From the NCBI GenBank assembly GCA_949287985.1, contig CASEIN010000047.1:1-64000 (forward strand): a stretch of 64,000 nt of DNA. The letters are read 5' to 3'. A program made the translations under genes and the position numbers. The notes under the pieces were generated by a model. That model did not search any database. It had not been told where the DNA came from and was given only the letters and a program-made list of their open reading frames with translations. This document shows, one piece after another, positions 1 to 64,000 of this stretch (positions are counted from its first letter, which is position 1; every line of letters begins with the position of its first letter). Source of the stretch: Mucispirillum schaedleri (GTDB taxonomy: Bacteria; Chrysiogenota; Deferribacteres; Deferribacterales; Mucispirillaceae).

Positions 1-1
1 A

Positions 2-157
2 AAGAAAACTGATATTAAAAATTTTTCTAGTAGTTATATTAAAAAAATACAAGACTGGATTAATAATTATCCTAGAAAATTATTTAATTATAAATCGGCT
101 AATGATATTTTTTATGAGAACTTTAATGACTGCTTAATTTGTTGCAATCGTTTTTAG
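2..157 (+). mobile_element. IS30-family transposase, C-terminal fragment (cut by window edge)
   Basis: An open frame runs from the window edge to TAG at 155-157 and encodes the last 51 residues of a protein. It contains KKTD followed by WINNYPRKLFNYKSANDIF. This matches the C-terminal pattern of IS30-family DDE transposases (KGTD...LNNRPRK.LGYKTP.E.F), which lies just after the catalytic glutamate. The rest of the gene is outside the window, so whether the element is intact cannot be judged. No obvious terminal inverted repeat is visible between its stop and the next gene. Confidence 0.7.
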
Positions 158-191
158 AATTTACTGATACTAAAATATTTTTATATTAATA

Positions 192-220
192 TTGACAATT
201 ATAGATATATGTTATATAGC
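192..220 (+). promoter_or_regulatory. Candidate sigma-70 promoter of the first chemoreceptor gene
   Basis: TTGACA at 192-197 is followed after 17 nt by TATAGC at 215-220. It lies about 40 nt upstream of the chemoreceptor start. The -35 is consensus; the -10 is only partly so, and the AT-rich context offers alternatives nearby. Confidence 0.45.
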
Positions 221-258
221 ATAATTGTTTTTTTATAAAAATATCGAGGGTATGAGAG

Positions 259-2184
259 ATGAATCTTTCAAAATTATCACTTAGAGCAAAATTATTAATA
301 GCTTCTACTGCTGTATTAGTTCTTACAGTTATTGTATTAATACTTTTTAATTACTTTAGTATGTATAATAACTATATGGAGCTTTATAAAGGTTTTCAAA
401 ACAGAATATCAGGAAATATTAGCGAAATCCTTGCTAAAGAATTAAATAAGGATACATCAAGTTTAAATATTTTTGCTAAATCTATTTATGGAGATAATAC
501 TGAAGATATAAAAACAAGATACAGTGGTTTTTTAGATGCCATAAGAGATAATGTTGGAGTATCAAGTGTTGTAATAGCTTTTGATGATGGTTTAATATTC
601 CATTCCAGCAATATTAAATTTGATGCAAATTATAATCACAGAAATGAAGACTGGTATAAAGATGCTGTTGCTCATAACAGCTTGTATATATCAAAAGCAT
701 ATATAGATAAAATAGACCCAAGTTTTCCTTGTATTACAATAAGCCACCCTGTTGTTACAAAAGATGGCATAAGGGGTGTTGCAGCATTTAATGTATACCT
801 TAATTTTAATGATATGTTTAAAGAAATTGGTAATGCAAAAGTTGGTGGCAAGTTTTATTTAATGGAAAGCGATACAAAAATTATTGCTTCTTTAGAGCCA
901 GAAATAGCATTAAAAACAGCTGAAGATATTTTTTCAAAAGAATTAAGTGGTCATATAAAAAATATAATTGCTGGTAAAGTGGATACAAACCAGACAGTGC
1001 CATATATAAGCAGAGCAGGTGCTGAAAGGCTTGGTGCTGTTCACAAATTACCAGGCTATGATTTATATATATTATATGCTATAAGCAAAAATTTAGTTGT
1101 TAAAGAAATACGCAGTGTAGCGTTGCAAAGTATTGTTTTTGGAATAATATTACTTGTTGTATCACTGTTTTTCATACAGTTTACATTAAGACGTTCATTA
1201 AGAACATTAACTGATTTCCAAAAACGTATTACAGCAGCATCAGAAAGTAATGATTTAACTGTAAGAGTAAGTATTCATACAGATGATGAGCTTGGAAAAA
1301 TTGCAACAGCAGTAAATTCATTTATTGCTTCAATGGAACATATTATTAAAGAAGTAAGAGATTCTATTGAAGAAGTGGCATCAAGTAATAACCAGCTTGC
1401 AGCAACAATGGAAGAATTATCTACCACATTTGATTCTCAAGCACAGCAGGTATCAGATATGGTAGAAGGTATGGGGCAGGTAAGCAGTATTTCCAAATCA
1501 ACAAGTGATGCATTAGAAACAAATATGGAGTTTTTAGAAAATACTGCAAATACAACAAGACATGAAGCTAATAACTTAGATGAAGTAAGTAAAGATATGG
1601 GAGACATTGAAAAAGATACTGTATCTTTAGCTGAAACAATCCACCATTTAAATGAAAGTTCATCGCAGATTGGTAACATTTTAAATGTGATAAATGATAT
1701 TGCAAACCAAACTAACCTTCTTGCATTAAATGCAGCTATTGAGGCAGCAAGAGCTGGGGAGGCAGGACGTGGTTTTGCTGTTGTTGCAGATGAAGTAAGA
1801 AAACTTGCAGAAAGAACACAACATGCCATAGGCGAAGTTGAAAGCATTATTAATGAATTATTAAAAGATTCTGAAAATGCAGCATCAGCTATGGAAAAAT
1901 CTGTTGGCAGCGTTCAAGAGGGTGCAACAAATATTCAAGATGTTACAGGTGAGATTAAAAAGGCAGTTGAAAATGTAACAAACTTATATACTGAAATGCA
2001 GCCAGTATCTAAATCTGTATCAGACCAGTATATTACAATTCAAAGTGTAGTAGATAATGCTCAAGTTGTAGCAGCAGGTATTGAAGAAAGTAATGCAGCT
2101 GTTAATGAAGTAAATAAAACTGTAAGCCATATGCAGCAAAGAACTGAAAGATTAAAAAGGCTTATTGAACAATTTAGAGTATAA
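259..2184 (+). CDS. Methyl-accepting chemotaxis protein with periplasmic Cache-type sensor
   Basis: This is a transmembrane chemoreceptor that would signal to CheA/CheW. TM1 is at about residues 11-33 and is followed by a periplasmic domain of about 250 residues with dCache-like features. TM2 is at about 286-308, HAMP at 309-362, and the cytoplasmic signalling domain runs to the C terminus at 641. The conserved hairpin tip ([20 protein letters not shown]...[16 protein letters not shown]) is at about 478-520. No CheR-binding pentapeptide is visible at the C terminus (ends EQFRV). ATG at 259 is preceded by GAGGG. The gene is monocistronic, with a consensus -35 upstream and a terminator downstream. 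The ligand is unknown; the Cache domain suggests a small organic molecule. Confidence 0.93.
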
Positions 2185-2198
2185 TTTATGATATATAT

Positions 2199-2235
2199 AA
2201 CCCCAGACTATTATGGTTTGGGGTTTATTTTTTTT
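2199..2235 (+). terminator. Rho-independent terminator after the chemoreceptor gene
   Basis: The inverted repeat AACCCCAGAC (2199-2208) / GTTTGGGGTT (2216-2225) has one G-T pair and is followed by a T-rich run to 2235. It lies 15 nt after the chemoreceptor stop. Confidence 0.85.
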
Positions 2236-2251
2236 ATAATGTTTGATAGTA

Positions 2252-2280
2252 TTGACAGGTTTTTATAAAACATATATAAT
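2252..2280 (+). promoter_or_regulatory. Consensus sigma-70 promoter of flhA
   Basis: TTGACA (2252-2257), a 17-nt spacer and TATAAT (2275-2280) form a perfect housekeeping promoter. It sits about 65 nt before the flhA start. A flagellar gene read by a housekeeping promoter rather than sigma-28 or sigma-54 fits an early export-apparatus gene. Confidence 0.75.
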
Positions 2281-2345
2281 TATATATGGCAATTTGGAAA
2301 AAATAGTATTAAAATTAGTATGATATAAATATATTAAGGATTTTT

Positions 2346-4466
2346 ATGGCAGACCCAAAATCAACAGCATCAAACATAATGAGGAGAATTTCAAAGCAGA
2401 CTGATATTGCTTTACCTATTAGCTTTATGGCAATTCTTGCTGTTTTATTTGTGCCAGTGCCATCACTGCTTTTAGACTTTTTTCTTACTATTAGTATATC
2501 CTTAAGTATTATTATCTTACTTGTATCAATTTATGCAGAACGACCACTGGATTTTTCATCATTTCCATTTATACTGCTTTTTACAACACTTTTTAGGCTT
2601 TCATTAAACGTATCTACTACAAGGACAATTTTGCTGCATGGTCATGAAGGCCCAGATGCAGCAGGTGAGATTATACGTGCATTTGGTCAGTTTGTAGTGG
2701 GTGGTAACTATGCTGTTGGTATTATTGTATTTATTATTCTTGTTTTAATCAACTTTATGGTTATTACAAAAGGTTCTGGCAGGGTAGCAGAGGTTGCTGC
2801 ACGTTTTACATTAGATGCTATGCCTGGTAAACAGATGGCAATAGATGCAGACTTAAATGCAGGTATCATTAATGAAGATGAAGCAAGAAAACGTCGAGAT
2901 GATGTTAGAAGGGAGGCCGATTTCTACGGTAGTATGGACGGTGCTTCGAAGTTCGTTCGTGGTGATGCTGTTGCAGGTCTTATTATTACAGCAATAAATA
3001 TATTAGGTGGGCTTGCTTTAGGTGTTTTGCAGCACGGTATGCCTGTTGATGAAGCTGCTAAAACATTTACTATATTAACTATTGGTGACGGTTTAGTTGG
3101 TCAAATTCCTGCTCTTATTATATCCACATCAGCAGGTATTATTGTAACTCGTGCTGGTAATGATTCCAGCTCTGGTTCATTTTCAAAACAGCTTACAAAA
3201 CAGCTTTTTCCTAACCCAAAAATACTTTTTATTTCAGGTGGTATCCTGCTTTTCTTTGCTATTATTCCGGGTATGCCAAAATTAGCTTTTTTTACACTTG
3301 GTGCATTAGCAGTGGGCATAGGTTATTTAATGCATAAAAAAGTAAAAATTGGTGGTGGAGCTGAAGAAGAGGAAGATGAAGAAAATGCAGAAGAAAAACC
3401 ACCTGCACCTGAGGAAGAAGAAGTTAAAGAACTTTTAGAAATGGACACAATGGAGTTAGAAATTGGTTATGCTATTATTCCACTGGTTGATGCAGATAAA
3501 GGTGGAACTCTTTTAAATCGAATAAAATCTATTAGGCGTCAAATAGCTTTAGAAATGGGTTTTATTGTGCCACCAGTTAGAATTAGGGATAATTTACAGC
3601 TTGATGCGGATGAATACGTTGTGCTTTTACGTGGGGTTCGCACAGCAAAAGGCTCTGTTATGCCTGACAGGTATATGGTAATGAACCCAGAAGGTCCAAT
3701 GGACGATATTCAAGGTATACCAACGAAAGAACCAGCATTTGGTCTTCCTGCAAAATGGGTAGATGAAGTGGAAAAAGAAAAAGCAGAGCTTTCTGGCTAT
3801 ACAATAGTAGACCCTGCTACAATTATAGCTACTCACTTAACAGAAGTTATTAAGAAAAATTCATTTGAGCTTTTAGGCAGGCAGGAAACTCAAGATTTAC
3901 TTGATAAATTAAAAGAAAAACACCCAAAAATTGTGGAAGATGTGGTGCCGGGTATATTAGATTTATCTACATTAAACAGAGTGCTGCAAAACCTTTTAAA
4001 AGAGAGAGTATCTATAAGAAACTTACAGACTATTTTGGAATCTCTTGCAACTTACGGCACAATGAATAAAGATATAGAATATTTAACGGAAAAAGTGCGT
4101 TTTGCGCTGCGTAAGCAGATTACTGAAAGTCTTTTAGCTCAAGATGGTAAACTTTACGTATTTGCACTTCCTCAGCAGGCAGAACAGCTTATTATAAAAA
4201 GTATGCACCAGACTGATGAGGGTAAAGAAATAGTTATTGACCCTGCATCAGCAAGAAAAATATTAACTGGTTTAATGGAGAAAACTGAGGAAGTTACAGC
4301 CAAAGGTATTCCACCTGTTTTATTTGTATCTCAACCAATAAGATATGCTATGAGGCGTTTTGTAGAAAAATATTCTCCAAGTTTAAATATTATAGCACAT
4401 ACTGAAGTGGCTGATAACGTGCAGATAGATTCTTTAGGAACAGTTTTAATTAAAGATGATAAATAG
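2346..4466 (+). CDS. flhA: Flagellar type III export apparatus protein FlhA
   Basis: FlhA is the ion-conducting export gate of the flagellar type III secretion system in the inner membrane. The 706-residue length is normal. The N-terminal half has several membrane segments (about residues 20-75, 110-140, 203-225, 240-265 and 293-330). It includes the FHIPEP signature region RFTLDAMPGKQMAIDADLNAG (about 150-170) and the following RRDDVRREADFYGSMDGASKFV. An acidic linker (about 338-360) leads to the cytoplasmic chaperone/substrate-docking domain. The gene stands apart from other flagellar genes here (no flhB, flhF, fleN or fliA in view). It overlaps the next reading frame by 11 nt. Confidence 0.97.
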   Translation: MADPKSTASNIMRRISKQTDIALPISFMAILAVLFVPVPSLLLDFFLTISISLSIIILLVSIYAERPLDFSSFPFILLFTTLFRLSLNVSTTRTILLHGHEGPDAAGEIIRAFGQFVVGGNYAVGIIVFIILVLINFMVITKGSGRVAEVAARFTLDAMPGKQMAIDADLNAGIINEDEARKRRDDVRREADFYGSMDGASKFVRGDAVAGLIITAINILGGLALGVLQHGMPVDEAAKTFTILTIGDGLVGQIPALIISTSAGIIVTRAGNDSSSGSFSKQLTKQLFPNPKILFISGGILLFFAIIPGMPKLAFFTLGALAVGIGYLMHKKVKIGGGAEEEEDEENAEEKPPAPEEEEVKELLEMDTMELEIGYAIIPLVDADKGGTLLNRIKSIRRQIALEMGFIVPPVRIRDNLQLDADEYVVLLRGVRTAKGSVMPDRYMVMNPEGPMDDIQGIPTKEPAFGLPAKWVDEVEKEKAELSGYTIVDPATIIATHLTEVIKKNSFELLGRQETQDLLDKLKEKHPKIVEDVVPGILDLSTLNRVLQNLLKERVSIRNLQTILESLATYGTMNKDIEYLTEKVRFALRKQITESLLAQDGKLYVFALPQQAEQLIIKSMHQTDEGKEIVIDPASARKILTGLMEKTEEVTAKGIPPVLFVSQPIRYAMRRFVEKYSPSLNIIAHTEVADNVQIDSLGTVLIKDDK

Positions 4467-5355
4467 GCAGTTTTATATATATATTCCTGTATTGATTACT
4501 TTCTTTTTATTTTCATCATATGATATTTCTTTTTCTCAAAGTAGAAAATGTAGTTTTGAAATAACCAAAAAAGATATTACTAACCTTAAAAGAGGTGGTA
4601 TATTTATATCCAACACCACCAGTGGAACTGCATGTTTTAAAAATATTGATGGTAGAATTATCTACTATCCTGTAAAAAATGGCAGAATAGAAGGTAATGC
4701 ATATTTATATTTTTATGAAAATGTCATAGAAACAATTACTCCCTATAAAAATAATAGAAAAAATGGTGTTGAAAAAAGATTTTACCCAAGTGGTGCTGTA
4801 TTAATTGAAACGCCATATAAAAATGATAAGATTGATGGGCTTCAAAAAGAATATTATGAAAATGGAAAGCTTAATTATTATATTCCATATAAAAATGGCA
4901 GAGCAGAAGGTGTGCGAAAAGATTATTATGTTGATGGCACATTAAAAGCCGTCCTTAGTTACAAAGATAATTTTAAACATGGTAAAGTTACAACATATTT
5001 TAATAATGGGATAGTTGCTATGCGTTCTAATTATTATAATGGTGTTAGAGATGGCAACGAAATAGAATATTTTGAAAATGGGAAAGTAGACCTTTTAGTA
5101 CCATATAAAAAAGGTGCTATAAATGGAACAATGAAAGCATATTATGAAAATGGTAATTTGATGTTAAGTGTAGATTATGTAGATGATATGCGTCATGGAA
5201 AAGTTAATAAATATAATGAAGACGGCTCATTAAATGCAACTATAGATTTTAAAAATGATAAAATTATAAAAGGTAAATGTATGAATGGGCATGTAATGAC
5301 AAATGAAGAATTGGAAACTTATTTTTACAGCTTATATAGAATAAAATGTGATTAA
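4456..5355 (+). CDS. Exported MORN-variant (YwqK-like) repeat protein
   Basis: The protein has 299 residues. A hydrophobic N terminus (about residues 5-27, ending SFSQSRK) looks like a signal peptide. The rest is built from about eight tandem units of 22-24 residues with the pattern YY-NG-L-Y-YKNG---G, for example YYENGKLNYYIPYKNGRAEG. These are the MORN_2/YwqK-type repeats that form a stacked beta-hairpin solenoid. Proteins of this class are often auto-named 'YwqK family antitoxin', but nothing here shows a toxin partner. It starts inside the flhA 3' end and is therefore probably co-transcribed. Its function is unknown; a link to the flagellum or envelope is only suggested by position. Confidence 0.75.
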   Translation: MINRQFYIYIPVLITFFLFSSYDISFSQSRKCSFEITKKDITNLKRGGIFISNTTSGTACFKNIDGRIIYYPVKNGRIEGNAYLYFYENVIETITPYKNNRKNGVEKRFYPSGAVLIETPYKNDKIDGLQKEYYENGKLNYYIPYKNGRAEGVRKDYYVDGTLKAVLSYKDNFKHGKVTTYFNNGIVAMRSNYYNGVRDGNEIEYFENGKVDLLVPYKKGAINGTMKAYYENGNLMLSVDYVDDMRHGKVNKYNEDGSLNATIDFKNDKIIKGKCMNGHVMTNEELETYFYSLYRIKCD

Positions 5356-5442
5356 TAAGGCTTAAAAGTTAATAAGATATAATAAACTGGTAAATATTTT
5401 AATATATTAGTTGTTATAAAATAATAATGGAGAATATTTGTA

Positions 5443-6861
5443 ATGAAAGCAATTACGAAAACAAAATTAATATGCACTATTGGTCCTGCATCAAATTCTG
5501 AAACTACAATACGTAAGATGATTGAAAACGGAATGAATGTGGCACGCCTTAATTTTTCCCATGGAACACATGAAAGCCACAGGGAAACTATTAGATTAGT
5601 TAGAAAGATTGCTAAAGAAATGGGTGTAAAAATAGGGTTTTTGCAGGATTTATGTGGTCCTAAAATCCGTTTAGGAAAACTGCCGGAAGAAGGTGTAAGG
5701 CTGATAGTTGGTGATTATGTTGCACTTGCTTCATCTGATGAAAAATGCGAAAATGCACTGCCTGTTGATTATCCTAAACTTCATGATGAAGTGCAGGTTG
5801 GGGAGAGAATACTTTTAGCAGACGGTATGATGGAACTTCGTGTTACAGGCATTGATGGTGTTAAAGTAATTTGCGAAGTAATTACAGGTGGTGTAGTATA
5901 TACTAAAAAAGGCGTTAATATGCCACAGTCTGATTTGCATGTGCCAGCATTTAGTGAAAAAGACAGGGAAGATTTAAAAATGGGACTGGAAGAAAAACTA
6001 GATTTTGTTGCTCTTTCATTTGTCCGTTCTGCAAAAGATTTAGAAGAAATTAAAAGTATAATAGATAACAGTGAACATAAACCACTGCTTATTGCAAAAA
6101 TAGAAAAACCACAGGCTGTTACAAATTTAGAAGAAATATTAGATGTGGTAAATGGTGTAATGGTTGCCCGTGGTGATTTAGGTGTGGAAATGCCACTAGA
6201 AGAAATACCACATGTTCAAAAACATATAATTGCTCAGGCAAAAAAAGCAGGAAGAATAACAATAACTGCTACACAAATGCTTGCTAGTATGGTAAAAGCA
6301 CAGCGTCCTACAAGAGGTGAAACTACTGATGTTGCAAATGCAGTAATAGATGGCACAGATGCATTAATGCTTTCAGATGAAACAGCAAATGGTGATTATC
6401 CAGATGTGGCAGTTGCAACACTTGCCCGTATTGCCCGTGCAGCAGAACAGCATAATAAACATACACCAGATTTTGATAGCTCACTTTTCAGGAATACTCA
6501 TTCATTTACCTTAGCCATAGGGCGTGCTGCCTGCTGGCTTGCAAAAGATGTTGGTGCAAAAGCAATAGTCAGCTATTCAGCAACTGGGCTTGCCCCATAC
6601 TGTATATCACGTTTTAGACCAGAATGTGAACTGCTTGTGCTTACATTTGAAGAAAGAGTATGTTCTATGATGAGTTTGATTTGGGGAGCACAGGCTGTAT
6701 ACAGCGAAGTAATGACAGATATGGATTCTGTTGTGGAAACAGCAAAAATAAAAGCAATAGAATCAGGTCTTGTAGAGCAGGGAGATACAATTATTGTAAC
6801 TGCTGGTATGCCTTTTGGTAAAACAGGCACAACAAGCCTTTTAAGATTAGTTCAAATCTAA
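5443..6861 (+). CDS. pyk: Pyruvate kinase
   Basis: It converts phosphoenolpyruvate and ADP to pyruvate and ATP, the last step of glycolysis. The 472-residue length is typical of the short bacterial form. Visible signatures are the N-terminal TKLICTIGPAS, NFSHG, the K+/Mg2+ and catalytic region LLIAKIEKPQAV, and VARGDLGVEMP followed by ITATQMLASM and RPTRGETTDVANAVIDGTDALMLSDETANG. The C-terminal domain ends normally. GGAG precedes the ATG. The gene is followed by a clear terminator, so it is probably monocistronic. Confidence 0.97.
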   Translation: MKAITKTKLICTIGPASNSETTIRKMIENGMNVARLNFSHGTHESHRETIRLVRKIAKEMGVKIGFLQDLCGPKIRLGKLPEEGVRLIVGDYVALASSDEKCENALPVDYPKLHDEVQVGERILLADGMMELRVTGIDGVKVICEVITGGVVYTKKGVNMPQSDLHVPAFSEKDREDLKMGLEEKLDFVALSFVRSAKDLEEIKSIIDNSEHKPLLIAKIEKPQAVTNLEEILDVVNGVMVARGDLGVEMPLEEIPHVQKHIIAQAKKAGRITITATQMLASMVKAQRPTRGETTDVANAVIDGTDALMLSDETANGDYPDVAVATLARIARAAEQHNKHTPDFDSSLFRNTHSFTLAIGRAACWLAKDVGAKAIVSYSATGLAPYCISRFRPECELLVLTFEERVCSMMSLIWGAQAVYSEVMTDMDSVVETAKIKAIESGLVEQGDTIIVTAGMPFGKTGTTSLLRLVQI

Positions 6862-6959
6862 AAATATATGGAATATTAATATATAATTAGTATAAATAGT
6901 TATATTGATATAATCACATATACATATATAATTACACTTTCTTTAATACATCTTAAATT

Positions 6960-6988
6960 GTGCCTTATTTTTTAAGGCACATTTTTTT
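6960..6988 (+). terminator. Rho-independent terminator after pyk
   Basis: Perfect 8-bp stem GTGCCTTA (6960-6967) / TAAGGCAC (6973-6980), followed by A and seven T residues. Confidence 0.9.
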
Positions 6989-7482
6989 ATTAATGATTTT
7001 CTGAATTGTCTAGTAATTATTGGGATAATTATTTTTTAAAAAAGATAAAAATAGTCTTTTTATGATTAGTAATGAAATTTTATATTTTAATTATAAGTTA
7101 AAACATAAAAATTATATAATAAAAATTCTAAATTTTTCAAAAAATATAACCATAAACATAATTTCTAGTAATTTACTATGATAATAACTTCTTATTTATT
7201 AATAGGTTACAAAATTAGCAAAAAAAATAAATATAATAAATTTTTTTAAGGCAAAACAATTAAATCTATTGTTTTATTTTTAAAAGTGTGTTATATATAT
7301 AATATATCAGTGTGAATTGTGCCAAAACTGATATTAAAGTAAAGTTCTTAAATAGTATCAAATATGCTTATCTTATACTGGCAAAGAGTATTTAACATGG
7401 TACGCCATGATATAAATATATAATATAAATAAAAATTATGTGCAAACGCACCACTAACGATGTGTAGCACCAGGGGGTTTGT
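6989..7482 (+). promoter_or_regulatory. Non-coding leader and promoter region of the hydrogenase operon
   Basis: About 490 bp without a gene, very AT-rich. A -10-like TATAAT lies at 7419-7424 without a recognisable -35. At that place there is an inverted repeat CATGG-TACG-CCATG (7396-7409), a candidate operator. A second small hairpin, GTGC-AAAC-GCAC, ends at 7451. A strong ribosome binding site AGGGGGT (7472-7478) precedes the small-subunit ATG. No FNR-type TTGAT-N4-ATCAA box was seen. The rest of the interval shows nothing I can assign. Confidence 0.4.
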
Positions 7483-8649
7483 ATGATCGAACGTAGTTTT
7501 TTATCCGCAGGGATAACTAGGCGTGATTTCATGAAAACAGTTTCAACAGCAACTGCAGTCATGGGATTACCAATTGCAATGGCTGAACAAGTTGTTGCTC
7601 AGGCAGAAAATCAGGATAATCGTCCACCAGTTATTTGGCTTCATTACCAAGAGTGTACTGGTTGTTCTGAAGCTCTTTTAAGAGCTAACCACCCAAGCAT
7701 AGCAGAAGTAGTGCTTGATATTATTAATCTTGAATATCAAGAAACATTAATGGCTGGTGCAGGTGACCAGGCAGAAAAAGCACTTCATGAAGCTATTGAA
7801 AAACATGCTGGTAAATACATTTTAGTTATTGAAGGCTCTATTCCAACTGACGATATGGCTGTTTGCTGCCAAATTGGTGGTAAAACTGCATTACAGTCTT
7901 TTAAAGAGGCTGCCGAAAAAGCAATGGTAGTAGTATCACTTGGTGCTTGTGCTACAAGTGGTGGTATTGTTGCTATTGAACCAAACCCTACAAAAGCAAA
8001 AGGTGTGATAGATATATTAGTTGATGATATGAAATGGGATAAAGCAGCATTAGATGCAAAATACATTTCTATCCCTGGCTGTCCACCTAACCCATATAAT
8101 ATATTAAGTGTTATTCTATACTTTGCTACATTTGGTAAACTTCCAGAAAAAGGACCGAAAATACCACCAAAAGAAAATTTTGATATAAAAGATGAGCTTG
8201 CTCACCGTCCAACATTTGCATATGGCAGATTAATCCACGAACATTGCGAACGTAGACCTCATTTTGATGCAGGCAGGTTTGTAAGGGAGTTTGGTGATGA
8301 AGGCCACAGAAATGGCTGGTGTTTATATCACATGGGTTGTAAAGGTCCTGAAACATATGCAAACTGCTCAATCATTCACTTTAATGATGGAGCTGCGTGG
8401 CCTATTGGTAATGGCTGCCCATGTATAGGTTGTACAGAAGGAAATGTATTATTCAAAGATAGTTTATTCTCATTAGCAAAAGTGGCTCAACCAAGACCAT
8501 ATGCAAGTGCACCTGAAACATTAGGTAAAGGTAAAGAATCATCAGCAGCTCAAGCTGCAGTTGTTGGTGGACTTGTAGGCGCTGCAATTGGTGCAGGTGT
8601 AATGTATGCAGGAAAACTTCCTAAGGAGCCAGAGGATGAAAACAAATAG
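7483..8649 (+). CDS. hybO: NiFe hydrogenase small subunit (periplasmic, membrane-anchored)
   Basis: This electron-transfer subunit of a group 1 uptake NiFe hydrogenase carries three Fe-S clusters from the active site toward the membrane. The N terminus has a twin-arginine signal (TRRDFMK, residues 12-18). The proximal-cluster motif is ECTGCSE (about 57-63), followed by SLGACATSGG, PGCPPNPYN and the C-terminal cluster cysteines in NGWCLYHMGCKGP and NGCPCIGCTEG. The motif is CTGC, not the CTCC of oxygen-tolerant enzymes, so the standard oxygen-sensitive type is expected. A C-terminal hydrophobic helix (about 355-375) would anchor it. First gene of the operon; with HybA- and HybB-like partners it resembles E. 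coli hydrogenase 2. Confidence 0.95.
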   Translation: MIERSFLSAGITRRDFMKTVSTATAVMGLPIAMAEQVVAQAENQDNRPPVIWLHYQECTGCSEALLRANHPSIAEVVLDIINLEYQETLMAGAGDQAEKALHEAIEKHAGKYILVIEGSIPTDDMAVCCQIGGKTALQSFKEAAEKAMVVVSLGACATSGGIVAIEPNPTKAKGVIDILVDDMKWDKAALDAKYISIPGCPPNPYNILSVILYFATFGKLPEKGPKIPPKENFDIKDELAHRPTFAYGRLIHEHCERRPHFDAGRFVREFGDEGHRNGWCLYHMGCKGPETYANCSIIHFNDGAAWPIGNGCPCIGCTEGNVLFKDSLFSLAKVAQPRPYASAPETLGKGKESSAAQAAVVGGLVGAAIGAGVMYAGKLPKEPEDENK

Positions 8650-9721
8650 ACGCGATTTTTTAAAAGCGGCTGCAGGAACAGTGGCAGCAGCAGGTGCAAT
8701 CACATTAACTCCGTCTTATACAATAGCTTCAGAGGACGAAAATGCACCTTTTGCTGAAAATACAATGGTAAAATTTTATGATTCTACTGTATGTATTGGT
8801 TGCCAAACTTGCGTTGTAGCTTGCTATGAAACAAACTTTTTACATAGAAAAGATAATTTAAACAAGCCGTTAGAAGAACTTAATTTCATTGAAAGAAATG
8901 ATATTATTCCTGTTATTGCTAAGGAAGACCAGTTCAGTCCAGATAAACCATGGATAGTTGTTAACGGTCTTGATTACAGAATGAGAACAATCATCAAAAA
9001 ACATGTTGATGAAGAGGGTAAAGCACACTTTATCAAACAAAACTGTATGCACTGTAAAAAACCGGGCTGTGTGTCTGCATGTCCTGTTAGTGCATTACAA
9101 AAAGATAAAGATGATGGTGTTGTTACTTATGATCCTAACAGGTGTATTGGCTGCCGTTATTGTCAAATGGCTTGTCCATTTAATATACCTGCATTTGACT
9201 GGCACAGGGCTAATGCAAAAATAACTAAATGTGATATGTGCCGTTCTACTATCAATCCAAAATCAAATGATTTTGATATTGATGCAAACGGTAATGCAAC
9301 ATATAAAGATAACCCTAATAAAGGAACTGCCTGCACAAAAGTATGCCCAACAGGTGCAGTTTTATATGGCAGAAGACAAGATTTATTAGAACTTGCTAAA
9401 AGCCGCATAGCTCAGTCAAAAGAAAAAGGCGAAAATAAATACTATGAAGATACAGCACGTGGTGAATCTGTTCTTGGTGAAAAAATTTATGGTGGAACAG
9501 GTGAGCTTGTAATCTCTGCTGTTGACTTTAGAAAACTTGATTTTCCTGTTGATAAAATAGGTGATAGAGCTACTGCATATAAATCTGAAGGTATTCAGCA
9601 TACTATATATAAATATGGTATTGCACCTGTCAGCCTTTTTGCACTGTTAGCATTTGTTGTAAACCGCAACAATAAAAAACACCATGAACAAGAAAAACAC
9701 CATGATAATAAGGAGGGTTAG
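8636..9721 (+). CDS. hybA: HybA-like periplasmic 4Fe-4S ferredoxin subunit of the hydrogenase
   Basis: It passes electrons from the small subunit to the membrane subunit. The start chosen is ATG 8636, 7 nt after AAGGAG (8623-8628). This gives MKTNRRDFLKAAAG, a proper Tat signal; an earlier in-frame ATG at 8606 lacks this spacing. Four cysteine clusters follow: CIGCQTCVVAC, CMHCKKPGCVSACP, CIGCRYCQMACP and CDMC...CTKVCP. A C-terminal membrane helix (YGIAPVSLFALLAFVV) and a His/Lys-rich tail match HybA. The gene overlaps the small-subunit gene by 14 nt, implying translational coupling. Confidence 0.93.
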   Translation: MKTNRRDFLKAAAGTVAAAGAITLTPSYTIASEDENAPFAENTMVKFYDSTVCIGCQTCVVACYETNFLHRKDNLNKPLEELNFIERNDIIPVIAKEDQFSPDKPWIVVNGLDYRMRTIIKKHVDEEGKAHFIKQNCMHCKKPGCVSACPVSALQKDKDDGVVTYDPNRCIGCRYCQMACPFNIPAFDWHRANAKITKCDMCRSTINPKSNDFDIDANGNATYKDNPNKGTACTKVCPTGAVLYGRRQDLLELAKSRIAQSKEKGENKYYEDTARGESVLGEKIYGGTGELVISAVDFRKLDFPVDKIGDRATAYKSEGIQHTIYKYGIAPVSLFALLAFVVNRNNKKHHEQEKHHDNKEG

Positions 9722-9724
9722 AAT

Positions 9725-10921
9725 ATGAGCAGTCAAAGAGAATATGCAATTCATAGAGCGCCTATATTAACTCCTGCTTTTTATGGAGTTTTGGCAGTAG
9801 TGCTTCTTGGTATGGCTATTGTAGCATACAGATACGTTGTAGGTATAGGAGCTGTTTCAAACCTTTCTAATGGTTATCCATGGGGTATATGGCTTTCTTA
9901 TGATGTGGCAACAGGTTCTGCCATTGCCTGCGGTGGTTATGTTTTAGCTGTAACAGTGTATGTAATGAACAATTTTAAATACCATGGCATGGTTCGTTCA
10001 GCAGTGCTTGCTAGTATGTTTGGATACAGCCTTGCAGGTTTATCAGTTATGGTAGATATTGGTAGATACTGGAACTCATACAGCTTTTTTGTTCCTAGCA
10101 GAATGAACCCTAATTCAGCACTTTTTGAAGTTGCTCTTTGTATTATGGCATACTGCGTAGTATTAATATTAGAATATCTTCCTGCTGTATTTGAAAGATT
10201 TGCAGACGAAGATGCAAAAAAATCACCAAAATTAGTTAAATTTGGTAAAACATGGGAAAAACGTTTCTCTAAAGCATTATTTGTAATTGTAGCAATCGGT
10301 GCAACACTTCCTACAATGCACCAGTCTTCACTTGGAACACTTTATGTTCTTATGGGTTATAAATTAGACCCTATGTGGCAGACAGGATTTTTACCATTAC
10401 TGTTTTTAAGTAATGCATTTTTAATGGGTTTTGCAATTACAGCTTTTGAAACAGTGCTTTCTACTAGGCTTTTAAAAAGACCATTTGAAAAAGAGATAGT
10501 TGATTTAGCAAAAGTAATACCATATATCGTGTTCTTCTGGTTAATCGTAAGGTTAATTGCTGTAACATTAAATGGTGGCTGGTCAAATGCATTTGCATTT
10601 ACTGGAAAAGCAATTTGGTTCTGGCTTGAAATCATAATGGTTCTAGTTCCAGCATTAATGGTTATTGCCTGCAAATATGCAAGAAGCGAAAGTGGTATCT
10701 TTTTAATAGGTATGCTTTTATTAATCGGTGGTGGTATGTATAGGATTGGTGTATACAATGTTGGTTTTAACCCTGGTCCTGAATACCATGCATATTTCCC
10801 AAGTTTATTAGAATTTTTAATAACTGTTGGGTTTGTTGCAATTGAAATATTAGGTTATATGGTGCTTGTGAAATTAACTCCAGTTTTACCTAATTTAGAA
10901 AATCATGGGCACAAACATTAA
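9725..10921 (+). CDS. hybB: HybB/NrfD-like integral membrane subunit of the hydrogenase
   Basis: This 398-residue polytopic membrane protein has about ten hydrophobic segments of NrfD/PsrC type. It begins near residue 10 (PAFYGVLAVVLLGMAIVAY) and has early conserved features such as GYPWGIWLSYDVATGSA. In E. coli hydrogenase 2, HybB passes electrons to the menaquinone pool and can couple to proton movement. It starts 3 nt after hybA with GGAGG upstream. There is no cytochrome b subunit, so quinone reduction would depend on this protein. Confidence 0.93.
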   Translation: MSSQREYAIHRAPILTPAFYGVLAVVLLGMAIVAYRYVVGIGAVSNLSNGYPWGIWLSYDVATGSAIACGGYVLAVTVYVMNNFKYHGMVRSAVLASMFGYSLAGLSVMVDIGRYWNSYSFFVPSRMNPNSALFEVALCIMAYCVVLILEYLPAVFERFADEDAKKSPKLVKFGKTWEKRFSKALFVIVAIGATLPTMHQSSLGTLYVLMGYKLDPMWQTGFLPLLFLSNAFLMGFAITAFETVLSTRLLKRPFEKEIVDLAKVIPYIVFFWLIVRLIAVTLNGGWSNAFAFTGKAIWFWLEIIMVLVPALMVIACKYARSESGIFLIGMLLLIGGGMYRIGVYNVGFNPGPEYHAYFPSLLEFLITVGFVAIEILGYMVLVKLTPVLPNLENHGHKH

Positions 10922-10973
10922 TCTACTTATGTAGATAAAAGCATACAAAAAATGCTAAATGGGTATAAACCCA
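10921..10973 (+). other. Three consecutive hairpins between hybB and the large-subunit gene
   Basis: The intercistronic gap contains ATCTAC-TTAT-GTAGAT (10921-10936), GCAT-N7-ATGC (10941-10955) and TGGGT-ATAA-ACCCA (10960-10973). None is followed by a T tract, so they are not terminators. They may mark an mRNA processing or stabilising site. A separate AAGGAG ribosome binding site follows for the next gene. Confidence 0.4.
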
Positions 10974-10997
10974 AAAAATTAGAAAAGGAGAAATTAT

Positions 10998-12704
10998 ATG
11001 CCAGTTAATGGAAATAGAATAACAGTTGACCCTATTACAAGGATAGAAGGACACCTCCGTATAGATGTAGAAGTAGCAGGTGGTAAAGTATCAAACTCTT
11101 GGTCATCAGCTCAGGCTTTTAGAGGAATTGAAACAATAATGAGAGGTAAAGACCCACGCAGTGCATGGGCTATGACACAACGTTTTTGTGGTGTTTGTAC
11201 TACTACTCACGCATTATGTTCTATTAGAACAGTAGAAGATGCATTAGGTGTGGAAGTTCCATTAAATGCACACTTATTAAGAAACTTAGTTTGCACAATG
11301 CAGTGTTTACAAGACTATATAGTGCATTTCTATCATTTAACAGCATTAGACTGGGTTGATATTATTAGTGCAACAAAAGCAGACCCACAAGCTACAGCAA
11401 AAATCGGTGAATCACTTGCTGATTTTTCACCAGTTGGAAAAGCATGGGAAACTAACTCTTTTAATGCAATGAAAAATGCTAAAGAAAGATTAGTATCTTT
11501 TGCATCTACTAAAAATTTAGGTATTTATGGAACAGGTTACTGGGGTCACCCAGCAATGAGATTAAGCTCAGAAGTTAACTTATTAGGCTTTGCTCACTAT
11601 TTAGAAGCATTAGAATACCAAAGAAAAATTGCTGAAGCAGTTGCTATTATTGGTAGTAAAAACCCACATATCCAAAACTTAACAGTTGGTGGTGTATCTA
11701 CTGCAATTAACTTTGACAGTATGGCAGCACTTAATATGGAAAGAATTCAATGGATTAAAAAACTTCTTGGTGAAGTTGCAGCATTTGTAAGGGGTGCATA
11801 TATTCCTGATGTTATTGCAATAGGTAGTGCGTATAAAGAATATTTTAATTTAGGTAAATGTTCTGAAAACTACATTGCAGTTCCAGAAGTTCCAATGAAT
11901 TCAGAATTAACAAAATTTGGTTTAAAAGGTGGCGTTATTAACGGCACTAAATTTAGAGAAATCAAAACTTGGAAAGATGCATTTTTAAGAGATGGTATTA
12001 CAGAAAATACTACACACTCTTGGTATAAAAACTCTACAGATACACTTCACCCATATGATGGTGACCAAGTTCCATCATACACAGACTGGGACGAAAATGG
12101 TAAATACTCTTGGGCAAAAGCACCAAGGTTTGAAAACCAGGTTACACAAACTGGTCCTATAGCACAAGTATTAGCTGGTTACTATGGTGGCGACCCTGTT
12201 GTGAAAAAATATGTTGATTTTGTTGCTGCTAAAGCAGGTATCCAATTAAGTCAATTAAACTCAATTATGGGTAGAAATGCTGCAAGAGCAATAAGAGCAT
12301 TATTAATGGTTGATCATGCAGAAATATGCCTTGAAACATTACTTGATAACTGCAAAACAGACCAAAAATATGTAAACTACTTAAAAGAAGTTCCACAAGG
12401 TGAGTTCCAAGGTGCTGGTTTTAACGAAGCACCACGTGGTATGCTTTCTCACTGGGTAAAAATTAAAAATGGTGTAATAGAAAACTACAGTGCAGTAGTT
12501 CCATCTACTTGGACAGCAGGTCCAAGAGACGACCAAGGCAGACAAGGACCTTATGAAGAATCATTAATGAATCTTCCTGTGGCAAAAATGGAAGAACCAC
12601 TTGAAATTATTCGTTCTATCCACTCTTTTGACCCATGTATTGCTTGTGCCGTTCACACTGTTGACCCAGAAGGTAAAGAAGGCATTAACGTTCGTATCAG
12701 ATAG
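10998..12704 (+). CDS. hybC: NiFe hydrogenase large (catalytic) subunit
   Basis: This subunit holds the Ni-Fe(CN)2CO active site that oxidises H2. The N-terminal signature DPITRIEGHLRIDVEV is present. The L1 metal motif RFCGVCTTTH is at about residues 62-71 and the L5 motif DPCIACAVH at about 545-553. A 15-residue tail follows the final histidine and would be removed by a HybD/HycI-type endopeptidase after nickel insertion. The 568-residue length is normal. The genes for that protease and for HypA-F are not in this window and must lie elsewhere. The gene is fourth in the operon and has a strong terminator downstream. Confidence 0.96.
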   Translation: MPVNGNRITVDPITRIEGHLRIDVEVAGGKVSNSWSSAQAFRGIETIMRGKDPRSAWAMTQRFCGVCTTTHALCSIRTVEDALGVEVPLNAHLLRNLVCTMQCLQDYIVHFYHLTALDWVDIISATKADPQATAKIGESLADFSPVGKAWETNSFNAMKNAKERLVSFASTKNLGIYGTGYWGHPAMRLSSEVNLLGFAHYLEALEYQRKIAEAVAIIGSKNPHIQNLTVGGVSTAINFDSMAALNMERIQWIKKLLGEVAAFVRGAYIPDVIAIGSAYKEYFNLGKCSENYIAVPEVPMNSELTKFGLKGGVINGTKFREIKTWKDAFLRDGITENTTHSWYKNSTDTLHPYDGDQVPSYTDWDENGKYSWAKAPRFENQVTQTGPIAQVLAGYYGGDPVVKKYVDFVAAKAGIQLSQLNSIMGRNAARAIRALLMVDHAEICLETLLDNCKTDQKYVNYLKEVPQGEFQGAGFNEAPRGMLSHWVKIKNGVIENYSAVVPSTWTAGPRDDQGRQGPYEESLMNLPVAKMEEPLEIIRSIHSFDPCIACAVHTVDPEGKEGINVRIR

Positions 12705-12728
12705 TAATGAAAAACTGATAGATTATGT

Positions 12729-12760
12729 AAAGGGGAAAGTAAAATTTCCCCTTTATTTTT
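12729..12760 (+). terminator. Rho-independent terminator of the hydrogenase operon
   Basis: Perfect 10-bp stem AAAGGGGAAA (12729-12738) / TTTCCCCTTT (12745-12754), followed by a T-rich run. Confidence 0.92.
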
Positions 12761-12791
12761 TATAAAAATATATTACAAAATGGAGTGAAAT

Positions 12792-13295
12792 ATGAAAAAA
12801 TTATTTGTTACAATGTTTTTATTAATAAGTATATCAATATGTTATGGTCAAGAAGATGCATTTTTTAAAAATTATCCTGCAGAAAATAAATATAATGGAA
12901 AAATAGTGCTGCCAGAAGGTTATAGAAAAGAAGAAGGATTAATATTTAATGATATAAATAAAGCAGTAGAATTAACAATAAATTATAATGGAAAATATGC
13001 AATAGTTAGGAATAGCTGTGGAACAGGCTGTATGTATCTTACATTAGTTGATGTATCAAATGGTAAGGTAGATGAGAATATATTTGCAGATTACAATATA
13101 AATGAAATAACAGCAATGGAAATAAATGGTGAAAGGTATATATCTATTCCTTTAAGCAAAAAAGAAAGTAGGGGTATTATAATGAAATATAAACCAGCAG
13201 ATTCAGCTGATGAAACCTGTTATGAACAAAAATTTATAATAGAAAATAGAAAATTAAAAGCATTAAGTGATATTACATCAGGTGAATGTATATAA
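12792..13295 (+). CDS. Small exported protein of unknown function
   Basis: The protein has 167 residues. The N terminus MKKLFVTMFLLISISICYG followed by QED is a typical Sec signal peptide, possibly with cleavage after YG. The mature part is hydrophilic. It has four cysteines that could form disulfides (SCGTGC around residues 76-81; TCYE and GECI near the end). ATG follows GGAGTGAAAT. No family is recognised. It sits alone between the hydrogenase terminator and convergent typA. Confidence 0.65.
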   Translation: MKKLFVTMFLLISISICYGQEDAFFKNYPAENKYNGKIVLPEGYRKEEGLIFNDINKAVELTINYNGKYAIVRNSCGTGCMYLTLVDVSNGKVDENIFADYNINEITAMEINGERYISIPLSKKESRGIIMKYKPADSADETCYEQKFIIENRKLKALSDITSGECI

Positions 13296-13350
13296 TAAAT
13301 AATATTATATATAAATTAATGCATTAAATAAATGAGCCTGTGAGAGCCTG

Positions 13351-13390
13351 TGAAAAAAATGCTTTAATCTACAAAAGTAAATTAAAGCAT
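13351..13390 (-). terminator. Rho-independent terminator of typA
   Basis: Inverted repeat ATGCTTTAAT (13359-13368) / ATTAAAGCAT (13381-13390). Read on the minus strand, it is followed by seven T residues (complement of 13353-13359). It lies just beyond the typA stop. Confidence 0.85.
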
Positions 13391-13421
13391 CTATATAAAT
13401 AACTAAATATAATAATTTATC

Positions 13422-15278
13422 TTATCCATTAAATTCTTCTTCCATACCTTGAAGCATTTTGCCTCTTAAAGTATGCCTTTCTTGAGCAGAAAGGATAGTT
13501 TTTCTTATACGTATAGATTGTGGTGTTACTTCCACCATTTCATCATCTGTAATAAAATGAATAGCTTTTTCTAATGTCATAGGAAGAATAGGGCGTAAAG
13601 TTAATGCATCATCTTTACCTGAAGCTCTCATATTTGTAAGTTTTTTCTCTTTACAAGGGTTTACATTTAAATCGTTATCCTTATTATATTCCCCTATAAC
13701 CATACCTTCATAAACTGGATCACCTGGCACTACAAAAAGCTGACCACGCGGCTCTAAATGAAATAAACCATAGCCAACAGCAACACCAGCTCTATCTGAT
13801 ACTAAAGAGCCAGTATGACGAACAGGAAATTCTCCCCTGTATTCTTCATAGCCTGCAAAAAGAGTATTCATAATACCTGTTCCCTTTGTATCTGTTAAAA
13901 AGTCATCTCTATAACCAATTAAGCCACGAGAAGGAACAGAAAATTCGGCACGGCATCTGCCAGTTCCTTTATTTACAAGGTTAGTCATTCTACCTTTTCT
14001 AATAGATAATTTTTCTGTAATAACACCTAAAAACTGTTCTTCACAGTCTATATAAACATTCTCAATAGGTTCATAGCGAACACCATCTTTTTTCTTAAAA
14101 ATAACTTGAGGTCTGCCAACATTTAATTCAAAACCTTCTCTTCGCATTTCTTCAATTAAAATAGCAAGCTGTAATTCACCCCTGCCTTTAACTATAAAAC
14201 TATCTTTTTCTTCAGCATCTTCAACTTTAATAGATACATTTCTTAAAACTTCTTTAGCAAGCCTTTCTTTAATTTTAGCAGCCTGAACGATTTTACCTTC
14301 TTTACCAGCTAAAGGCGATTTATTAATAGTAAATTTCATAGCAACGGTAGGTTCATCAACTGATATTCTAGGAAGTGGCTCAGTATTATCCTTTGCACAT
14401 ATTGTATCCCCAATAGTAACTTCAGGCATACCAGCAACAACTAAAATATCCCCCGGTTGTGGAGAAGGATTATCAACTAATTCCATACCAGAATATGACT
14501 GTATTTTTGAAACTTTAGCAGGTTTTGATTCACCTTTATCATTAAAATAAATAAGCCCTTCATTGATTTTTGTAATATTACTTCTGATTTTACCAATAGC
14601 AAGCCTGCCAAGATAATCAGAATAGCCTAAATCTGATACAAGCATTTTGAATGATGATTCTTCATCATAGCTAGGTGCAGGTATTTCTTTTAAAATCATA
14701 TCAAAAAGTGGTTTTAAATCTTTCCCTTTTTCTTCTAATGTAAGAGAAGCTATTCCGTCTCTGCCGACAGCATAAAGAATTGGAAAATCAAGCTGGTCTT
14801 CAGTAGCATCTAAATCAATAAATAAATCTAATACTTCATCAATAACTTCATGAGGACGAGCATCTTTCCTGTCTATTTTATTAATGCAAACAATAACTCT
14901 TAAACCTTTTTCTAAAGCTTTTTTAAGAACAAAACGAGTTTGTGGAAGTGGACCTTCAGAAGCATCAACAAGTAAAATAGCACCATCTACCATAGATAAT
15001 GCCCGTTCAACTTCACCACCAAAATCAGCGTGTCCTGGAGTATCTAGAATATTGATTTTAGTGCCATTCCAATTAACAGAGCAGTTTTTTGCTGTAATTG
15101 TAATACCACGTTCTCTTTCAATATCCATACTATCCATTGCTCTTTCTTCTGCAACCTGGTTTTCCCTGTATACACCACTTTGCTTAAACATAGCATCAAC
15201 AAGTGTAGTTTTACCATGGTCAACATGGGCAATGATAGCAATATTTCTTAAAGCTTCGTTACTAGATAAATTTTTCAT
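13422..15278 (-). CDS. typA: Ribosome-associated translational GTPase TypA/BipA
   Basis: This elongation-factor-like GTPase acts in ribosome assembly and in stress or low-temperature growth. The 618-residue length is typical. The G1 motif AHVDHGKTT is at about residues 17-25; the RGITI switch, DTPGHADF (G3) and NKIDR (G4) follow. The C-terminal half carries the EF-G-like domains III/V and the BipA-specific end (SRGLIGYRDDFLTDTKGTGIMN). It is leftward and monocistronic, between its terminator and an AT-rich promoter region. Confidence 0.97.
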   Translation of the reverse strand: MKNLSSNEALRNIAIIAHVDHGKTTLVDAMFKQSGVYRENQVAEERAMDSMDIERERGITITAKNCSVNWNGTKINILDTPGHADFGGEVERALSMVDGAILLVDASEGPLPQTRFVLKKALEKGLRVIVCINKIDRKDARPHEVIDEVLDLFIDLDATEDQLDFPILYAVGRDGIASLTLEEKGKDLKPLFDMILKEIPAPSYDEESSFKMLVSDLGYSDYLGRLAIGKIRSNITKINEGLIYFNDKGESKPAKVSKIQSYSGMELVDNPSPQPGDILVVAGMPEVTIGDTICAKDNTEPLPRISVDEPTVAMKFTINKSPLAGKEGKIVQAAKIKERLAKEVLRNVSIKVEDAEEKDSFIVKGRGELQLAILIEEMRREGFELNVGRPQVIFKKKDGVRYEPIENVYIDCEEQFLGVITEKLSIRKGRMTNLVNKGTGRCRAEFSVPSRGLIGYRDDFLTDTKGTGIMNTLFAGYEEYRGEFPVRHTGSLVSDRAGVAVGYGLFHLEPRGQLFVVPGDPVYEGMVIGEYNKDNDLNVNPCKEKKLTNMRASGKDDALTLRPILPMTLEKAIHFITDDEMVEVTPQSIRIRKTILSAQERHTLRGKMLQGMEEEFNG

Positions 15279-15379
15279 AAGCCCTCAAATAAAGTTAATA
15301 GTGAATTACTTTTTTGCCTTTTTTTTATAAATTAGTCAAGTAAATTTTTAAAAATTAGGATAAATATAATTAAAAAGAA

Positions 15380-15411
15380 TAAAAAAAGAAAGGGGCAAAA
15401 TAAATGCCCCA
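15380..15411 (-). terminator. Rho-independent terminator of sodC
   Basis: Stem GGGGCA (15392-15397) / TGCCCC (15405-15410). On the minus strand it leads into a T-rich run (complement of 15381-15391). It lies directly downstream of the sodC stop. Confidence 0.8.
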
Positions 15412-15423
15412 TTGAAAAAGATA

Positions 15424-15987
15424 TTATTTTATAACGCCACAAGCTACTCTTGCACCGCCGCCACCTAAAGCTGCAGGGTGGTCATGGTGATTATCCCCAC
15501 CAATATGCACCATTAAAGACCTGTTTTTAATTTCACTTAATTTTTTAAGTTTAGGTGCAAGCACAGGGTTTGGTGTATCGCCTTTAGATGAAACATAAAG
15601 TGCAGGCAAGTCGCCTTTATGGCCTTTATTATCCCATGGGAAAGAGTGTTTGCCAGTTTTTGCAGGGTCCCAGTGGCCACCAGCTTTCATACCTAAGCCG
15701 CCTTTTTCATCAGGACCACAGTCTGGGTTTACATGTATATGAAAACCATGTAACCCTTCGCTGATTTTACCTTTTAAAAATGGAGTAAAAACTAATCCAT
15801 ATGGTGATTCTGTAATAACTATATCACCAATATAAGTGTTTTTCTTTTTGTCAAGAAGCTCCATTTTTACAATAATTTTGTTACTTTCTTTTCTAGGATC
15901 GTAAAGACTTTGAGCATTTACTGAAAAAGAAAGGAAAGAAAAAGCACATATAAGTGCAAATACAGTAATAAAATTAGATTTTTTCAT
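15424..15987 (-). CDS. sodC: Periplasmic Cu/Zn superoxide dismutase
   Basis: SodC converts superoxide to O2 and H2O2 in the periplasm. A signal peptide (about residues 1-25, ending VNA-QS) is followed by a complete Cu/Zn SOD domain. [10 protein letters not shown] carries copper-ligand histidines. [16 protein letters not shown], followed by HKGDLPAL, carries the bridging and zinc ligands. [11 protein letters not shown] lies in the later active-site region, and ARVACGVI is the C-terminal disulfide region. A GGAGG ribosome site precedes ATG. A superoxide-detoxifying enzyme fits an organism exposed to limited oxygen or host oxidative burst. Confidence 0.95.
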
Positions 15988-16006
15988 ATTGCCTCCTATT
16001 TTAGCT

Positions 16007-16036
16007 ATAATATTAATACTTAATAATAGTTGTCAA
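16007..16036 (-). promoter_or_regulatory. Candidate sodC promoter
   Basis: On the minus strand TTGACA (16036-16031) is separated by 18 nt from TATTAT (16012-16007), about 20 nt before the sodC start. GCCTCCT at 15991-15997 on the plus strand is the complement of the ribosome binding site. Confidence 0.6.
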
Positions 16037-16135
16037 TACTAAAAAAATAAAAAGACAAAAATAATACAAAAATAGTATAAAATAATTTAAGTATAGCTAA
16101 AATAAGAGATAAAAAATATAGATATAAGAATATAA

Positions 16136-16160
16136 TACCCCACATTATGTATGTGGGGTA
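16136..16160 (-). terminator. Terminator-like palindrome downstream of the second chemoreceptor gene
   Basis: Perfect 10-bp stem TACCCCACAT (16136-16145) / ATGTGGGGTA (16151-16160) with a 5-nt loop, placed just beyond the stop codon. The T tract on the minus strand is poor, so termination efficiency is uncertain. Confidence 0.6.
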
Positions 16161-16182
16161 TAAATATTAAATAAAATTAAGA

Positions 16183-18177
16183 TTAATCAACTTTAAATCT
16201 ATTGATAGTATCTTTTAATTGAATTGCACGAGCTTGTAAGTGTTCTACTGTATTTGCTATTTCATTAACTGCAGATGAACTTTCTTCAACCCCTGCAACA
16301 ATAGTCTGAGTATTATCATTAGTGCTTACAATTGTATTATACTGGTTTGAAACTTGAGTAGCAACAGACTGCATATCTCTATTAAGTTCCTGTATACCAT
16401 CAACAACAGATACGAAGCCACTATTTGTTTCGCCTATATTATCAACCCCTAACTGAACACTGTCAACTGAACGCTGCATTTCGTAAGATACTGATTCAGT
16501 TTCTTTTTGCAGAGTGCCAATAATATTTTCAATTTCACTTGTAGCATGTTGAGTTCTTTCTGCAAGTTTTCTAACCTCATCTGCAACAACAGCAAAACCA
16601 CGTCCAGCCTCTCCAGCACGTGCTGCTTCAATTGCTGCATTTAATGCAAGTAAGTTTGTTTGGTTTGCAATATCATTAATAACACTTAAGATTTCACCGA
16701 TTTGAGATGAGCTTGTTGCAAGTCTGTCAATAGCATCAGCTAATGATACAGTTTCATCTTTAATATTTATCATATTATTTTGAACGCCATTTAGTGATTG
16801 AGCACCTTGTTGTGTTTTTATAGCAGTAGATTCTAAAATATTCATATTATTATTCAAAGAAGTAGAAGTATCTTGAGATATTTGCTTAATAGTATCCATG
16901 CTAATAGCCATATCAGAAAGCTGCCTTGCCTGAGAAGCAAATGTAGTAGATAACTGCTCCATTGTAGCTGATAATTGATCAGCTCCACTTGCAACTTCAT
17001 CAGTAGATTCTTTTACTTCCCTAATAATATCTTGAACATTAGATATAAAAGTATTTATATAGCCTGCTAATTCCCCTAATTCATCATGTGATTTAATATT
17101 AAGCCTTTTAGTTAAATCACCATCGCCATGTGTTAAGCTGCTAATGATTTTTGTAGTAGTTTTTATAGGGATTACAACACTTTTATTCAGAACAAGTATA
17201 TTGATAATAGCAAAAGTAAAAGATAAAATCACAAATACAATAGAAATAATAAAGGCAACATTTTGTTCTATAATAGTTTTTTTAGTTTCACTACGCATAA
17301 TATCACTTAATAATGAAGTCATAGTGACAATATCATTAATAATAATCTTGTTTGAATTATCCATATTTGTGTAATGGTTAACATATGTTTGGAAAACAGG
17401 ACCTGCTTCCGTTGCAATTTTCTGCATTTGAGTAATATAGCCAAGTATTTCACCCATTAATTTCTTGTTAGATTCAACACGTGATGCACGCTGGATATAT
17501 TCTGCTTCTTTTTTTAACTGGGCTAGGTTATCAGAAATTAAGTTAAATAGCTGTCCGTTTGTAGATGTTCCTGATAAAATTTCATTTGTATAAATTTGAA
17601 TAGTCTTAATAAATTCTTTCATACGAGAAAGCCTGTTAAGAAAGTCTGCATAAAAAAGCCTTGCATCCATTTCTTGTTCTAAAAAGAAATTTGCATTACG
17701 GTTAGCTGTGTTATGAACTTGCTCAACAGTTTTCCTACTAGTTTCTAATATTTTAAGAAAGTTATGACCATTATCAACAAAACCAAGAAATATTTCGCTG
17801 GCACTAGATGCATCTTGATAATAGGATTTGTATGATTCTTGAGATTCTGTATAGACATCAACAAGTGGTTTTAAATCTTTTTGATGAGTCGTTATAAAAT
17901 CAGTATAAATAGTGATAGAATCAGTAGCAAGTGTAGTTTTAAGGCTTTCAAAACTTTCATTAGTTTTATGAGTAACAAAATTTAGAAACTCATTTTTAAT
18001 AGCGCTTACACTTACATTCATATCTGAAAGAAGAGTATTAGCAGTAATATATTCAGCATCTAAAGCTTCAGCAGAACCACTGGCTGAAAAACTCGAATAT
18101 ACTGCATATATATTACTTATAATACATAAAAAAGCAATGGAAAGTATAAAAATATTAATTTTTTTTCCAATAGACAT
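16183..18177 (-). CDS. Methyl-accepting chemotaxis protein with long helical sensor domain
   Basis: This is a second chemoreceptor. Start ATG 18177 is chosen because GGGGGT lies at the right distance; an upstream in-frame ATG (18216) has no ribosome site and would add [12 protein letters not shown]. From the chosen start there is TM1 at about residues 9-31. A mainly helical periplasmic domain of about 280 residues follows, of helical-bundle (4HB/HBM) rather than Cache type. TM2 is at about 312-338, then HAMP, then a signalling domain with the conserved hairpin tip. The tip is nearly identical to that of the receptor at the window start. It ends in [10 protein letters not shown] without a CheR pentapeptide. 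The ligand is unknown. Confidence 0.92.
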
Positions 18178-18591
18178 AAAAACCCCCAAAAAAAGAGAAA
18201 AAAAATAAAGTAACATTTATGAAATATAATTGAATAAAAAAAGGAATAGAAAACATAAAAAATTACATAATATATACACAATTAAAAAATAGTAAAAAAT
18301 ATAAAAAAATAGGAAAAATATAAAATAAATAAAATTAAATGAAAATATCATAAAAAGTGAGTAATAAGTATGGTAAAAAAACATATTTTAAGGTAAATTC
18401 AAATAAAATAAATTCATATAAGAAAAGTATGAAAAAAATAGAAAAAATATTATTATTTTTTTAAAAAAATAATAAAATATAGAAAATTATTATAAATACT
18501 TAATATATGTCTATAAATAGTAAATAGTAATATTGACATATAGATATATTCATATTAAAATATGAAGCAAGTTTAAAAATGGAGCATATAA
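18178..18591. promoter_or_regulatory. AT-rich divergent intergenic region with a promoter for the rightward operon
   Basis: About 410 bp without a gene between the divergent chemoreceptor and trkA-like genes, mostly A/T runs. A good rightward promoter is present: TTGACA (18533-18538), 17 nt, TAAAAT (18556-18561). GGAG (18581-18584) precedes the GTG start at 18592. No clear leftward promoter or other element was recognised. Confidence 0.6.
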
Positions 18592-20007
18592 GTGTCTACA
18601 AAGAAAGTTTTACTTTTTGGTCTTGGATTTTTTCAACGCAGGCTTTTAAAAATGGTGGCAGAAGAACGCCCATGTGTTGTTGTAGATATCGATAGTGGCC
18701 TTGTAGAGCGTGTTGTACAGGAATACAATAATGTAGAGGGTATAGAAGGGGAAGCCTCCAGCATTGTTACATGGAAAAAGATAAATTTTGAAGATATATC
18801 TCACATTGTTTCATCATTACAGGATTATGATGTTGTCCTTGAAATATGCAGAATAGCAAGAAATGTATATAATTTACAAATACCTATTATTTTAATGCTT
18901 TATAAAAATGACAGGCGTGAAGAATTAGAGCAGTATGATGTAAAAATAATTAATCCTATTTTAATAGCATCAGAATCAGTTTTAAATATTATACAAAAAA
19001 ATTATGCACGTCCTAATAATATTGGTCTTGGTAATGGGGAGATAGTAGAAGTAATTATTCGCAGGCGTTCCCATATAGTAGACAGGAAAATGCGTTTTTT
19101 AGCACCAAGCAGGTGGAAAGTAGCTGCAGTTTACAGAAATGGTGTTTTTATGGTGCCAGATGGTGATTTTAAAATGCAGATAGGGGATAGGGTTGTGCTT
19201 GTTGGCGAACCAAAAGTTGTTGAAAATATAGTAAATATTTTAATGATAGGTAAGCCTGAGTTTCCATTACAGTATGGGCAAAGTGTTGCTGTAATAGCAA
19301 GTAATATGGTAGATAAAGATGCTACTGAAATAAATTATTTCTTTTTACATACAACAGCAAAAAAATATTTATGGTATGATACAGAACGTAAGAAAATCAC
19401 AAATAAAGAAGATGTAAAAATATTAGAAAGCAGCGGCTGTGAATTTGGTGGCACCTTGCAAAATTTCCGTAGTGCTGCATATTTGCATGATGTGGGAACT
19501 TTAGCCATATCAGGCAGTTCAGGGTTTGGTCTATTTAATGGCAGGCTTAAGTATTATTTTAAGAAAACACGCCACCCATTTTTTATAAGCAGAGGGCAGA
19601 TTCCGTATAAGGAAGTAATAGTATCATTAAATGGATATATTCCTGAAAGGCTAATAGAAACAGGTGCTGAAGTTGCTGCCCATTTTGGTATTACATGTAG
19701 ATGTGTTTATGTAATCCCACCGGGTGCATTAAAAACACAGGCTGATAGTCAGGAATTAGAAAATAGAAAGAAATTTGTCCGCGATTATGAAAATTTAACA
19801 CGAACAAAAATACCATTGGTTGTATTAGAGGGCAACCCTGTCCATAAGATTTTATCAGAAATAGATGACAGCCCAAACAGTTTATTAATTTTAGCTGCAA
19901 ATTCAAAAGACAGAATATCATTTCTTAATCCACATACATCATTTTTAGTTGCAGTTAGAACAAGCAACAGTGTATTAGTTTTACCTGATGAGGATATAAA
20001 TGAGTGA
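18592..20007 (+). CDS. TrkA-like regulatory protein: RCK_N, RCK_C and C-terminal Usp-like domain
   Basis: The 471-residue soluble protein begins with GTG 18592, preceded by GGAG. Residues about 5-125 form a Rossmann RCK_N/TrkA-N domain, but its loop reads GLGFFQ instead of GxGxxG, so nucleotide binding may be altered. Residues about 145-220 form an RCK_C domain (GEIVEVIIRRRSHIVDRKM, then GDRVVLVG). The last part (EVIVSLNGYIPERLIETGAEVAAHF...SLLILAANSK) resembles a universal-stress domain. It overlaps the antiporter gene by 8 nt, so it probably gates that antiporter. Exact ligand unknown. Confidence 0.75.
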   Translation: MSTKKVLLFGLGFFQRRLLKMVAEERPCVVVDIDSGLVERVVQEYNNVEGIEGEASSIVTWKKINFEDISHIVSSLQDYDVVLEICRIARNVYNLQIPIILMLYKNDRREELEQYDVKIINPILIASESVLNIIQKNYARPNNIGLGNGEIVEVIIRRRSHIVDRKMRFLAPSRWKVAAVYRNGVFMVPDGDFKMQIGDRVVLVGEPKVVENIVNILMIGKPEFPLQYGQSVAVIASNMVDKDATEINYFFLHTTAKKYLWYDTERKKITNKEDVKILESSGCEFGGTLQNFRSAAYLHDVGTLAISGSSGFGLFNGRLKYYFKKTRHPFFISRGQIPYKEVIVSLNGYIPERLIETGAEVAAHFGITCRCVYVIPPGALKTQADSQELENRKKFVRDYENLTRTKIPLVVLEGNPVHKILSEIDDSPNSLLILAANSKDRISFLNPHTSFLVAVRTSNSVLVLPDEDINE

Positions 20008-21181
20008 GCAGGAAGCGTTATTTTTATTTCTTATGGCACTAGGAGCATTTTTTATGCCTTTTTTAAGTAAAAGGTTAATGCTGCCTGCTGCTGTTGGTGA
20101 AATAATATACGGCATAATCATAGCATCACTAATACCATATGGTGAAAGCCAGCTTGTAATGGTAGAGTATTTTTCATCATTAGGGTTTTTAATATTAATG
20201 TATCTTGCTGGTCTTGAAATAGATTTTGAAAGATTTAAAGCACTGCCTAAAAATGAGCTGTGGCTTTATGTTTTAACATTTATACCTGTAGCATTAGTTG
20301 CCTGGTATCTTTCATATAAGCTGGAGCTTGCCTGGGCTTTTGCCATTATTTTCTTTACATCAGGAATAGGGCTTTTATTTCCAGTATTAAAAGATACAGG
20401 GCTTTTAAAAACAGATTTTGGTCAAAAACTTCTTATAATAACCATGATTGGTGAAATATTAACATTAGCAGGGCTTACAGTGTTAACTATTATATCAAAA
20501 TATGGAATAACAATAGACAGTGCAAGGCAGATTTTATATATTGCAGTATTTTTCCTTGTAATATTTTTTATAATGAAAGTATTAAAAGTAATGCTTTGGT
20601 GGCGTCCTGACTTACAATCCATATTTTTAGAAGTAGGTAACCCAACAGAAACAGGCATGCGTGCAAATTTTGTAATACTTTTTGCTTTTGTAGCATTTGC
20701 TGCCATATTTGAGATAGAGTTTGTAGTTGGAGCATTCGTTGGCGGCTTAATGTTTGCTCTTGTTTTTGCAGGCAGAGATGGTGTGCTTGATAAATTAGGC
20801 GGCGTAGGTTATGGGTTTTTCATACCTATATTTTTTATTTCTGTTGGAATGCGTGTAACATTTAATGATTTTATGCAAAAAGATGTAATATTTTTAGCCT
20901 GCATTATTATTGCATCACTTTTTATTACACGGGTGGCAGGAACAATATTGCTGCTTTTTTCTTCTATTCAAAAACCAAAACTAATGCTTGTAACTATTGG
21001 GCTTTCTTTTCCACTGACGATGCTGGTTGCAGTTTCAAAAATATGTTATGACATGCGTTTAATCAATAAAATGCAGACATCTGCTGTTTTACTTGCTTCT
21101 ATGATTTCGGCTGTAATTTTTCCATGGGTATTTAAGGGCATGATAGCCATTATAATGCCATCAGAAAATGTTAGCAAATAA
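20000..21181 (+). CDS. CPA2-family cation:proton antiporter
   Basis: This 393-residue polytopic protein has about twelve hydrophobic segments and no soluble C-terminal domain. Features typical of CPA2 (KefB/NapA-type) exchangers include an early LPAAVGEIIYGIIIA, the LMYLAGLEIDFERF segment and a late GFFIPIFFISVGMRV segment. It would exchange Na+ or K+ for H+. In KefB/KefC the RCK domain is fused to the C terminus; here it is encoded separately by the overlapping upstream gene, supporting a two-protein transporter. Confidence 0.85.
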   Translation: MSEQEALFLFLMALGAFFMPFLSKRLMLPAAVGEIIYGIIIASLIPYGESQLVMVEYFSSLGFLILMYLAGLEIDFERFKALPKNELWLYVLTFIPVALVAWYLSYKLELAWAFAIIFFTSGIGLLFPVLKDTGLLKTDFGQKLLIITMIGEILTLAGLTVLTIISKYGITIDSARQILYIAVFFLVIFFIMKVLKVMLWWRPDLQSIFLEVGNPTETGMRANFVILFAFVAFAAIFEIEFVVGAFVGGLMFALVFAGRDGVLDKLGGVGYGFFIPIFFISVGMRVTFNDFMQKDVIFLACIIIASLFITRVAGTILLLFSSIQKPKLMLVTIGLSFPLTMLVAVSKICYDMRLINKMQTSAVLLASMISAVIFPWVFKGMIAIIMPSENVSK

Positions 21182-21250
21182 GTTTTAAAAATATATTTAC
21201 ATATTATTTCTTATTATATATTATATGTTTATTAAAATTATTAGGTAAAT

Positions 21251-24200
21251 ATGAATAATGTAAAAGTATTAGTTGTTGTTCTAATTATTTTGGAAGCATT
21301 AGTATCTATATTTATACTACGTGATTTAAGTAGAAGGATAGATACGGAAGTATATGCTAAAATAAGCACTATATCCTCACAAAAAGAGATTATATATAAT
21401 AGTGTTGTAAATGATGCTTTATCAAAATTTCAAATAATATATAATAACCAGTCAATAATTAATGATATGGAAAAGATAAACAGCCTTAACGGTGAAAAAC
21501 GACTGGAAGCAATACACACACTTCACCATGATTTTCTTGATATATATGTTAATTTTATACCAGGCACTATTAATTTAATAAGAATATATGATAAAAATGG
21601 CATATTAATTGGCAGATATTTAAATGGTGAGCTGGACCCATCATCAATAAACAGTAGTTTCCACATAATTCACCCAACAAAAGACAGTCATGTTTTTACA
21701 ATAGATTCAAAAGATATTGCAGTTTTTATTCCATATAAATTACAAAAAAACAATGAAATATATGGCTATATTGAGTTTGGAATGTCTGCAGATTCTTTTG
21801 TAAACCATATGGAAAGGCTGTATTCAGGGCTTTATCTTTTTGCTATTAAAAATTCATATTTAGCAATAAGTGATAAAGGGCTGTTTGAAGGTCAGGATAT
21901 AAATAAGTATAAAGTTATAACAGGTGGTAATTACTATATTCCAGAGATAATCTTAAAAACTATTATAAATAATATTGATTTTGTAGCCAATACAAATAAT
22001 CAAGGTAAATATTTTATTAAAGATGTTTATTTGGAGAATAAAAGATACTGGGGCGTATTTATACCAATTTATGATATAAGTAATAATGAACTTGGCTATA
22101 TTACAGAGCTTATGCCAAATGAATATTTATATCAAATAAAAAATATTGCATTTTTTATTTGGCTTTTAATATCTATAACTTTATGGCTTTTTGCTTTTAT
22201 TGTTATAATGTTAGAACGCAATAGAAAATCTATGCTTCAGCTTAATAATGTGCTTGAAGGTTATAAGCGTGCAGTAGATAATTCTTCACAAATTATAGAA
22301 TTTAATGAACAAATGATTATTACTAATGTTAATGGTAAGTTTTTAGATTTAATGGGTGGCCATGTTGATGAGTATATTGGTGAAACATTAACGCATTTTG
22401 CAACTAAATGCAGTGAACCAAATAAGTTTATAAATTCCTTTAATATTAATAATAATACAACTATTTTTAATGGTATATATGAATTTCATACAAAGCACAG
22501 CAGAAAAGCTGTAATGTCCATATCCAGCACTACAATTGTGGATAATCAGGGCAATATCAGTAGTTTATTATGTGTTATGAGTGATTTAACACCAGAATAT
22601 ACAGCTATTGATGAATTAAAAGCAGCAGAAGATAAATCAGAAGAATTTATTACAATACTAACAGATTATATTAATGCAACAGGTAATACATTACTTGTTT
22701 ATAAAAAGGATTTTACTTTAGAATATTCTAATTCAGCCCATGCTTCAGACCCATTTGATGGGACAGCAAACTGCTATAAACACCATATGGGAAGATGTAT
22801 AAAAACATGTAATGACTGCCTTATAAAAAAAGTATTTAGTGAGAAAATAAAAGTATCTTATGAAATAATTGATGAAGAAAATAATATTTTTGAATTAATA
22901 AGTTTTTTTCCAATTTTAGATAAGTATGGAGAAGTTCGACTAGTAGTGTGCGAACACAGGAATATATCTGATAAGGTAGAATCACAAAAGACTCTTTTAG
23001 AAGCCAATGAAAAAGAAAGAGCAATGGTTAATCAGTTAAGGGAGATGGTGCAGGCTCGCGATATAGCTAAGGCAGAAGCAGAGTATGCAAGTAACGCAAA
23101 AAGTATGTTTTTAGCCAATATGAGCCATGAAATAAGAACTCCAATAAATGGTATTCTAGGTTTTCTAGAATTATTAAAAGACTGCCAAATGGACGATATA
23201 GCAAGAGAATATTTTAAAATAATATCATCAAGCTCTCAAAGTCTTTTAGGGATTATTAGTGATATACTAGATTTTTCTAAAATAGAAAGTGGAAAAATGG
23301 ATTTGGAAAAGGTATCATTTAATATTGTAGATACTGTTGAGTCTGTAATAGATATGTATATGGCTAAAGTTGACGAAAAAAATATAGATTTAACAGTATT
23401 TACAGACCCACAGATACCAAAGATGGTAAAAGGTGATTCTGTTAAAGTCCGCCAGATTTTAGCAAATCTTTTATCTAATGCAGTTAAATTTACACATGAT
23501 GAAGGAATGATTTCTATTGATGTATATTTAGTATATATGGAAAGTGGTTCTGTTCGTATTCAGTTTTCTGTAACAGACACTGGTATTGGTATAAGTGAAA
23601 AAACGAAACAAAAGATATTTTCTCCATTTTCCCAAGGTGATACTTCTATTACAAGAAGGTTTGGTGGCACAGGGCTTGGGCTTTCTATTACAAGAAGTAT
23701 GCTTGAAATGATGAACTCCACTCTTGATATAGCAACAGAAGAAAATAAAGGCTCTACATTTTCTTTTGAAATATCTTTTGATATAATAGATAGAAATAGC
23801 TATATTGATGATATATCGGTAGACCGTAACAGGAAGATTGTTGTTTATAATGCAGAAAGCCCTTGTGGAAAAGTGGTAAGTAAATATTTTCAGGCATATA
23901 ATATTGAAGTATATAATGCTCAAGGCAGTATTGAAAATATTGGTGAAGATTCTTTTGCTGTATTAATAGATGCAAAAAGGGATATGGATAAGTTTTTTGA
24001 AAATTTTAAAAATATGCCATATAAGGATAAAATTAAGTATGCAGCTGTAGTTCATAGTAGATATAAAACATTAGTAGATAAAGAAAAAGATTTAACATCT
24101 GTAGTGCTAAAACCAGTAACATTATCGCGTTTTATTAATATGTTTACAGAAATAAATGGTAAAGAAACTAAAGTTGATAATGCAATGTCCGATATAAATA

Positions 24201-24583
24201 GTAAAATGGCATTAAATGGTGCTGTTTTAGTGGTGGAAGATAACCCAGTAAATCAAAAATTATTGGTTATATTCCTTGAGAAAGCAGGCTTTAATGTAGC
24301 TGTTGCATCAAACGGACAGGAAGCTGTAGATATTATAAGGGATAACAGCAATTTTAATATTATTTTTATGGATATTAATATGCCTGTTATGGACGGTGTT
24401 ACTGCAACTATTAAAATTAGGGAGATGGGCTCAGAAATACCAATTATAGCACTTACAGCCAATGTTATAAAAGAAGATGTAGATAAGTTTATTAGAAGTG
24501 GTATGAATGAATATATTGCAAAACCAATTAATTTTGATAAGCTTAAGTCAGTTTTAGAAAAGTTTGGTGTAAAAAGTCTGTAA
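21251..24583 (+). CDS. Membrane hybrid histidine kinase (sensor, PAS-PAS, HisKA-HATPase, receiver)
   Basis: The 1110-residue protein has TM1 at about residues 4-24, a periplasmic double-Cache-like sensor and TM2 at about 294-318. A PAS domain (about 335-450) is followed by a second PAS with the cysteine pattern NCYKHHMGRC...TCNDC (about 505-525). A short coiled coil leads to HisKA with NMSHEIRTP (H626). The ATPase domain has NLLSNAVKF and GTGLGLSI. A degenerate receiver-like region (about 855-960) precedes a canonical C-terminal receiver (VVEDNP, FMDINMP with D1041, IIALTAN, K in AKPIN). It feeds the HPt protein encoded next. Confidence 0.9.
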   Translation: MNNVKVLVVVLIILEALVSIFILRDLSRRIDTEVYAKISTISSQKEIIYNSVVNDALSKFQIIYNNQSIINDMEKINSLNGEKRLEAIHTLHHDFLDIYVNFIPGTINLIRIYDKNGILIGRYLNGELDPSSINSSFHIIHPTKDSHVFTIDSKDIAVFIPYKLQKNNEIYGYIEFGMSADSFVNHMERLYSGLYLFAIKNSYLAISDKGLFEGQDINKYKVITGGNYYIPEIILKTIINNIDFVANTNNQGKYFIKDVYLENKRYWGVFIPIYDISNNELGYITELMPNEYLYQIKNIAFFIWLLISITLWLFAFIVIMLERNRKSMLQLNNVLEGYKRAVDNSSQIIEFNEQMIITNVNGKFLDLMGGHVDEYIGETLTHFATKCSEPNKFINSFNINNNTTIFNGIYEFHTKHSRKAVMSISSTTIVDNQGNISSLLCVMSDLTPEYTAIDELKAAEDKSEEFITILTDYINATGNTLLVYKKDFTLEYSNSAHASDPFDGTANCYKHHMGRCIKTCNDCLIKKVFSEKIKVSYEIIDEENNIFELISFFPILDKYGEVRLVVCEHRNISDKVESQKTLLEANEKERAMVNQLREMVQARDIAKAEAEYASNAKSMFLANMSHEIRTPINGILGFLELLKDCQMDDIAREYFKIISSSSQSLLGIISDILDFSKIESGKMDLEKVSFNIVDTVESVIDMYMAKVDEKNIDLTVFTDPQIPKMVKGDSVKVRQILANLLSNAVKFTHDEGMISIDVYLVYMESGSVRIQFSVTDTGIGISEKTKQKIFSPFSQGDTSITRRFGGTGLGLSITRSMLEMMNSTLDIATEENKGSTFSFEISFDIIDRNSYIDDISVDRNRKIVVYNAESPCGKVVSKYFQAYNIEVYNAQGSIENIGEDSFAVLIDAKRDMDKFFENFKNMPYKDKIKYAAVVHSRYKTLVDKEKDLTSVVLKPVTLSRFINMFTEINGKETKVDNAMSDINSKMALNGAVLVVEDNPVNQKLLVIFLEKAGFNVAVASNGQEAVDIIRDNSNFNIIFMDINMPVMDGVTATIKIREMGSEIPIIALTANVIKEDVDKFIRSGMNEYIAKPINFDKLKSVLEKFGVKSL

Positions 24584-24598
24584 AAATGGAGGATTTAA

Positions 24599-24931
24599 AT
24601 GATAGTAGATATGGAAGAACTTTCTTCAGCAACAGGGATTAGTGACACAGAACTTTTAAAAAGTTTTGTAGGTGATTTCTTTAAAATTTGTTCAAGAGAT
24701 TTAGAAAGAATTATTACAAGCATTGAAAAAGGTGACAGTCAGGCAGTTGTTCACCACAGCCATAATATATATGGTGCTGCATGCAGGCTTCGTCTTGAAG
24801 AAATTAGGCAGGCAGCAGCTACTTTAGGCAAGGCAGCTGCAAATATGGAAACAGAAAAATACAGTAAACTTTATGATGAGCTTAAAACTGTATTTAATAC
24901 AGGTTCAGAAGAATATAAAAAAATAGCTTAG
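24599..24931 (+). CDS. Stand-alone HPt phosphotransfer protein
   Basis: The 110-residue all-helical protein matches HPt domains. The phospho-accepting histidine is probably H55 in HSHNIYGAACRL. The usual HxxKG lysine is a tyrosine here, a tolerated but less common change. Strong GGAGG ribosome site; it starts 15 nt after the hybrid kinase and must be its relay partner. The terminal response regulator is not adjacent, since the next gene encodes an HxlR protein without a receiver domain. Confidence 0.85.
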   Translation: MIVDMEELSSATGISDTELLKSFVGDFFKICSRDLERIITSIEKGDSQAVVHHSHNIYGAACRLRLEEIRQAAATLGKAAANMETEKYSKLYDELKTVFNTGSEEYKKIA

Positions 24932-24938
24932 ATAATTT

Positions 24939-25322
24939 ATGAAGATAAGAGAAGAATTTACATGCCCTTTAGAATTAGTGCAGGATATGATTAAAGGTAA
25001 ATGGAAACCTATTATTATATGGCTGCTTAGAAAGGGCAGTTATTCTTTAGCTGCACTGGAAAAAGAGATTGATGGAATAAACCAGAAAATGCTTTTAGAG
25101 CAGTTAAAAGAATTACAGGAATTTGGTTTTGTAGATAAAAAAACATATGACGGCTATCCTTTAAAAGTGGAGTATTTTTTAACGGAAAACCATGGCAAAA
25201 GACTTTTACAGGCACTAGAAGTTATGCAGAAAATAGGCATAGAGTATATGATTGAGCATGGCAGAAAATGTGTACTCGTTGAAAAAGGTATAATCGATGA
25301 AGATTATAAAATAGAAAAATAA
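24939..25322 (+). CDS. HxlR-family winged-helix transcriptional regulator
   Basis: The 127-residue protein has the HxlR/DUF24 signature: CPLELVQDMIKGKWKPIII followed by LLRKGSYSLAALEKEIDGINQKMLLEQLKELQEFGFV. The conserved N-terminal cysteine (C10) is the redox- or aldehyde-sensing residue in relatives such as HypR and YodB. There is no good ribosome site and only 7 nt after the HPt gene, so it may be translationally coupled. It lies upstream of a PEBP-family gene that could be its target; that is inference from position. Confidence 0.85.
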   Translation: MKIREEFTCPLELVQDMIKGKWKPIIIWLLRKGSYSLAALEKEIDGINQKMLLEQLKELQEFGFVDKKTYDGYPLKVEYFLTENHGKRLLQALEVMQKIGIEYMIEHGRKCVLVEKGIIDEDYKIEK

Positions 25323-25400
25323 TCTTTTATAACTTATATAATTTAATATTTCTATAAATATGCTGTTAAATAAATATAATACACACAAAAAAGTGGGTAA

Positions 25401-25429
25401 TAGACAAACATATTTTTTCCCTGTATAAG
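25401..25429 (+). promoter_or_regulatory. Candidate promoter of the PEBP-family gene
   Basis: TAGACA (25401-25406), 17 nt, TATAAG (25424-25429), about 33 nt before the ATG, with GGAGG just upstream of the start. Confidence 0.5.
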
Positions 25430-25462
25430 TAAGCTATATTAATTATACGGAGGAATTAAAAT

Positions 25463-26056
25463 ATGAAAAAATTATCATTCTTATTTGCAGCTTTTGTTGC
25501 TATTGTTTTTTCTGTAACAACTTATGCTAATGCTCGAATGGTTGTTACAAGCACAGCTATAAATTCTAAAGGTTTTTTAGCAGATAAATATGGCTATAAC
25601 GATAAAACACAGCTTGATGCAAAAGAGATGCCTATTACATCTTTTCCATTTGAAATTAAAAATGCACCAAAAGGCACAAAATCTTATGCTGTATTTTTAG
25701 AAGATAAAGATGCGTTTCCAGTTAGTAAAGGTTTTTCATGGATTCACTGGGTGGCAGCAAACATCACTACTACAAAAGTTGCAGAAAACGCAAGTAAAAA
25801 TAAACCAAATTTCGTACAAGGTATGAACAGCTGGTGGAGCAGCCTTGGTGGTTCAAGAGATGCTAAAGAAGTTAGCTGCTATGGCGGCCCTGCTCCTTAT
25901 GATGGTAAAGTGCATACTTATGAAATGCATGTTTATGCTCTTGATAAAAAACTAAACCTTCAAAATGGCTTTTTAATGAATGAAATGTTTAAACAAATGG
26001 AAGGCCATATTTTAGACCAATATACATTAAAATTTAAATATCAATTAAAAAAATAG
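25463..26056 (+). CDS. Exported YbhB/YbcL-type phosphatidylethanolamine-binding protein homologue
   Basis: The 197-residue protein has a signal peptide (about residues 1-24, ending TYANA-R) and a complete PEBP fold of the bacterial YbhB/YbcL type. Conserved features are PITSFPFEIKNAPKGTKSYAVFLEDKDA, GFSWIHWVAANI and CYGGPAPYDGKVHTYEMHVYAL. The last holds the ligand-pocket region. The biochemical role of bacterial members is poorly defined; they are called Raf-kinase-inhibitor-like by homology. It is followed by a strong terminator. Confidence 0.9.
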   Translation: MKKLSFLFAAFVAIVFSVTTYANARMVVTSTAINSKGFLADKYGYNDKTQLDAKEMPITSFPFEIKNAPKGTKSYAVFLEDKDAFPVSKGFSWIHWVAANITTTKVAENASKNKPNFVQGMNSWWSSLGGSRDAKEVSCYGGPAPYDGKVHTYEMHVYALDKKLNLQNGFLMNEMFKQMEGHILDQYTLKFKYQLKK

Positions 26057-26077
26057 ATATTTAATTTCCCATACCTT

Positions 26078-26112
26078 AAAACCCCTTAGTATGAAAATGC
26101 AGGGGTTTTTTA
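26078..26112 (+). terminator. Rho-independent terminator after the PEBP-family gene
   Basis: Stem AAAACCCCT (26078-26086) / AGGGGTTTT (26101-26109), followed by T residues that run into the Pho-box region. Confidence 0.85.
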
Positions 26113-26162
26113 CATTTATTTTACAAAATTATAAACTTATTTTCACAAAATCATCATATAAT
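26108..26162 (+). promoter_or_regulatory. Candidate Pho box and promoter of the pst-pho operon
   Basis: Four 11-nt units in exact phase: TTTTACATTTA (26108-26118), TTTTACAAAAT (26119-26129), a weaker TATAAACTTAT (26130-26140) and TTTCACAAAAT (26141-26151). A perfect -10 TATAAT follows at 26157-26162. There is no consensus -35; the repeats cover that position, as in PhoB-activated promoters. The same 11-nt unit recurs before pstS. Confidence 0.7.
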
Positions 26163-26190
26163 ACCACAATTAAAACAGGAAAGGTAGTGT

Positions 26191-27120
26191 ATGAAAGAAA
26201 GTTTTAAAACTTTAAAAGTCAAAGAAAACATTTTAAAATATTCTGCCATAATATCAGCTTTTTTTATACTTGTAATAATAGCAGGTATTATTTTGAGCCT
26301 TTTAATCCAGTCAAAAGAAGCAATTTCTAAATTTGGGTTTATTGATTTTATTTTTTCAACATCATGGGATTATAGTGAAGAAATATTTGGTGCAGGAAGA
26401 GCATTACTTGGCTCTATTTTAACAGCTTTAGTAGCAATATTAATAGCAGCACCAATGGGCGTTGGTATGGCAGTATTTATTGTGGAGATTTGCCCTAAAT
26501 TTTTAAAAGGGTTTATTAGTTCATCTATTGAGCTTCTGGCTGCAATCCCCAGTATAATATATGGTATGTGGGGGCTTTTTATTTTTGCCCCATTTATTGA
26601 AAACACTTTGCAGAAATGGGCTTCAACTACTTTAGCAGAGCTTCCCATTATTGGTTCTTTTTTTCAAGTCAAGTATGCAGGTGGTATAGGGCTTTTAACT
26701 TCAGGAATAGTGCTTAGCATTATGATTGTGCCTTTTATAGCAAGTATAGCAAGGGAAGCTTTAATGCGTGTACCAAAGGAATTAAAAGAATCCTGCTACG
26801 GCTTAGGTACGGAAAAATGGGAAGCTATAAGAGATGTATCACTTCCTTATGCAAAAACTGCCATATGGGGTGGTATTATTATAGCTTTAGGCAGAGCATT
26901 AGGTGAAACTATGGCAATAGCATATATTATAGGAAATATGAACCTGCCATTAACTTCCATATTTGATTCATATGTTACAGTTACAAGTGTTTTAGTTAAT
27001 GAGTTTAATGAAGCAGATGGTATGCAGCTTTCTTCTCTTTACTATATGGCACTGCTGCTTTTTATTTTAAACTTTTTAACACTTATTGCAGCAAAACTAT
27101 ATGTTGCAAGGAGAAGTTAG
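26191..27120 (+). CDS. pstC: Phosphate ABC transporter permease PstC
   Basis: The 309-residue inner-membrane permease pairs with PstA to form the channel of the high-affinity phosphate importer. It has six predicted membrane segments. The conserved early region is SIELLAAIPSIIYGMWGLF, and the EAA-loop region reads REALMRVPKELKESCYGLGTEKWEA. First gene of the cluster, directly behind the candidate Pho box. Confidence 0.95.
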   Translation: MKESFKTLKVKENILKYSAIISAFFILVIIAGIILSLLIQSKEAISKFGFIDFIFSTSWDYSEEIFGAGRALLGSILTALVAILIAAPMGVGMAVFIVEICPKFLKGFISSSIELLAAIPSIIYGMWGLFIFAPFIENTLQKWASTTLAELPIIGSFFQVKYAGGIGLLTSGIVLSIMIVPFIASIAREALMRVPKELKESCYGLGTEKWEAIRDVSLPYAKTAIWGGIIIALGRALGETMAIAYIIGNMNLPLTSIFDSYVTVTSVLVNEFNEADGMQLSSLYYMALLLFILNFLTLIAAKLYVARRS

Positions 27121-27121
27121 T

Positions 27122-27964
27122 ATGGATTTAAGAATGGTAAGAAAAATAAAAGGCTATATTATGCTTTTTCTTTCAACGATTGCTGCTTTAATAGGTGTAG
27201 CACTGCTTTTTGCCATATTATATAAAGTGATTATGGCAGGAATTGATGGTTTAAGCTTAAATTTATTTATAAAAGACGAAGCACCAGCATTTTTACAGGA
27301 AGCAGGCGGGCTGCGTCATGCTTTTGCAGGGCAGTTATTATTAACAGCAGTTGCTTCATTAATTGGTATTCCAATAGGCATATTAGGCGGTATATACTTA
27401 TCAGAATATGCTCACAACTCTAAAATCGGCAGGTTTTTAAGCAGTTTAGCAGATGTAAGTATAAGCATACCTACAATTATTATAGGTACATTTATATATT
27501 CAATACTTGTACGCCCTATAGGGCATTTTAACGGCTGGGCAGGGTCTGTGGCTTTAGCTGTTATATTAGTGCCAATAGTAATGCGTACAACTGAAGAATC
27601 ATTGAAATTAATCCCATGGCAGCTGCGAGAAGCAGCCTTAGCTTTAGGCACACCATTTTATAAAGTAATAAAAGATATTGTAATTAAAAGTGCATTAACT
27701 GGAATATTTACAGGGGTATCTTTAGCTGTTGCAAGAATAGCAGGTGAAACTGCCCCATTATTATTTACTTCCTTTAGTAAAAACACATTGTCATTTGATA
27801 TGAATGAACCTGTAGCTTCCCTCACGGTATCTATTTTTACATATGCAAGCTCTGCTTTTGAAAGCTGGGTATCTCTTGCATGGGCTGCTGCACTTGTAAT
27901 TACTGTGTTTATCTTAATTACCAATATAATATTAAAGCAGATAATGAAAAGAAGGAGTTATTAA
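27122..27964 (+). CDS. pstA: Phosphate ABC transporter permease PstA
   Basis: Second permease of the phosphate importer. ATG 27122 is chosen as start, since AAGGAG lies at 27108-27113; the in-frame ATG at 27086 is inside pstC and lacks a ribosome site. The protein (280 residues) has six membrane segments, [14 protein letters not shown], and the cytoplasmic EAA loop [18 protein letters not shown]. It follows pstC by 1 nt. Confidence 0.95.
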
Positions 27965-27965
27965 A

Positions 27966-28736
27966 ATGAGTGAAAATATAGTTGAAAAAGAAATAGAAGT
28001 AAAAAACTTATCATTTTATTACGGAGAAAAAGAGGCTGTAAAAAATGTAACATTAAATATAGAAAAAAATAAGATAACAGCTTTAATAGGACCTTCAGGC
28101 TGTGGCAAAACTACGCTTTTACGCTGTTTTAATAGAATGCATGATTTATATAAGGGCAACAAATATACTGGTGAAATAATTTTTAAAAATATGAATATAT
28201 TAGATAAAAGTATAGATATGACAAAACTAAGAACAGATATAGGCATGGTATTTCAAAAGCCAACTCCATTCCCTATGAGTATATTTGATAATGTGGCTTA
28301 TGGGCTAAGGTTAAAAGGTATAAAAAATAAAACTGAGCTTCATAATAGAATAGAACATGTATTAAAAAAATCTGCCCTTTGGGATGAAGTAGCAGACAGA
28401 TTATCAGCTTCAGCCATGGGGCTTTCAGGTGGTCAGCAGCAAAGGTTATGCCTTGCAAGAACATTAGCACCAGAGCCAGATGTGGTGCTTTTTGATGAGC
28501 CAACAAGTGCATTAGACCCAATCTCTACAAAAAAAATTGAAGAATTAATGCATGAGCTAAGGGGCAGCATTACTATGCTTATTGTAACACACAATATGCA
28601 GCAGGCAGCAAGAATATCTGACAGAACTGCTTTTATGTATATGGGTGAATTAGTAGAGGAAGATGCAACAGATATTATGTTTACAAACCCAAAAAAGCAG
28701 ATGACAGAAGACTATATTACTGGAAAATTTGGTTAG
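27966..28736 (+). CDS. pstB: Phosphate ABC transporter ATP-binding protein PstB
   Basis: The 256-residue ATPase powers phosphate import. Walker [19 protein letters not shown]-loop [13 protein letters not shown], signature [13 protein letters not shown], Walker [15 protein letters not shown] and H-loop IVTHNM are all present. It starts 1 nt after pstA, with GGAG upstream. Confidence 0.97.
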
Positions 28737-28749
28737 TAAGGAGCAGGAA

Positions 28750-29436
28750 ATGTATTTAAATAGTGCAGAATTTAAAGAGTTAAAATCTATTACAGCATAT
28801 GTATGCAATATTACACAGGAAATGGCAGAAACAAGTTTTCAAGCTTTTATTAATAAAGATGTTGAAAAAGCACAGTATATAATGGAGCGGGATAGGGAAC
28901 TTGATTATTACAGCATAAAAAGTGATGAGCTTTGTGGTAAAATAATTGCATTATACTGGCCAAGAGGCAGTGATATGCGTTACCTTATAACCACCATAAA
29001 AACTGCTTCAGACTTTGAAAGAATAGGGGACCACTGTAAAAAAATAGGCAAGCAGATAAGAAAATTACAGAATACACCACAAGTATTTGAACGCAAAAGC
29101 TTAATAGAACTTTTTGAAAATGTAAAAGATACTGTTGTAAAATCCTGCGTTGCGTTTTATAATCTTGATAAAGAAAAGGCGGAAGAAATTATTAATAATG
29201 ATGATAAAATAGATATGTTAAAAAGTGCAGCAGTAAAAGACATTTTACAGTTTATGTCAAGCAGTACGGAAAACAATGTGTCTTATTTAAAATCAGGTAT
29301 TAATCTAATAAATATTGCAAGAAGGTTAGAGCGTATGGCAGACCATGCCACAAATATTTCAGAAGCCGTGTATTATACAGTAACAGGTGTATATAAAAGC
29401 AGGGAAAGTATAGATGAGAAACGTACTGATAATTGA
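28750..29436 (+). CDS. phoU: Phosphate signalling/transport accessory protein PhoU
   Basis: PhoU links the Pst transporter to the PhoR kinase and represses the Pho response when phosphate is plentiful. The sequence shows the two-fold repeated three-helix-bundle pattern, each with an E/D-rich metal-binding motif (FERIGDHCKKIGK and LERMADHATNISE). ATG 28750 is preferred (AAGGAG at 28738-28743); a TTG at 28729 would overlap pstB and add seven residues. It overlaps phoB by 23 nt. Confidence 0.92.
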   Translation: MYLNSAEFKELKSITAYVCNITQEMAETSFQAFINKDVEKAQYIMERDRELDYYSIKSDELCGKIIALYWPRGSDMRYLITTIKTASDFERIGDHCKKIGKQIRKLQNTPQVFERKSLIELFENVKDTVVKSCVAFYNLDKEKAEEIINNDDKIDMLKSAAVKDILQFMSSSTENNVSYLKSGINLINIARRLERMADHATNISEAVYYTVTGVYKSRESIDEKRTDN

Positions 29437-30091
29437 AGATGATGTAGATATTGCAGAGCTTATAACATATAATTTACAAAAAGCAGGGTATAAGGTGCAC
29501 CATGCAGAAAATGCAAACGATGGGCTTATAATACTTGGGGAAGTTGCCTGTGATGTTATTTTGCTTGATTTAATGCTGCCCGGTCTTAAAGGTATGGAGT
29601 TTTTAAAGCTAATTAGAAACAGTGAAGAATACAATAATATTCCCGTAATTATTATTTCTGCTAAAACCCATGAGCAGGATATTATATCAGGGCTGAATAC
29701 TGGAGCAGATGATTATCTGCCTAAGCCATTTAGTATGGAAATGCTGCTTGCAAAAATAAATACTATTCTTCGTCGTGGTGCTTCATGGACTGGCAGGGCA
29801 GCAAATGTATTAGAATATCAAGGTATAAAGCTGGATGATGCAAACCATAAAATATATGTGCAGGGGCAGGAAATAAAACTTACTCATAAAGAATATGAGC
29901 TTTTAAGGCTGTTTTTATCAAACCCAGATACTATTTTTTCTAGAGACAGGCTTCTTAATTCCATATGGGGATATGACAGCCAGTCATACACTAGAACAGT
30001 AGATGCTCATGTTGCTTCTTTAAGAAAAAAACTGCTTTCCTGTGGTGATTTAATTGTATCAGTACCTAAAACAGGTTACGGTTTAAAATGA
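29414..30091 (+). CDS. phoB: OmpR-type response regulator PhoB
   Basis: The 225-residue protein has an N-terminal receiver: acidic EDD at residues 8-10, the phospho-acceptor near D52 in LLDLMLPG, and K in DDYLPKPFS. A C-terminal winged-helix DNA-binding domain follows (LTHKEYELLRLFLSNPDTIFSRDRLLNSIWG then RTVDAHVASLRKKL). Within the pst cluster and next to a PhoR-like kinase, it is almost certainly the phosphate regulator. It probably binds the 11-nt repeats found before pstC and pstS. Confidence 0.9.
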   Translation: MRNVLIIEDDVDIAELITYNLQKAGYKVHHAENANDGLIILGEVACDVILLDLMLPGLKGMEFLKLIRNSEEYNNIPVIIISAKTHEQDIISGLNTGADDYLPKPFSMEMLLAKINTILRRGASWTGRAANVLEYQGIKLDDANHKIYVQGQEIKLTHKEYELLRLFLSNPDTIFSRDRLLNSIWGYDSQSYTRTVDAHVASLRKKLLSCGDLIVSVPKTGYGLK

Positions 30092-31761
30092 TTAAGTATT
30101 TTTTCAAACTATTTTTTCAGATATTTATACCATTTTTATTAATTTTTGCCATATATTCAGCTTTTAGTTATGAAAAAGCAGTGGATAATGCAGAAAAAAG
30201 CTATAAAGAAATATTAAAAACTTACTGGCTTTTAGTTTCTAGATATAATCTGGATGATAAAAATGAAGTTACTTCAATTTTTAAAAGTATTGATAATAAA
30301 AGTGATATTCGTATTTCTGTAATAGATAAAAAAGGTAATGTTATACTTGATTCTTCTGTTAATGAAAATAATATAAAGTTTATAGAAAACCATTTATCAC
30401 GGATGGAAGTGCAAAATGCTCTTTTAGGTAAGGAATATTATGATATACGAAAAAGTGCCACAACAGGCAGGTATTGTATATATTATGCTTCCATGTATAA
30501 TGATAAATATGTTTTACGAATAGTTTCAGATGGTATTATTTTTCATAATTTATACAGCAAATTAAAATCAGATATTATATTATTTTTTATAATATATGCA
30601 GTGCTTTCTGCTGTAATTTCTATATATGTGGCTTTTAGGCTTACTATGCCAGTATTAGAGCTTTCAAAGGTGGCAAAAGCAATCAGCGAAAATAAAAGTG
30701 ATTTTATTATGCCTAAAATATCTGATAAAATTATGAATGATGCTGCCACATTAATATATAATATAAACAGGCTTTTATTACAGGAAAAGCAGGCGTTAAA
30801 CAGGGAACAAAGTATTTTATCAAATATAATAAATTATATTGATGAGGCAGTTATTTTATTTAGCAGTGATAATAAAATATTAAAAGCAAACTATCAGGCT
30901 TATAAATTTTTTAATACTATAAAAGAGGGTATAAACCCATTAGTAGATAATGCAGATTATGAAAGTGCTGTGTTTTTTTGTGATATATTAGAGAAAAAGG
31001 GCTCATTAAAGCATATTTATAAAGAGCAGGTTTATGAAGTATATGTTAAGGAAATGGATGAATATAAATTAGCAGTTTTTAGGGATATTACAAATATTGC
31101 AGATTATGATGATTTTAAAGCAGTACTCACGGCAAATATAGCACACGAAATGAAAACTCCTGTTGCTATTATTATGGCAGCTTCAGAAACACTGCTTAAT
31201 GATAAAGATATGGAAAAAGAGTTTGCAGAGAAATTTTTAAATAAAATAAATACAGGCTCAAAAAGGCTTAATAATATAATCAACCAAACATTAGAGCTTT
31301 ATAAAATGGAAAATACTGGGCTTAATATTGAGGAAAATGCAAATATAAAAAATATATTATCAAATATAATGGTAAAAGAAAACGGCAAGAAGATAATATA
31401 TGAAAATATGGCAGAAAAAGAGTATAATATTGATAATCTTCATGTGGAGATGATACTAACAAACCTTATAAATAATGCTGAAAAATATTCTAAGGGCGAA
31501 AATATATATGTGAAAATATATGATGAAAATAGTGCATTAGTTATAGAAGTATCTGATGAAGGGCCATTAATTTTAGAAAAAGAGCGAAAAAGGATATTTG
31601 AAAGGTTTTATACTGTTTCAAAATCAAGAAGTAATTCAGGTTTTGGGCTTGGGCTTTCTATTGTGAAACATATTGCACTTTTATATGGCGGCAAAGCGTC
31701 TGTTTATACAAATGAATATAATGGCAATACGTTTAAAGTAGTGCTTTATGAAAAGATTTAA
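30088..31761 (+). CDS. phoR: Phosphate-responsive sensor histidine kinase PhoR
   Basis: The 557-residue membrane kinase has TM1 at about residues 5-25, an extracytoplasmic region of about 130 residues and TM2 at about 155-178. A HAMP-like and PAS-like stretch is followed by HisKA with NIAHEMKTPVAI and an ATPase domain with NLINNAEKYS and GFGLGLSIVKH. E. coli PhoR has almost no periplasmic domain; this one has a larger loop, as in B. subtilis PhoR. It overlaps phoB by 4 nt. The stop is immediately followed by the pstS Pho box. Confidence 0.88.
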   Translation: MIKYFFKLFFQIFIPFLLIFAIYSAFSYEKAVDNAEKSYKEILKTYWLLVSRYNLDDKNEVTSIFKSIDNKSDIRISVIDKKGNVILDSSVNENNIKFIENHLSRMEVQNALLGKEYYDIRKSATTGRYCIYYASMYNDKYVLRIVSDGIIFHNLYSKLKSDIILFFIIYAVLSAVISIYVAFRLTMPVLELSKVAKAISENKSDFIMPKISDKIMNDAATLIYNINRLLLQEKQALNREQSILSNIINYIDEAVILFSSDNKILKANYQAYKFFNTIKEGINPLVDNADYESAVFFCDILEKKGSLKHIYKEQVYEVYVKEMDEYKLAVFRDITNIADYDDFKAVLTANIAHEMKTPVAIIMAASETLLNDKDMEKEFAEKFLNKINTGSKRLNNIINQTLELYKMENTGLNIEENANIKNILSNIMVKENGKKIIYENMAEKEYNIDNLHVEMILTNLINNAEKYSKGENIYVKIYDENSALVIEVSDEGPLILEKERKRIFERFYTVSKSRSNSGFGLGLSIVKHIALLYGGKASVYTNEYNGNTFKVVLYEKI

Positions 31762-31762
31762 G

Positions 31763-31795
31763 TTTTACATTTCTTTTACATTTATTTTCACTAAG
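31763..31795 (+). promoter_or_regulatory. Candidate Pho box before pstS
   Basis: Three 11-nt units in phase: TTTTACATTTC (31763-31773), TTTTACATTTA (31774-31784) and TTTTCACTAAG (31785-31795). They begin 2 nt after the phoR stop and lie about 70 nt before pstS. TATA-rich -10 candidates follow at about 31804-31819. This suggests pstS has its own PhoB-activated transcript. Confidence 0.65.
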
Positions 31796-31863
31796 TAAAA
31801 AGTATATATGGTATATATTTCTTAAGTTAAAAAGGTTAGAAACCTAATTTTAAGGAGAGATAT

Positions 31864-32850
31864 ATGAAAAAAATATTTATTACAATACTTTTTGTATTAA
31901 GTGCAGTTTATGCAAATGCTCAAGGCTCATTAAATGGTGCAGGTGCATCATTTCCATACCCTGTATATGCAGGCTGGGCATATATGTATAAAAATGAAAC
32001 AGGTGTGAATGTAAACTATCAATCAATAGGCTCAGGTGGTGGTATAAACCAGATTACAGCAGGCACTGTAGATTTTGGGGCAAGTGATGACCCGCTTCCA
32101 AAAGCTGAACTTGATAAATCAAACCTTATACAATTTCCAGCTATTACTGGCGGTATAGTTATTATTGTAAATGTAGACGGCTTAAAAAATAAAAAAATCG
32201 TATTAGACGGCAAAACAACAGCAGATATTTTCATGGGTAAAATCACCATGTGGAATGATGCTTCAATTGTAAAATTAAACCCGAATTTAAAACTTCCTAG
32301 CACTAAAATAACAGTAATACGCAGGTCAGACAGCTCTGGAACTACTGCTGTATTTACAAATTATTTATCAGAAACATCTAGTGAATGGAAAAATGAACTA
32401 GGCAGTGGCAAATCTATTAACTGGAAAACAGGCATAGGTGCAAAAGGAAATGACGGTGTATCTAATATGGTGAAAAAAACTAAAAACTCCATAGGCTATA
32501 CAGAATACACTTATGCAGAGCAGTTAAAGTTAGACTATACAAACTTAGTAAATAAAGCAGGTAATACTGTAGAAGCAAATATGCAGACTTTCCAAAAAGC
32601 AGTAGAAACAGCAGACTGGTATAAAAATCCATCATATGCTATATCTTTAACAAACAGCCCAGATGCTTCAGCATGGCCAATAGCAGCAGCTTCATTTATA
32701 CTACTTAGAAAAGACAGGGCAGAAGTAAATAAGAAAGTAATGGAGTTTTTCAAATACGGCTTTGAAAAAGGCGATGCAGCAGCACAGCAGTTAAAATATG
32801 TGCCACTTTCTAAAAGCTTAAAAGATGAAATACTTGCAAAAGTAAAATAA
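31864..32850 (+). CDS. pstS: Periplasmic phosphate-binding protein PstS
   Basis: The 328-residue solute-binding protein delivers phosphate to PstCA. A signal peptide (about residues 1-20, ending VYANA-Q) is followed by the PstS features LNGAGASFPYPVYAGWAYMY, QSIGSGGGINQI, DFGASDDPL and RRSDSSGTTAVF, which line the phosphate pocket. AAGGAG precedes the ATG. It is unusual that pstS is last in the cluster, after phoR, rather than first. Confidence 0.96.
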   Translation: MKKIFITILFVLSAVYANAQGSLNGAGASFPYPVYAGWAYMYKNETGVNVNYQSIGSGGGINQITAGTVDFGASDDPLPKAELDKSNLIQFPAITGGIVIIVNVDGLKNKKIVLDGKTTADIFMGKITMWNDASIVKLNPNLKLPSTKITVIRRSDSSGTTAVFTNYLSETSSEWKNELGSGKSINWKTGIGAKGNDGVSNMVKKTKNSIGYTEYTYAEQLKLDYTNLVNKAGNTVEANMQTFQKAVETADWYKNPSYAISLTNSPDASAWPIAAASFILLRKDRAEVNKKVMEFFKYGFEKGDAAAQQLKYVPLSKSLKDEILAKVK

Positions 32851-32872
32851 AAGATAATATAAGCACACAAAA

Positions 32873-32901
32873 AAGCCCTTATATAAAATATATAAGGGCT
32901 T
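32873..32901. terminator. Bidirectional terminator between pstS and efp
   Basis: Perfect 12-bp inverted repeat AAGCCCTTATAT (32873-32884) / ATATAAGGGCTT (32890-32901) between two convergent genes. A/T runs lie on both sides, so it can serve both. Confidence 0.8.
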
Positions 32902-32924
32902 AAATTTTATTAGATTATCAAAAG

Positions 32925-33497
32925 TTATTTTTTAGAGCTAACGCGTTCTATATAGCTTGCGTCTCTAGTATCAATTTTTAACACATCGCCTTCATTAATA
33001 AATAAAGGAACTTGCACTTTACCGCCAGTTATAACTGTTGCACCTTTAGAGCCGCCTGTAACAGTATCACCTTTAACGCCTGGCTCACATTCTGTAACTT
33101 CAAGCTCAACAAAGTTAGGAAGAGTAACGCCTATTGGTTTACCGTTGAAAAATTGAACTGCTACATCTAAAGATTCTGGCATAAATAAGTATGAATCACC
33201 AACACAGTCATCATCTAAATGAACCTGTTCATAACTTTCCTGGTCCATAAAAATATATTCAGTACCGTCATGGTATAAATATTGCATTTTCTTTTCTTCA
33301 AAATCTGGCTCTTTTAATTTTTCACCAGAATCATAAGTTCTTTCAAGCACTCTGCCTGATATTAAGTTTTTAATTTTAGTGCGAACTGTGGCTCCACCCC
33401 TGCCGCATTTAATATGCTGCCATTCAATAACAGCGTATGGCTCACCGTCAACTTCAATTTTAGAGCCTCTTTTAAATTGGTTTGGAGTAATTGGCAT
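32925..33497 (-). CDS. efp: Translation elongation factor P (arginine-tip type)
   Basis: EF-P relieves ribosome stalling at proline runs. The 190-residue length and three-barrel architecture are normal, with NQFKRGSKIEVDGEPYAVIE at the start and C-terminal GDVLKIDTRDASYIERV. The loop that reaches the peptidyl-transferase centre reads KCGRGGA, placing an arginine (R33) where E. coli has the lysine modified by EpmA/EpmB. Modification would therefore need another enzyme or be absent. A GAGGA ribosome site precedes ATG. Confidence 0.96.
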   Translation of the reverse strand: MPITPNQFKRGSKIEVDGEPYAVIEWQHIKCGRGGATVRTKIKNLISGRVLERTYDSGEKLKEPDFEEKKMQYLYHDGTEYIFMDQESYEQVHLDDDCVGDSYLFMPESLDVAVQFFNGKPIGVTLPNFVELEVTECEPGVKGDTVTGGSKGATVITGGKVQVPLFINEGDVLKIDTRDASYIERVSSKK

Positions 33498-33528
33498 ATT
33501 TTCCTCGTTTTTCTAAAAATTTTTTAAG

Positions 33529-33557
33529 AATATAGCATATAATTTATAAAAAAGCAA
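33529..33557 (-). promoter_or_regulatory. Candidate efp promoter
   Basis: Minus-strand TTGCTT (33557-33552), 17 nt, TATATT (33534-33529), about 32 nt before the efp start. Confidence 0.55.
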
Positions 33558-33578
33558 GTAAAAGGGTGATTAAATAAA

Positions 33579-33639
33579 TTTTTGGAAAAAATTCCAAAAA
33601 AATAAAAAAATAAAAAGTTTTTGGAAAAATTTCCAAAAA
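33579..33639. promoter_or_regulatory. Twin 22-bp palindromes, probable operator pair
   Basis: TTTTTGGAA-N4-TTCCAAAAA occurs at 33579-33600 and again at 33618-33639 (there extended to TTTTTGGAAA-AA-TTTCCAAAAA). The centres are 39 bp apart. They lie between the divergent efp and ATPase promoters, just upstream of the ATPase -35. Neither is followed by a T tract that suits a terminator. The symmetry and duplication suggest cooperative binding of a dimeric regulator. Confidence 0.55.
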
Positions 33640-33643
33640 TTAC

Positions 33644-33670
33644 TTGAAAAAATATTTAGTGTAATATAAT
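33644..33670 (+). promoter_or_regulatory. Candidate promoter of the ATPase gene
   Basis: TTGAAA (33644-33649), 15 nt, TATAAT (33665-33670), about 24 nt before the ATG. The ATTACTTGAAAAAA string around the -35 recurs near 35028 upstream of glyS. Confidence 0.45.
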
Positions 33671-33693
33671 TTATAATTAATGAGGTAAGTGTT

Positions 33694-34896
33694 ATGATTG
33701 CAAGAATTGATTATATTAATTATTTAAATAAATTTAAGGATATGCCATTAATCAAAGTGATTAGTGGTGTAAGGCGGTGTGGTAAATCAACATTATTTTT
33801 GCAATATATAGAATATCTAAAAAGTAATAATATAGATGATGACCATATTATATTTATAAATTTTGAAGATTTAGAATATGAAGAATATACTAATTACAAA
33901 ATGTTATATAATTATCTTAATAAGCGTATAATAGATAGTAAAAAATATTATATTTTTCTTGATGAAATCCAAAATGTAGAAAAGTATGAAAAAACCGTTG
34001 ATAGTTTACTGGTTAAAGGCAACTGTGATATATATATAACAGGCTCTAATGCTTATATGTTATCTAGTGAACTTTCCACATTACTAAGTGGCAGATACAT
34101 TGAAATAAAAATGTTTCCATTATCCTTTAAAGAATATGTTTCTTATTATAAAGATGTAAATAATAATTATGAAGATTTATTTAATAAATATATCAACTCA
34201 TCATCATATCCATTTAGTATTAATTTTAAGGAAGAAAATTTGCTTAACAAATACCTTGAAGATATATATAATTCTATCATAATAAAAGATATTTCTTTAA
34301 GGATAAAAAAATTAGATATTTCATTACTTCATAGAATTGTTAAATTTATGTTTGATAGTATAGGAAGCATATTATCAATAAACAATATAGCAAATAAATT
34401 AACATTAGATGGTTATAAAGTAGATAATAAAACTGTTTCAAAGTATATTGAAGTTTTAACAGAAAGTATGTTTTTTTATAAAGTTGAACGTTATGATGTT
34501 AAGGGGAAAAATATTCTTTCATCATTAGAAAAATATTATGTAGTAGATATAGGTATAAGGCGTATAAAATTAGGCAGGAATTATTCAGATATAGGGCATA
34601 TTATAGAAAATATTGTATATTTAGAGTTAATGCGTAGAAATTATAATGTTTATATAGGTTATTTTACTAATGCAGAAATAGATTTTGTTGCCATAAAAAA
34701 TGGAGAAATGGAATATTATCAAGTATGTTTATCATTATTAAATGAGGAAGTTTTAAAAAGGGAAGTAAAATCATTAAAAATGATTAATGATAATTACCCA
34801 AAATATATTATAAGTATGGATAAAGTAGGCACAAACTACAATATTGACGGTATAAAACATATAAACCTAATAGACTGGCTTATAAAAGATAATTAG
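33694..34896 (+). CDS. AAA-type ATPase with DUF4143-like C-terminal domain
   Basis: The 400-residue protein belongs to the common AAA_14/DUF4143 group. Walker A GVRRCGKST is at residues 25-33, Walker B YYIFLDEIQNV at about 90-100, and sensor-like ITGSNAYMLSSELSTLLSGRY follows. A winged-helix segment (about 215-265) leads to the C-terminal nuclease-like region (GHIIENIVYLELMRRNYNVYIGYFTNAEIDFVAI), with the E...D.(x)V pattern of PD-(D/E)XK folds. The cellular role of the family is not established. It is a single gene between efp and glyS, with two palindromes in front, and it is rich in AAT/ATA codons like accessory genes. Confidence 0.85.
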   Translation: MIARIDYINYLNKFKDMPLIKVISGVRRCGKSTLFLQYIEYLKSNNIDDDHIIFINFEDLEYEEYTNYKMLYNYLNKRIIDSKKYYIFLDEIQNVEKYEKTVDSLLVKGNCDIYITGSNAYMLSSELSTLLSGRYIEIKMFPLSFKEYVSYYKDVNNNYEDLFNKYINSSSYPFSINFKEENLLNKYLEDIYNSIIIKDISLRIKKLDISLLHRIVKFMFDSIGSILSINNIANKLTLDGYKVDNKTVSKYIEVLTESMFFYKVERYDVKGKNILSSLEKYYVVDIGIRRIKLGRNYSDIGHIIENIVYLELMRRNYNVYIGYFTNAEIDFVAIKNGEMEYYQVCLSLLNEEVLKREVKSLKMINDNYPKYIISMDKVGTNYNIDGIKHINLIDWLIKDN

Positions 34897-35113
34897 TAAA
34901 GCATAATTCGTATTATTATATACTGCTAATGTAATAAGCCTTATATTTCTATTTTTATCTTCTAAAATTATTTATTAAAATACATAATTTTAGTTTATTT
35001 AGTATAAAATTTATAAACTTAATTAAAATTACTTGAAAAAAAAACAATGAGAATATATAAATATATAATATTAATTTAAGATAACTTATGAATTTATAAA
35101 ATGAGGAATATAT

Positions 35114-37183
35114 ATGCCATCATATTTATTAGAAATAGGCTGTGAAGAAATACCAGCAGCATTTATACCATCATCTACTAAATTTTTACTTGATGAGTGG
35201 ACAAAAAGGTTAACTGCTTTAAACCTGCCATTTTCATCTATTGAAACTGGTGGAACACCACGCAGGCTTTTTGTAAATATTGATGGGCTTGAATTATACC
35301 AAGCTGATAAAACGGAAATAATAATGGGGCCGCCTGCTGCTATTGCATTTAATGAAGATGGCTCGTTATCAGAAGCTGCTAAAAAGTTTGCAGTATCAAA
35401 AGGGATAGATGAAGCAACACTAAAAAAAGTAACTACTCAAAAAGGTGATTATCTTCAAGGGGAGAAAAAAACAGGTGGGCAGTCTACTGCAGAATTAATT
35501 AGCAAAACTGCACCAGAAGTTATTATGAGCATACCTTTTCCAAAAAGTATGAAATGGGGCAATAAGGATTTTAGGTTTGTTCGCCCTATACACTGGTTTT
35601 TATCTGTTTTTGATGAAAAAGAGCTAACCTTTGAAACAGAAGGCATTAAAGCATCTAATATTACTTACGGTCATAGGTTTTTAAATCCTTCTAAAATAGA
35701 AGTTGCAAATGTGTCAGAATATAAAGAAAAATTAAGCAAAGCATGTGTATTTGTAAGTCCTTCTGAAAGACGTGATATTATTAAAGCACAAATTAAAGAT
35801 ATAGAAAGCAGGGAAAATATAGTTGTTGATGTTGATGATGATTTATTAAATATTGTATCAGATTTAGTGGAATACCCATATGCAATACTTGGCAGTTTTG
35901 AAGAATCATTTTTACAGCTGCCAGAAGAAGTGCTTATTACTTCTATGAAAGTGCATCAAAAATATTTCCCTGTAAGAAATTCATCTGGTAAGCTTATAAA
36001 TAAATTTATTGGTATTGCCAATATTAAATCACCTAATGGTGATAGTGTTATTAGGCAGGGTTATGAACGAGTTTTACGTGCAAGGCTAAATGATGGTTTA
36101 TTTTTCTTTAATAACGATAAAAAAGTGCCATTATCAGAACGAACTGAAGCATTAAAAAAAGTGGTTTACCAAGAAAAACTTGGCACAAGCTATGAAAAAA
36201 TGGAGCGTTTTAGAGAGATAGCACTATATTTAGCAGATATTTTATGCCCTGATAAAAAAGAAAATGTAGAACAGACAGCTTATTTATGTAAAGCAGACCT
36301 TTTAAGTGAAATGGTATATGAGTTCCCAGAGCTGCAGGGCGTAATGGGTTACTATTATGCTAAAAATGAAGGGCTTGATGATGATATAGCCTGCGGTATA
36401 ATGGAACATTATCTTCCTAAATTTGCAGGTGATAAATTACCTGAAACTGATGAAGGAAGGCTTACTTCTATTGCTGATAAAATAGATACTATAACAGGCG
36501 TATTTGCTGCAGGAATGAAACCAACAGGTAATTTAGACCCATATGGCTTAAGAAGAAGTGCCATAGGACTTTTATCTATTATAGAAGATGCAGGCTATAG
36601 AATAGAATTAACAAAATTAATAGAAATATCGCTGAATAAATTATCATCTAGGCTGTCTTTTAATAAAGATGAAGTTTTAAATGATGTGCTTTCATTTATA
36701 AACCAAAGGTATAAACAAATGCTTGTATCAAAAGATGTTGTTGCAGCTGATGTTTTTGATGCAGTATGCAGCAAATCAAGTGATATAATTAAAATCTTTA
36801 ATTTAGCAAAAGTTTTGACAAATGCTAGAAATACTGATGAGTTCCAAACTATTGCTGCAAGTTATAAAAGAATAAATAATATTTTAAAGAAAAACGATTT
36901 TAATAATGAATATTTTTCAGATGAACTTTTTGAATGTGATGAAGAAAGAGTATTGGGAGCATTAATCAGGCAGCAGCAAATGCAGGCTTTACTTGATGAA
37001 GAAAAAAATTATGCAGTTTTAGATGAGCTTATGAAATTTGCTCCAGCAGTAGATGCTTTTTTTGAGAAAGTTATGGTTATGGCAGAAGATATAAAAGTGA
37101 GAGAAAACAGGCTTGGTTTAATAGCAAGCTTACGTAAAGTTTTCCTTATAATAGGTGATTTAGGTGCAATAGCTTCCAAATAA
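35114..37183 (+). CDS. glyS: Glycyl-tRNA synthetase beta subunit
   Basis: This is the tRNA-binding subunit of the bacterial alpha2beta2 glycyl-tRNA synthetase. The 689-residue length is normal. N-terminal LLEIGCEEIPAAFIPS, GPPAAIAFNEDG, the HD-like region and the C-terminal anticodon-binding DALR-like region are all seen. The alpha-subunit gene glyQ, usually immediately upstream, is not next to it and does not occur anywhere in this window. The gene is followed closely by a histidine kinase gene. Confidence 0.96.
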   Translation: MPSYLLEIGCEEIPAAFIPSSTKFLLDEWTKRLTALNLPFSSIETGGTPRRLFVNIDGLELYQADKTEIIMGPPAAIAFNEDGSLSEAAKKFAVSKGIDEATLKKVTTQKGDYLQGEKKTGGQSTAELISKTAPEVIMSIPFPKSMKWGNKDFRFVRPIHWFLSVFDEKELTFETEGIKASNITYGHRFLNPSKIEVANVSEYKEKLSKACVFVSPSERRDIIKAQIKDIESRENIVVDVDDDLLNIVSDLVEYPYAILGSFEESFLQLPEEVLITSMKVHQKYFPVRNSSGKLINKFIGIANIKSPNGDSVIRQGYERVLRARLNDGLFFFNNDKKVPLSERTEALKKVVYQEKLGTSYEKMERFREIALYLADILCPDKKENVEQTAYLCKADLLSEMVYEFPELQGVMGYYYAKNEGLDDDIACGIMEHYLPKFAGDKLPETDEGRLTSIADKIDTITGVFAAGMKPTGNLDPYGLRRSAIGLLSIIEDAGYRIELTKLIEISLNKLSSRLSFNKDEVLNDVLSFINQRYKQMLVSKDVVAADVFDAVCSKSSDIIKIFNLAKVLTNARNTDEFQTIAASYKRINNILKKNDFNNEYFSDELFECDEERVLGALIRQQQMQALLDEEKNYAVLDELMKFAPAVDAFFEKVMVMAEDIKVRENRLGLIASLRKVFLIIGDLGAIASK

Positions 37184-37207
37184 TATCACCAAATATCAAG
37201 GTGCATT

Positions 37208-38671
37208 ATGAAATTAATTGAGATTATTAACCGTAGATGTGATTGCAGAATAACAAAAATTGTTGTGTGTAACAGCAGGGGAGAGCGCACAGTTTATGCT
37301 GATGCACCAATTGATTATTGTGATGAATTTAGCACAGAGATTACTATAAATAATATTAAAATGTTAATAACTTATTCGGCATATGCACCATTAAATGATG
37401 ATGCCATAAGCCTTATGACTGACTTAATAGATGTATATGTGGAAAATAGAGCCACTTGGGAAATAGCAGAAAATGTTTCAAAAAGTCCTGATATTTTTGC
37501 AGGCAGAGCAACATTAGATGAAATGGTGCGTGTTGCAACAAATGCATTAGTTTATTCTAATCTATTTGATAAAGCAGCTGTTATGTTTTTCAATGAAAAA
37601 CTAATGGAACTTCGTGGTATATATTTAACAAGTATCCCAGCTTATACTGAAAAACAAATGCTTGCCTTTAAAAATAAACGAGTGCCAATATCAAAAGAAC
37701 TTTGCACAAAACTTTTAGAATATAATGCATCAAATGAAGACCTTGAAAACCATTTAGAACTAGAAGATAAAATATTTTATTCTATTGATAAAGTAAAACT
37801 TGATAATCCATTAATAATTGTGCCTATGGTTACTGGCAATAAGCTTTATGGTGTATTAATTACTTATTCTAAAGAAAAATATAATATTACCCATACTTTT
37901 ACAACCCGTTCTACTGCCCGTCTTTTAAATACAATGTTGATGGCTGTTATATCTAACCAAAAATATGAATATACAACAGCTTTTTATAAAGAGATAGAAG
38001 CAGAAATGCGCAGTAAACAAAGTCTTGTAACACTTGGCAACTATGTGGCAACTATTGCTCATGAAGTTAAAAACCCACTTATTTCTATTGGGGGGTTTGC
38101 AAAAAGGCTTATGAAAGCTGTTACAAATGATGATTTAAAGCGTATGGCTGGTATAATTGCTACAGAATCTATTAGGTTAGAGCATTTAACAGAAGATATT
38201 TTATCATTTTCTAGAAAACGAGCACCGCATAAGGAAAAAATTAATTTAACAGAATTATTTGATGATATAAAACTGTTATTTGAAACTAGAATGGTGGAAA
38301 ATAATTTTAATCTGGATATTAAAATCGGTAAAGATGATTATATATATGCAGATAAAGACCAAATAAAACAGGTGGTAGTAAACTTAATAGCCAATGCTAT
38401 GAATGCTATGGAGCATGACGGCACAGTATCTATAGAATACGAATTAAAAGATAATAAAACAAGCATTATGATTTCAGATACAGGGCCGGGTATTCCTTTA
38501 GAAGTAATGCCTAATTTATTTAAACCATTTTTCACAACATCAAGTTCTGGAACAGGTCTTGGGCTTCCTATATGCAGGAAAATTTTAAATAATCACAACG
38601 GTGATTTAACAGTGTATAATAGTAAAAATGGTGCAGTATTTACTATTACTTTACCTGTGGAGAACGAATAA
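37208..38671 (+). CDS. Soluble GAF-domain histidine kinase
   Basis: The 487-residue kinase lacks membrane segments. Residues about 1-85 form an unassigned N-terminal region with a CDC motif near residue 11. About 95-255 looks like a GAF domain. HisKA with TIAHEVKNPLIS (H285) and an ATPase domain with NLIANAMNAM and GTGLGLPI complete it. It follows glyS by 24 nt and abuts the radical SAM gene, so the three are probably co-transcribed. No response regulator is adjacent, so its output is unknown. Confidence 0.85.
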   Translation: MKLIEIINRRCDCRITKIVVCNSRGERTVYADAPIDYCDEFSTEITINNIKMLITYSAYAPLNDDAISLMTDLIDVYVENRATWEIAENVSKSPDIFAGRATLDEMVRVATNALVYSNLFDKAAVMFFNEKLMELRGIYLTSIPAYTEKQMLAFKNKRVPISKELCTKLLEYNASNEDLENHLELEDKIFYSIDKVKLDNPLIIVPMVTGNKLYGVLITYSKEKYNITHTFTTRSTARLLNTMLMAVISNQKYEYTTAFYKEIEAEMRSKQSLVTLGNYVATIAHEVKNPLISIGGFAKRLMKAVTNDDLKRMAGIIATESIRLEHLTEDILSFSRKRAPHKEKINLTELFDDIKLLFETRMVENNFNLDIKIGKDDYIYADKDQIKQVVVNLIANAMNAMEHDGTVSIEYELKDNKTSIMISDTGPGIPLEVMPNLFKPFFTTSSSGTGLGLPICRKILNNHNGDLTVYNSKNGAVFTITLPVENE

Positions 38672-39997
38672 GTGATATTTAAAATAACAAAAGATAATAT
38701 AGACAGTATATTAAATGAAGGCTTAAAAAAAGATGCAGCCCCATATGTTACCCAGTATGAAAATTTTAATAATTTTATAAAATCAAAGGGGATGAAAATA
38801 TCAGAGCAGGAATATAGTGAGCAGGAAAATATTTTAATCAATAAATTAAAAGAGAAAGGGGCTCATATATGCCATAATGGTAAAAGCATATATTATAACA
38901 GCATTTCCCCATCATGTATTGACTGCCACACAGGCTATGGTTCAGCCACATATATTATCACATTAAAATGTAACAGGGACTGCTTTTTTTGTACTAATAA
39001 AAACCAAGATGATTATGCAGAAGGCGTTAATAAGGTATATGATATATTATCCCAGTTTCAAAACCATTTAAAACAGTATAAAAAAATGAAATCTGTTGCT
39101 ATTACAGGTGGCGAGCCACTTTTATATGCTGAAAAATGTGCTGAATTTATTAGTGAAGTAAAAAAAGCAGATGAAAGTATACAGACACGAATTTATACAA
39201 ATGGCGATTTAGTTACAGAAGAGATTATGCAAAATCTCCAAAAAGCTGGTCTTGATGAAATACGCTTTGGTTTAAAACCTGATAGTAATGGTAAAGTATC
39301 AGATAATATAATAGAAAACTTAAAAACAGCAAAAAAATATATAAAACGCACAATGGTTGAAATGCCTTTTCCAAAAGGCAAGGTTCATGAAATGAAGTCA
39401 TTAATGGAAATACTTGATAATATAGGAATTTATAGTATAAATATATTAGAATTTTTATATCCGTTTGTTCATAGTGATGAATATTTTAAAAAAGGCTTTG
39501 AAGTAAAAAACCACCCATATAGTGTGCTTTATCCTTATACTTATGCAGGTGGTGTTCCTGTTGCAGGAAGCAGTGTAGAATGTCTTGAAGTAATGCTTTA
39601 TGCAGTTGAAAAAAATATGAAAATAGGTATGCATTACTGTAGTTTAGAAAATAAACTTACTGCGCAAGTATATCATGCAAATTGTAATGCAGGCAAAAGC
39701 AGTGTGGAATATTTATCAAAAAGTGATTTTTTTATTAAAGTAGCAAAAGGGTATAACCAAGATGTAGATATTATAAAAAATATACTAGATAGTAACGGTA
39801 TAGATTATATATTATATAATAATGCATCTATTATAGAATTTAGTCCAGAGTATGTTTACCTTTTAAAAGATTATAATATGGAGCTGGGGCTTTCATATTT
39901 AGCAGTAGATTATGATAAAACTTTAGGTCAGAAGGTGATGAGGGAATACCAAATAGATAAAATTGAGCCTTCATCATTTAATTTAGCAGAGATATAA
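38672..39997 (+). CDS. Radical SAM protein of unknown function
   Basis: The 441-residue protein starts with GTG directly after the kinase stop, with GGAG 8 nt before. The radical SAM cluster motif is CNRDCFFC (C100, C104, C107), followed by ITGGEPLLY, which matches the GGEP SAM-binding signature. A CIDC pair (C82, C85) just upstream may help bind a second cluster. Further cysteines occur in the C-terminal half (ECLE, HYCS, NCNAG) but do not form a standard SPASM motif. No specific family is recognised. The polyferredoxin encoded 8 nt later is a plausible electron donor. Confidence 0.8.
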   Translation: MIFKITKDNIDSILNEGLKKDAAPYVTQYENFNNFIKSKGMKISEQEYSEQENILINKLKEKGAHICHNGKSIYYNSISPSCIDCHTGYGSATYIITLKCNRDCFFCTNKNQDDYAEGVNKVYDILSQFQNHLKQYKKMKSVAITGGEPLLYAEKCAEFISEVKKADESIQTRIYTNGDLVTEEIMQNLQKAGLDEIRFGLKPDSNGKVSDNIIENLKTAKKYIKRTMVEMPFPKGKVHEMKSLMEILDNIGIYSINILEFLYPFVHSDEYFKKGFEVKNHPYSVLYPYTYAGGVPVAGSSVECLEVMLYAVEKNMKIGMHYCSLENKLTAQVYHANCNAGKSSVEYLSKSDFFIKVAKGYNQDVDIIKNILDSNGIDYILYNNASIIEFSPEYVYLLKDYNMELGLSYLAVDYDKTLGQKVMREYQIDKIEPSSFNLAEI

Positions 39998-40005
39998 GGT
40001 GTAAT

Positions 40006-41124
40006 ATGATAAATAAAATGGAAATAGCAAGTATGGTATTTGAGGGGGTATCTCGTTCTATATCTGTTGCCCCAAAATACTGCTCTAAAATTAAGCATAA
40101 AAGTGCACCATGCACTATTTGTTATACCTTATGTCCTGTTCAGGCAATTCATGTTGGTGGTCCTGGGGAAACTATTACAGTAGACTGGGATACATGCACA
40201 GGCTGTGGTATGTGTGTAAGCCAGTGCCACAGCCAAGTTTATAAACTGCGTCATGGTGGTTATAGTAAGTTTATAGATAAGCTTACATCACATATTAACC
40301 CAAAGGGAGATCTAGTTATATCCTGTAGTGAAAACCATGTATATAATAGAAATGTTGCAGTTGTTGAATGTGCTGGTATATTTAATGTGGTAGATATATT
40401 AGTGCTGTATCTACGTGGTGCTTCTAAAATGACTATTAAGTATGGAATATGCAGTGAGTGCCAGTCAAAACACGGCAGTAAAGTTTTAGAGCAGGAAATA
40501 AAGCATTTACAGTTACTAAGCACTATTTTTTCAGATTTAAAAGATATGGAAATTATATTTGAATCTGACAGTGTTCGCCTAATATTTCCAATACAGCATG
40601 AAATATATGAGATAGTAGAGGAAGAAAAACCAAACCCAACAGTAAACAGGCGTGGTATGTTTTCATTTTTCAAAGAAACATTAAGGGAAAGCCTTTTAAA
40701 AAGTGCAGATATGGTTACTGTGGAAACACTGGAGCCTAGAACACAGATAGATTTTACCCATGAAGAAACAGTAAGAAGAAAGCAGTTTTTAGAATGCATT
40801 ATGTCTTTAGGCAATATTATGAAAGAAGAAGTAGAAACAGGTATGCTTTTTAATAATATTGAAATAGACGAAAGCTGTGTTTACTGTGGAATGTGTGCCA
40901 GGTTTTGCAATACTGGAGCCCTTGCAATTAATGAAGATAGAACAGAGATAACCTTTAACCCATCAAAATGTATATCATGTGGCATGTGTGAAAAATCGTG
41001 CTTTCATGCTAAACTTCATTACAAAGAAACACTATCATTAAGATTATTTTTTAAAGATAATATTATAGCATCAAGGGATAAATCACGGTTTACAGTAGCA
41101 GATATGAAAGTATTTCATGAATAG
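40006..41124 (+). CDS. Polyferredoxin-like iron-sulfur protein with four 4Fe-4S motifs
   Basis: The 372-residue soluble protein has an N-terminal pair of cluster motifs (CTICYTLCP and CTGCGMCVSQC) and a C-terminal pair (CVYCGMCARFC and CISCGMCEKSC). The middle region has scattered cysteines (ISCSEN, VECAG, GICSECQ) that resemble the MvhD/FrhD-type electron-transfer domain, though weakly. It is last in the glyS-kinase-radical SAM run and lies 1 nt from a convergent gene. It likely carries electrons to or from the radical SAM enzyme; that is inferred from position. Confidence 0.75.
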   Translation: MINKMEIASMVFEGVSRSISVAPKYCSKIKHKSAPCTICYTLCPVQAIHVGGPGETITVDWDTCTGCGMCVSQCHSQVYKLRHGGYSKFIDKLTSHINPKGDLVISCSENHVYNRNVAVVECAGIFNVVDILVLYLRGASKMTIKYGICSECQSKHGSKVLEQEIKHLQLLSTIFSDLKDMEIIFESDSVRLIFPIQHEIYEIVEEEKPNPTVNRRGMFSFFKETLRESLLKSADMVTVETLEPRTQIDFTHEETVRRKQFLECIMSLGNIMKEEVETGMLFNNIEIDESCVYCGMCARFCNTGALAINEDRTEITFNPSKCISCGMCEKSCFHAKLHYKETLSLRLFFKDNIIASRDKSRFTVADMKVFHE

Positions 41125-41125
41125 T

Positions 41126-42328
41126 TTATAAATATTTTCCTGCCACTACTATTTCATCAGCACTACCATTTATAGATATGCCACCAGTTGTAGTAACAAT
41201 ATAGCTGTGCTGCATACCTGTAGTGCCATAACCTTCAAGGCATGCAAAAAAGCTTAATGCTATAACCATATTTTCCACTAATGGATTCTTATTAGTTTTA
41301 GAAATTATGGGGTATTCATCAATAGTAAGCCCAACCCCTCTTCCAATATGTTCTATAACTTCATCACCTATACCCATAAATGTTCCCTGTATTTCTGGGT
41401 GAATATTATCCATAACAGCAGTATATATTTCGCTAGGTATAGCACCGGGTTTTAACATTTCTACGGCAATATTTTTAAGGTTAACTAAGTGGTCCTGCTG
41501 CCTGCGGATATAGTCTATTAAACTATTAAAAGCATAAGAATATGTGGCAACAGAATTATAGCCATTTATACCTAATACAGAAGAAATTGAAATCAAATCA
41601 TTTTGTTTTAAAGTTATTTTACTGCTTCCTAAAAATGGTGAAGTTATATATATGCCATTTGTACCAACAGGGCTGTCGTATCTGTATGTTTTTAATGAGC
41701 TTTCACCAAAGTTTACATTTATAGTATGCTGCTCCATACCCTGCCTTTCAGTACGAACTATAGCTTGATGCCCTTTTTTTAAAAATTCATTATATATAAG
41801 CATGGCTGCTTCATGTTCTGATATATCTTCAGATAATATTTTTGGCACAATATTTACCATAATATCTTCATGAATTTCGCCTGCTGCCATTAAAATATCA
41901 AGCTCATATTTACTTTTTACACTTCTGCACATTCTTAAGGCTTTATCACATGAATAAATTTTTCCAAACTCAAAACATGAGTTAAATTTTTCAAGCATTT
42001 CAATAGTTATAAAGCCTTTATCAATAAAAGCAGGAAAGAAAGTATTAAGAGTTAGATAATTCTTTATATCATCATATGTTTTATAAGGCATAACTTTAAA
42101 GTATCTAATCTCACGTTCTGCACGGCTGGCACTTCGTTTTACAAAATATACTGGTTCTTCCCCACGCTGTATAAATAACACACCTTCCTGCATAGTGCCT
42201 GTAAAATAGTATGCATTAAGTGGGTTAAATATGAAAATATAACGCCAGGTATCATCTGCCATATCCATAAAAGTAGTAAATTTTTTAAGCCTGTTCATAA
42301 GCTCAGCACCGGGAACTAATGCATACAT
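41126..42328 (-). CDS. M24 (creatinase/prolidase-fold) protein without metal ligands
   Basis: The 400-residue protein has the two-domain layout of Xaa-Pro peptidases: a creatinase-N-like domain (about 1-150) and a pita-bread domain. Aligned by eye with active M24 enzymes, all five metal ligands are replaced. The first Asp is Ser (ISSVLGINGY) and the second is Val (GYNSVATY). The metal His is Arg (HIGRGVGL) and the two Glu are Ser and His (IALSFFACLEG, GMQHSYIV). Peptidase activity is thus unlikely. Creatinase shows that the fold can work without metal. The gene is convergent with, and 1 nt from, the polyferredoxin gene. Confidence 0.75.
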   Translation of the reverse strand: MYALVPGAELMNRLKKFTTFMDMADDTWRYIFIFNPLNAYYFTGTMQEGVLFIQRGEEPVYFVKRSASRAEREIRYFKVMPYKTYDDIKNYLTLNTFFPAFIDKGFITIEMLEKFNSCFEFGKIYSCDKALRMCRSVKSKYELDILMAAGEIHEDIMVNIVPKILSEDISEHEAAMLIYNEFLKKGHQAIVRTERQGMEQHTINVNFGESSLKTYRYDSPVGTNGIYITSPFLGSSKITLKQNDLISISSVLGINGYNSVATYSYAFNSLIDYIRRQQDHLVNLKNIAVEMLKPGAIPSEIYTAVMDNIHPEIQGTFMGIGDEVIEHIGRGVGLTIDEYPIISKTNKNPLVENMVIALSFFACLEGYGTTGMQHSYIVTTTGGISINGSADEIVVAGKYL

Positions 42329-42445
42329 AAGGACGCCTCATCATATAATACTAAAATATAATAAAACCATCATATATTATAAATTAAGAAAAATAAATAT
42401 AAAATAATTTATAGGTATGTGTGTATCTGATAATTTATAGAACTA

Positions 42446-42526
42446 TATAATGATACAGTAAAAAAATAATAAATAATTTAGATAAGTTTATAATATGCTA
42501 TACCAAGTTTTTAAGGAAAGCATCTA
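42446..42526. repeat. 81-bp direct repeat, copy 1
   Basis: It runs from TATAATGATACAG to AAGGAAAGCATCTA and matches 42945-43025 with three differences (all C/T). The copies are 499 bp apart start to start. A shorter 13-nt repeat, ATTTATAATTAAT, lies just inside both copies. Confidence 0.85.
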
Positions 42527-42693
42527 AAAATTTATAATTAATATTTGCAATAAATAAAGATAATACATATAAAAGATATAAATTATTGAACTTATTACTA
42601 CTAATATCTTTCTGTTATATTTTTTTATGTCCATATCATCACGCCGCACATCTCATATATATTGGCATTGTTATATTACCGCCTGCACTACAT

Positions 42694-42848
42694 AATTTCA
42701 AATCATTTCGTGTTTTCTACTTCATATGAAATTTGAACTCGTATTCCTAACAAGAACCGTTAGTAATACTCAAACATAAATTCCATAACCATTTCGTAGA
42801 AACCACTGTATTGAAATTGAGTAGTTTAGCGATAATATAACAGTGGTT
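42694..42848. other. Hairpin-rich non-coding element between the direct repeats
   Basis: Three inverted repeats occur in about 155 bp. TTCAAAT / ATTTGAA (about 42697-42703 and 42731-42737) is the first. GTATTCCTAAC / GTTAGTAATAC (42741-42751 and 42759-42769) has one mismatch and a 7-nt loop. AACCACTGT / ACAGTGGTT (42801-42809 and 42840-42848) is the third. The segment is less AT-rich than its surroundings. It could be a structured RNA, a decayed insertion or an attachment region. Read on the minus strand, one frame gives a broken peptide with two stops, so a decayed gene is also possible. Confidence 0.4.
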
Positions 42849-42944
42849 AATTAATAATGAATACAATACTATAAATATTTCACTATTAAAGAATAATAAA
42901 AACTTTTTTAAAAACATTTATAATTAATAATATTTTCTATACTT

Positions 42945-43025
42945 TATAATGATACAGTAAAAAAATAATAAATAATTTAGATAAGTTTATAATATGTTAT
43001 ACCAAGCTTTTAAGGAAAGTATCTA
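42945..43025. repeat. 81-bp direct repeat, copy 2
   Basis: Second copy of the repeat at 42446-42526, ending AAGGAAAGTATCTA. It lies immediately beyond the terminator of the candidate small RNA. Confidence 0.85.
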
Positions 43026-43049
43026 GCATTTTTATTTACATACATTATA

Positions 43050-43085
43050 AATAAAAAAACAGCAGGTTGTGCCGTCCTGCTGTTT
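43050..43085 (-). terminator. Rho-independent terminator of the candidate small RNA
   Basis: Perfect 10-bp stem AAACAGCAGG (43057-43066) / CCTGCTGTTT (43076-43085) with a 9-nt loop. On the minus strand it is followed by a T-rich tract (complement of 43050-43059). Confidence 0.88.
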
Positions 43086-43238
43086 AAATTGTGCAAAAAA
43101 TATGGGAGGATTGTAAGAACGGGAAATCTTACTATCTTGATAATGCTTATCAATGATAAGCTTAGGTTGCTAAAACTATAGCTAAAAAACTCCTTATGTC
43201 TATTTTATTTCAGTAGGAAAATCTCTTTCCTTAGCTGA
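43050..43238 (-). ncRNA. Probable small regulatory RNA of about 190 nt
   Basis: A leftward transcript is bounded by a near-consensus promoter (43273-43245) and a strong terminator (43085-43050), with no credible reading frame. It would fold into several perfect hairpins. These are AGGAAA/TTTCCT (43215-43231), GCTTATC-AAT-GATAAGC (43145-43161 on the plus strand) and GTAAGA/TCTTAC (43113-43132). The last shows UUUCCCGU in its loop in the RNA. An unpaired CCUCCC follows at about 43106-43111. C-rich UCCC loops are used by several Gram-positive sRNAs, such as RsaE, to block ribosome binding sites; the same use here is inference. A second stem, TGATAA-TGC-TTATCA (43138-43152), excludes the GCTTATC stem. 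Confidence 0.55.
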
Positions 43239-43244
43239 TGATTA

Positions 43245-43273
43245 TTAATAGCATTATTGATAAGAGATGTCAA
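43245..43273 (-). promoter_or_regulatory. Promoter of the candidate small RNA
   Basis: Minus-strand TTGACA (43273-43268), 17-nt spacer, TATTAA (43250-43245). The sequence upstream of its -35 (43277 to about 43440) is closely similar to that upstream of the first lipoprotein promoter (44322 to about 44485). This is therefore a third member of the promoter family, without a cytosine tract. Confidence 0.65.
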
Positions 43274-43443
43274 TAAGAAATTTTAAATTTTTATAAAAAA
43301 TTTTTCTGTTATCTTATAACTTATTTATAATATGGATAAATCAAGTAAAATTTTTTTTTTAAATATTATAAAAAATAATATATATAGTATAATATTTTAA
43401 TATAGTAGAAAGTTTTTTAATATATTAAATATAAATTACACAA

Positions 43444-43472
43444 TAAAAAAGCCCACAAAATAATTGTGGGCT
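43444..43472 (-). terminator. Terminator of lipoprotein unit 1
   Basis: AGCCCACAA (43450-43458) / TTGTGGGCT (43464-43472). On the minus strand it is followed by a T run (complement of 43445-43450). Confidence 0.88.
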
Positions 43473-43496
43473 GTAATGTTTAAAATATATTAATAC

Positions 43497-44183
43497 TTAT
43501 TTTGCATTAAATTTATACTGTATTAATGCACCAAGTTTATTTAAATCATCTACTGTTTTACTGTCAAGATAAGTTGGTTTAAAGCCAGCAGCACTATCAG
43601 GGTTGTCTGGTAAAAACTTAATATTGCTGTTATCTGGTATATACTGAGCAGCTTCTTCTTTTGTTAAAAATGCAATGATGAAGATACCTTCAGCAGGAAT
43701 TTCACCATTCCATACATCCAATAATATGTAATATGTTCCGCTGGCAGAAGCATCTAAAGATTTTGCACTTGTTAAATCATACATTTTACTTGAATAGTCA
43801 GGAAAATTAAGATTAGAGGCAACATCTTCATTCCCATAGTATATATTAGTATCTCCAAAATATGAACGATATCCCACACCTTTAATAATACCCATGCCAT
43901 ACTTAGATAAATCTGCCTCACCATTTAAGCCCATAGCAGAGCTTATTAAAATAGGATAGTATGTTTTTGAGTTATCAGTTCTTGGATTTGTTATATCAAT
44001 ACTTGCTTGCACTTGTCCGTATTCGTTTTTAGTAAAATTAAAAACGGTTTCATCTACTGGTATTGCACTTAAATCATAATTGCCACCACCTGTTCCCGTT
44101 TCTGTGCCACTGCCTGTATCAGCACAGCCTGAAATTACTGCAAGAAATACTACTAATAAGATTGATAATAAAGATTTTTTCAT
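43497..44183 (-). CDS. Putative lipoprotein, copy 1, under a poly-C promoter
   Basis: The 228-residue protein has a type II signal peptide MKKSLLSILLVVFLAVISGC, with lipobox VISG-C at C20. A Gly/Thr/Ser-rich linker (DTGSGTETGTGGG) leads to a mature domain with aromatic-rich strands (YYPILISSAMGLNGEADLSKYG; GTYYILLDVWNGEIPAEGIFIIAFL). No known family is recognised. AAGGAGAT precedes ATG. The absence of Asp at +2 (it has C-A-D) does not predict inner-membrane retention, so an outer-membrane or surface location is plausible. Its promoter carries nine cytosines in the spacer. Confidence 0.85.
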   Translation of the reverse strand: MKKSLLSILLVVFLAVISGCADTGSGTETGTGGGNYDLSAIPVDETVFNFTKNEYGQVQASIDITNPRTDNSKTYYPILISSAMGLNGEADLSKYGMGIIKGVGYRSYFGDTNIYYGNEDVASNLNFPDYSSKMYDLTSAKSLDASASGTYYILLDVWNGEIPAEGIFIIAFLTKEEAAQYIPDNSNIKFLPDNPDSAAGFKPTYLDSKTVDDLNKLGALIQYKFNAK

Positions 44184-44278
44184 AAAATATCTCCTTTTTT
44201 TTGTAATGGCATAACAAAAGATGGCATACTAGTTAAAAAACTTATTTATTTTTTTTGCACCATTTGAAATGCTTTCTC

Positions 44279-44305
44279 ATCATATCACGGGGGGGGGAAT
44301 GTCAA
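44279..44305 (-). promoter_or_regulatory. Phase-variable promoter candidate of lipoprotein copy 1 (C9 spacer)
   Basis: Minus-strand -35 TTGACA (44305-44300) and -10 TATGAT (44284-44279) are separated by 15 nt. The spacer reads TT, nine C, GTGA; the plus strand shows G9 at 44289-44297. TG one base before the -10 makes an extended -10. A 15-nt spacer is shorter than the 17-nt optimum, so gain of one or two cytosines should strengthen it. Confidence 0.75.
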
Positions 44306-44484
44306 GTGTTTTTTTAAAAAAGAGAAATTTTTATAAAAAAATTTTTCTACTATTTTATAATTTATTGATAATATGGATAAATTAAGTAAAAAATATTTTT
44401 TAAAAAATAAGAAAAATAACGTATTAATTATAATATTTTAATATAGTAGAAAGTTTTTTAATATGTTAAATAAAAATTACACAA

Positions 44485-44515
44485 TAAAAAAAGCCCACAA
44501 AATAAATTGTGGGCT
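44485..44515 (-). terminator. Terminator of lipoprotein unit 2
   Basis: AGCCCACAA (44492-44500) / TTGTGGGCT (44507-44515) with a T run on the minus strand; duplicate of the unit 1 terminator. Confidence 0.88.
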
Positions 44516-44537
44516 GTGATATAAAATTTATTAATAC

Positions 44538-45245
44538 TTATTTTACAGTAAATGTATACTGTTTTAATGCACCAAGTTTATTTAATTCATCTACTATTGT
44601 ATTATCAAGAAATTTTGGGTTATATGTCCAAGTATCACCATCAGGCGAAAGAATAATATTGTTATTATTTGGTATATATTCTTTTGCTTATTTTTCAGTT
44701 AAAAAAGCAATTACAAGTTTTCCTTCGCTAGGCATACTATACCCACTAGTAATCCAAACATAATATGTGCCTTTTCCATTTTCCTTTAAAGCTGTTTCAC
44801 CATTTAAATCATACATATCTCTTCCTTCACCGAAAACAAGATTGCTGTTTGAACTACTGCTTCCGAACTTTGTTTCATATGCAATACCTTTAGCAATACC
44901 AAAGTCAAAATTAGATAAATCAACTTCTCCATTTAAGCCCATAGCTGTGCTTATTAAAATAGGATAGTATTGCCCTTCACCTGTTCTAGGGTTAGTGATT
45001 GTTACAGCTTTAGGCTCAGTGCTTTCCGTACCTCCACCACTACTACTTGTGTCTTTAGTAAGTACAATAGGTGTTTCATCTACAGGTATTGCACTTGGAT
45101 CATAATTGCCATCACCTGAGCCAGTACCACCACTTGAGCCAGTTCCATCAACTGAGCTAGTTCCACCGCCTGAGCCAGTATCAGCACAGCCTGAAATTAC
45201 TGCAAGAAATACTACTAATAAGATTGATATTAAAGATTTATTCAT
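44538..45245 (-). pseudogene. Putative lipoprotein, copy 2, interrupted by a nonsense codon
   Basis: The signal peptide MNKSLISILLVVFLAVISGC is near-identical to copy 1. A longer Gly/Ser-rich linker and a related domain (YYPILISTAMGLNGEVDLSNF) follow. The frame stops at TAA 44690-44688 after FLTEK. Past that stop the same frame continues as AKEYIPNNNNI...LNKLGALKQYTFTVK to TAA 44540-44538, matching the C terminus of copy 1 (AAQYIPDNSNI...LNKLGALIQYKFNAK). At the stop position copy 1 has a sense codon, GAA, one base from TAA. The last 49 residues are lost unless the stop is read through. A 185-residue product is still possible. Confidence 0.8.
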
Positions 45246-45337
45246 AAAATATCTCCTTTTTTATAATGGCATAACAAAAGATGGCATACTAGTTAAAAAA
45301 TTTATTTAATTTTTTTCACCATTTGAAACACCTCCTC

Positions 45338-45365
45338 ATTATATCACAGGGGGGGGGAATATCAA
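45338..45365 (-). promoter_or_regulatory. Phase-variable promoter candidate of lipoprotein copy 2 (C9 spacer)
   Basis: Minus-strand -35 TTGATA (45365-45360) and -10 TATAAT (45343-45338) are separated by 16 nt. The spacer reads TT, nine C, TGTGA; plus strand G9 at 45349-45357. An extended -10 TG is present. The spacer is one base longer than in copy 1 because of an extra T after the tract. Confidence 0.75.
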
Positions 45366-45397
45366 GTGTTTTTTTAAAAAAGAGAAGTTTTATTGTT

Positions 45398-46312
45398 TTA
45401 TTTATTTTTTTTAGCCATAGGGTGAGTTTCATCATAGACTTTTAAAAGGGAGGCTAAATCAGAATGGGTATATTTTTGAGTAGTAGCAAGGGATTCGTGT
45501 CCTAAAAGTTCCTGTATTGACCTTAAATCTGCTCCGCCTTCAAGTAAATGGGTGGCAAATGTATGCCTAAAAGAGTGGGGCGAATAATCAAGGGGAAGCC
45601 CTGCTTTTTTTAGATATGTTTCTACTATTCGGCGAATAGTCCTGTCTGTCATACGGCTGCCAAGCCTGTTTATTATTAAAGCATCGCTTTCTACTACTCT
45701 TCCTTCACTTACTATATCATACATTACTTTATAATAATCTTTTATTAAAGATATTAATTCTGGGGCAAGTGGCACAATCCTTTCCTTTTTGCCTTTACCA
45801 CGTACAAGTATACGCATACCGTTTAAGTCAACTGCGTTTCTATCAAGCCCCACAAGTTCAGAAACACGGACGCCAGTGCCGTATAAAAGCTCTAATATTA
45901 AAGCATCCCGCATACCCATAGGGGTAGATTTATCTGGCAGGTCTAAAAGTGTAAAAATATCATCTACATTAAATACATTTGGCAGATATTTTTCTTTTTT
46001 AGGAAATTTTAACATTCTAGCAGGGTTATCTTCAATTATACCACGCCTGTATAGAAATTTGAAAAAGGATTTTAAAGTGGATATTTTCCTTTCAATGCTG
46101 GATTTTGAAAGCTCTTTATCATAAAGTGTTGTAATAAAGCCACGAAGTACATAAAAATCTACCACTTTTATATTACTGCCAAGCTTTTCTTCATCAATAT
46201 AAATAGCAAGTTCGCTTAAATCTTTTGCATAAGCTGTAATAGAATGATTACTATACTGCCTTTCTACTCTTATAAAATTTATAAATTCTTCTATTGCATT
46301 ATCTATTTCCAT
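45398..46312 (-). CDS. xerC: Tyrosine recombinase XerC-like
   Basis: The 304-residue site-specific recombinase would resolve chromosome dimers at dif. It has an N-terminal SAM-like core-binding domain (EFINFIRVERQYSNHSITAYAKDL) and the catalytic residues of the family. These are R in GTGVRVSEL, K in VRGKGKKER, HSFRHTFATHLLEGG (H-x-x-R), H in LGHESL and the nucleophile Y in TTQKYTH. It overlaps trmFO by 10 nt. The order topA-trmFO-xerC matches the Firmicutes arrangement in which this gene is called codV/xerC, though the following hslV-hslU is absent here. Confidence 0.93.
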   Translation of the reverse strand: MEIDNAIEEFINFIRVERQYSNHSITAYAKDLSELAIYIDEEKLGSNIKVVDFYVLRGFITTLYDKELSKSSIERKISTLKSFFKFLYRRGIIEDNPARMLKFPKKEKYLPNVFNVDDIFTLLDLPDKSTPMGMRDALILELLYGTGVRVSELVGLDRNAVDLNGMRILVRGKGKKERIVPLAPELISLIKDYYKVMYDIVSEGRVVESDALIINRLGSRMTDRTIRRIVETYLKKAGLPLDYSPHSFRHTFATHLLEGGADLRSIQELLGHESLATTQKYTHSDLASLLKVYDETHPMAKKNK

Positions 46313-47637
46313 ACATCACTTTCATAAAAACTTTTTGCAGTATTATATGCAATATCTACCTGCATTTGTTTTTTAAGTTTTTTATCTTTTACTCTTTTTT
46401 CAAGAGGAGCAAGCATTCCCAAATGAAAGTTTGACGGGCTGTATTTTTTACCATTAGAAAATTCTGAAATTCCTGAAATATAATCAGAAAGGCAGCCTAA
46501 AGCTGTATTTTTAGGCAGTTCATAAAAAGGTTTATTTTCAAGTAATCTTGATATTTGCAGTGCTGCTATTAAGCCACCTGCAATAGATTCCACATACCCT
46601 TCAAGCCCTGTAATTTGACCTGCAATAAATAAGTTTTTATTACTTTTAAAATTAAAATACCTTGTAAGATGTTTTGGACCTATAATATATGTATTTCTAT
46701 GAACTGAGCCAAAACGTAAAAATTCTGCCGTCCTTAAAGCAGGTATTTTTCTAAATACTTCTTTTTGTGCTCCTATTGTCATTTTAGTTTGGAAGCCCAC
46801 AATATTAAATGCTGTTGCATCTTTATTTTCTTTTCGTAGCTGTATTACAGCATATGGAGTTTTATTTGTTTTTGGGTCTATTAAACCAACAGGTTTCATA
46901 GGTCCAAAAGCTAGAGTATTTCTTCCACGGCCTGCCATTACTTCAATAGGCATACACCCTTCAAAATATGCAATATCTTCAAAATCATGAAATGCTGTTT
47001 TTGGAGCATTCATTATATCATCATAAAAAGTATTATATTCTTCTTCTGTTAAAGGGATATTAAAATAATCATCGCCGCCTTTATTATACCTGCCTAAAAA
47101 ATACCCCTTATCCATATCAATGCTTTCTGCATCTATTATAGGGCTTATGGCATCAGCAAAATATAATGCGCCCCCTAGCTTTTCTTTAATATCTGAAGCT
47201 AAATCATCACTTGTTAAAGGACCTGTTGCTATTAAAAAAGGTGTTTTTGTATCAAGTGGCATTTCTTTTAATTCTGAGCATTCCACATCTATATTTTTAT
47301 GGTTTTTTAAAGTATCAGTTATTATATTTGAAAAAGCGTGCCTATCAACTGCTAACGCATTTCCTGCAGGCACACTGCATTTATAAGCAGTATCAATTAA
47401 AAATGAGCCATATAAGGAAAGCTCTTTTTTTAAAAGCCCACTGGAAGTTGTGCCATCAATAGACTTTAAACTATTGGAACAAACAAGCTCTCCAAACTTA
47501 TCACTTTCGTGTGCTGGAGTAGTTTTATCAGGTCTCATTTCTATTAGCTTAACTTTATAACCATGACTTGCAAGCTGATAAGCTGCTTCACTACCTGCCA
47601 AGCCAGCCCCTGCAATTATAACATCATATTCTGCCAC
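46303..47637 (-). CDS. trmFO: Folate-dependent tRNA (uracil-54-C5) methyltransferase TrmFO
   Basis: It methylates U54 in the T-loop of tRNA using methylene-tetrahydrofolate and FAD. The 444-residue length is normal. The N-terminal FAD motif is IIAGAGLAGSEAAYQLA, followed by the family signature SDKFGELVCSNSLKS with its cysteine, IGPKHLTRYF and GQITGLEGYVESIAGG. It sits between topA (9 nt away) and xerC (overlapping). Confidence 0.96.
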   Translation of the reverse strand: MAEYDVIIAGAGLAGSEAAYQLASHGYKVKLIEMRPDKTTPAHESDKFGELVCSNSLKSIDGTTSSGLLKKELSLYGSFLIDTAYKCSVPAGNALAVDRHAFSNIITDTLKNHKNIDVECSELKEMPLDTKTPFLIATGPLTSDDLASDIKEKLGGALYFADAISPIIDAESIDMDKGYFLGRYNKGGDDYFNIPLTEEEYNTFYDDIMNAPKTAFHDFEDIAYFEGCMPIEVMAGRGRNTLAFGPMKPVGLIDPKTNKTPYAVIQLRKENKDATAFNIVGFQTKMTIGAQKEVFRKIPALRTAEFLRFGSVHRNTYIIGPKHLTRYFNFKSNKNLFIAGQITGLEGYVESIAGGLIAALQISRLLENKPFYELPKNTALGCLSDYISGISEFSNGKKYSPSNFHLGMLAPLEKRVKDKKLKKQMQVDIAYNTAKSFYESDVWK

Positions 47638-47646
47638 AAACTTACC

Positions 47647-49986
47647 CTAATCTTTCTTCTTTAAAGGTTTTGTGTTTTTACAATCAGGGTAACCAGAACA
47701 TGCTAAAAATGCTCCCCTAAAGCCTCTTTTTATAACCATAGGCTTCCCACATTTTTCACAAACTTCATTACTTTCGTTACTTGGTGCTGCCTTTATACCT
47801 ATTTTGCCATCTTCTTTCATTTCAATATTAGCAGTAAATTTACATTCAGGATATCCAGAGCAGGCTGCAAATATACCATTCTTACCAGATTTTAAAACCA
47901 TATCTTTAGAACATTCTGGGCATTTTACATCAAGTTTTTCACCCTGTTCTAATATTTTTACAGAACCATCAGGATACCTTAAAAAGTTCTTAATATTTTT
48001 ACATTCTGGATAATTAGGGCATGCGATTACTTCACCAAACCTGGTTTTTTTATAAACCAGTTCTGCCCCGCATTTTTCACATATTAACCCAGAGCCTTCA
48101 AACTGCTTATCTTCTACTAATTCTATTTCCCCTTTTTCATTTCTTTTAAAGTTGGAAGTAAACTTACACTCTGGATATTTAGTGCAGGCAACAAAAGCAC
48201 CGTTTTTACCCATTTTTATAACTAAATCACTGTTACATATTGGGCATTTTTTATTGGTTTCTAAATTGGCAGATATTTTGCCGTCAGTTGCTGATTTTAA
48301 CTCTTTATCAAAACTTTTATAAAATGATGATAAAACATTATGCCAGTTTTGGCTGCCGTCTTCTATTTGGTCTAACTCTTTTTCCATATTAGCAGTAAAT
48401 TTCACTTCAAATATTTTTGGGAAATTTTCTATTAATATTTTATTTACTATCCTTCCAAGCTCAGTTGGGTGAAATTTCTTTTCTATTAACTCTGTATATT
48501 TTCTATCTACAATTGTAGAGATAATAGCAGCATATGTGGAAGGTCTGCCTATTCCCTGCTGTTCTAGTGTTTTTACTAATGTTGCTTCAGTATATCTTGG
48601 TGGGCTTTGAGTAAAATGCTGTTTCTTTTCTGTTTTATCTCTTAAAGCTGGTGTTTCTTTTGCTATTTTAAAAGAGATGGTAGTTTCATCATCTTCATCA
48701 TTTTTCACATCTTCTTCTTTACTTTCCAGATATAGTTTTGTAAAGCCAGCAAAAGCAAGCACTCTGGCAGTTGCTTTAAATTCATATTTATCACCTGTAA
48801 GACGCACAACAGTTTGGTTGTATATTGCCTCACTCATTTGGCTTGATACAAATCGCTCCCATATAAGTTTATAAAGCTTATACTGATCAGCAGATAAATA
48901 TTTTTTTATAGATTCAGGTGTCCTTAATACAGAAGTAGGGCGTATAGCCTCGTGAGCGTCCTGCACATTATTATTTTTTTTGCTTACTTTCTTATTTTTA
49001 GAAGTATATTCTTCTCCAAAAGTTTTAGTAATATAGTTTTTAGCCTCATCAACTGCTTCAGGGCTTATTCTTGTAGAGTCTGTTCTCATATATGTAATTA
49101 ACCCAACAGGGCCTTCAGCAAGCTCCACACCTTCATAAAGGCTTTGGGCAACAGACATTGTTTTTTTAGAAGTAAAGCCAAGCTTTCTAATAGCTTCCTG
49201 CTGCATACGTGAAGTAATAAAAGGCTCAGCAGGGGACTGTTTTACTGCCTTTTCTTCCACATCGCTTACTTTAAAATCTTTCGGCATACTTTCTAATATT
49301 TTATTTGCTTCAGCTTCTGTTTTAATCTCTGCTTTTTTGCCGTTTATTTTATCAAGCTTAGCTTTTAATGTACCTTTTTCTTCCTTTTTATCCCCTTGTA
49401 TTAAAAAGTCTGCATTAATGCTCCAAGACTCCACAGGGATAAATTTTTCAATTTCTTCCTCTCTTTCGCATATTAACCTTAGTGCAACAGACTGCACACG
49501 CCCAGCAGATAAACCATACCTTAATGGTTTCCATAAAAGCGGGCTTACAAGATAGCCAACAAGCCTATCTAGTATCCTTCTTGACTGTTGAGCATTTACT
49601 CTATTTATATTAATATCACCTGGGTTATTAATACCGTCTAATATACCTTTTTTAGTAATCTCATTAAAAAGCACACGTTTTACAGGTTTATTTTTATCTA
49701 TTTGGCTTGCAATATGCCATGCAATAGCTTCCCCCTCTCTATCAGGGTCAGGGGCAAGGTATACAGCATCTGCTTTTTTAGCATTACTTTTAAGGGAAGA
49801 AATAACTTTTTCTTTTCCCTCTATAACAATATATTTAGGTTCAAAGTTATTATCAACATCTACACCTAATTCATTAGGTGGCAGGTCAATAATATGGCCA
49901 ACACTGGCTATTACTTTGTAATCTGAACCAAGATACTTTTCAATAGTTTTTGCCTTAGCAGGCGATTCCACAATTACCAAATTCAT
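47647..49986 (-). CDS. topA: DNA topoisomerase I
   Basis: This type IA topoisomerase relaxes negative supercoils. The Toprim domain starts at residue 1 (MNLVIVESPAKAKTIEKYLG) with the acidic triad in DPDREGEAIAWH. The active-site tyrosine is in GLITYMRTDSTRIS. The C terminus carries four C4 zinc-ribbon repeats: CPIC...CTKYPEC, CEKC...CPNYPEC, CPEC...CSGYPEC and CEKC...CSGYPDC. The 779-residue length is normal. Second gene of the dprA-topA-trmFO-xerC run. Confidence 0.97.
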   Translation of the reverse strand: MNLVIVESPAKAKTIEKYLGSDYKVIASVGHIIDLPPNELGVDVDNNFEPKYIVIEGKEKVISSLKSNAKKADAVYLAPDPDREGEAIAWHIASQIDKNKPVKRVLFNEITKKGILDGINNPGDININRVNAQQSRRILDRLVGYLVSPLLWKPLRYGLSAGRVQSVALRLICEREEEIEKFIPVESWSINADFLIQGDKKEEKGTLKAKLDKINGKKAEIKTEAEANKILESMPKDFKVSDVEEKAVKQSPAEPFITSRMQQEAIRKLGFTSKKTMSVAQSLYEGVELAEGPVGLITYMRTDSTRISPEAVDEAKNYITKTFGEEYTSKNKKVSKKNNNVQDAHEAIRPTSVLRTPESIKKYLSADQYKLYKLIWERFVSSQMSEAIYNQTVVRLTGDKYEFKATARVLAFAGFTKLYLESKEEDVKNDEDDETTISFKIAKETPALRDKTEKKQHFTQSPPRYTEATLVKTLEQQGIGRPSTYAAIISTIVDRKYTELIEKKFHPTELGRIVNKILIENFPKIFEVKFTANMEKELDQIEDGSQNWHNVLSSFYKSFDKELKSATDGKISANLETNKKCPICNSDLVIKMGKNGAFVACTKYPECKFTSNFKRNEKGEIELVEDKQFEGSGLICEKCGAELVYKKTRFGEVIACPNYPECKNIKNFLRYPDGSVKILEQGEKLDVKCPECSKDMVLKSGKNGIFAACSGYPECKFTANIEMKEDGKIGIKAAPSNESNEVCEKCGKPMVIKRGFRGAFLACSGYPDCKNTKPLKKKD

Positions 49987-50004
49987 ATGACTACCATCTA
50001 TAAA

Positions 50005-51045
50005 TTATTTTATTATTACATACTTATCATCAACAGATTTTTCTATTATTCCATCTAACTCTAAAGATGCTAAAGAACTCATTGCAGTTACTACATCAAT
50101 ATTTAGTTTCATACATATTCCATTAAGGGATAATGGCTCAATATTTAATATGTCATATATTTCTTTACACTGTTTATCTTCAATAATAATACTGTCATTA
50201 TTATTTTCATCTTCATTAAGCTCAATTTTTAAGTCATATTGTAATTCGCTTATTATGTCAAGAGATGTTTCTAAAAATTTTGCACCATCTCTTAAAAGTG
50301 AGTTTGTGGCACTGTTTTTCCCAGCAGGAAATGCAGGCACTGCAAAAATCTCTCTATTTTGTTCCAGAGCAAAACGGCATGTAATAAGCGAACCACTTCT
50401 TTTGCTTGCTTCTATTACAGCTATTACTTTTGAAAGACCAGATATTATTCTATTTCTTCTAGGAAAATTATTAGGTAGTGGCTTTTCATCTGGCATAAAT
50501 TCACTTATTAAACAGCCACCCATATTAATTATCTTATCTACATATTTTATATGATTTTGGGGATATATCTGAAAAAGACCACTGCCAAGTACGCAGGCTG
50601 TAGCACCTTTTTCAATTGCACCAAGATGAGAAGCTATATCTATACCGTAGGCAAAACCACTTACAATAGTAATACCCACTTCTGCTAATTCTTTTGATAG
50701 TTTATATGTAAATTTTTCAGCTTGAGATGAGCAGTTTCTAGAGCCTACTATACCAACTGATACATTATTTAAACATTCCACATTGCCTTTTACAAAAAGC
50801 AAAGCAGGGGGCGCATATATTTCTTTTAATAAAGTGGGATATCTTTCATCTTCTAATGTGATAATTTCTATATTTTCTTTTTCAGTGCGAGAAATAATAC
50901 TTTCTACTGCCTGCTCATTAAAGGCTTTATTATATATCCTTTCAGCAATATTACTTTGGATATTTAAGCCATAGAAAAAATCAGCCCTTTCATTAAATAT
51001 ACCAGAAATAGTGCCACGTTTATCCATAATAGCCTGTATTACCAC
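50005..51045 (-). CDS. dprA: DNA-processing/recombination-mediator protein DprA
   Basis: DprA loads RecA on incoming single-stranded DNA during natural transformation. The Rossmann-like core is clear: VGIVGSRNCSSQAEKF, SGFAYGIDIASHLGAIEKGATACVLG, IISEFMPDEKPLPNNFPRRNRIISGLS and EASKRSGSLITCRFALEQNREIFAVP. A C-terminal winged helix ends it. GTG 51045 is the first ordinary start. However, the frame continues upstream without a stop and encodes EYLALKHIKGLSDVV, which matches the usual DprA N terminus. An ATT codon at 51099 lies 6 nt after AGGGGAG (51112-51106). The true protein may therefore begin there. Confidence 0.93.
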   Translation of the reverse strand: MVIQAIMDKRGTISGIFNERADFFYGLNIQSNIAERIYNKAFNEQAVESIISRTEKENIEIITLEDERYPTLLKEIYAPPALLFVKGNVECLNNVSVGIVGSRNCSSQAEKFTYKLSKELAEVGITIVSGFAYGIDIASHLGAIEKGATACVLGSGLFQIYPQNHIKYVDKIINMGGCLISEFMPDEKPLPNNFPRRNRIISGLSKVIAVIEASKRSGSLITCRFALEQNREIFAVPAFPAGKNSATNSLLRDGAKFLETSLDIISELQYDLKIELNEDENNNDSIIIEDKQCKEIYDILNIEPLSLNGICMKLNIDVVTAMSSLASLELDGIIEKSVDDKYVIIK

Positions 51046-51333
51046 ATCACTTAAACCCTTAATGTGTTTTAAAGCTAAATATTCATATATAGTATTAATA
51101 GCAAGCTCCCCTATAATGTATTAAAAAAAGAATATAATAAAAGATTATAAAATGTCAAATAAAATTGAAGTTACTTTTTTCTAAAGCTGGTTTGAAGATT
51201 TCAGTATTTATTTTTTCTATTATAGTACGGCTTTTATTTTAGCAAATTATTAAAGATTTAACCATTAATATTAAAAATATTTGTAACTTATCTATATTTA
51301 TTAGCAAATGATAGTTTAGTATACTACAGCTTA

Positions 51334-51591
51334 TTATTCATAATGACCTTTGCAGGAGATAATATAAAGAATATTGTCTTCAACTTTGTATACAATTCTA
51401 TTTACACTATCTATTCTTCTGCTCCAATATCCTTGTAGTTCGTGCCTTAATGGTTCAGGCTTACCTAAACCATCAAAATTACCCCTTTCAATATCCTTTA
51501 TTAAGTTGTTGATTTTGTTTAATGTTTTTTTATCTTTTTGTTGCCATAATACATAATCATTCCATGCTTCATCAAACCAAATTTTTTTCAT
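51334..51591 (-). CDS. yoeB: YoeB-family mRNA interferase toxin
   Basis: The 85-residue protein is a close YoeB/Txe match. WFDEAWNDYVLWQQKDKKT opens it and GKPEPLRHELQGYWSRRI follows. E46, R65 and H83, the catalytic residues of E. coli YoeB, occur at the same positions. YoeB cleaves mRNA in the ribosomal A site. It lies 7 nt downstream of its antitoxin gene in the usual order. Confidence 0.93.
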   Translation of the reverse strand: MKKIWFDEAWNDYVLWQQKDKKTLNKINNLIKDIERGNFDGLGKPEPLRHELQGYWSRRIDSVNRIVYKVEDNILYIISCKGHYE

Positions 51592-51598
51592 AATAAAA

Positions 51599-51853
51599 TT
51601 ACTCTTCTATTAAATCATGTTCTCTGCCTTTTCCTTCATTAATTGCAGAGATACCTCTTTTTAAATGTTCCATGTTTGATTTTGAATAAAATGGGTCATT
51701 AGATATTTCAAAAGGTATTCGGTTATCTCGCAGTACTGCTTTTATAAATAATGAAATTGCAGTTGATGTATTCATTCCAACATCATGGCAAAATTTATCA
51801 AAAGCTTTCTTATTTTCCTTATCAATTCTAACACTAATAGTTGAATATTCCAT
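51599..51853 (-). CDS. RelB/DinJ-type antitoxin
   Basis: The 84-residue protein begins with a ribbon-helix-helix motif (TISVRIDKENKKAFDKFCHDVGMNTSTAISLFIKAV), typical of RelB/DinJ antitoxins that bind their own promoter. The C-terminal part, rich in charged residues, would wrap the toxin. YoeB is classically paired with a YefM/Phd-type antitoxin, so this pairing is a mixed one. The AT-rich 51854-51900 region upstream probably holds the autoregulated promoter. Confidence 0.88.
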   Translation of the reverse strand: MEYSTISVRIDKENKKAFDKFCHDVGMNTSTAISLFIKAVLRDNRIPFEISNDPFYSKSNMEHLKRGISAINEGKGREHDLIEE

Positions 51854-52001
51854 AACACACTCACATTTTAATATATTTTAATATAATATATATAAATTAT
51901 ATTAAAAATGCAAATAAAAAAATGTATGGGTGTAGTATAAATTTAAAGTTACAATACACATTAACTCACTTTTTTCCTTGCATAAATTTTATTAATTTAA
52001 T

Positions 52002-53372
52002 ATGGTGTATGCTATGGAAAATAATTGGCTGGAACTTTTTAGAAAAGAATATAAACCACTTTTAAAAGATAGATATGATGAGTTTGAATACGGGCTGTCA
52101 TGCCCTAAAGCTCGCCATATACGTTTAAGCAAATGCAGAAATATTGATTATATGCAGGAGCTTGAAAGCATAAGCAGTCTTGAAAGTGTTGCAAATTATG
52201 ATAATATGTATAAGGTGGTAGAAGGGGCAGAAAGAGTTACAGAAAGCTTAAGTTTCCAAACAGGTGGTGCATATATTATGAACCCTTCATCTTTAGCACC
52301 TGTTAAAATATTAATGTCTTATATGAGGCAAAACCCTGTTATGCTTGATGTATCATCTGCCCCTGGTGGTAAAACTTGTGCCCTTTCTGATATGAGTAAT
52401 AGAAAAGGCGTGATAGTTGCCAATGAAATATCATCAAGCAGGTTAAAATCACTTCATTTTAATTTGGAAAAATATGGGGCATACAATGTAAAAACTGTAT
52501 CTCTTGATGGCAGGCTTTTACCAAAATATTTTGAAAATTCTTTCGATGGTATTTTGCTTGATGCACCTTGCTCCAATGAAAATAAAATATTTCGTAATAA
52601 AACAGTGCAGGCTTCATGGGGCAAAGAGCTTGTATGCCGTATGGCTGAACTTCAGTTTCAATTAATAAAATCTGCCTTTTCATGTTTAAAACCAGGCGGT
52701 GTGCTGGTTTATTCTACATGCACCTTAAGTTTAGAAGAAAATGAGATGGTTGTAAAAAAACTTCTTGATGAATTTTCTGATGCCTATCTTTTACCATGTG
52801 GTAAAGAATATGGCAAAGGGCTTTTAGGAATTGATGAGATAGATGAAAATGTTGCACGCATTATGCCAGATAAAGATAATATAGACGGCTTTTTTGCTGC
52901 AGCTATTGCTAAAAAAGGTGATTTAGTTTCATATGATTTTATACATACAAAATTAAGTAAAAAAGAAGATGAATTTTTTAAAAAATATTTTCCAGCATAC
53001 AGTCATGACCATATAAGTATAAAAGAAGTAGATAGAAAAGGTTATATAGAAACAGCACCAGAAATATTTAAAAACATACGTTTTAAAAGGCGTGGGTTAA
53101 ATTTATATAAGGATACTGGTAAAACATATGAGCCAACATGTCAAAGTGTTTGGGAACTGGGAAGTTATGTGGAAGATAGGTTAAAATGTAATATTTCTGA
53201 AGAATTTAGCATAAATTATATGAAAGGGTTTGACATATCCTGCAATGATAATTATAATAACGAACTTTTATATTATAACAATATACCTGTAGGGTATGGT
53301 AAAAAAATGGAAAATACTATTAAAAATAAGCTGGATAGATATTTTTTATACGGTAAAAATATAGAATGGTGA
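52002..53372 (+). CDS. RNA m5C methyltransferase (RsmB/RsmF/NSUN family)
   Basis: The 456-residue SAM-dependent enzyme would methylate cytosine-C5 in rRNA or tRNA. The SAM site reads MLDVSSAPGGKTCALSDM. Motif IV LLDAPCSNENKIF holds the PCS cysteine and motif VI LVYSTCTLSLEENE the TC nucleophile. The C-terminal part (NIRFKRRGLNLYK...GYGKK) resembles the RsmF PUA-like end. ATG 52002 has no clear ribosome site; ATG 52014 is an alternative. The substrate cannot be decided from sequence. Confidence 0.85.
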   Translation: MVYAMENNWLELFRKEYKPLLKDRYDEFEYGLSCPKARHIRLSKCRNIDYMQELESISSLESVANYDNMYKVVEGAERVTESLSFQTGGAYIMNPSSLAPVKILMSYMRQNPVMLDVSSAPGGKTCALSDMSNRKGVIVANEISSSRLKSLHFNLEKYGAYNVKTVSLDGRLLPKYFENSFDGILLDAPCSNENKIFRNKTVQASWGKELVCRMAELQFQLIKSAFSCLKPGGVLVYSTCTLSLEENEMVVKKLLDEFSDAYLLPCGKEYGKGLLGIDEIDENVARIMPDKDNIDGFFAAAIAKKGDLVSYDFIHTKLSKKEDEFFKKYFPAYSHDHISIKEVDRKGYIETAPEIFKNIRFKRRGLNLYKDTGKTYEPTCQSVWELGSYVEDRLKCNISEEFSINYMKGFDISCNDNYNNELLYYNNIPVGYGKKMENTIKNKLDRYFLYGKNIEW

Positions 53373-53376
53373 AAAT

Positions 53377-54735
53377 ATGAGGATATTTACAACTGTACTG
53401 TGTTTTATATTATTTACAAGCACAATAAGTTACGGTTATGAGCAAGTGCCAGATGATGCGAAGGTAGAAACAGAAGATATATCTAAGGCATTAATTGCAA
53501 AGCAGGCACCTGAGGCTAAAAGCAGGCTTGGGAAAAACACTATTGCTAATTTATCTGGTAATGGTGCAGAAGAAACTAATGTTGTGCTTGTGGATAAATC
53601 ATTAAAAAGATTGTATATTGCCCGCTTAAAAGGAAATGATATGGAAGTTATTGAAGAATTTCCTATTCTTACAGGCAGGGTAGACGGCAATAAAATAAAA
53701 AGGGGTGATGAGAAAACTCCAGAAGGTGTGTATTACGTTTTATCATACTCATCAGGTGATGAGCTTGTTAAAAGATACGGAGAATATGCATTAATTTATG
53801 GGGCTGGCTCCTTTCCATTAAATTATCCAAATATTGTAGATAGAATTGAGCGAAAAACTGGTGGTGGTATATGGCTGCATGGTGTTAAACCAAATTTAGA
53901 TAAAACTTATACTCAAGGCTGTGTAGCTATGAATAATACCCATTTTAATACGCTTTTTAAAAATATTAAAGTAACGACACCTACAATTATAGCTGAAAAG
54001 TTAATGTATACAGATGAATATAATTATAACAGCGTAAAAAGTAAGGTGGAAAAAGCATTTAACGATTTTATTAATGCTTGGGAAAAAAATAATAAGCAGG
54101 CATTTAGAGATGCAGTCCATACAAATTTTAAAACTTTTGGTGGAACAACTAAAAAAGCATACACTGCAACAAAAACATCTTTAATGGATATCTACCCGCA
54201 AAAAGATATTAGAAATATGAATACAAAATATTTTATTAAAGATGATAAATATGCAGTAGTGGACACTGAGCAGTTTTATTGTGCTCCAAATTTAACTACA
54301 TTTACTAATAAAAAATATTATTTTATTGATGAAAATGGTAAATTAAAATTAATAAGCGAAGAAGTGCGTTCAAAATCTGTGTCATCTGCTCCATTTTTAG
54401 ATGGTGAGATAAAATCATTTGTTAATAACTGGGCTTCTTCATGGAAAGCTCAAGATATTAACAAATATATGTCATATTACGATTTATCTTTTAGAGCAGG
54501 TAAAGATAATTACCAAAGATGGAAAGATAAAAAGACAGCGATATTTTCTAAGAAAAATCCTGTGAGTTTAAATATTTCAAATATTAAATGGTATTATTCT
54601 AAAGGAATATATACTGTTGAGTTTACACAGGAATATGCATCAGGGCAGGTAAAGGATAAAGGAATAAAAACATTAAGACTTTCAGGCTGCCCATCTTTTT
54701 TTAAAATAAAGTCTGAAACATGGAGAGGGATTTGA
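53377..54735 (+). CDS. csd6: Csd6/Pgp2-like periplasmic YkuD-domain peptidoglycan peptidase with two NTF2-like domains
   Basis: The 452-residue protein has a signal peptide (about 1-20, ending ISYG-YE). An L,D-transpeptidase (YkuD) domain spans about 70-210 with catalytic H168 (GGGIWLHGVKP) and C182 (TQGCVAM). Two NTF2-like segments follow (about 225-330 and 345-450). In H. pylori Csd6 and C. jejuni Pgp2 this YkuD-plus-NTF2 design acts as an L,D-carboxypeptidase that trims tetrapeptides and is needed for helical shape. Those proteins have one NTF2 domain, so this one is longer. It overlaps the Csd4-like gene by 16 nt, which supports the assignment. Confidence 0.82.
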   Translation: MRIFTTVLCFILFTSTISYGYEQVPDDAKVETEDISKALIAKQAPEAKSRLGKNTIANLSGNGAEETNVVLVDKSLKRLYIARLKGNDMEVIEEFPILTGRVDGNKIKRGDEKTPEGVYYVLSYSSGDELVKRYGEYALIYGAGSFPLNYPNIVDRIERKTGGGIWLHGVKPNLDKTYTQGCVAMNNTHFNTLFKNIKVTTPTIIAEKLMYTDEYNYNSVKSKVEKAFNDFINAWEKNNKQAFRDAVHTNFKTFGGTTKKAYTATKTSLMDIYPQKDIRNMNTKYFIKDDKYAVVDTEQFYCAPNLTTFTNKKYYFIDENGKLKLISEEVRSKSVSSAPFLDGEIKSFVNNWASSWKAQDINKYMSYYDLSFRAGKDNYQRWKDKKTAIFSKKNPVSLNISNIKWYYSKGIYTVEFTQEYASGQVKDKGIKTLRLSGCPSFFKIKSETWRGI

Positions 54736-56258
54736 GAGTATTAGCATTTTTAGTAATAATATTATTATCATTTATTGATTACACATATGCAGCCAAAAGA
54801 CCTTCTACAGAAAGAGAAGTATTTTTTAAAGGCACAAACCACGAGCTTGAAGTTTATAAAATATATGGCAGGCAGGACGGACCTACTATGTTGATTATTG
54901 GTGGTATACAAGGGGACGAGCCAGGTGGTTTTTTATCTGCTGATTCTTATGCTGATATAAAGCTTGAAAAAGGTAATTTAATAGTTATACCACGAACAAA
55001 TTTTTACTCTATTATGCTTTTTAACAGGGAAGTAAAAGGCGTAGATATGAACAGGCTTTTTGAGCAGGCACCTAATGACTGGCAGGGTGATATTGTTAAT
55101 AAAATAAAAGAATATATGCAGCAGTCTGACATGTTTTTAAACCTTCATGATGGCTGGGGTTATCATTACCCAGAGCATATTAGCTGGCATAAAAGCCCTG
55201 ACAGGTTTGGGTATTCTGTTATTGTAGATGAGGAAGAATATACTTGTAAAAATGGCAAGGTTTTAAAACTTGGGGAGATGGCTAGAAAAGCAATGGACGC
55301 TGCTAATGCTAAAATCCCAGATGATGATCCTAAAAAGCATTATTTTAACACAGAAACAAGTAAAAGTTCATCAAGATTTAAAAGCATGAGAAAATCTGCA
55401 ACTTGGTATGCTGTTACTGATTTATGTATCCCTGCTTTTGGTATAGAAGGCTCTAAAAATATGAAGCTTGATAAAAACGTGCTATACCATAACTATGTTA
55501 TTAATGAATTTATGAAAAATTTAGGTATAGAAATAGAATACCCTAATACTCATACATATGAGCCTGAGTTTATAGGGGCTGTTATTAAAGTGGGGGATAG
55601 CGAAAAATTTATTCGCGATGGTAAAGAAATAGCTGTTGAAAAAGGCTCAACTATTAGAGTAACAGAAATATTTGCCAACCATAAACGTGGCTTAACATGT
55701 GATATTATAGACTTTGGCAACCTAAATGATATAGATAAAGATTATACAGTTACTAATAATAATAAAATAATTTTTAGAAAAGATAATATTGTAATGGGTG
55801 AAGTGAAAATCAAAGCTGTTAAACCAAAAAAAGAAGAATTGGCAGAAAAAATAGAAGTAGAAGTAGAACAGCAGAAATTGGAAAGTGTTACAAAGAAAGA
55901 AGAACAGCTTACGAAAATAGAGCCGGGCGAAAAATATTTTCATCTGCTTATAAACGGTAAAGATGAATATATTAAACATGGTGATAAAATAAAAATAAAT
56001 AACGGTTCAAAAGTAGTATTTGTAAAACTTTTTAGTGCACAGGTGAAAGATTATAATGTAGCTATTAACTTTAAAGGCTGGTTTCCTGATGATTTAAAAT
56101 CAAACGATGGAGATGACAGAGGCTATGAAATAATATTTCCACCTAAAAATATGCTGAAAAAATATTCTGTTAGAAAAGATGGTAAAGTTTACCCTGTTGT
56201 AGCAGTTGACAGCAGTAAAAAGAAAGATTTAGCAAAAATATATATAGAGCTGGAGTAA
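54720..56258 (+). CDS. csd4: Csd4/Pgp1-like periplasmic zinc D,L-carboxypeptidase (M14/M99 type)
   Basis: The 512-residue protein has a signal peptide (about 6-24, ending TYA-AK). The carboxypeptidase domain has GGIQGDEPGG, giving zinc ligands Q64 and E67, and NLHDGWG with H143. A glutamine in place of the first histidine is the hallmark of H. pylori Csd4, which trims tripeptides to dipeptides and sets helical shape. DMNR (109-112) is the substrate-binding motif. C-terminal beta-rich domains with two related segments (about 285-345 and 400-500), joined by a Lys/Glu-rich linker, extend it beyond Csd4 length. It overlaps thiE by 1 nt. Confidence 0.85.
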   Translation: MERDLRVLAFLVIILLSFIDYTYAAKRPSTEREVFFKGTNHELEVYKIYGRQDGPTMLIIGGIQGDEPGGFLSADSYADIKLEKGNLIVIPRTNFYSIMLFNREVKGVDMNRLFEQAPNDWQGDIVNKIKEYMQQSDMFLNLHDGWGYHYPEHISWHKSPDRFGYSVIVDEEEYTCKNGKVLKLGEMARKAMDAANAKIPDDDPKKHYFNTETSKSSSRFKSMRKSATWYAVTDLCIPAFGIEGSKNMKLDKNVLYHNYVINEFMKNLGIEIEYPNTHTYEPEFIGAVIKVGDSEKFIRDGKEIAVEKGSTIRVTEIFANHKRGLTCDIIDFGNLNDIDKDYTVTNNNKIIFRKDNIVMGEVKIKAVKPKKEELAEKIEVEVEQQKLESVTKKEEQLTKIEPGEKYFHLLINGKDEYIKHGDKIKINNGSKVVFVKLFSAQVKDYNVAINFKGWFPDDLKSNDGDDRGYEIIFPPKNMLKKYSVRKDGKVYPVVAVDSSKKKDLAKIYIELE

Positions 56259-56884
56259 TGGATTTAGCTTCTAAGTTAAGATTATACATTGTGCTTGAAA
56301 CAAGTATGTTAAAACTTCCTTTAGATGAATTTTTAAAGGAAGTTTTAAAAGCAGGTGTATCTACTATCCAGCTTCGTGATAAAAATAGTTCTTTTGAAGA
56401 AAAATTAAAAATCTCGCAAATTATCCGTTTTTTAACTAATGAGTTTAATGCATTATTTATTATTAATGATAATGTGGAACTTGCAGTTAAAGCCAATGCT
56501 GATGGTATTCATTTAGGCATTAATGATGGTAATATTAAAGAAATAAAAGAAAATTATCCAAATTTAATAATAGGCTATTCCTGTAATAATTTAGATGATG
56601 TTAACATTGCAAACCAATATGCAGATTATGCAGGTATTGGTCCATATACAAATACTTCCACAAAAAAAGATATAAGGCAGATTTTAGGCTCAAAAGGAAT
56701 ATATAAATTAAATAAAGCTTTAAATATTCCTGCTGTTGCCATAGGTGGTATTAATAGTGAAAATGCAAAAGATGTGCTTTCATCAAATGTATCAGGCTTA
56801 GCAGTATCTTCATACCTTTGTGCATCAGAAAAGCCCTATGAAGATGCAGTAAAACTTATGGATATAATTAATGAAAGAGTTTGA
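56258..56884 (+). CDS. thiE: Thiamine-phosphate synthase
   Basis: It joins HMP-PP and the thiazole phosphate to make thiamine monophosphate. The 208-residue TIM barrel shows STIQLRDKN (pyrophosphate/pyrimidine binding), FIINDNVELAVKANADGIHLG, YAGIGPYTNTSTK and AIGGIN. The residues near GPYTNTSTK fit the normal GP(x)T.TK motif. It starts within the csd4-like stop codon and overlaps thiL by 14 nt. No TPP riboswitch is seen, as expected for a gene inside an operon. Confidence 0.93.
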   Translation: MDLASKLRLYIVLETSMLKLPLDEFLKEVLKAGVSTIQLRDKNSSFEEKLKISQIIRFLTNEFNALFIINDNVELAVKANADGIHLGINDGNIKEIKENYPNLIIGYSCNNLDDVNIANQYADYAGIGPYTNTSTKKDIRQILGSKGIYKLNKALNIPAVAIGGINSENAKDVLSSNVSGLAVSSYLCASEKPYEDAVKLMDIINERV

Positions 56885-57788
56885 ATTTATAAAAAAACTT
56901 GGTGATACTTTTAATAATGCAGAAAACCTTATAGGTGATGATGCAGCATTAATCAATGATAATATATTAATTTCAAAAGATATTTTAGTGGAAAATGTCC
57001 ACTTTCTAAAATCTACCCCACTAGAACATGTAATCCATAAGCTTTTTACTGCCAATATAAGCGATATTGCTTCTATGGGTGGCACATCTAAATATGCTTT
57101 TTTAGGAATTGCAGCAGAAAATAAAAAAGTATTAGAAACAGTTATACCATTTGTAAAAAATGAATGTGAAAAATATAATGTAACTCTTGCAGGTGGCGAT
57201 ACTACTTCATCAAAAAGTGGTCTTTTTTTATCATTAACAGTAGTTGGCAGCAAAGGTAAAAATATTTTAATGCGTAGCAGAGCTTGTGAAAATGATATAA
57301 TATTTTTATCACGCCCTGTGGGAAAATGCAAAATTTCACTAGAAAAAGAGTTAAATATAAAAAACCATAATATTGATAAATATGAACATTATAAAGTATG
57401 TGCAGAAGATAGATTAGGCAGCTTTTTATCATCATTAGATTGTATTACATCATCAACTGATATAAGTGACGGACTTTCTACTGATTTATATAATATTGCA
57501 GAAAGTTCTAATAAAAAAGTAGTTATTGAATATAGTAACCTGCCAGTAGATTATTTAAAAGATTATAATATTAATGCACTTGATTATATACTTTCATCAG
57601 GTGAAGAATATGCATTAATTTTTACTGTTAAAAAAGACGGCAGTCAAATTGTTAAAAATCTAATAAAAGATAAATTAAATATAGATATAATACCCATAGG
57701 CAGAATAGAAAAAGGCAGTGGTATTTTTCTTGAAAAAGATGGACATATGCAAAGTATAATATTATCAGGATATGAACATTTTGAATAA
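56871..57788 (+). CDS. thiL: Thiamine-monophosphate kinase
   Basis: It phosphorylates thiamine monophosphate to the active cofactor TPP. The 305-residue protein has the PurM-like fold signatures: IGDDAALI, LVENVHFL, ANISDIASMGG, TLAGGDTTSS and the late STDISDGLSTDL and SGEEYALIF. The last gene of the overlapping run that begins with the m5C methyltransferase. Confidence 0.94.
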   Translation: MKEFEFIKKLGDTFNNAENLIGDDAALINDNILISKDILVENVHFLKSTPLEHVIHKLFTANISDIASMGGTSKYAFLGIAAENKKVLETVIPFVKNECEKYNVTLAGGDTTSSKSGLFLSLTVVGSKGKNILMRSRACENDIIFLSRPVGKCKISLEKELNIKNHNIDKYEHYKVCAEDRLGSFLSSLDCITSSTDISDGLSTDLYNIAESSNKKVVIEYSNLPVDYLKDYNINALDYILSSGEEYALIFTVKKDGSQIVKNLIKDKLNIDIIPIGRIEKGSGIFLEKDGHMQSIILSGYEHFE

Positions 57789-57896
57789 ATAGTAGAAAAG
57801 AGTATATATTTTGCCATAAAATATATAAAAGTATTGCTTTTATTATATAATTTTATTAATATAAATTGTTGAACTATAATATTTTATGGAGCATTA

Positions 57897-59438
57897 ATGA
57901 CAATTCGGCTTGCTGGAGAACAGGATAAACATAAGCTGGATTTTGCAGCGCGTAATGTTTATACCTTGCCAAATGAAGAATACAGGGTTATTCCTTCATC
58001 TGCAAGAGATGGGGATTATATACTTGAAGTAAAGACTATTCGCAGTATTGAGCCTATCGTTAGAGTGGTGGTTGCTGATAATATGTTGTTTGCTAGAGTA
58101 TCATTATATCCTGCTATTAATTCTACTAAAAAAATCTCTGTGCAGCAGATAGTTTTTATGCTTACAGAAAAACATAAAGTAAGCCATGGCTGTATTGATG
58201 AGGCTGCATTACATGATGCTGTAAACCAGTTAAACGAAGGCTATATTGTTGAAGGTGTTATGGCATGTAAAGGAACACCACCTGTTAATGGTAAAAATGC
58301 TGTTATAGAATATTTGTTTGAACGACCTAATGTTAAACCAAAATTACTTCCTAACGGTAAAGTTGATTATAAAGAGTTTACTAAATTTATATTTGTTCAA
58401 AAAGACCAGCTTATTATAAAACGCACCCCTGCAGATAAAGGAAAAGACGGCAGAGATATTACAGGTAATGTAATAAAAGCTGTTGAAGGAATGGACAGGC
58501 AGGTGGAAGTTGTAGATGGAGTTTATGCAAATTTAGAAAAAACAGAGTTTCGCTCTAAATATAATGGTCATATAATTTTATCAGGTGATACTATTACTGT
58601 ATTTCCGCTTTTACAGGTTGATGGCGATGTGGATATGCGTATAGGTAACATTCGTTTTGAAGGGACTATTCATATAACAGGTAATGTTCAAAGTGGTTTT
58701 ATTATAGATGCAGATGATATAATTGTTGACGGCATAGTAGAAAATGCAGAGCTTAAAGCCCGTAATACTATTGTTATAAGGCGTGGTATAAAAGGGATAA
58801 TAAGCAAAGGCTTTGTAAAGGCTGGTGGCAATATAGCTATTGGTTATTGTGAAAATGCTAGAATTTCCACAGGGGGCGAGCTTTCTATTGAAAAATACTG
58901 TTATAATTCTACAGTGGAAGCTCATTCTATTGTGGCAACAGGTAAAGATGCCATAATAAGTGGTGGTGAAATAAAGGCTTTCTCTACTATTAAAGTTTCA
59001 AAAATAGGTTCAAAAAGTTCTGGTAAAATGGAAGTTTCACTTGGTTATTCACCACTTTTACAGGCAAAGGCAGAAAAAGTAAAAGTAGAGATTACTCAGC
59101 TTAGTGAATCTATTGGCAGAATAAGTGAGGCTTTATCAAAAATAAATATTGCAGACCCTAAAATACAAAATAACCCTAAAGTTAAAATGCTTATAGACAG
59201 TGCAGAAAGTTTTAAAAGAAGGTTGCCATTACTTAAGAAAAAATATAATGATTTAAATTCTAAATCAGTTTGTGATGCACCAAAAATTTCGGTGGAAGAT
59301 ACAATATATCCCGGTGTGGAATTAAAGATATTAGGTATATCAAGAACAATTAAAACAGAAATGACAAAAGTTGAGTTTACTTTTAACGAGTATGAAAGAG
59401 AAATTGTAAATAAACCTATACAAAATACAACAAATTAG
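57897..59438 (+). CDS. FapA-family (DUF342) protein
   Basis: The 513-residue cytoplasmic protein matches the DUF342/FapA family ('flagellar assembly protein A' in annotations). The N-terminal domain includes VSHGCIDEAALHDAVNQLNEG and the KGTPPVNGKNA segment. A beta-helix-like region follows (GDVDMRIGNIRFEGTIHITGNVQSG to GGEIKAFSTIKVSKIGS). A coiled-coil stretch lies near the C terminus (about 400-460). The family is linked to flagellar number/placement and to chemotaxis-gene clusters in some species, but its biochemistry is unknown. GGAG precedes ATG. Confidence 0.85.
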   Translation: MTIRLAGEQDKHKLDFAARNVYTLPNEEYRVIPSSARDGDYILEVKTIRSIEPIVRVVVADNMLFARVSLYPAINSTKKISVQQIVFMLTEKHKVSHGCIDEAALHDAVNQLNEGYIVEGVMACKGTPPVNGKNAVIEYLFERPNVKPKLLPNGKVDYKEFTKFIFVQKDQLIIKRTPADKGKDGRDITGNVIKAVEGMDRQVEVVDGVYANLEKTEFRSKYNGHIILSGDTITVFPLLQVDGDVDMRIGNIRFEGTIHITGNVQSGFIIDADDIIVDGIVENAELKARNTIVIRRGIKGIISKGFVKAGGNIAIGYCENARISTGGELSIEKYCYNSTVEAHSIVATGKDAIISGGEIKAFSTIKVSKIGSKSSGKMEVSLGYSPLLQAKAEKVKVEITQLSESIGRISEALSKINIADPKIQNNPKVKMLIDSAESFKRRLPLLKKKYNDLNSKSVCDAPKISVEDTIYPGVELKILGISRTIKTEMTKVEFTFNEYEREIVNKPIQNTTN

Positions 59439-59480
59439 TATATATACTATAAATTACAAATATGAGGCATTAATAAGAAT

Positions 59481-61097
59481 ATGAGAACATCTACAGAGTT
59501 TTTTGGATTTTATCAGGACCCATTTAAAAGAACACCTGATGTGGATTTTTACTATCCTACGAAAATGCATTTAGAAGCATTAGATACTTTAACATACCTT
59601 ATTCATTCTGATGAGCCGTTTGCAGTGCTTACAGGTGAGCCAGGCACAGGTAAAACTATAACAATTAAAAAATTTATAAATGAACTGCCAAGTAATATAG
59701 TTTCTGCTTATATTTTATTTCCTAACCTTACACCAGAAGAACTATTTATGGCAATTTTGGAAGATTTTGATATTCATGTGGATAAAACCCTTACAAAAAA
59801 TGCACTTTTTGCACGTTTAAGGGATTTTTTAATAGATATAGGCTCTCAAGGCAAAAAAGCAGTTATTATTATTGATGAAGCTCAAAATTTACCTAATGAA
59901 ACTTTGGAAGAACTGCGTTTATTATCTAATTTGGAAACTGAAAAAGATAAGCTTTTAAAAATCATATTATCTGGTCAGCCAGAGCTTGACAGTAAACTTA
60001 ATGATGAAGGCTTAAGGCAGTTAAAACAACGTGTAACTTTATATGTTAAGCTTTATAACATTAAAGAGGAAGATATAAAAGATTATATATATTCTCATCT
60101 TGATAAAGCAGGTAAAGGTCATATTAAAATCCAAAGGGGTGTAATTAGAAGAATTGCAAAGATTACACGAGGTAATCCACGTTTAATAAATACTTTAATG
60201 GATAGGACAATAATCGCTGCCTTTTTAGATGATTCTCATACTATTACAGAAGACCACCTGCGTAATGCTATTACAAGTATTAACCATGTAATAGAAGCAG
60301 GCAGAAAACGCCCTAATATCAAAGCAAAACCAGCGGCAATTATTGCTGTTATTGGTGTTCTTGCTATACTAGTAGGCTATCTTGGTGTAGATAAAATACT
60401 GCAAGGTAAAGATGAGCCAAAACAAGTGTATGTTGCAGAAAATAATACTCCGGTAGAAAGCACAAATAATGAAGAAAATAATCAGGAAAATATAATCCCA
60501 GCAGAAGATAATGCAAACACTAACACTAATGAGTATGCAGATAGTAATACTGGTATTAATGAATATGCAGCAAATAATACTGTAGGTAATAATGCAAATA
60601 GTTATAATCAAAATAATAATGCAGGTCAGACATTAGATAATGGTAATATGGAAACAGTATCTAATAATACAGCTCAAATTCCAGCAGACCCATTTATGAA
60701 CCAAATGCAAGGTCAAAATCAAACTGCTCAAAATAATACAGCGCAGTTACCAGAAGTTACTACTGCTGCGCCAGAAACAGCAGCACCTGTTAACCCTGTG
60801 CCAGTTAGCCCTGCGCCTGCACCAGTAATTGAAACACCAGTTGCTCAAGTTCCTGTTGAACAGCCAGCACCAGCACCTGAAGTTGTGCCTGCACCTGTTC
60901 AAAAAGATGTTTATATTTTAGCTAACTCATTAAATGTTCGTGCTGCTCCAAGTTTGGAATCAACAAGAGTTGCAGCTGCAAAAATGGGGCAGAAATATGA
61001 ATATATACAAGAAAATACTGAATGGGTTCAAATACGACTTTCCCCTACTTTAACAGGCTGGGTTTTTAAACAGTATGTTAGCATAAGTGAACGATAG
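59481..61097 (+). CDS. ExeA/GspA-like AAA ATPase with transmembrane helix and C-terminal SH3 domain
   Basis: The 538-residue protein begins with FFGFYQDPFKRTPD, typical of ExeA/MshM ATPases. Walker A GEPGTGKT is at about 52-59 and Walker B VIIIDEAQNL at about 128-137. A single membrane helix (about 283-303) separates the cytoplasmic ATPase from an exported part. That part has an Asn/Glu-rich linker (about 320-420), a Pro/Ala/Val-rich linker (about 425-475) and a bacterial SH3 domain (ANSLNVRAAPSLES...GWVFKQYVS). GspA/ExeA assembles secretin through peptidoglycan; the SH3 domain may bind cell wall. No type II secretion genes are adjacent. Confidence 0.85.
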   Translation: MRTSTEFFGFYQDPFKRTPDVDFYYPTKMHLEALDTLTYLIHSDEPFAVLTGEPGTGKTITIKKFINELPSNIVSAYILFPNLTPEELFMAILEDFDIHVDKTLTKNALFARLRDFLIDIGSQGKKAVIIIDEAQNLPNETLEELRLLSNLETEKDKLLKIILSGQPELDSKLNDEGLRQLKQRVTLYVKLYNIKEEDIKDYIYSHLDKAGKGHIKIQRGVIRRIAKITRGNPRLINTLMDRTIIAAFLDDSHTITEDHLRNAITSINHVIEAGRKRPNIKAKPAAIIAVIGVLAILVGYLGVDKILQGKDEPKQVYVAENNTPVESTNNEENNQENIIPAEDNANTNTNEYADSNTGINEYAANNTVGNNANSYNQNNNAGQTLDNGNMETVSNNTAQIPADPFMNQMQGQNQTAQNNTAQLPEVTTAAPETAAPVNPVPVSPAPAPVIETPVAQVPVEQPAPAPEVVPAPVQKDVYILANSLNVRAAPSLESTRVAAAKMGQKYEYIQENTEWVQIRLSPTLTGWVFKQYVSISER

Positions 61098-61110
61098 AAG
61101 GATATAAAAA

Positions 61111-62454
61111 ATGAATATTGTAATCGTTGGTGCAGGTGAGGTTGGTACTCACATTGCATCACAGCTGGTTGCAGAACAAAAAGATGTTGTAATTATTGAA
61201 AAAGACCCAGAATCTGCAGCAAGGGCTTCTAGTATGCTTGACTGCCTTGTAATTACAGGAGAAGGTTCTAATGTGGATACTTTAGAGCAGGCAGGGGCCG
61301 ATAAAGCAGATATATTTATTGCAGCTACAAGTATAGATGAAGTTAATATGATTTCATGTTTTGTGGCAGGCTCTACATTTAATACACCTGTTAAAATAGC
61401 CCGCGTAAGAAATGTGGATTATATGCGAACAGGGTTATTAAAAAATGCATCTATCGGTATTGATTACCTTGTTAACCCAGAAATTGAAGCAGCCTTTGAT
61501 ATAGTGCAGACAGTGCTTCATGGTGCAACAAGTGGTATTTTTGCCTTTCAGGGAACAAATGCTCAATTGCGAGATTTTTTAGTTAAAGAAGAAAGCCTTT
61601 TTAATGGAGTTCTTGTTAAAGATATCCGTTCATTAATTGACCAAAACTTTATTATAGCAGGTGTTTTAAGAGAAGAACGCCTTCATATTCCTCATGGTGA
61701 TTTTAAAATCATCACTGGCGACCATTTATATATTGCAGCACTTGGTAAATCATTTAATAAAATTTTAACAAGAGCAGGTATGACTGTAGATAAACTAAAA
61801 CGGCTTGTTGTTGTTGGTGGTGGTTTAATAGGAAAACATGTAGCTGGTATGCTTATAGAAGACGGTAAAGATGTGCGTATTATCGAAAAAGACTATGAAA
61901 GATGCAAAGAATTATCAGCACTTTACCCTGAAGCTACAGTAATTAATGGCAATATATCTGATAGAGATGTTTTTGAAGAAGAAAATATAGCTTATACTGA
62001 TGCTATTATTACAACCACTCAAAGTGAAGAATTAAATATTCTTGCAGGGGTATATGCAAAAAGTAAAGGTGTAAAACGTGCCGTTGCTTTAATTGATAAG
62101 TTAAATTACAGCACACTTGCTACTAATTTAGGGATTGATTCCTGTATTAGTGCTAAAATGAGTTCTGGTGATGCTATATTAAAATTTATCCGCAAAGGTA
62201 ATATTAAAAATGTATATACAATTTTTGAAGGGCAGGCAGAAGCCATTGAGTTTATGGTAACCCATAATAAAGACATTATTGGCAAAAAAGTAATGGAATT
62301 AAAACTACCTGAAGGCTGCCTTATTATAACAGTTCAAAGGCATAGGAAAACAATAATACCAAACGGTTCATTTGTTATAGAAGAAGGGGACAGCATTATT
62401 GCATTTGTAGCCCATGATGTTATTAGTGAGCTGGAGGCATTAATAAATAAATGA
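61111..62454 (+). CDS. trkA: Trk potassium uptake NAD-binding regulator TrkA
   Basis: The 447-residue peripheral membrane protein gates the TrkH K+ channel in response to nucleotides. It has two tandem RCK_N-RCK_C halves. Rossmann loops GAGEVGTHIA (residues 6-15) and GGGLIGKHVAG (about 236-246) are both intact, in contrast to the TrkA-like protein at 18.6 kb. AGAAGG precedes ATG. It overlaps trkH by 4 nt. Confidence 0.96.
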   Translation: MNIVIVGAGEVGTHIASQLVAEQKDVVIIEKDPESAARASSMLDCLVITGEGSNVDTLEQAGADKADIFIAATSIDEVNMISCFVAGSTFNTPVKIARVRNVDYMRTGLLKNASIGIDYLVNPEIEAAFDIVQTVLHGATSGIFAFQGTNAQLRDFLVKEESLFNGVLVKDIRSLIDQNFIIAGVLREERLHIPHGDFKIITGDHLYIAALGKSFNKILTRAGMTVDKLKRLVVVGGGLIGKHVAGMLIEDGKDVRIIEKDYERCKELSALYPEATVINGNISDRDVFEEENIAYTDAIITTTQSEELNILAGVYAKSKGVKRAVALIDKLNYSTLATNLGIDSCISAKMSSGDAILKFIRKGNIKNVYTIFEGQAEAIEFMVTHNKDIIGKKVMELKLPEGCLIITVQRHRKTIIPNGSFVIEEGDSIIAFVAHDVISELEALINK

Positions 62455-63941
62455 TACATCAGCTGCGATTAATTTTAAGACCAATAATTTTCATTAATAT
62501 TCTTTTAAGTATATTCATGGCAGCATGTGGAATATATGGATTACTAGTTAGTGAATATGTTGCTGCACTTGCTTTTTTTAAAACAACTGCTGGGGCTATT
62601 ATCTTATCTGGCTTTATGGCTATGTTTTCAAAAAGCAGAGAAAAAAAAATAATTACCATAAGAACTGGTTTTGTATTAGTTGTGTTAATATGGGTATTTA
62701 CATGTGTAATTGGTGCTGTGCCATATTATTTATCCCATGCTATGCCTAATTTTGTAGATGCATTATTTGAATCAGTATCTGGTTTTACAACGGTGGGAGC
62801 ATCTATTCTTTCAGATATTGAAAGGCTGCCATCATCGATACTTTTATGGCGTGCTATTACCCACTGGATAGGGGGTGGTGGAATAGTTGTTTTATCTGTT
62901 GCTATTTTACCACTTTTAGGTATTGGTGGCACACATTTAATGCAGGCAGAAACAACAGGTGTTACAAAAGAAAAACTAACACCACGCATTACTCAAACAG
63001 CAAAATATATTTGGATATTATATGTTACATTAAATATTATTGGTATTATATTATTATCCTATGGTGGCATGAATTTATTAGATGCTTTTACCCATGCATC
63101 AAGTGCTATTGCAACAGGTGGTTTTTCCAATAAAAATACATCAGTAGGATATTTTCAGTCAGCTTATATAGACTGGATAATAATAGGGTTTATGTATATT
63201 GGCTCTTTAAACTTTTTAGTATTAATAAAAGCATTAAAAGGTAATTTAAAAAGTTTTTTTTATGATTCAGAAATACGCGTATTTACTCTTATTATAATTG
63301 TTATTTCCACTATTGTATCATTACTTTTATATTTTGAACCAGAAGGGTTTAAAGATATACATGGCAATGTTCACACATCATTATATGATGCCTTTAGGTT
63401 TGGAACATTTCAAGTAGTATCAATTATAAGCACTACAGGTTTTGCCACAGCAGATTATAACATATGGAACCCTGCTGCTCAAATTTTAATATTTTTAATG
63501 TTTTTTATAGGTGGCTCGTCTGGTTCTACATCAGGCGGCATAAAAGTTATACGCCACATAATAATGTTTAAGCAGGCAGTTATAAACATAAAATCTTTAA
63601 TCCACCCAAAAGGTGTTTTTACTATGCGTATAAATAATAATCCTATATCAAATAGTGTTGTAATTACAGTTATGGGGTTTATTATTATGTATGTAGCTAC
63701 ACTATTTATTGGAGCATTTATTGTAGCATTAAGTGGTGTGCTTACTCCATTTGAAAGTATATCTGCCATGCTTGGAGCATTGGGAACAATAGGCCCCGGT
63801 TTTGGAGCAGTAGGACCTGCTGGCAACTATGGATTTTTACCAGATTTTGCAAAAGTTACTTTATTTGTATCTATGATTATAGGACGTTTAGAGCTTTTTA
63901 CAGTGCTTGTTATATTTAGCCCATGGTTTTGGAAAAAATAA
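62451..63941 (+). CDS. trkH: Trk potassium uptake channel TrkH
   Basis: The 496-residue inner-membrane K+ translocating subunit has the four-fold M1-P-M2 pattern. Selectivity-loop segments include SVSGFTTVGAS, HASSAIATGGFS, ISTTGFATADY and GALGTIGPGFG, each with the key glycine. HWIGGGGIVVLSVAILPLLGIGG precedes the second repeat. It follows trkA with a 4-nt overlap. Confidence 0.96.
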   Translation: MIHQLRLILRPIIFINILLSIFMAACGIYGLLVSEYVAALAFFKTTAGAIILSGFMAMFSKSREKKIITIRTGFVLVVLIWVFTCVIGAVPYYLSHAMPNFVDALFESVSGFTTVGASILSDIERLPSSILLWRAITHWIGGGGIVVLSVAILPLLGIGGTHLMQAETTGVTKEKLTPRITQTAKYIWILYVTLNIIGIILLSYGGMNLLDAFTHASSAIATGGFSNKNTSVGYFQSAYIDWIIIGFMYIGSLNFLVLIKALKGNLKSFFYDSEIRVFTLIIIVISTIVSLLLYFEPEGFKDIHGNVHTSLYDAFRFGTFQVVSIISTTGFATADYNIWNPAAQILIFLMFFIGGSSGSTSGGIKVIRHIIMFKQAVINIKSLIHPKGVFTMRINNNPISNSVVITVMGFIIMYVATLFIGAFIVALSGVLTPFESISAMLGALGTIGPGFGAVGPAGNYGFLPDFAKVTLFVSMIIGRLELFTVLVIFSPWFWKK

Positions 63942-63976
63942 TAACTAACTGTATTAATTTGTTATAGGTTTTATTT

Positions 63977-64000
63977 ATGATTACACGTGAAATAAAAATA
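63977..64000 (+). CDS. Possible start of the next gene (cut by window edge)
   Basis: ATG at 63977 opens a frame of eight codons (MITREIKI) to the end of the window, 35 nt after trkH. No strong ribosome site is visible. Nothing can be said about the product. Confidence 0.3.

Follow-up and report, generated by a model that had tools for sequence, protein, structure and literature searches.

A poly-C tract in the promoter spacer of a Mucispirillum lipoprotein gene and a genus-wide promoter family that is probably tuned by slippage

The vlp lipoprotein genes of Mycoplasma hyorhinis are linked in one cluster. Each of them was described as carrying a homopolymer in its promoter region, and insertions or deletions in its own tract turned the gene between ON and OFF (Citti and Wise 1995, cited in PMC10502178). 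In Neisseria meningitidis, an unstable homopolymer lies between the -35 and -10 elements of the surface protein genes opc, porA and fetA; the opc tract is poly-C, and the tracts are thought to act through sigma-factor binding (PMC2791445, PMC6389960). Among 17 clones of a mutS deletion strain, five were reported in which the C11 tract of opc had become C12 or C14 (PMC6389960). The length of a promoter poly-A tract was also found to affect the expression of N. meningitidis nspA; this tract was short (5 or 6 A), had no -35 consensus and showed no detected phase variation (PMC6389960). For Campylobacter jejuni NCTC11168, 29 loci with poly-G or poly-C of seven or more were reported; in the same source, a C. 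jejuni G8 tract is quoted as switching at a frequency of 0.004 and a G11 tract at 0.02 (PMC4965091).

The present analysis was performed on a window of 64,000 nucleotides, that is, the whole stretch of DNA analysed, from Mucispirillum schaedleri (GenBank assembly GCA_949287985.1, contig CASEIN010000047.1, positions 1 to 64,000). The species is part of defined mouse gut communities. In mice it belongs to the core gut microbiota, and mouse models have linked it to inflammation (PMC5285517). The main text of that paper contains none of the words phase, homopolymer and promoter, and among the papers listed by limited searches of the open-access literature there was no report of phase variation in Mucispirillum or its phylum.

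Positions 44279-44305 of the window read ATCATATCACGGGGGGGGGAATGTCAA on the plus strand. On the minus strand (44305..44279), the same stretch was resolved into TTGACA, the 15-nt spacer TT-C9-GTGA and TATGAT, with the ATG of a lipoprotein gene (copy 1) located 101 nt downstream of the first base of the -10 element. When the sequence was read again, the coordinates, the nine cytosines, TTGACA, the 15-nt spacer and the TGA before TATGAT all agreed with the initial annotation, and the gene was indeed found to encode a signal with a lipobox. The annotation had also assigned the site to the architectural type of phase-variable promoters, and a homopolymer of at least seven was present between a recognisable -35 and -10, here (C9) as in all 71 promoters of this class parsed in the genus. 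Based on these and the following data, we consider it quite likely that the site is a sigma-70-like promoter with a slippage-prone C spacer, and that it is one of a genus-wide, slippage-tuned family mostly driving lipoprotein genes. The features of the locus are collected in the Table.

Table. Positions of the promoter and gene features of lipoprotein copies 1 and 2 in the window
Feature	Position	Strand	Remarks
-35 TTGACA, copy 1	44300..44305	-	sequence; exact TTGACA also in 68/71 genus promoters of the class
C9 tract, copy 1	44289..44297	-	within the 15-nt spacer 44285-44299
-10 TATGAT, copy 1	44279..44284	-	TGA directly 5' (extended -10)
Ribosome-binding site AAGGAG, copy 1	44191..44196	-	RBS score 5/6
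Lipoprotein copy 1	43497..44183	-	228 aa; lipobox VISGC
Terminator-like hairpin 3' of copy 1	43450..43472	-	
-35 TTGATA, copy 2	45360..45365	-	
C9 tract, copy 2	45349..45357	-	within the 16-nt spacer 45344-45359; C10 in the homologous G042 and G043 promoters
-10 TATAAT, copy 2	45338..45343	-	TGA directly 5'
Lipoprotein copy 2	44688..45245	-	185 aa open, then in-frame stop; homology to copy 1 continues to 44541
Terminator-like hairpin 3' of copy 2, ahead of copy 1	44492..44515	-	

A second promoter of this kind was located one kilobase upstream of that of copy 1 (45365..45338, minus strand), where TTGATA and TATAAT were separated by the 16-nt spacer TT-C9-TGTGA. Both copies were followed by a terminator-like hairpin, so that each looks like its own single-gene transcription unit. 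In this assembly, copy 2 was broken by a single in-frame stop (44541-45245, minus strand), and its homologs in the genomes G042 and G043 were fully open. Additionally, the 5' leaders of both copies (44184-44278 and 45246-45337, minus strand) contained an extra stretch with a repeated TATGCCAT motif, which was also present in the copy-2 homologs of G042 and G043 and absent from the other six aligned homologs. A Pfam scan of the two copies and of six further genes with tract promoters returned no domain above the cut-off. The AlphaFold model of copy 1 (mean pLDDT 77) consisted mostly of beta strands, and its Foldseek comparison with the PDB gave no match with E < 0.001, the TM-scores of the matches listed being 0.14-0.33 by query length, so that we assign no function from the model. 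When positions 43300-45600 were searched with a generic promoter scan, it yielded 15 sites against 13.3 in shuffled sequences, a result uninformative alone, with 15-nt spacers lying outside the range of the scan; its best site was the promoter of copy 2 (11/12). Elsewhere in the window (51334-51853, minus strand), two small adjacent genes of 85 and 84 aa resemble a pair made up of a YoeB/RelE-type toxin and a RelB/DinJ-type antitoxin.

The window has a G+C content of 31.4%, and the only C/G runs longer than six in it were the tracts of copies 1 and 2. The genome as a whole (2.44 Mb) contained 29 runs of at least nine (35 overlapping matches after merging), when ~0.24 were expected from base composition. 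The rarity of such runs, pointed out in the initial annotation, was thus borne out insofar as chance was excluded, but at 29 tracts they are not rare in the genome. Ten of the 29 were located in promoter spacers, nine as C on the promoter strand and one as G, and all nine C-strand tracts were placed between TTGACA or TTGATA and a TATAAT-like hexamer. Further, the pattern TTGA-N(2-9)-C7-N(2-18)-TANNNT was searched in 50 genomes of the phylum, where one tract may count repeatedly through overlapping choices of the -10. In the ten genus genomes the pattern matched 98 times and its reversed control 7 times, hence the association of tract and hexamers was not due to chance; no match was found in the genus genome G045 (57% complete). 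In G038, which belongs to a sister genus, there were 10 matches to the pattern and 1 to its reverse; across the remaining 39 genomes of the phylum the figures were 28 and 22. Six sites of G038 were parsed as C9 promoters. It was also observed that 58 tracts of C7 or more in G038 fitted one context pattern, whereas each of the ten Mucispirillum genomes had between 3 and 35.

Outside the genus, the spread of such promoters was assessed with a narrow pattern, which retrieved 38 stretches from the species-genome collection, 27 of them from Mucispirillum, one from Deferribacterales and ten from other taxa; the latter ten had C7-C8 tracts and C9 in none. One of them, an isolated promoter ahead of an ORF in a Clostridia assembly (L096:4354-4376, plus strand), shared the 15-nt geometry, made up there with C8 plus T. 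It was treated as a probable coincidence, the eight ORFs of that locus having given one weak match (27% identity) to a fetched locus. The viral contigs scanned with the promoter pattern gave 0 matches.

In total, 71 poly-C spacer promoters were parsed in 9 of the 10 genus genomes. This number was obtained from 85 parsed sites by setting aside five G-strand sites, three with TTGAGC and no downstream ORF, and the six of G038; it is a lower bound, as tracts of less than seven C and -35 elements not starting with TTG fall outside the parse, and the parsed loci are those around tracts matched in the pattern searches. Tract lengths were C7 in 2, C8 in 6, C9 in 53, C10 in 9 and C11 in 1 of the promoters, and the spacers measured 13 nt in 1, 14 nt in 8, 15 nt in 44, 16 nt in 11, 17 nt in 3 and 19 nt in 4. 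An exact TTGACA was found in 68/71, to be read with the demand of the search itself for TTGA, TATAAT in 38/71 and an extended -10 (TGn) in 52/71. Rather than marking a special short state of the copy 1 gene, C9 with a 15-nt spacer is the commonest geometry in the family. An ORF followed 70 of the 71 promoters; compared without their first 25 residues, the encoded proteins formed 28 families, and the nine promoters of this genome alone preceded members of eight families. The common element is therefore the promoter together with the export signal, not one gene family. The recurrence of the same anatomy at 71 promoters and in 28 families supports the reading as a slippage-tuned promoter family. 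A lipobox was detected in 50/76 downstream ORFs compared with 20/293 other ORFs of the same loci (Fisher p = 2e-26), the scripts for lipobox and ORF assignment being simple and the count covering 76 of the 77 promoters having an ORF, with G038 included. This enrichment of lipoprotein targets points in the same direction, and 21 of 35 flank clusters contained a lipoprotein. A second arrangement was noticed in five genomes (L030 at G000:C65:135614, L202, L203, L204 and L205), in which G9 abutted a TATGAT -10 in front of signal-peptide or other genes, with TTGACA 19 nt off in four and TTGACT 15 nt off in one.

The initial annotation had named a constant C9 in all reads and strains as a result that would refute its reading. 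Related species did not show such constancy: ten copy 1 homologs from six genomes, counted without a partial G046 match and secondary pieces, all had a tract promoter, with C7 in one, C8 in two, C9 in five and C10 in two. The clearest pair was G041_a (C9) and G044_a (C7), which otherwise agreed at every base for 177 nt ahead of the -35 and for 61 nt past the tract; their neighbourhood was ~93-94% identical, and they represent different species, not strains of one, as all length comparisons here are between species with one genome each. Similarly, the C9 of copy 2 corresponded to C10 in both G042 and G043. Such differences at homologous promoters support slippage. In contrast, several homologous groups were C9 throughout, for example the promoter of the MKKLLFSILF gene in the three genomes of its cluster, and C9 dominated the whole set, a preference not required of tracts that slip freely; both observations count against slippage. 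The one-contig genome G040 ranged from C7 to C11 with C9 in 4/10, compared with 49/61 in the other genus genomes (Fisher p = 0.014). The uniformity elsewhere may reflect assembly consensus or real stability, or the breadth of G040 may reflect length errors in that genome. When TTGACAWWCCC-N(8-14)-TANNNT, a pattern that sees just the members with two bases before the tract, was applied to ten genomes, C4-C6 occurred at only three of 48 distinct sites. The near absence of these intermediates favours slippage, since the long tract itself seems to be maintained.

The spacer lengths were compared with those of ordinary promoters. Tract-free TTGACA-N-TATAAT sites of five genus genomes (n = 123) were spaced by 14 nt in 6 cases, 15 nt in 20, 16 nt in 28, 17 nt in 21 and 18 nt in 6, and this concentration at 15, 16 and 17 nt speaks for slippage between usable spacings. 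At face value, C9 would then mark the lower limit of the favoured spacings, so that the loss of one C falls below them and the gain of one or two C remains among them. The yardstick is nevertheless soft and weakens the argument: over all spacings, TTGACA/TATAAT pairs were in no excess over the reversed control (31 vs 33; 111 vs 143, the latter with tract sites), a smaller unexplained bump appeared at 21 nt (13/123), and a looser local count allowing up to two mismatches gave no clear peak, its stricter subset numbering 4, 7, 5 and 4 at 15 to 18 nt. The suggestion that one or two additional cytosines would improve the copy 1 spacer was found plausible in that 16 nt was the commonest spacing of ordinary sites, but 15 nt was nearly as common. 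For the same reason, C9 in the copy 1 promoter is probably an active state. Tandem signal-peptide paralogs in L016 (G000:C37, promoters 4124 and 5187) had C9 and an eroded C5, respectively, both with a 15-nt spacer. Because the C5 paralog (G000:C37:5187) was still spaced by 15 nt, this spacing may well be workable without a tract.

We proposed the following sequence of events. Replication slippage would add or remove cytosines at a high rate, and each C would shift the -10 by 1 nt relative to the -35, thus altering the engagement of RNA polymerase; one base corresponds to ~34 degrees of helix turn. The non-C bases of the spacer summed to 6 nt in 52/71 promoters, in varying splits (TT/RTGA, AAT/ATG, AAAT/GT). 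With six such bases, C9, C10 and C11 would give 15, 16 and 17 nt and are predicted to be active, because these are the most frequent spacings among ordinary consensus sites in the genus, with C10 or C11 possibly the strongest. Little or no activity is expected of C8 (14 nt) and C7 (13 nt), and C12 or more should be weak. The extended -10 of 52 promoters may make the output less sensitive to the distance of the -35 and could blunt the spacer effect, which tells against this mechanism. Independent tracts at many unlinked lipoprotein genes would then produce different lipoprotein sets within one population.

Tracts outside the promoters were examined as well. Of those flanked on one side by an open frame of 60 codons or more, 38/42 were poly-G on the coding strand, and the best upstream and downstream frames were in register across the tract in 23 and out of register in 19. 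Six proteins of poly-G-tract genes were scanned, and five were of glycan type (FdtA, GT2, MBOAT twice and GT9), the sixth being a DAO-type oxidoreductase. Glycan-type genes are the usual contingency class, and in C. jejuni it is typically the genes for surface glycans that carry coding poly-G tracts. The occurrence of the other tracts as coding poly-G in such genes is in favour of slippage in the promoters too. The loci L027, L029, L207, L208 and L209 were coding poly-G clusters, several in FdtA, GT2, MBOAT and GT9 genes, and the halves of some of these genes were out of register. Among the fetched loci, the share of C9 was 36/49 in other tracts and 67/85 in promoter sites of both orientations. 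As C9 was equally dominant outside promoters, its prevalence seems to belong to the tracts themselves and not to promoters, which again weighs against a regulatory slippage reading. Loss of mismatch repair was considered as the cause of the many tracts and ruled out, MutS1 and MutL being present in the genus: the MutS_I domain was detected in 8/10 and MutL_C in 9/10 genus genomes, with absences only at ≤86% completeness. MutS and MutL limit slippage, and their presence is a further point against it. To our knowledge, contingency genomes of the Campylobacter and Helicobacter type lack mismatch repair, and Mucispirillum differs from them in this respect.

The best surviving alternative, which we nevertheless regard as unlikely, is that C9 is a stable structural or recognition element, either a stiff GC spacer or a regulator site, that sets the 15-nt spacing for a co-regulated lipoprotein set, slippage having no regulatory role. 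The prevalence of C9 tracts (53/71) and 15-nt spacers (44/71) fits such a fixed arrangement, and so does the mutual adjustment of the spacer parts. A 15-nt spacer was present in 24/35 cluster representatives against a permutation mean of 39%, with 0/20000 shuffles as high, and the left and right parts were correlated at -0.53; the set comprised 35 of the 36 representatives, with G038 in and the TTGAGC cluster out, and the clusters were joined on flank similarity only, so that paralogs may be merged. Two C8 members (G043:C20 and G043:C25) kept 15 nt through another base beside the tract, and the C5 tandem paralog in G000 kept it as well. However, common descent may account for part of the compensation, as shared cassette ancestry can yield the same signal, and the C5 paralog becomes C6 with 16 nt in G043. 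A fixed element also agrees poorly with homologous promoters ranging from C7 to C10, with C7 to C11 in the one-contig G040, and with a C9 mode equally strong in tracts where no spacer is at stake.

It is considerably less probable still that duplication or gene conversion of a promoter-leader-signal-peptide cassette spread the tract as a passenger without a regulatory role. Copies 1 and 2 would suit this explanation, as their promoter, leader and signal-peptide start were near-identical and their proteins shared ~55%, and so would the tandem duplicates with identical printed promoters at G043:C6:78323 and 79127. A passenger does not readily explain 28 protein families and 36 flank clusters with differing left and right spacer sequences, nor the retention of long tracts with eroded forms almost absent. 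Finally, a homopolymer artefact of assembly or sequencing, with true lengths differing from those shown, is hardly credible: the named genus genomes were assembled from metagenomes, contig ends are close to some of the tracts (for example G047:C60:55, G044:C36:37, G042:C10:100) and C9 was more dominant in the other genomes than in G040, but the same tracts at the same genes recurred across species assembled in several projects, and an artefact would not position tracts between TTGACA and TATAAT.

Overall, the interpretation given in the initial annotation was partly supported, and its slippage mechanism appears to be the best available one, with the comparison between species in its favour. 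We lean slightly towards a wider reading, in which a standardised TTGACA-C9-TATAAT cassette, its flanks set to yield a 15-nt spacer at the usual tract length of C9, would be attached to several unlinked lipoprotein genes per genome and would make the lipoprotein coat of this gut commensal a combinatorial, heritable and reversible lottery, forming a genus-wide promoter phasome. If tract slippage does switch lipoproteins, clonal cultures would be mixtures, and colony-to-colony and mouse-to-mouse differences would gain a genetic cause that assemblies can hide. The lipoprotein set that is ON during inflammation would become readable from sequencing data, and the promoters from C7 to C11 would offer a natural series for measuring spacer length against promoter strength outside the usual model bacteria.

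Among the described systems, vlp, a set of surface lipoprotein genes, resembles the present one in having a homopolymer in the promoter regions of lipoprotein genes (PMC10502178). The vlp tracts are poly-A and belong to a paralogous family of a mycoplasma, whereas those described here are poly-C and belong to dispersed genes of many families; moreover, switching has been demonstrated for vlp, and for Mucispirillum we infer it from sequence comparison. The nspA gene warns against taking a homopolymer in a promoter as sufficient proof of switching. The C. jejuni genome bears a comparable load, with 29 loci of at least seven against 29 tracts of at least nine here, the thresholds being different, but its tracts lie in reading frames and switch by frame, and the portion of that source consulted does not mention a promoter-spacer family (PMC4965091). 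The opc promoter also has poly-C between the -35 and -10, and its reported tracts of 11-14 C are longer than the C9 mode of Mucispirillum (PMC6389960). In the passages cited, opc, porA and fetA are named as single genes, whereas the Mucispirillum geometry is shared at many loci. The Mucispirillum promoters differ from the known systems in that a single geometry recurs, throughout a genus, in front of many genes from different families.
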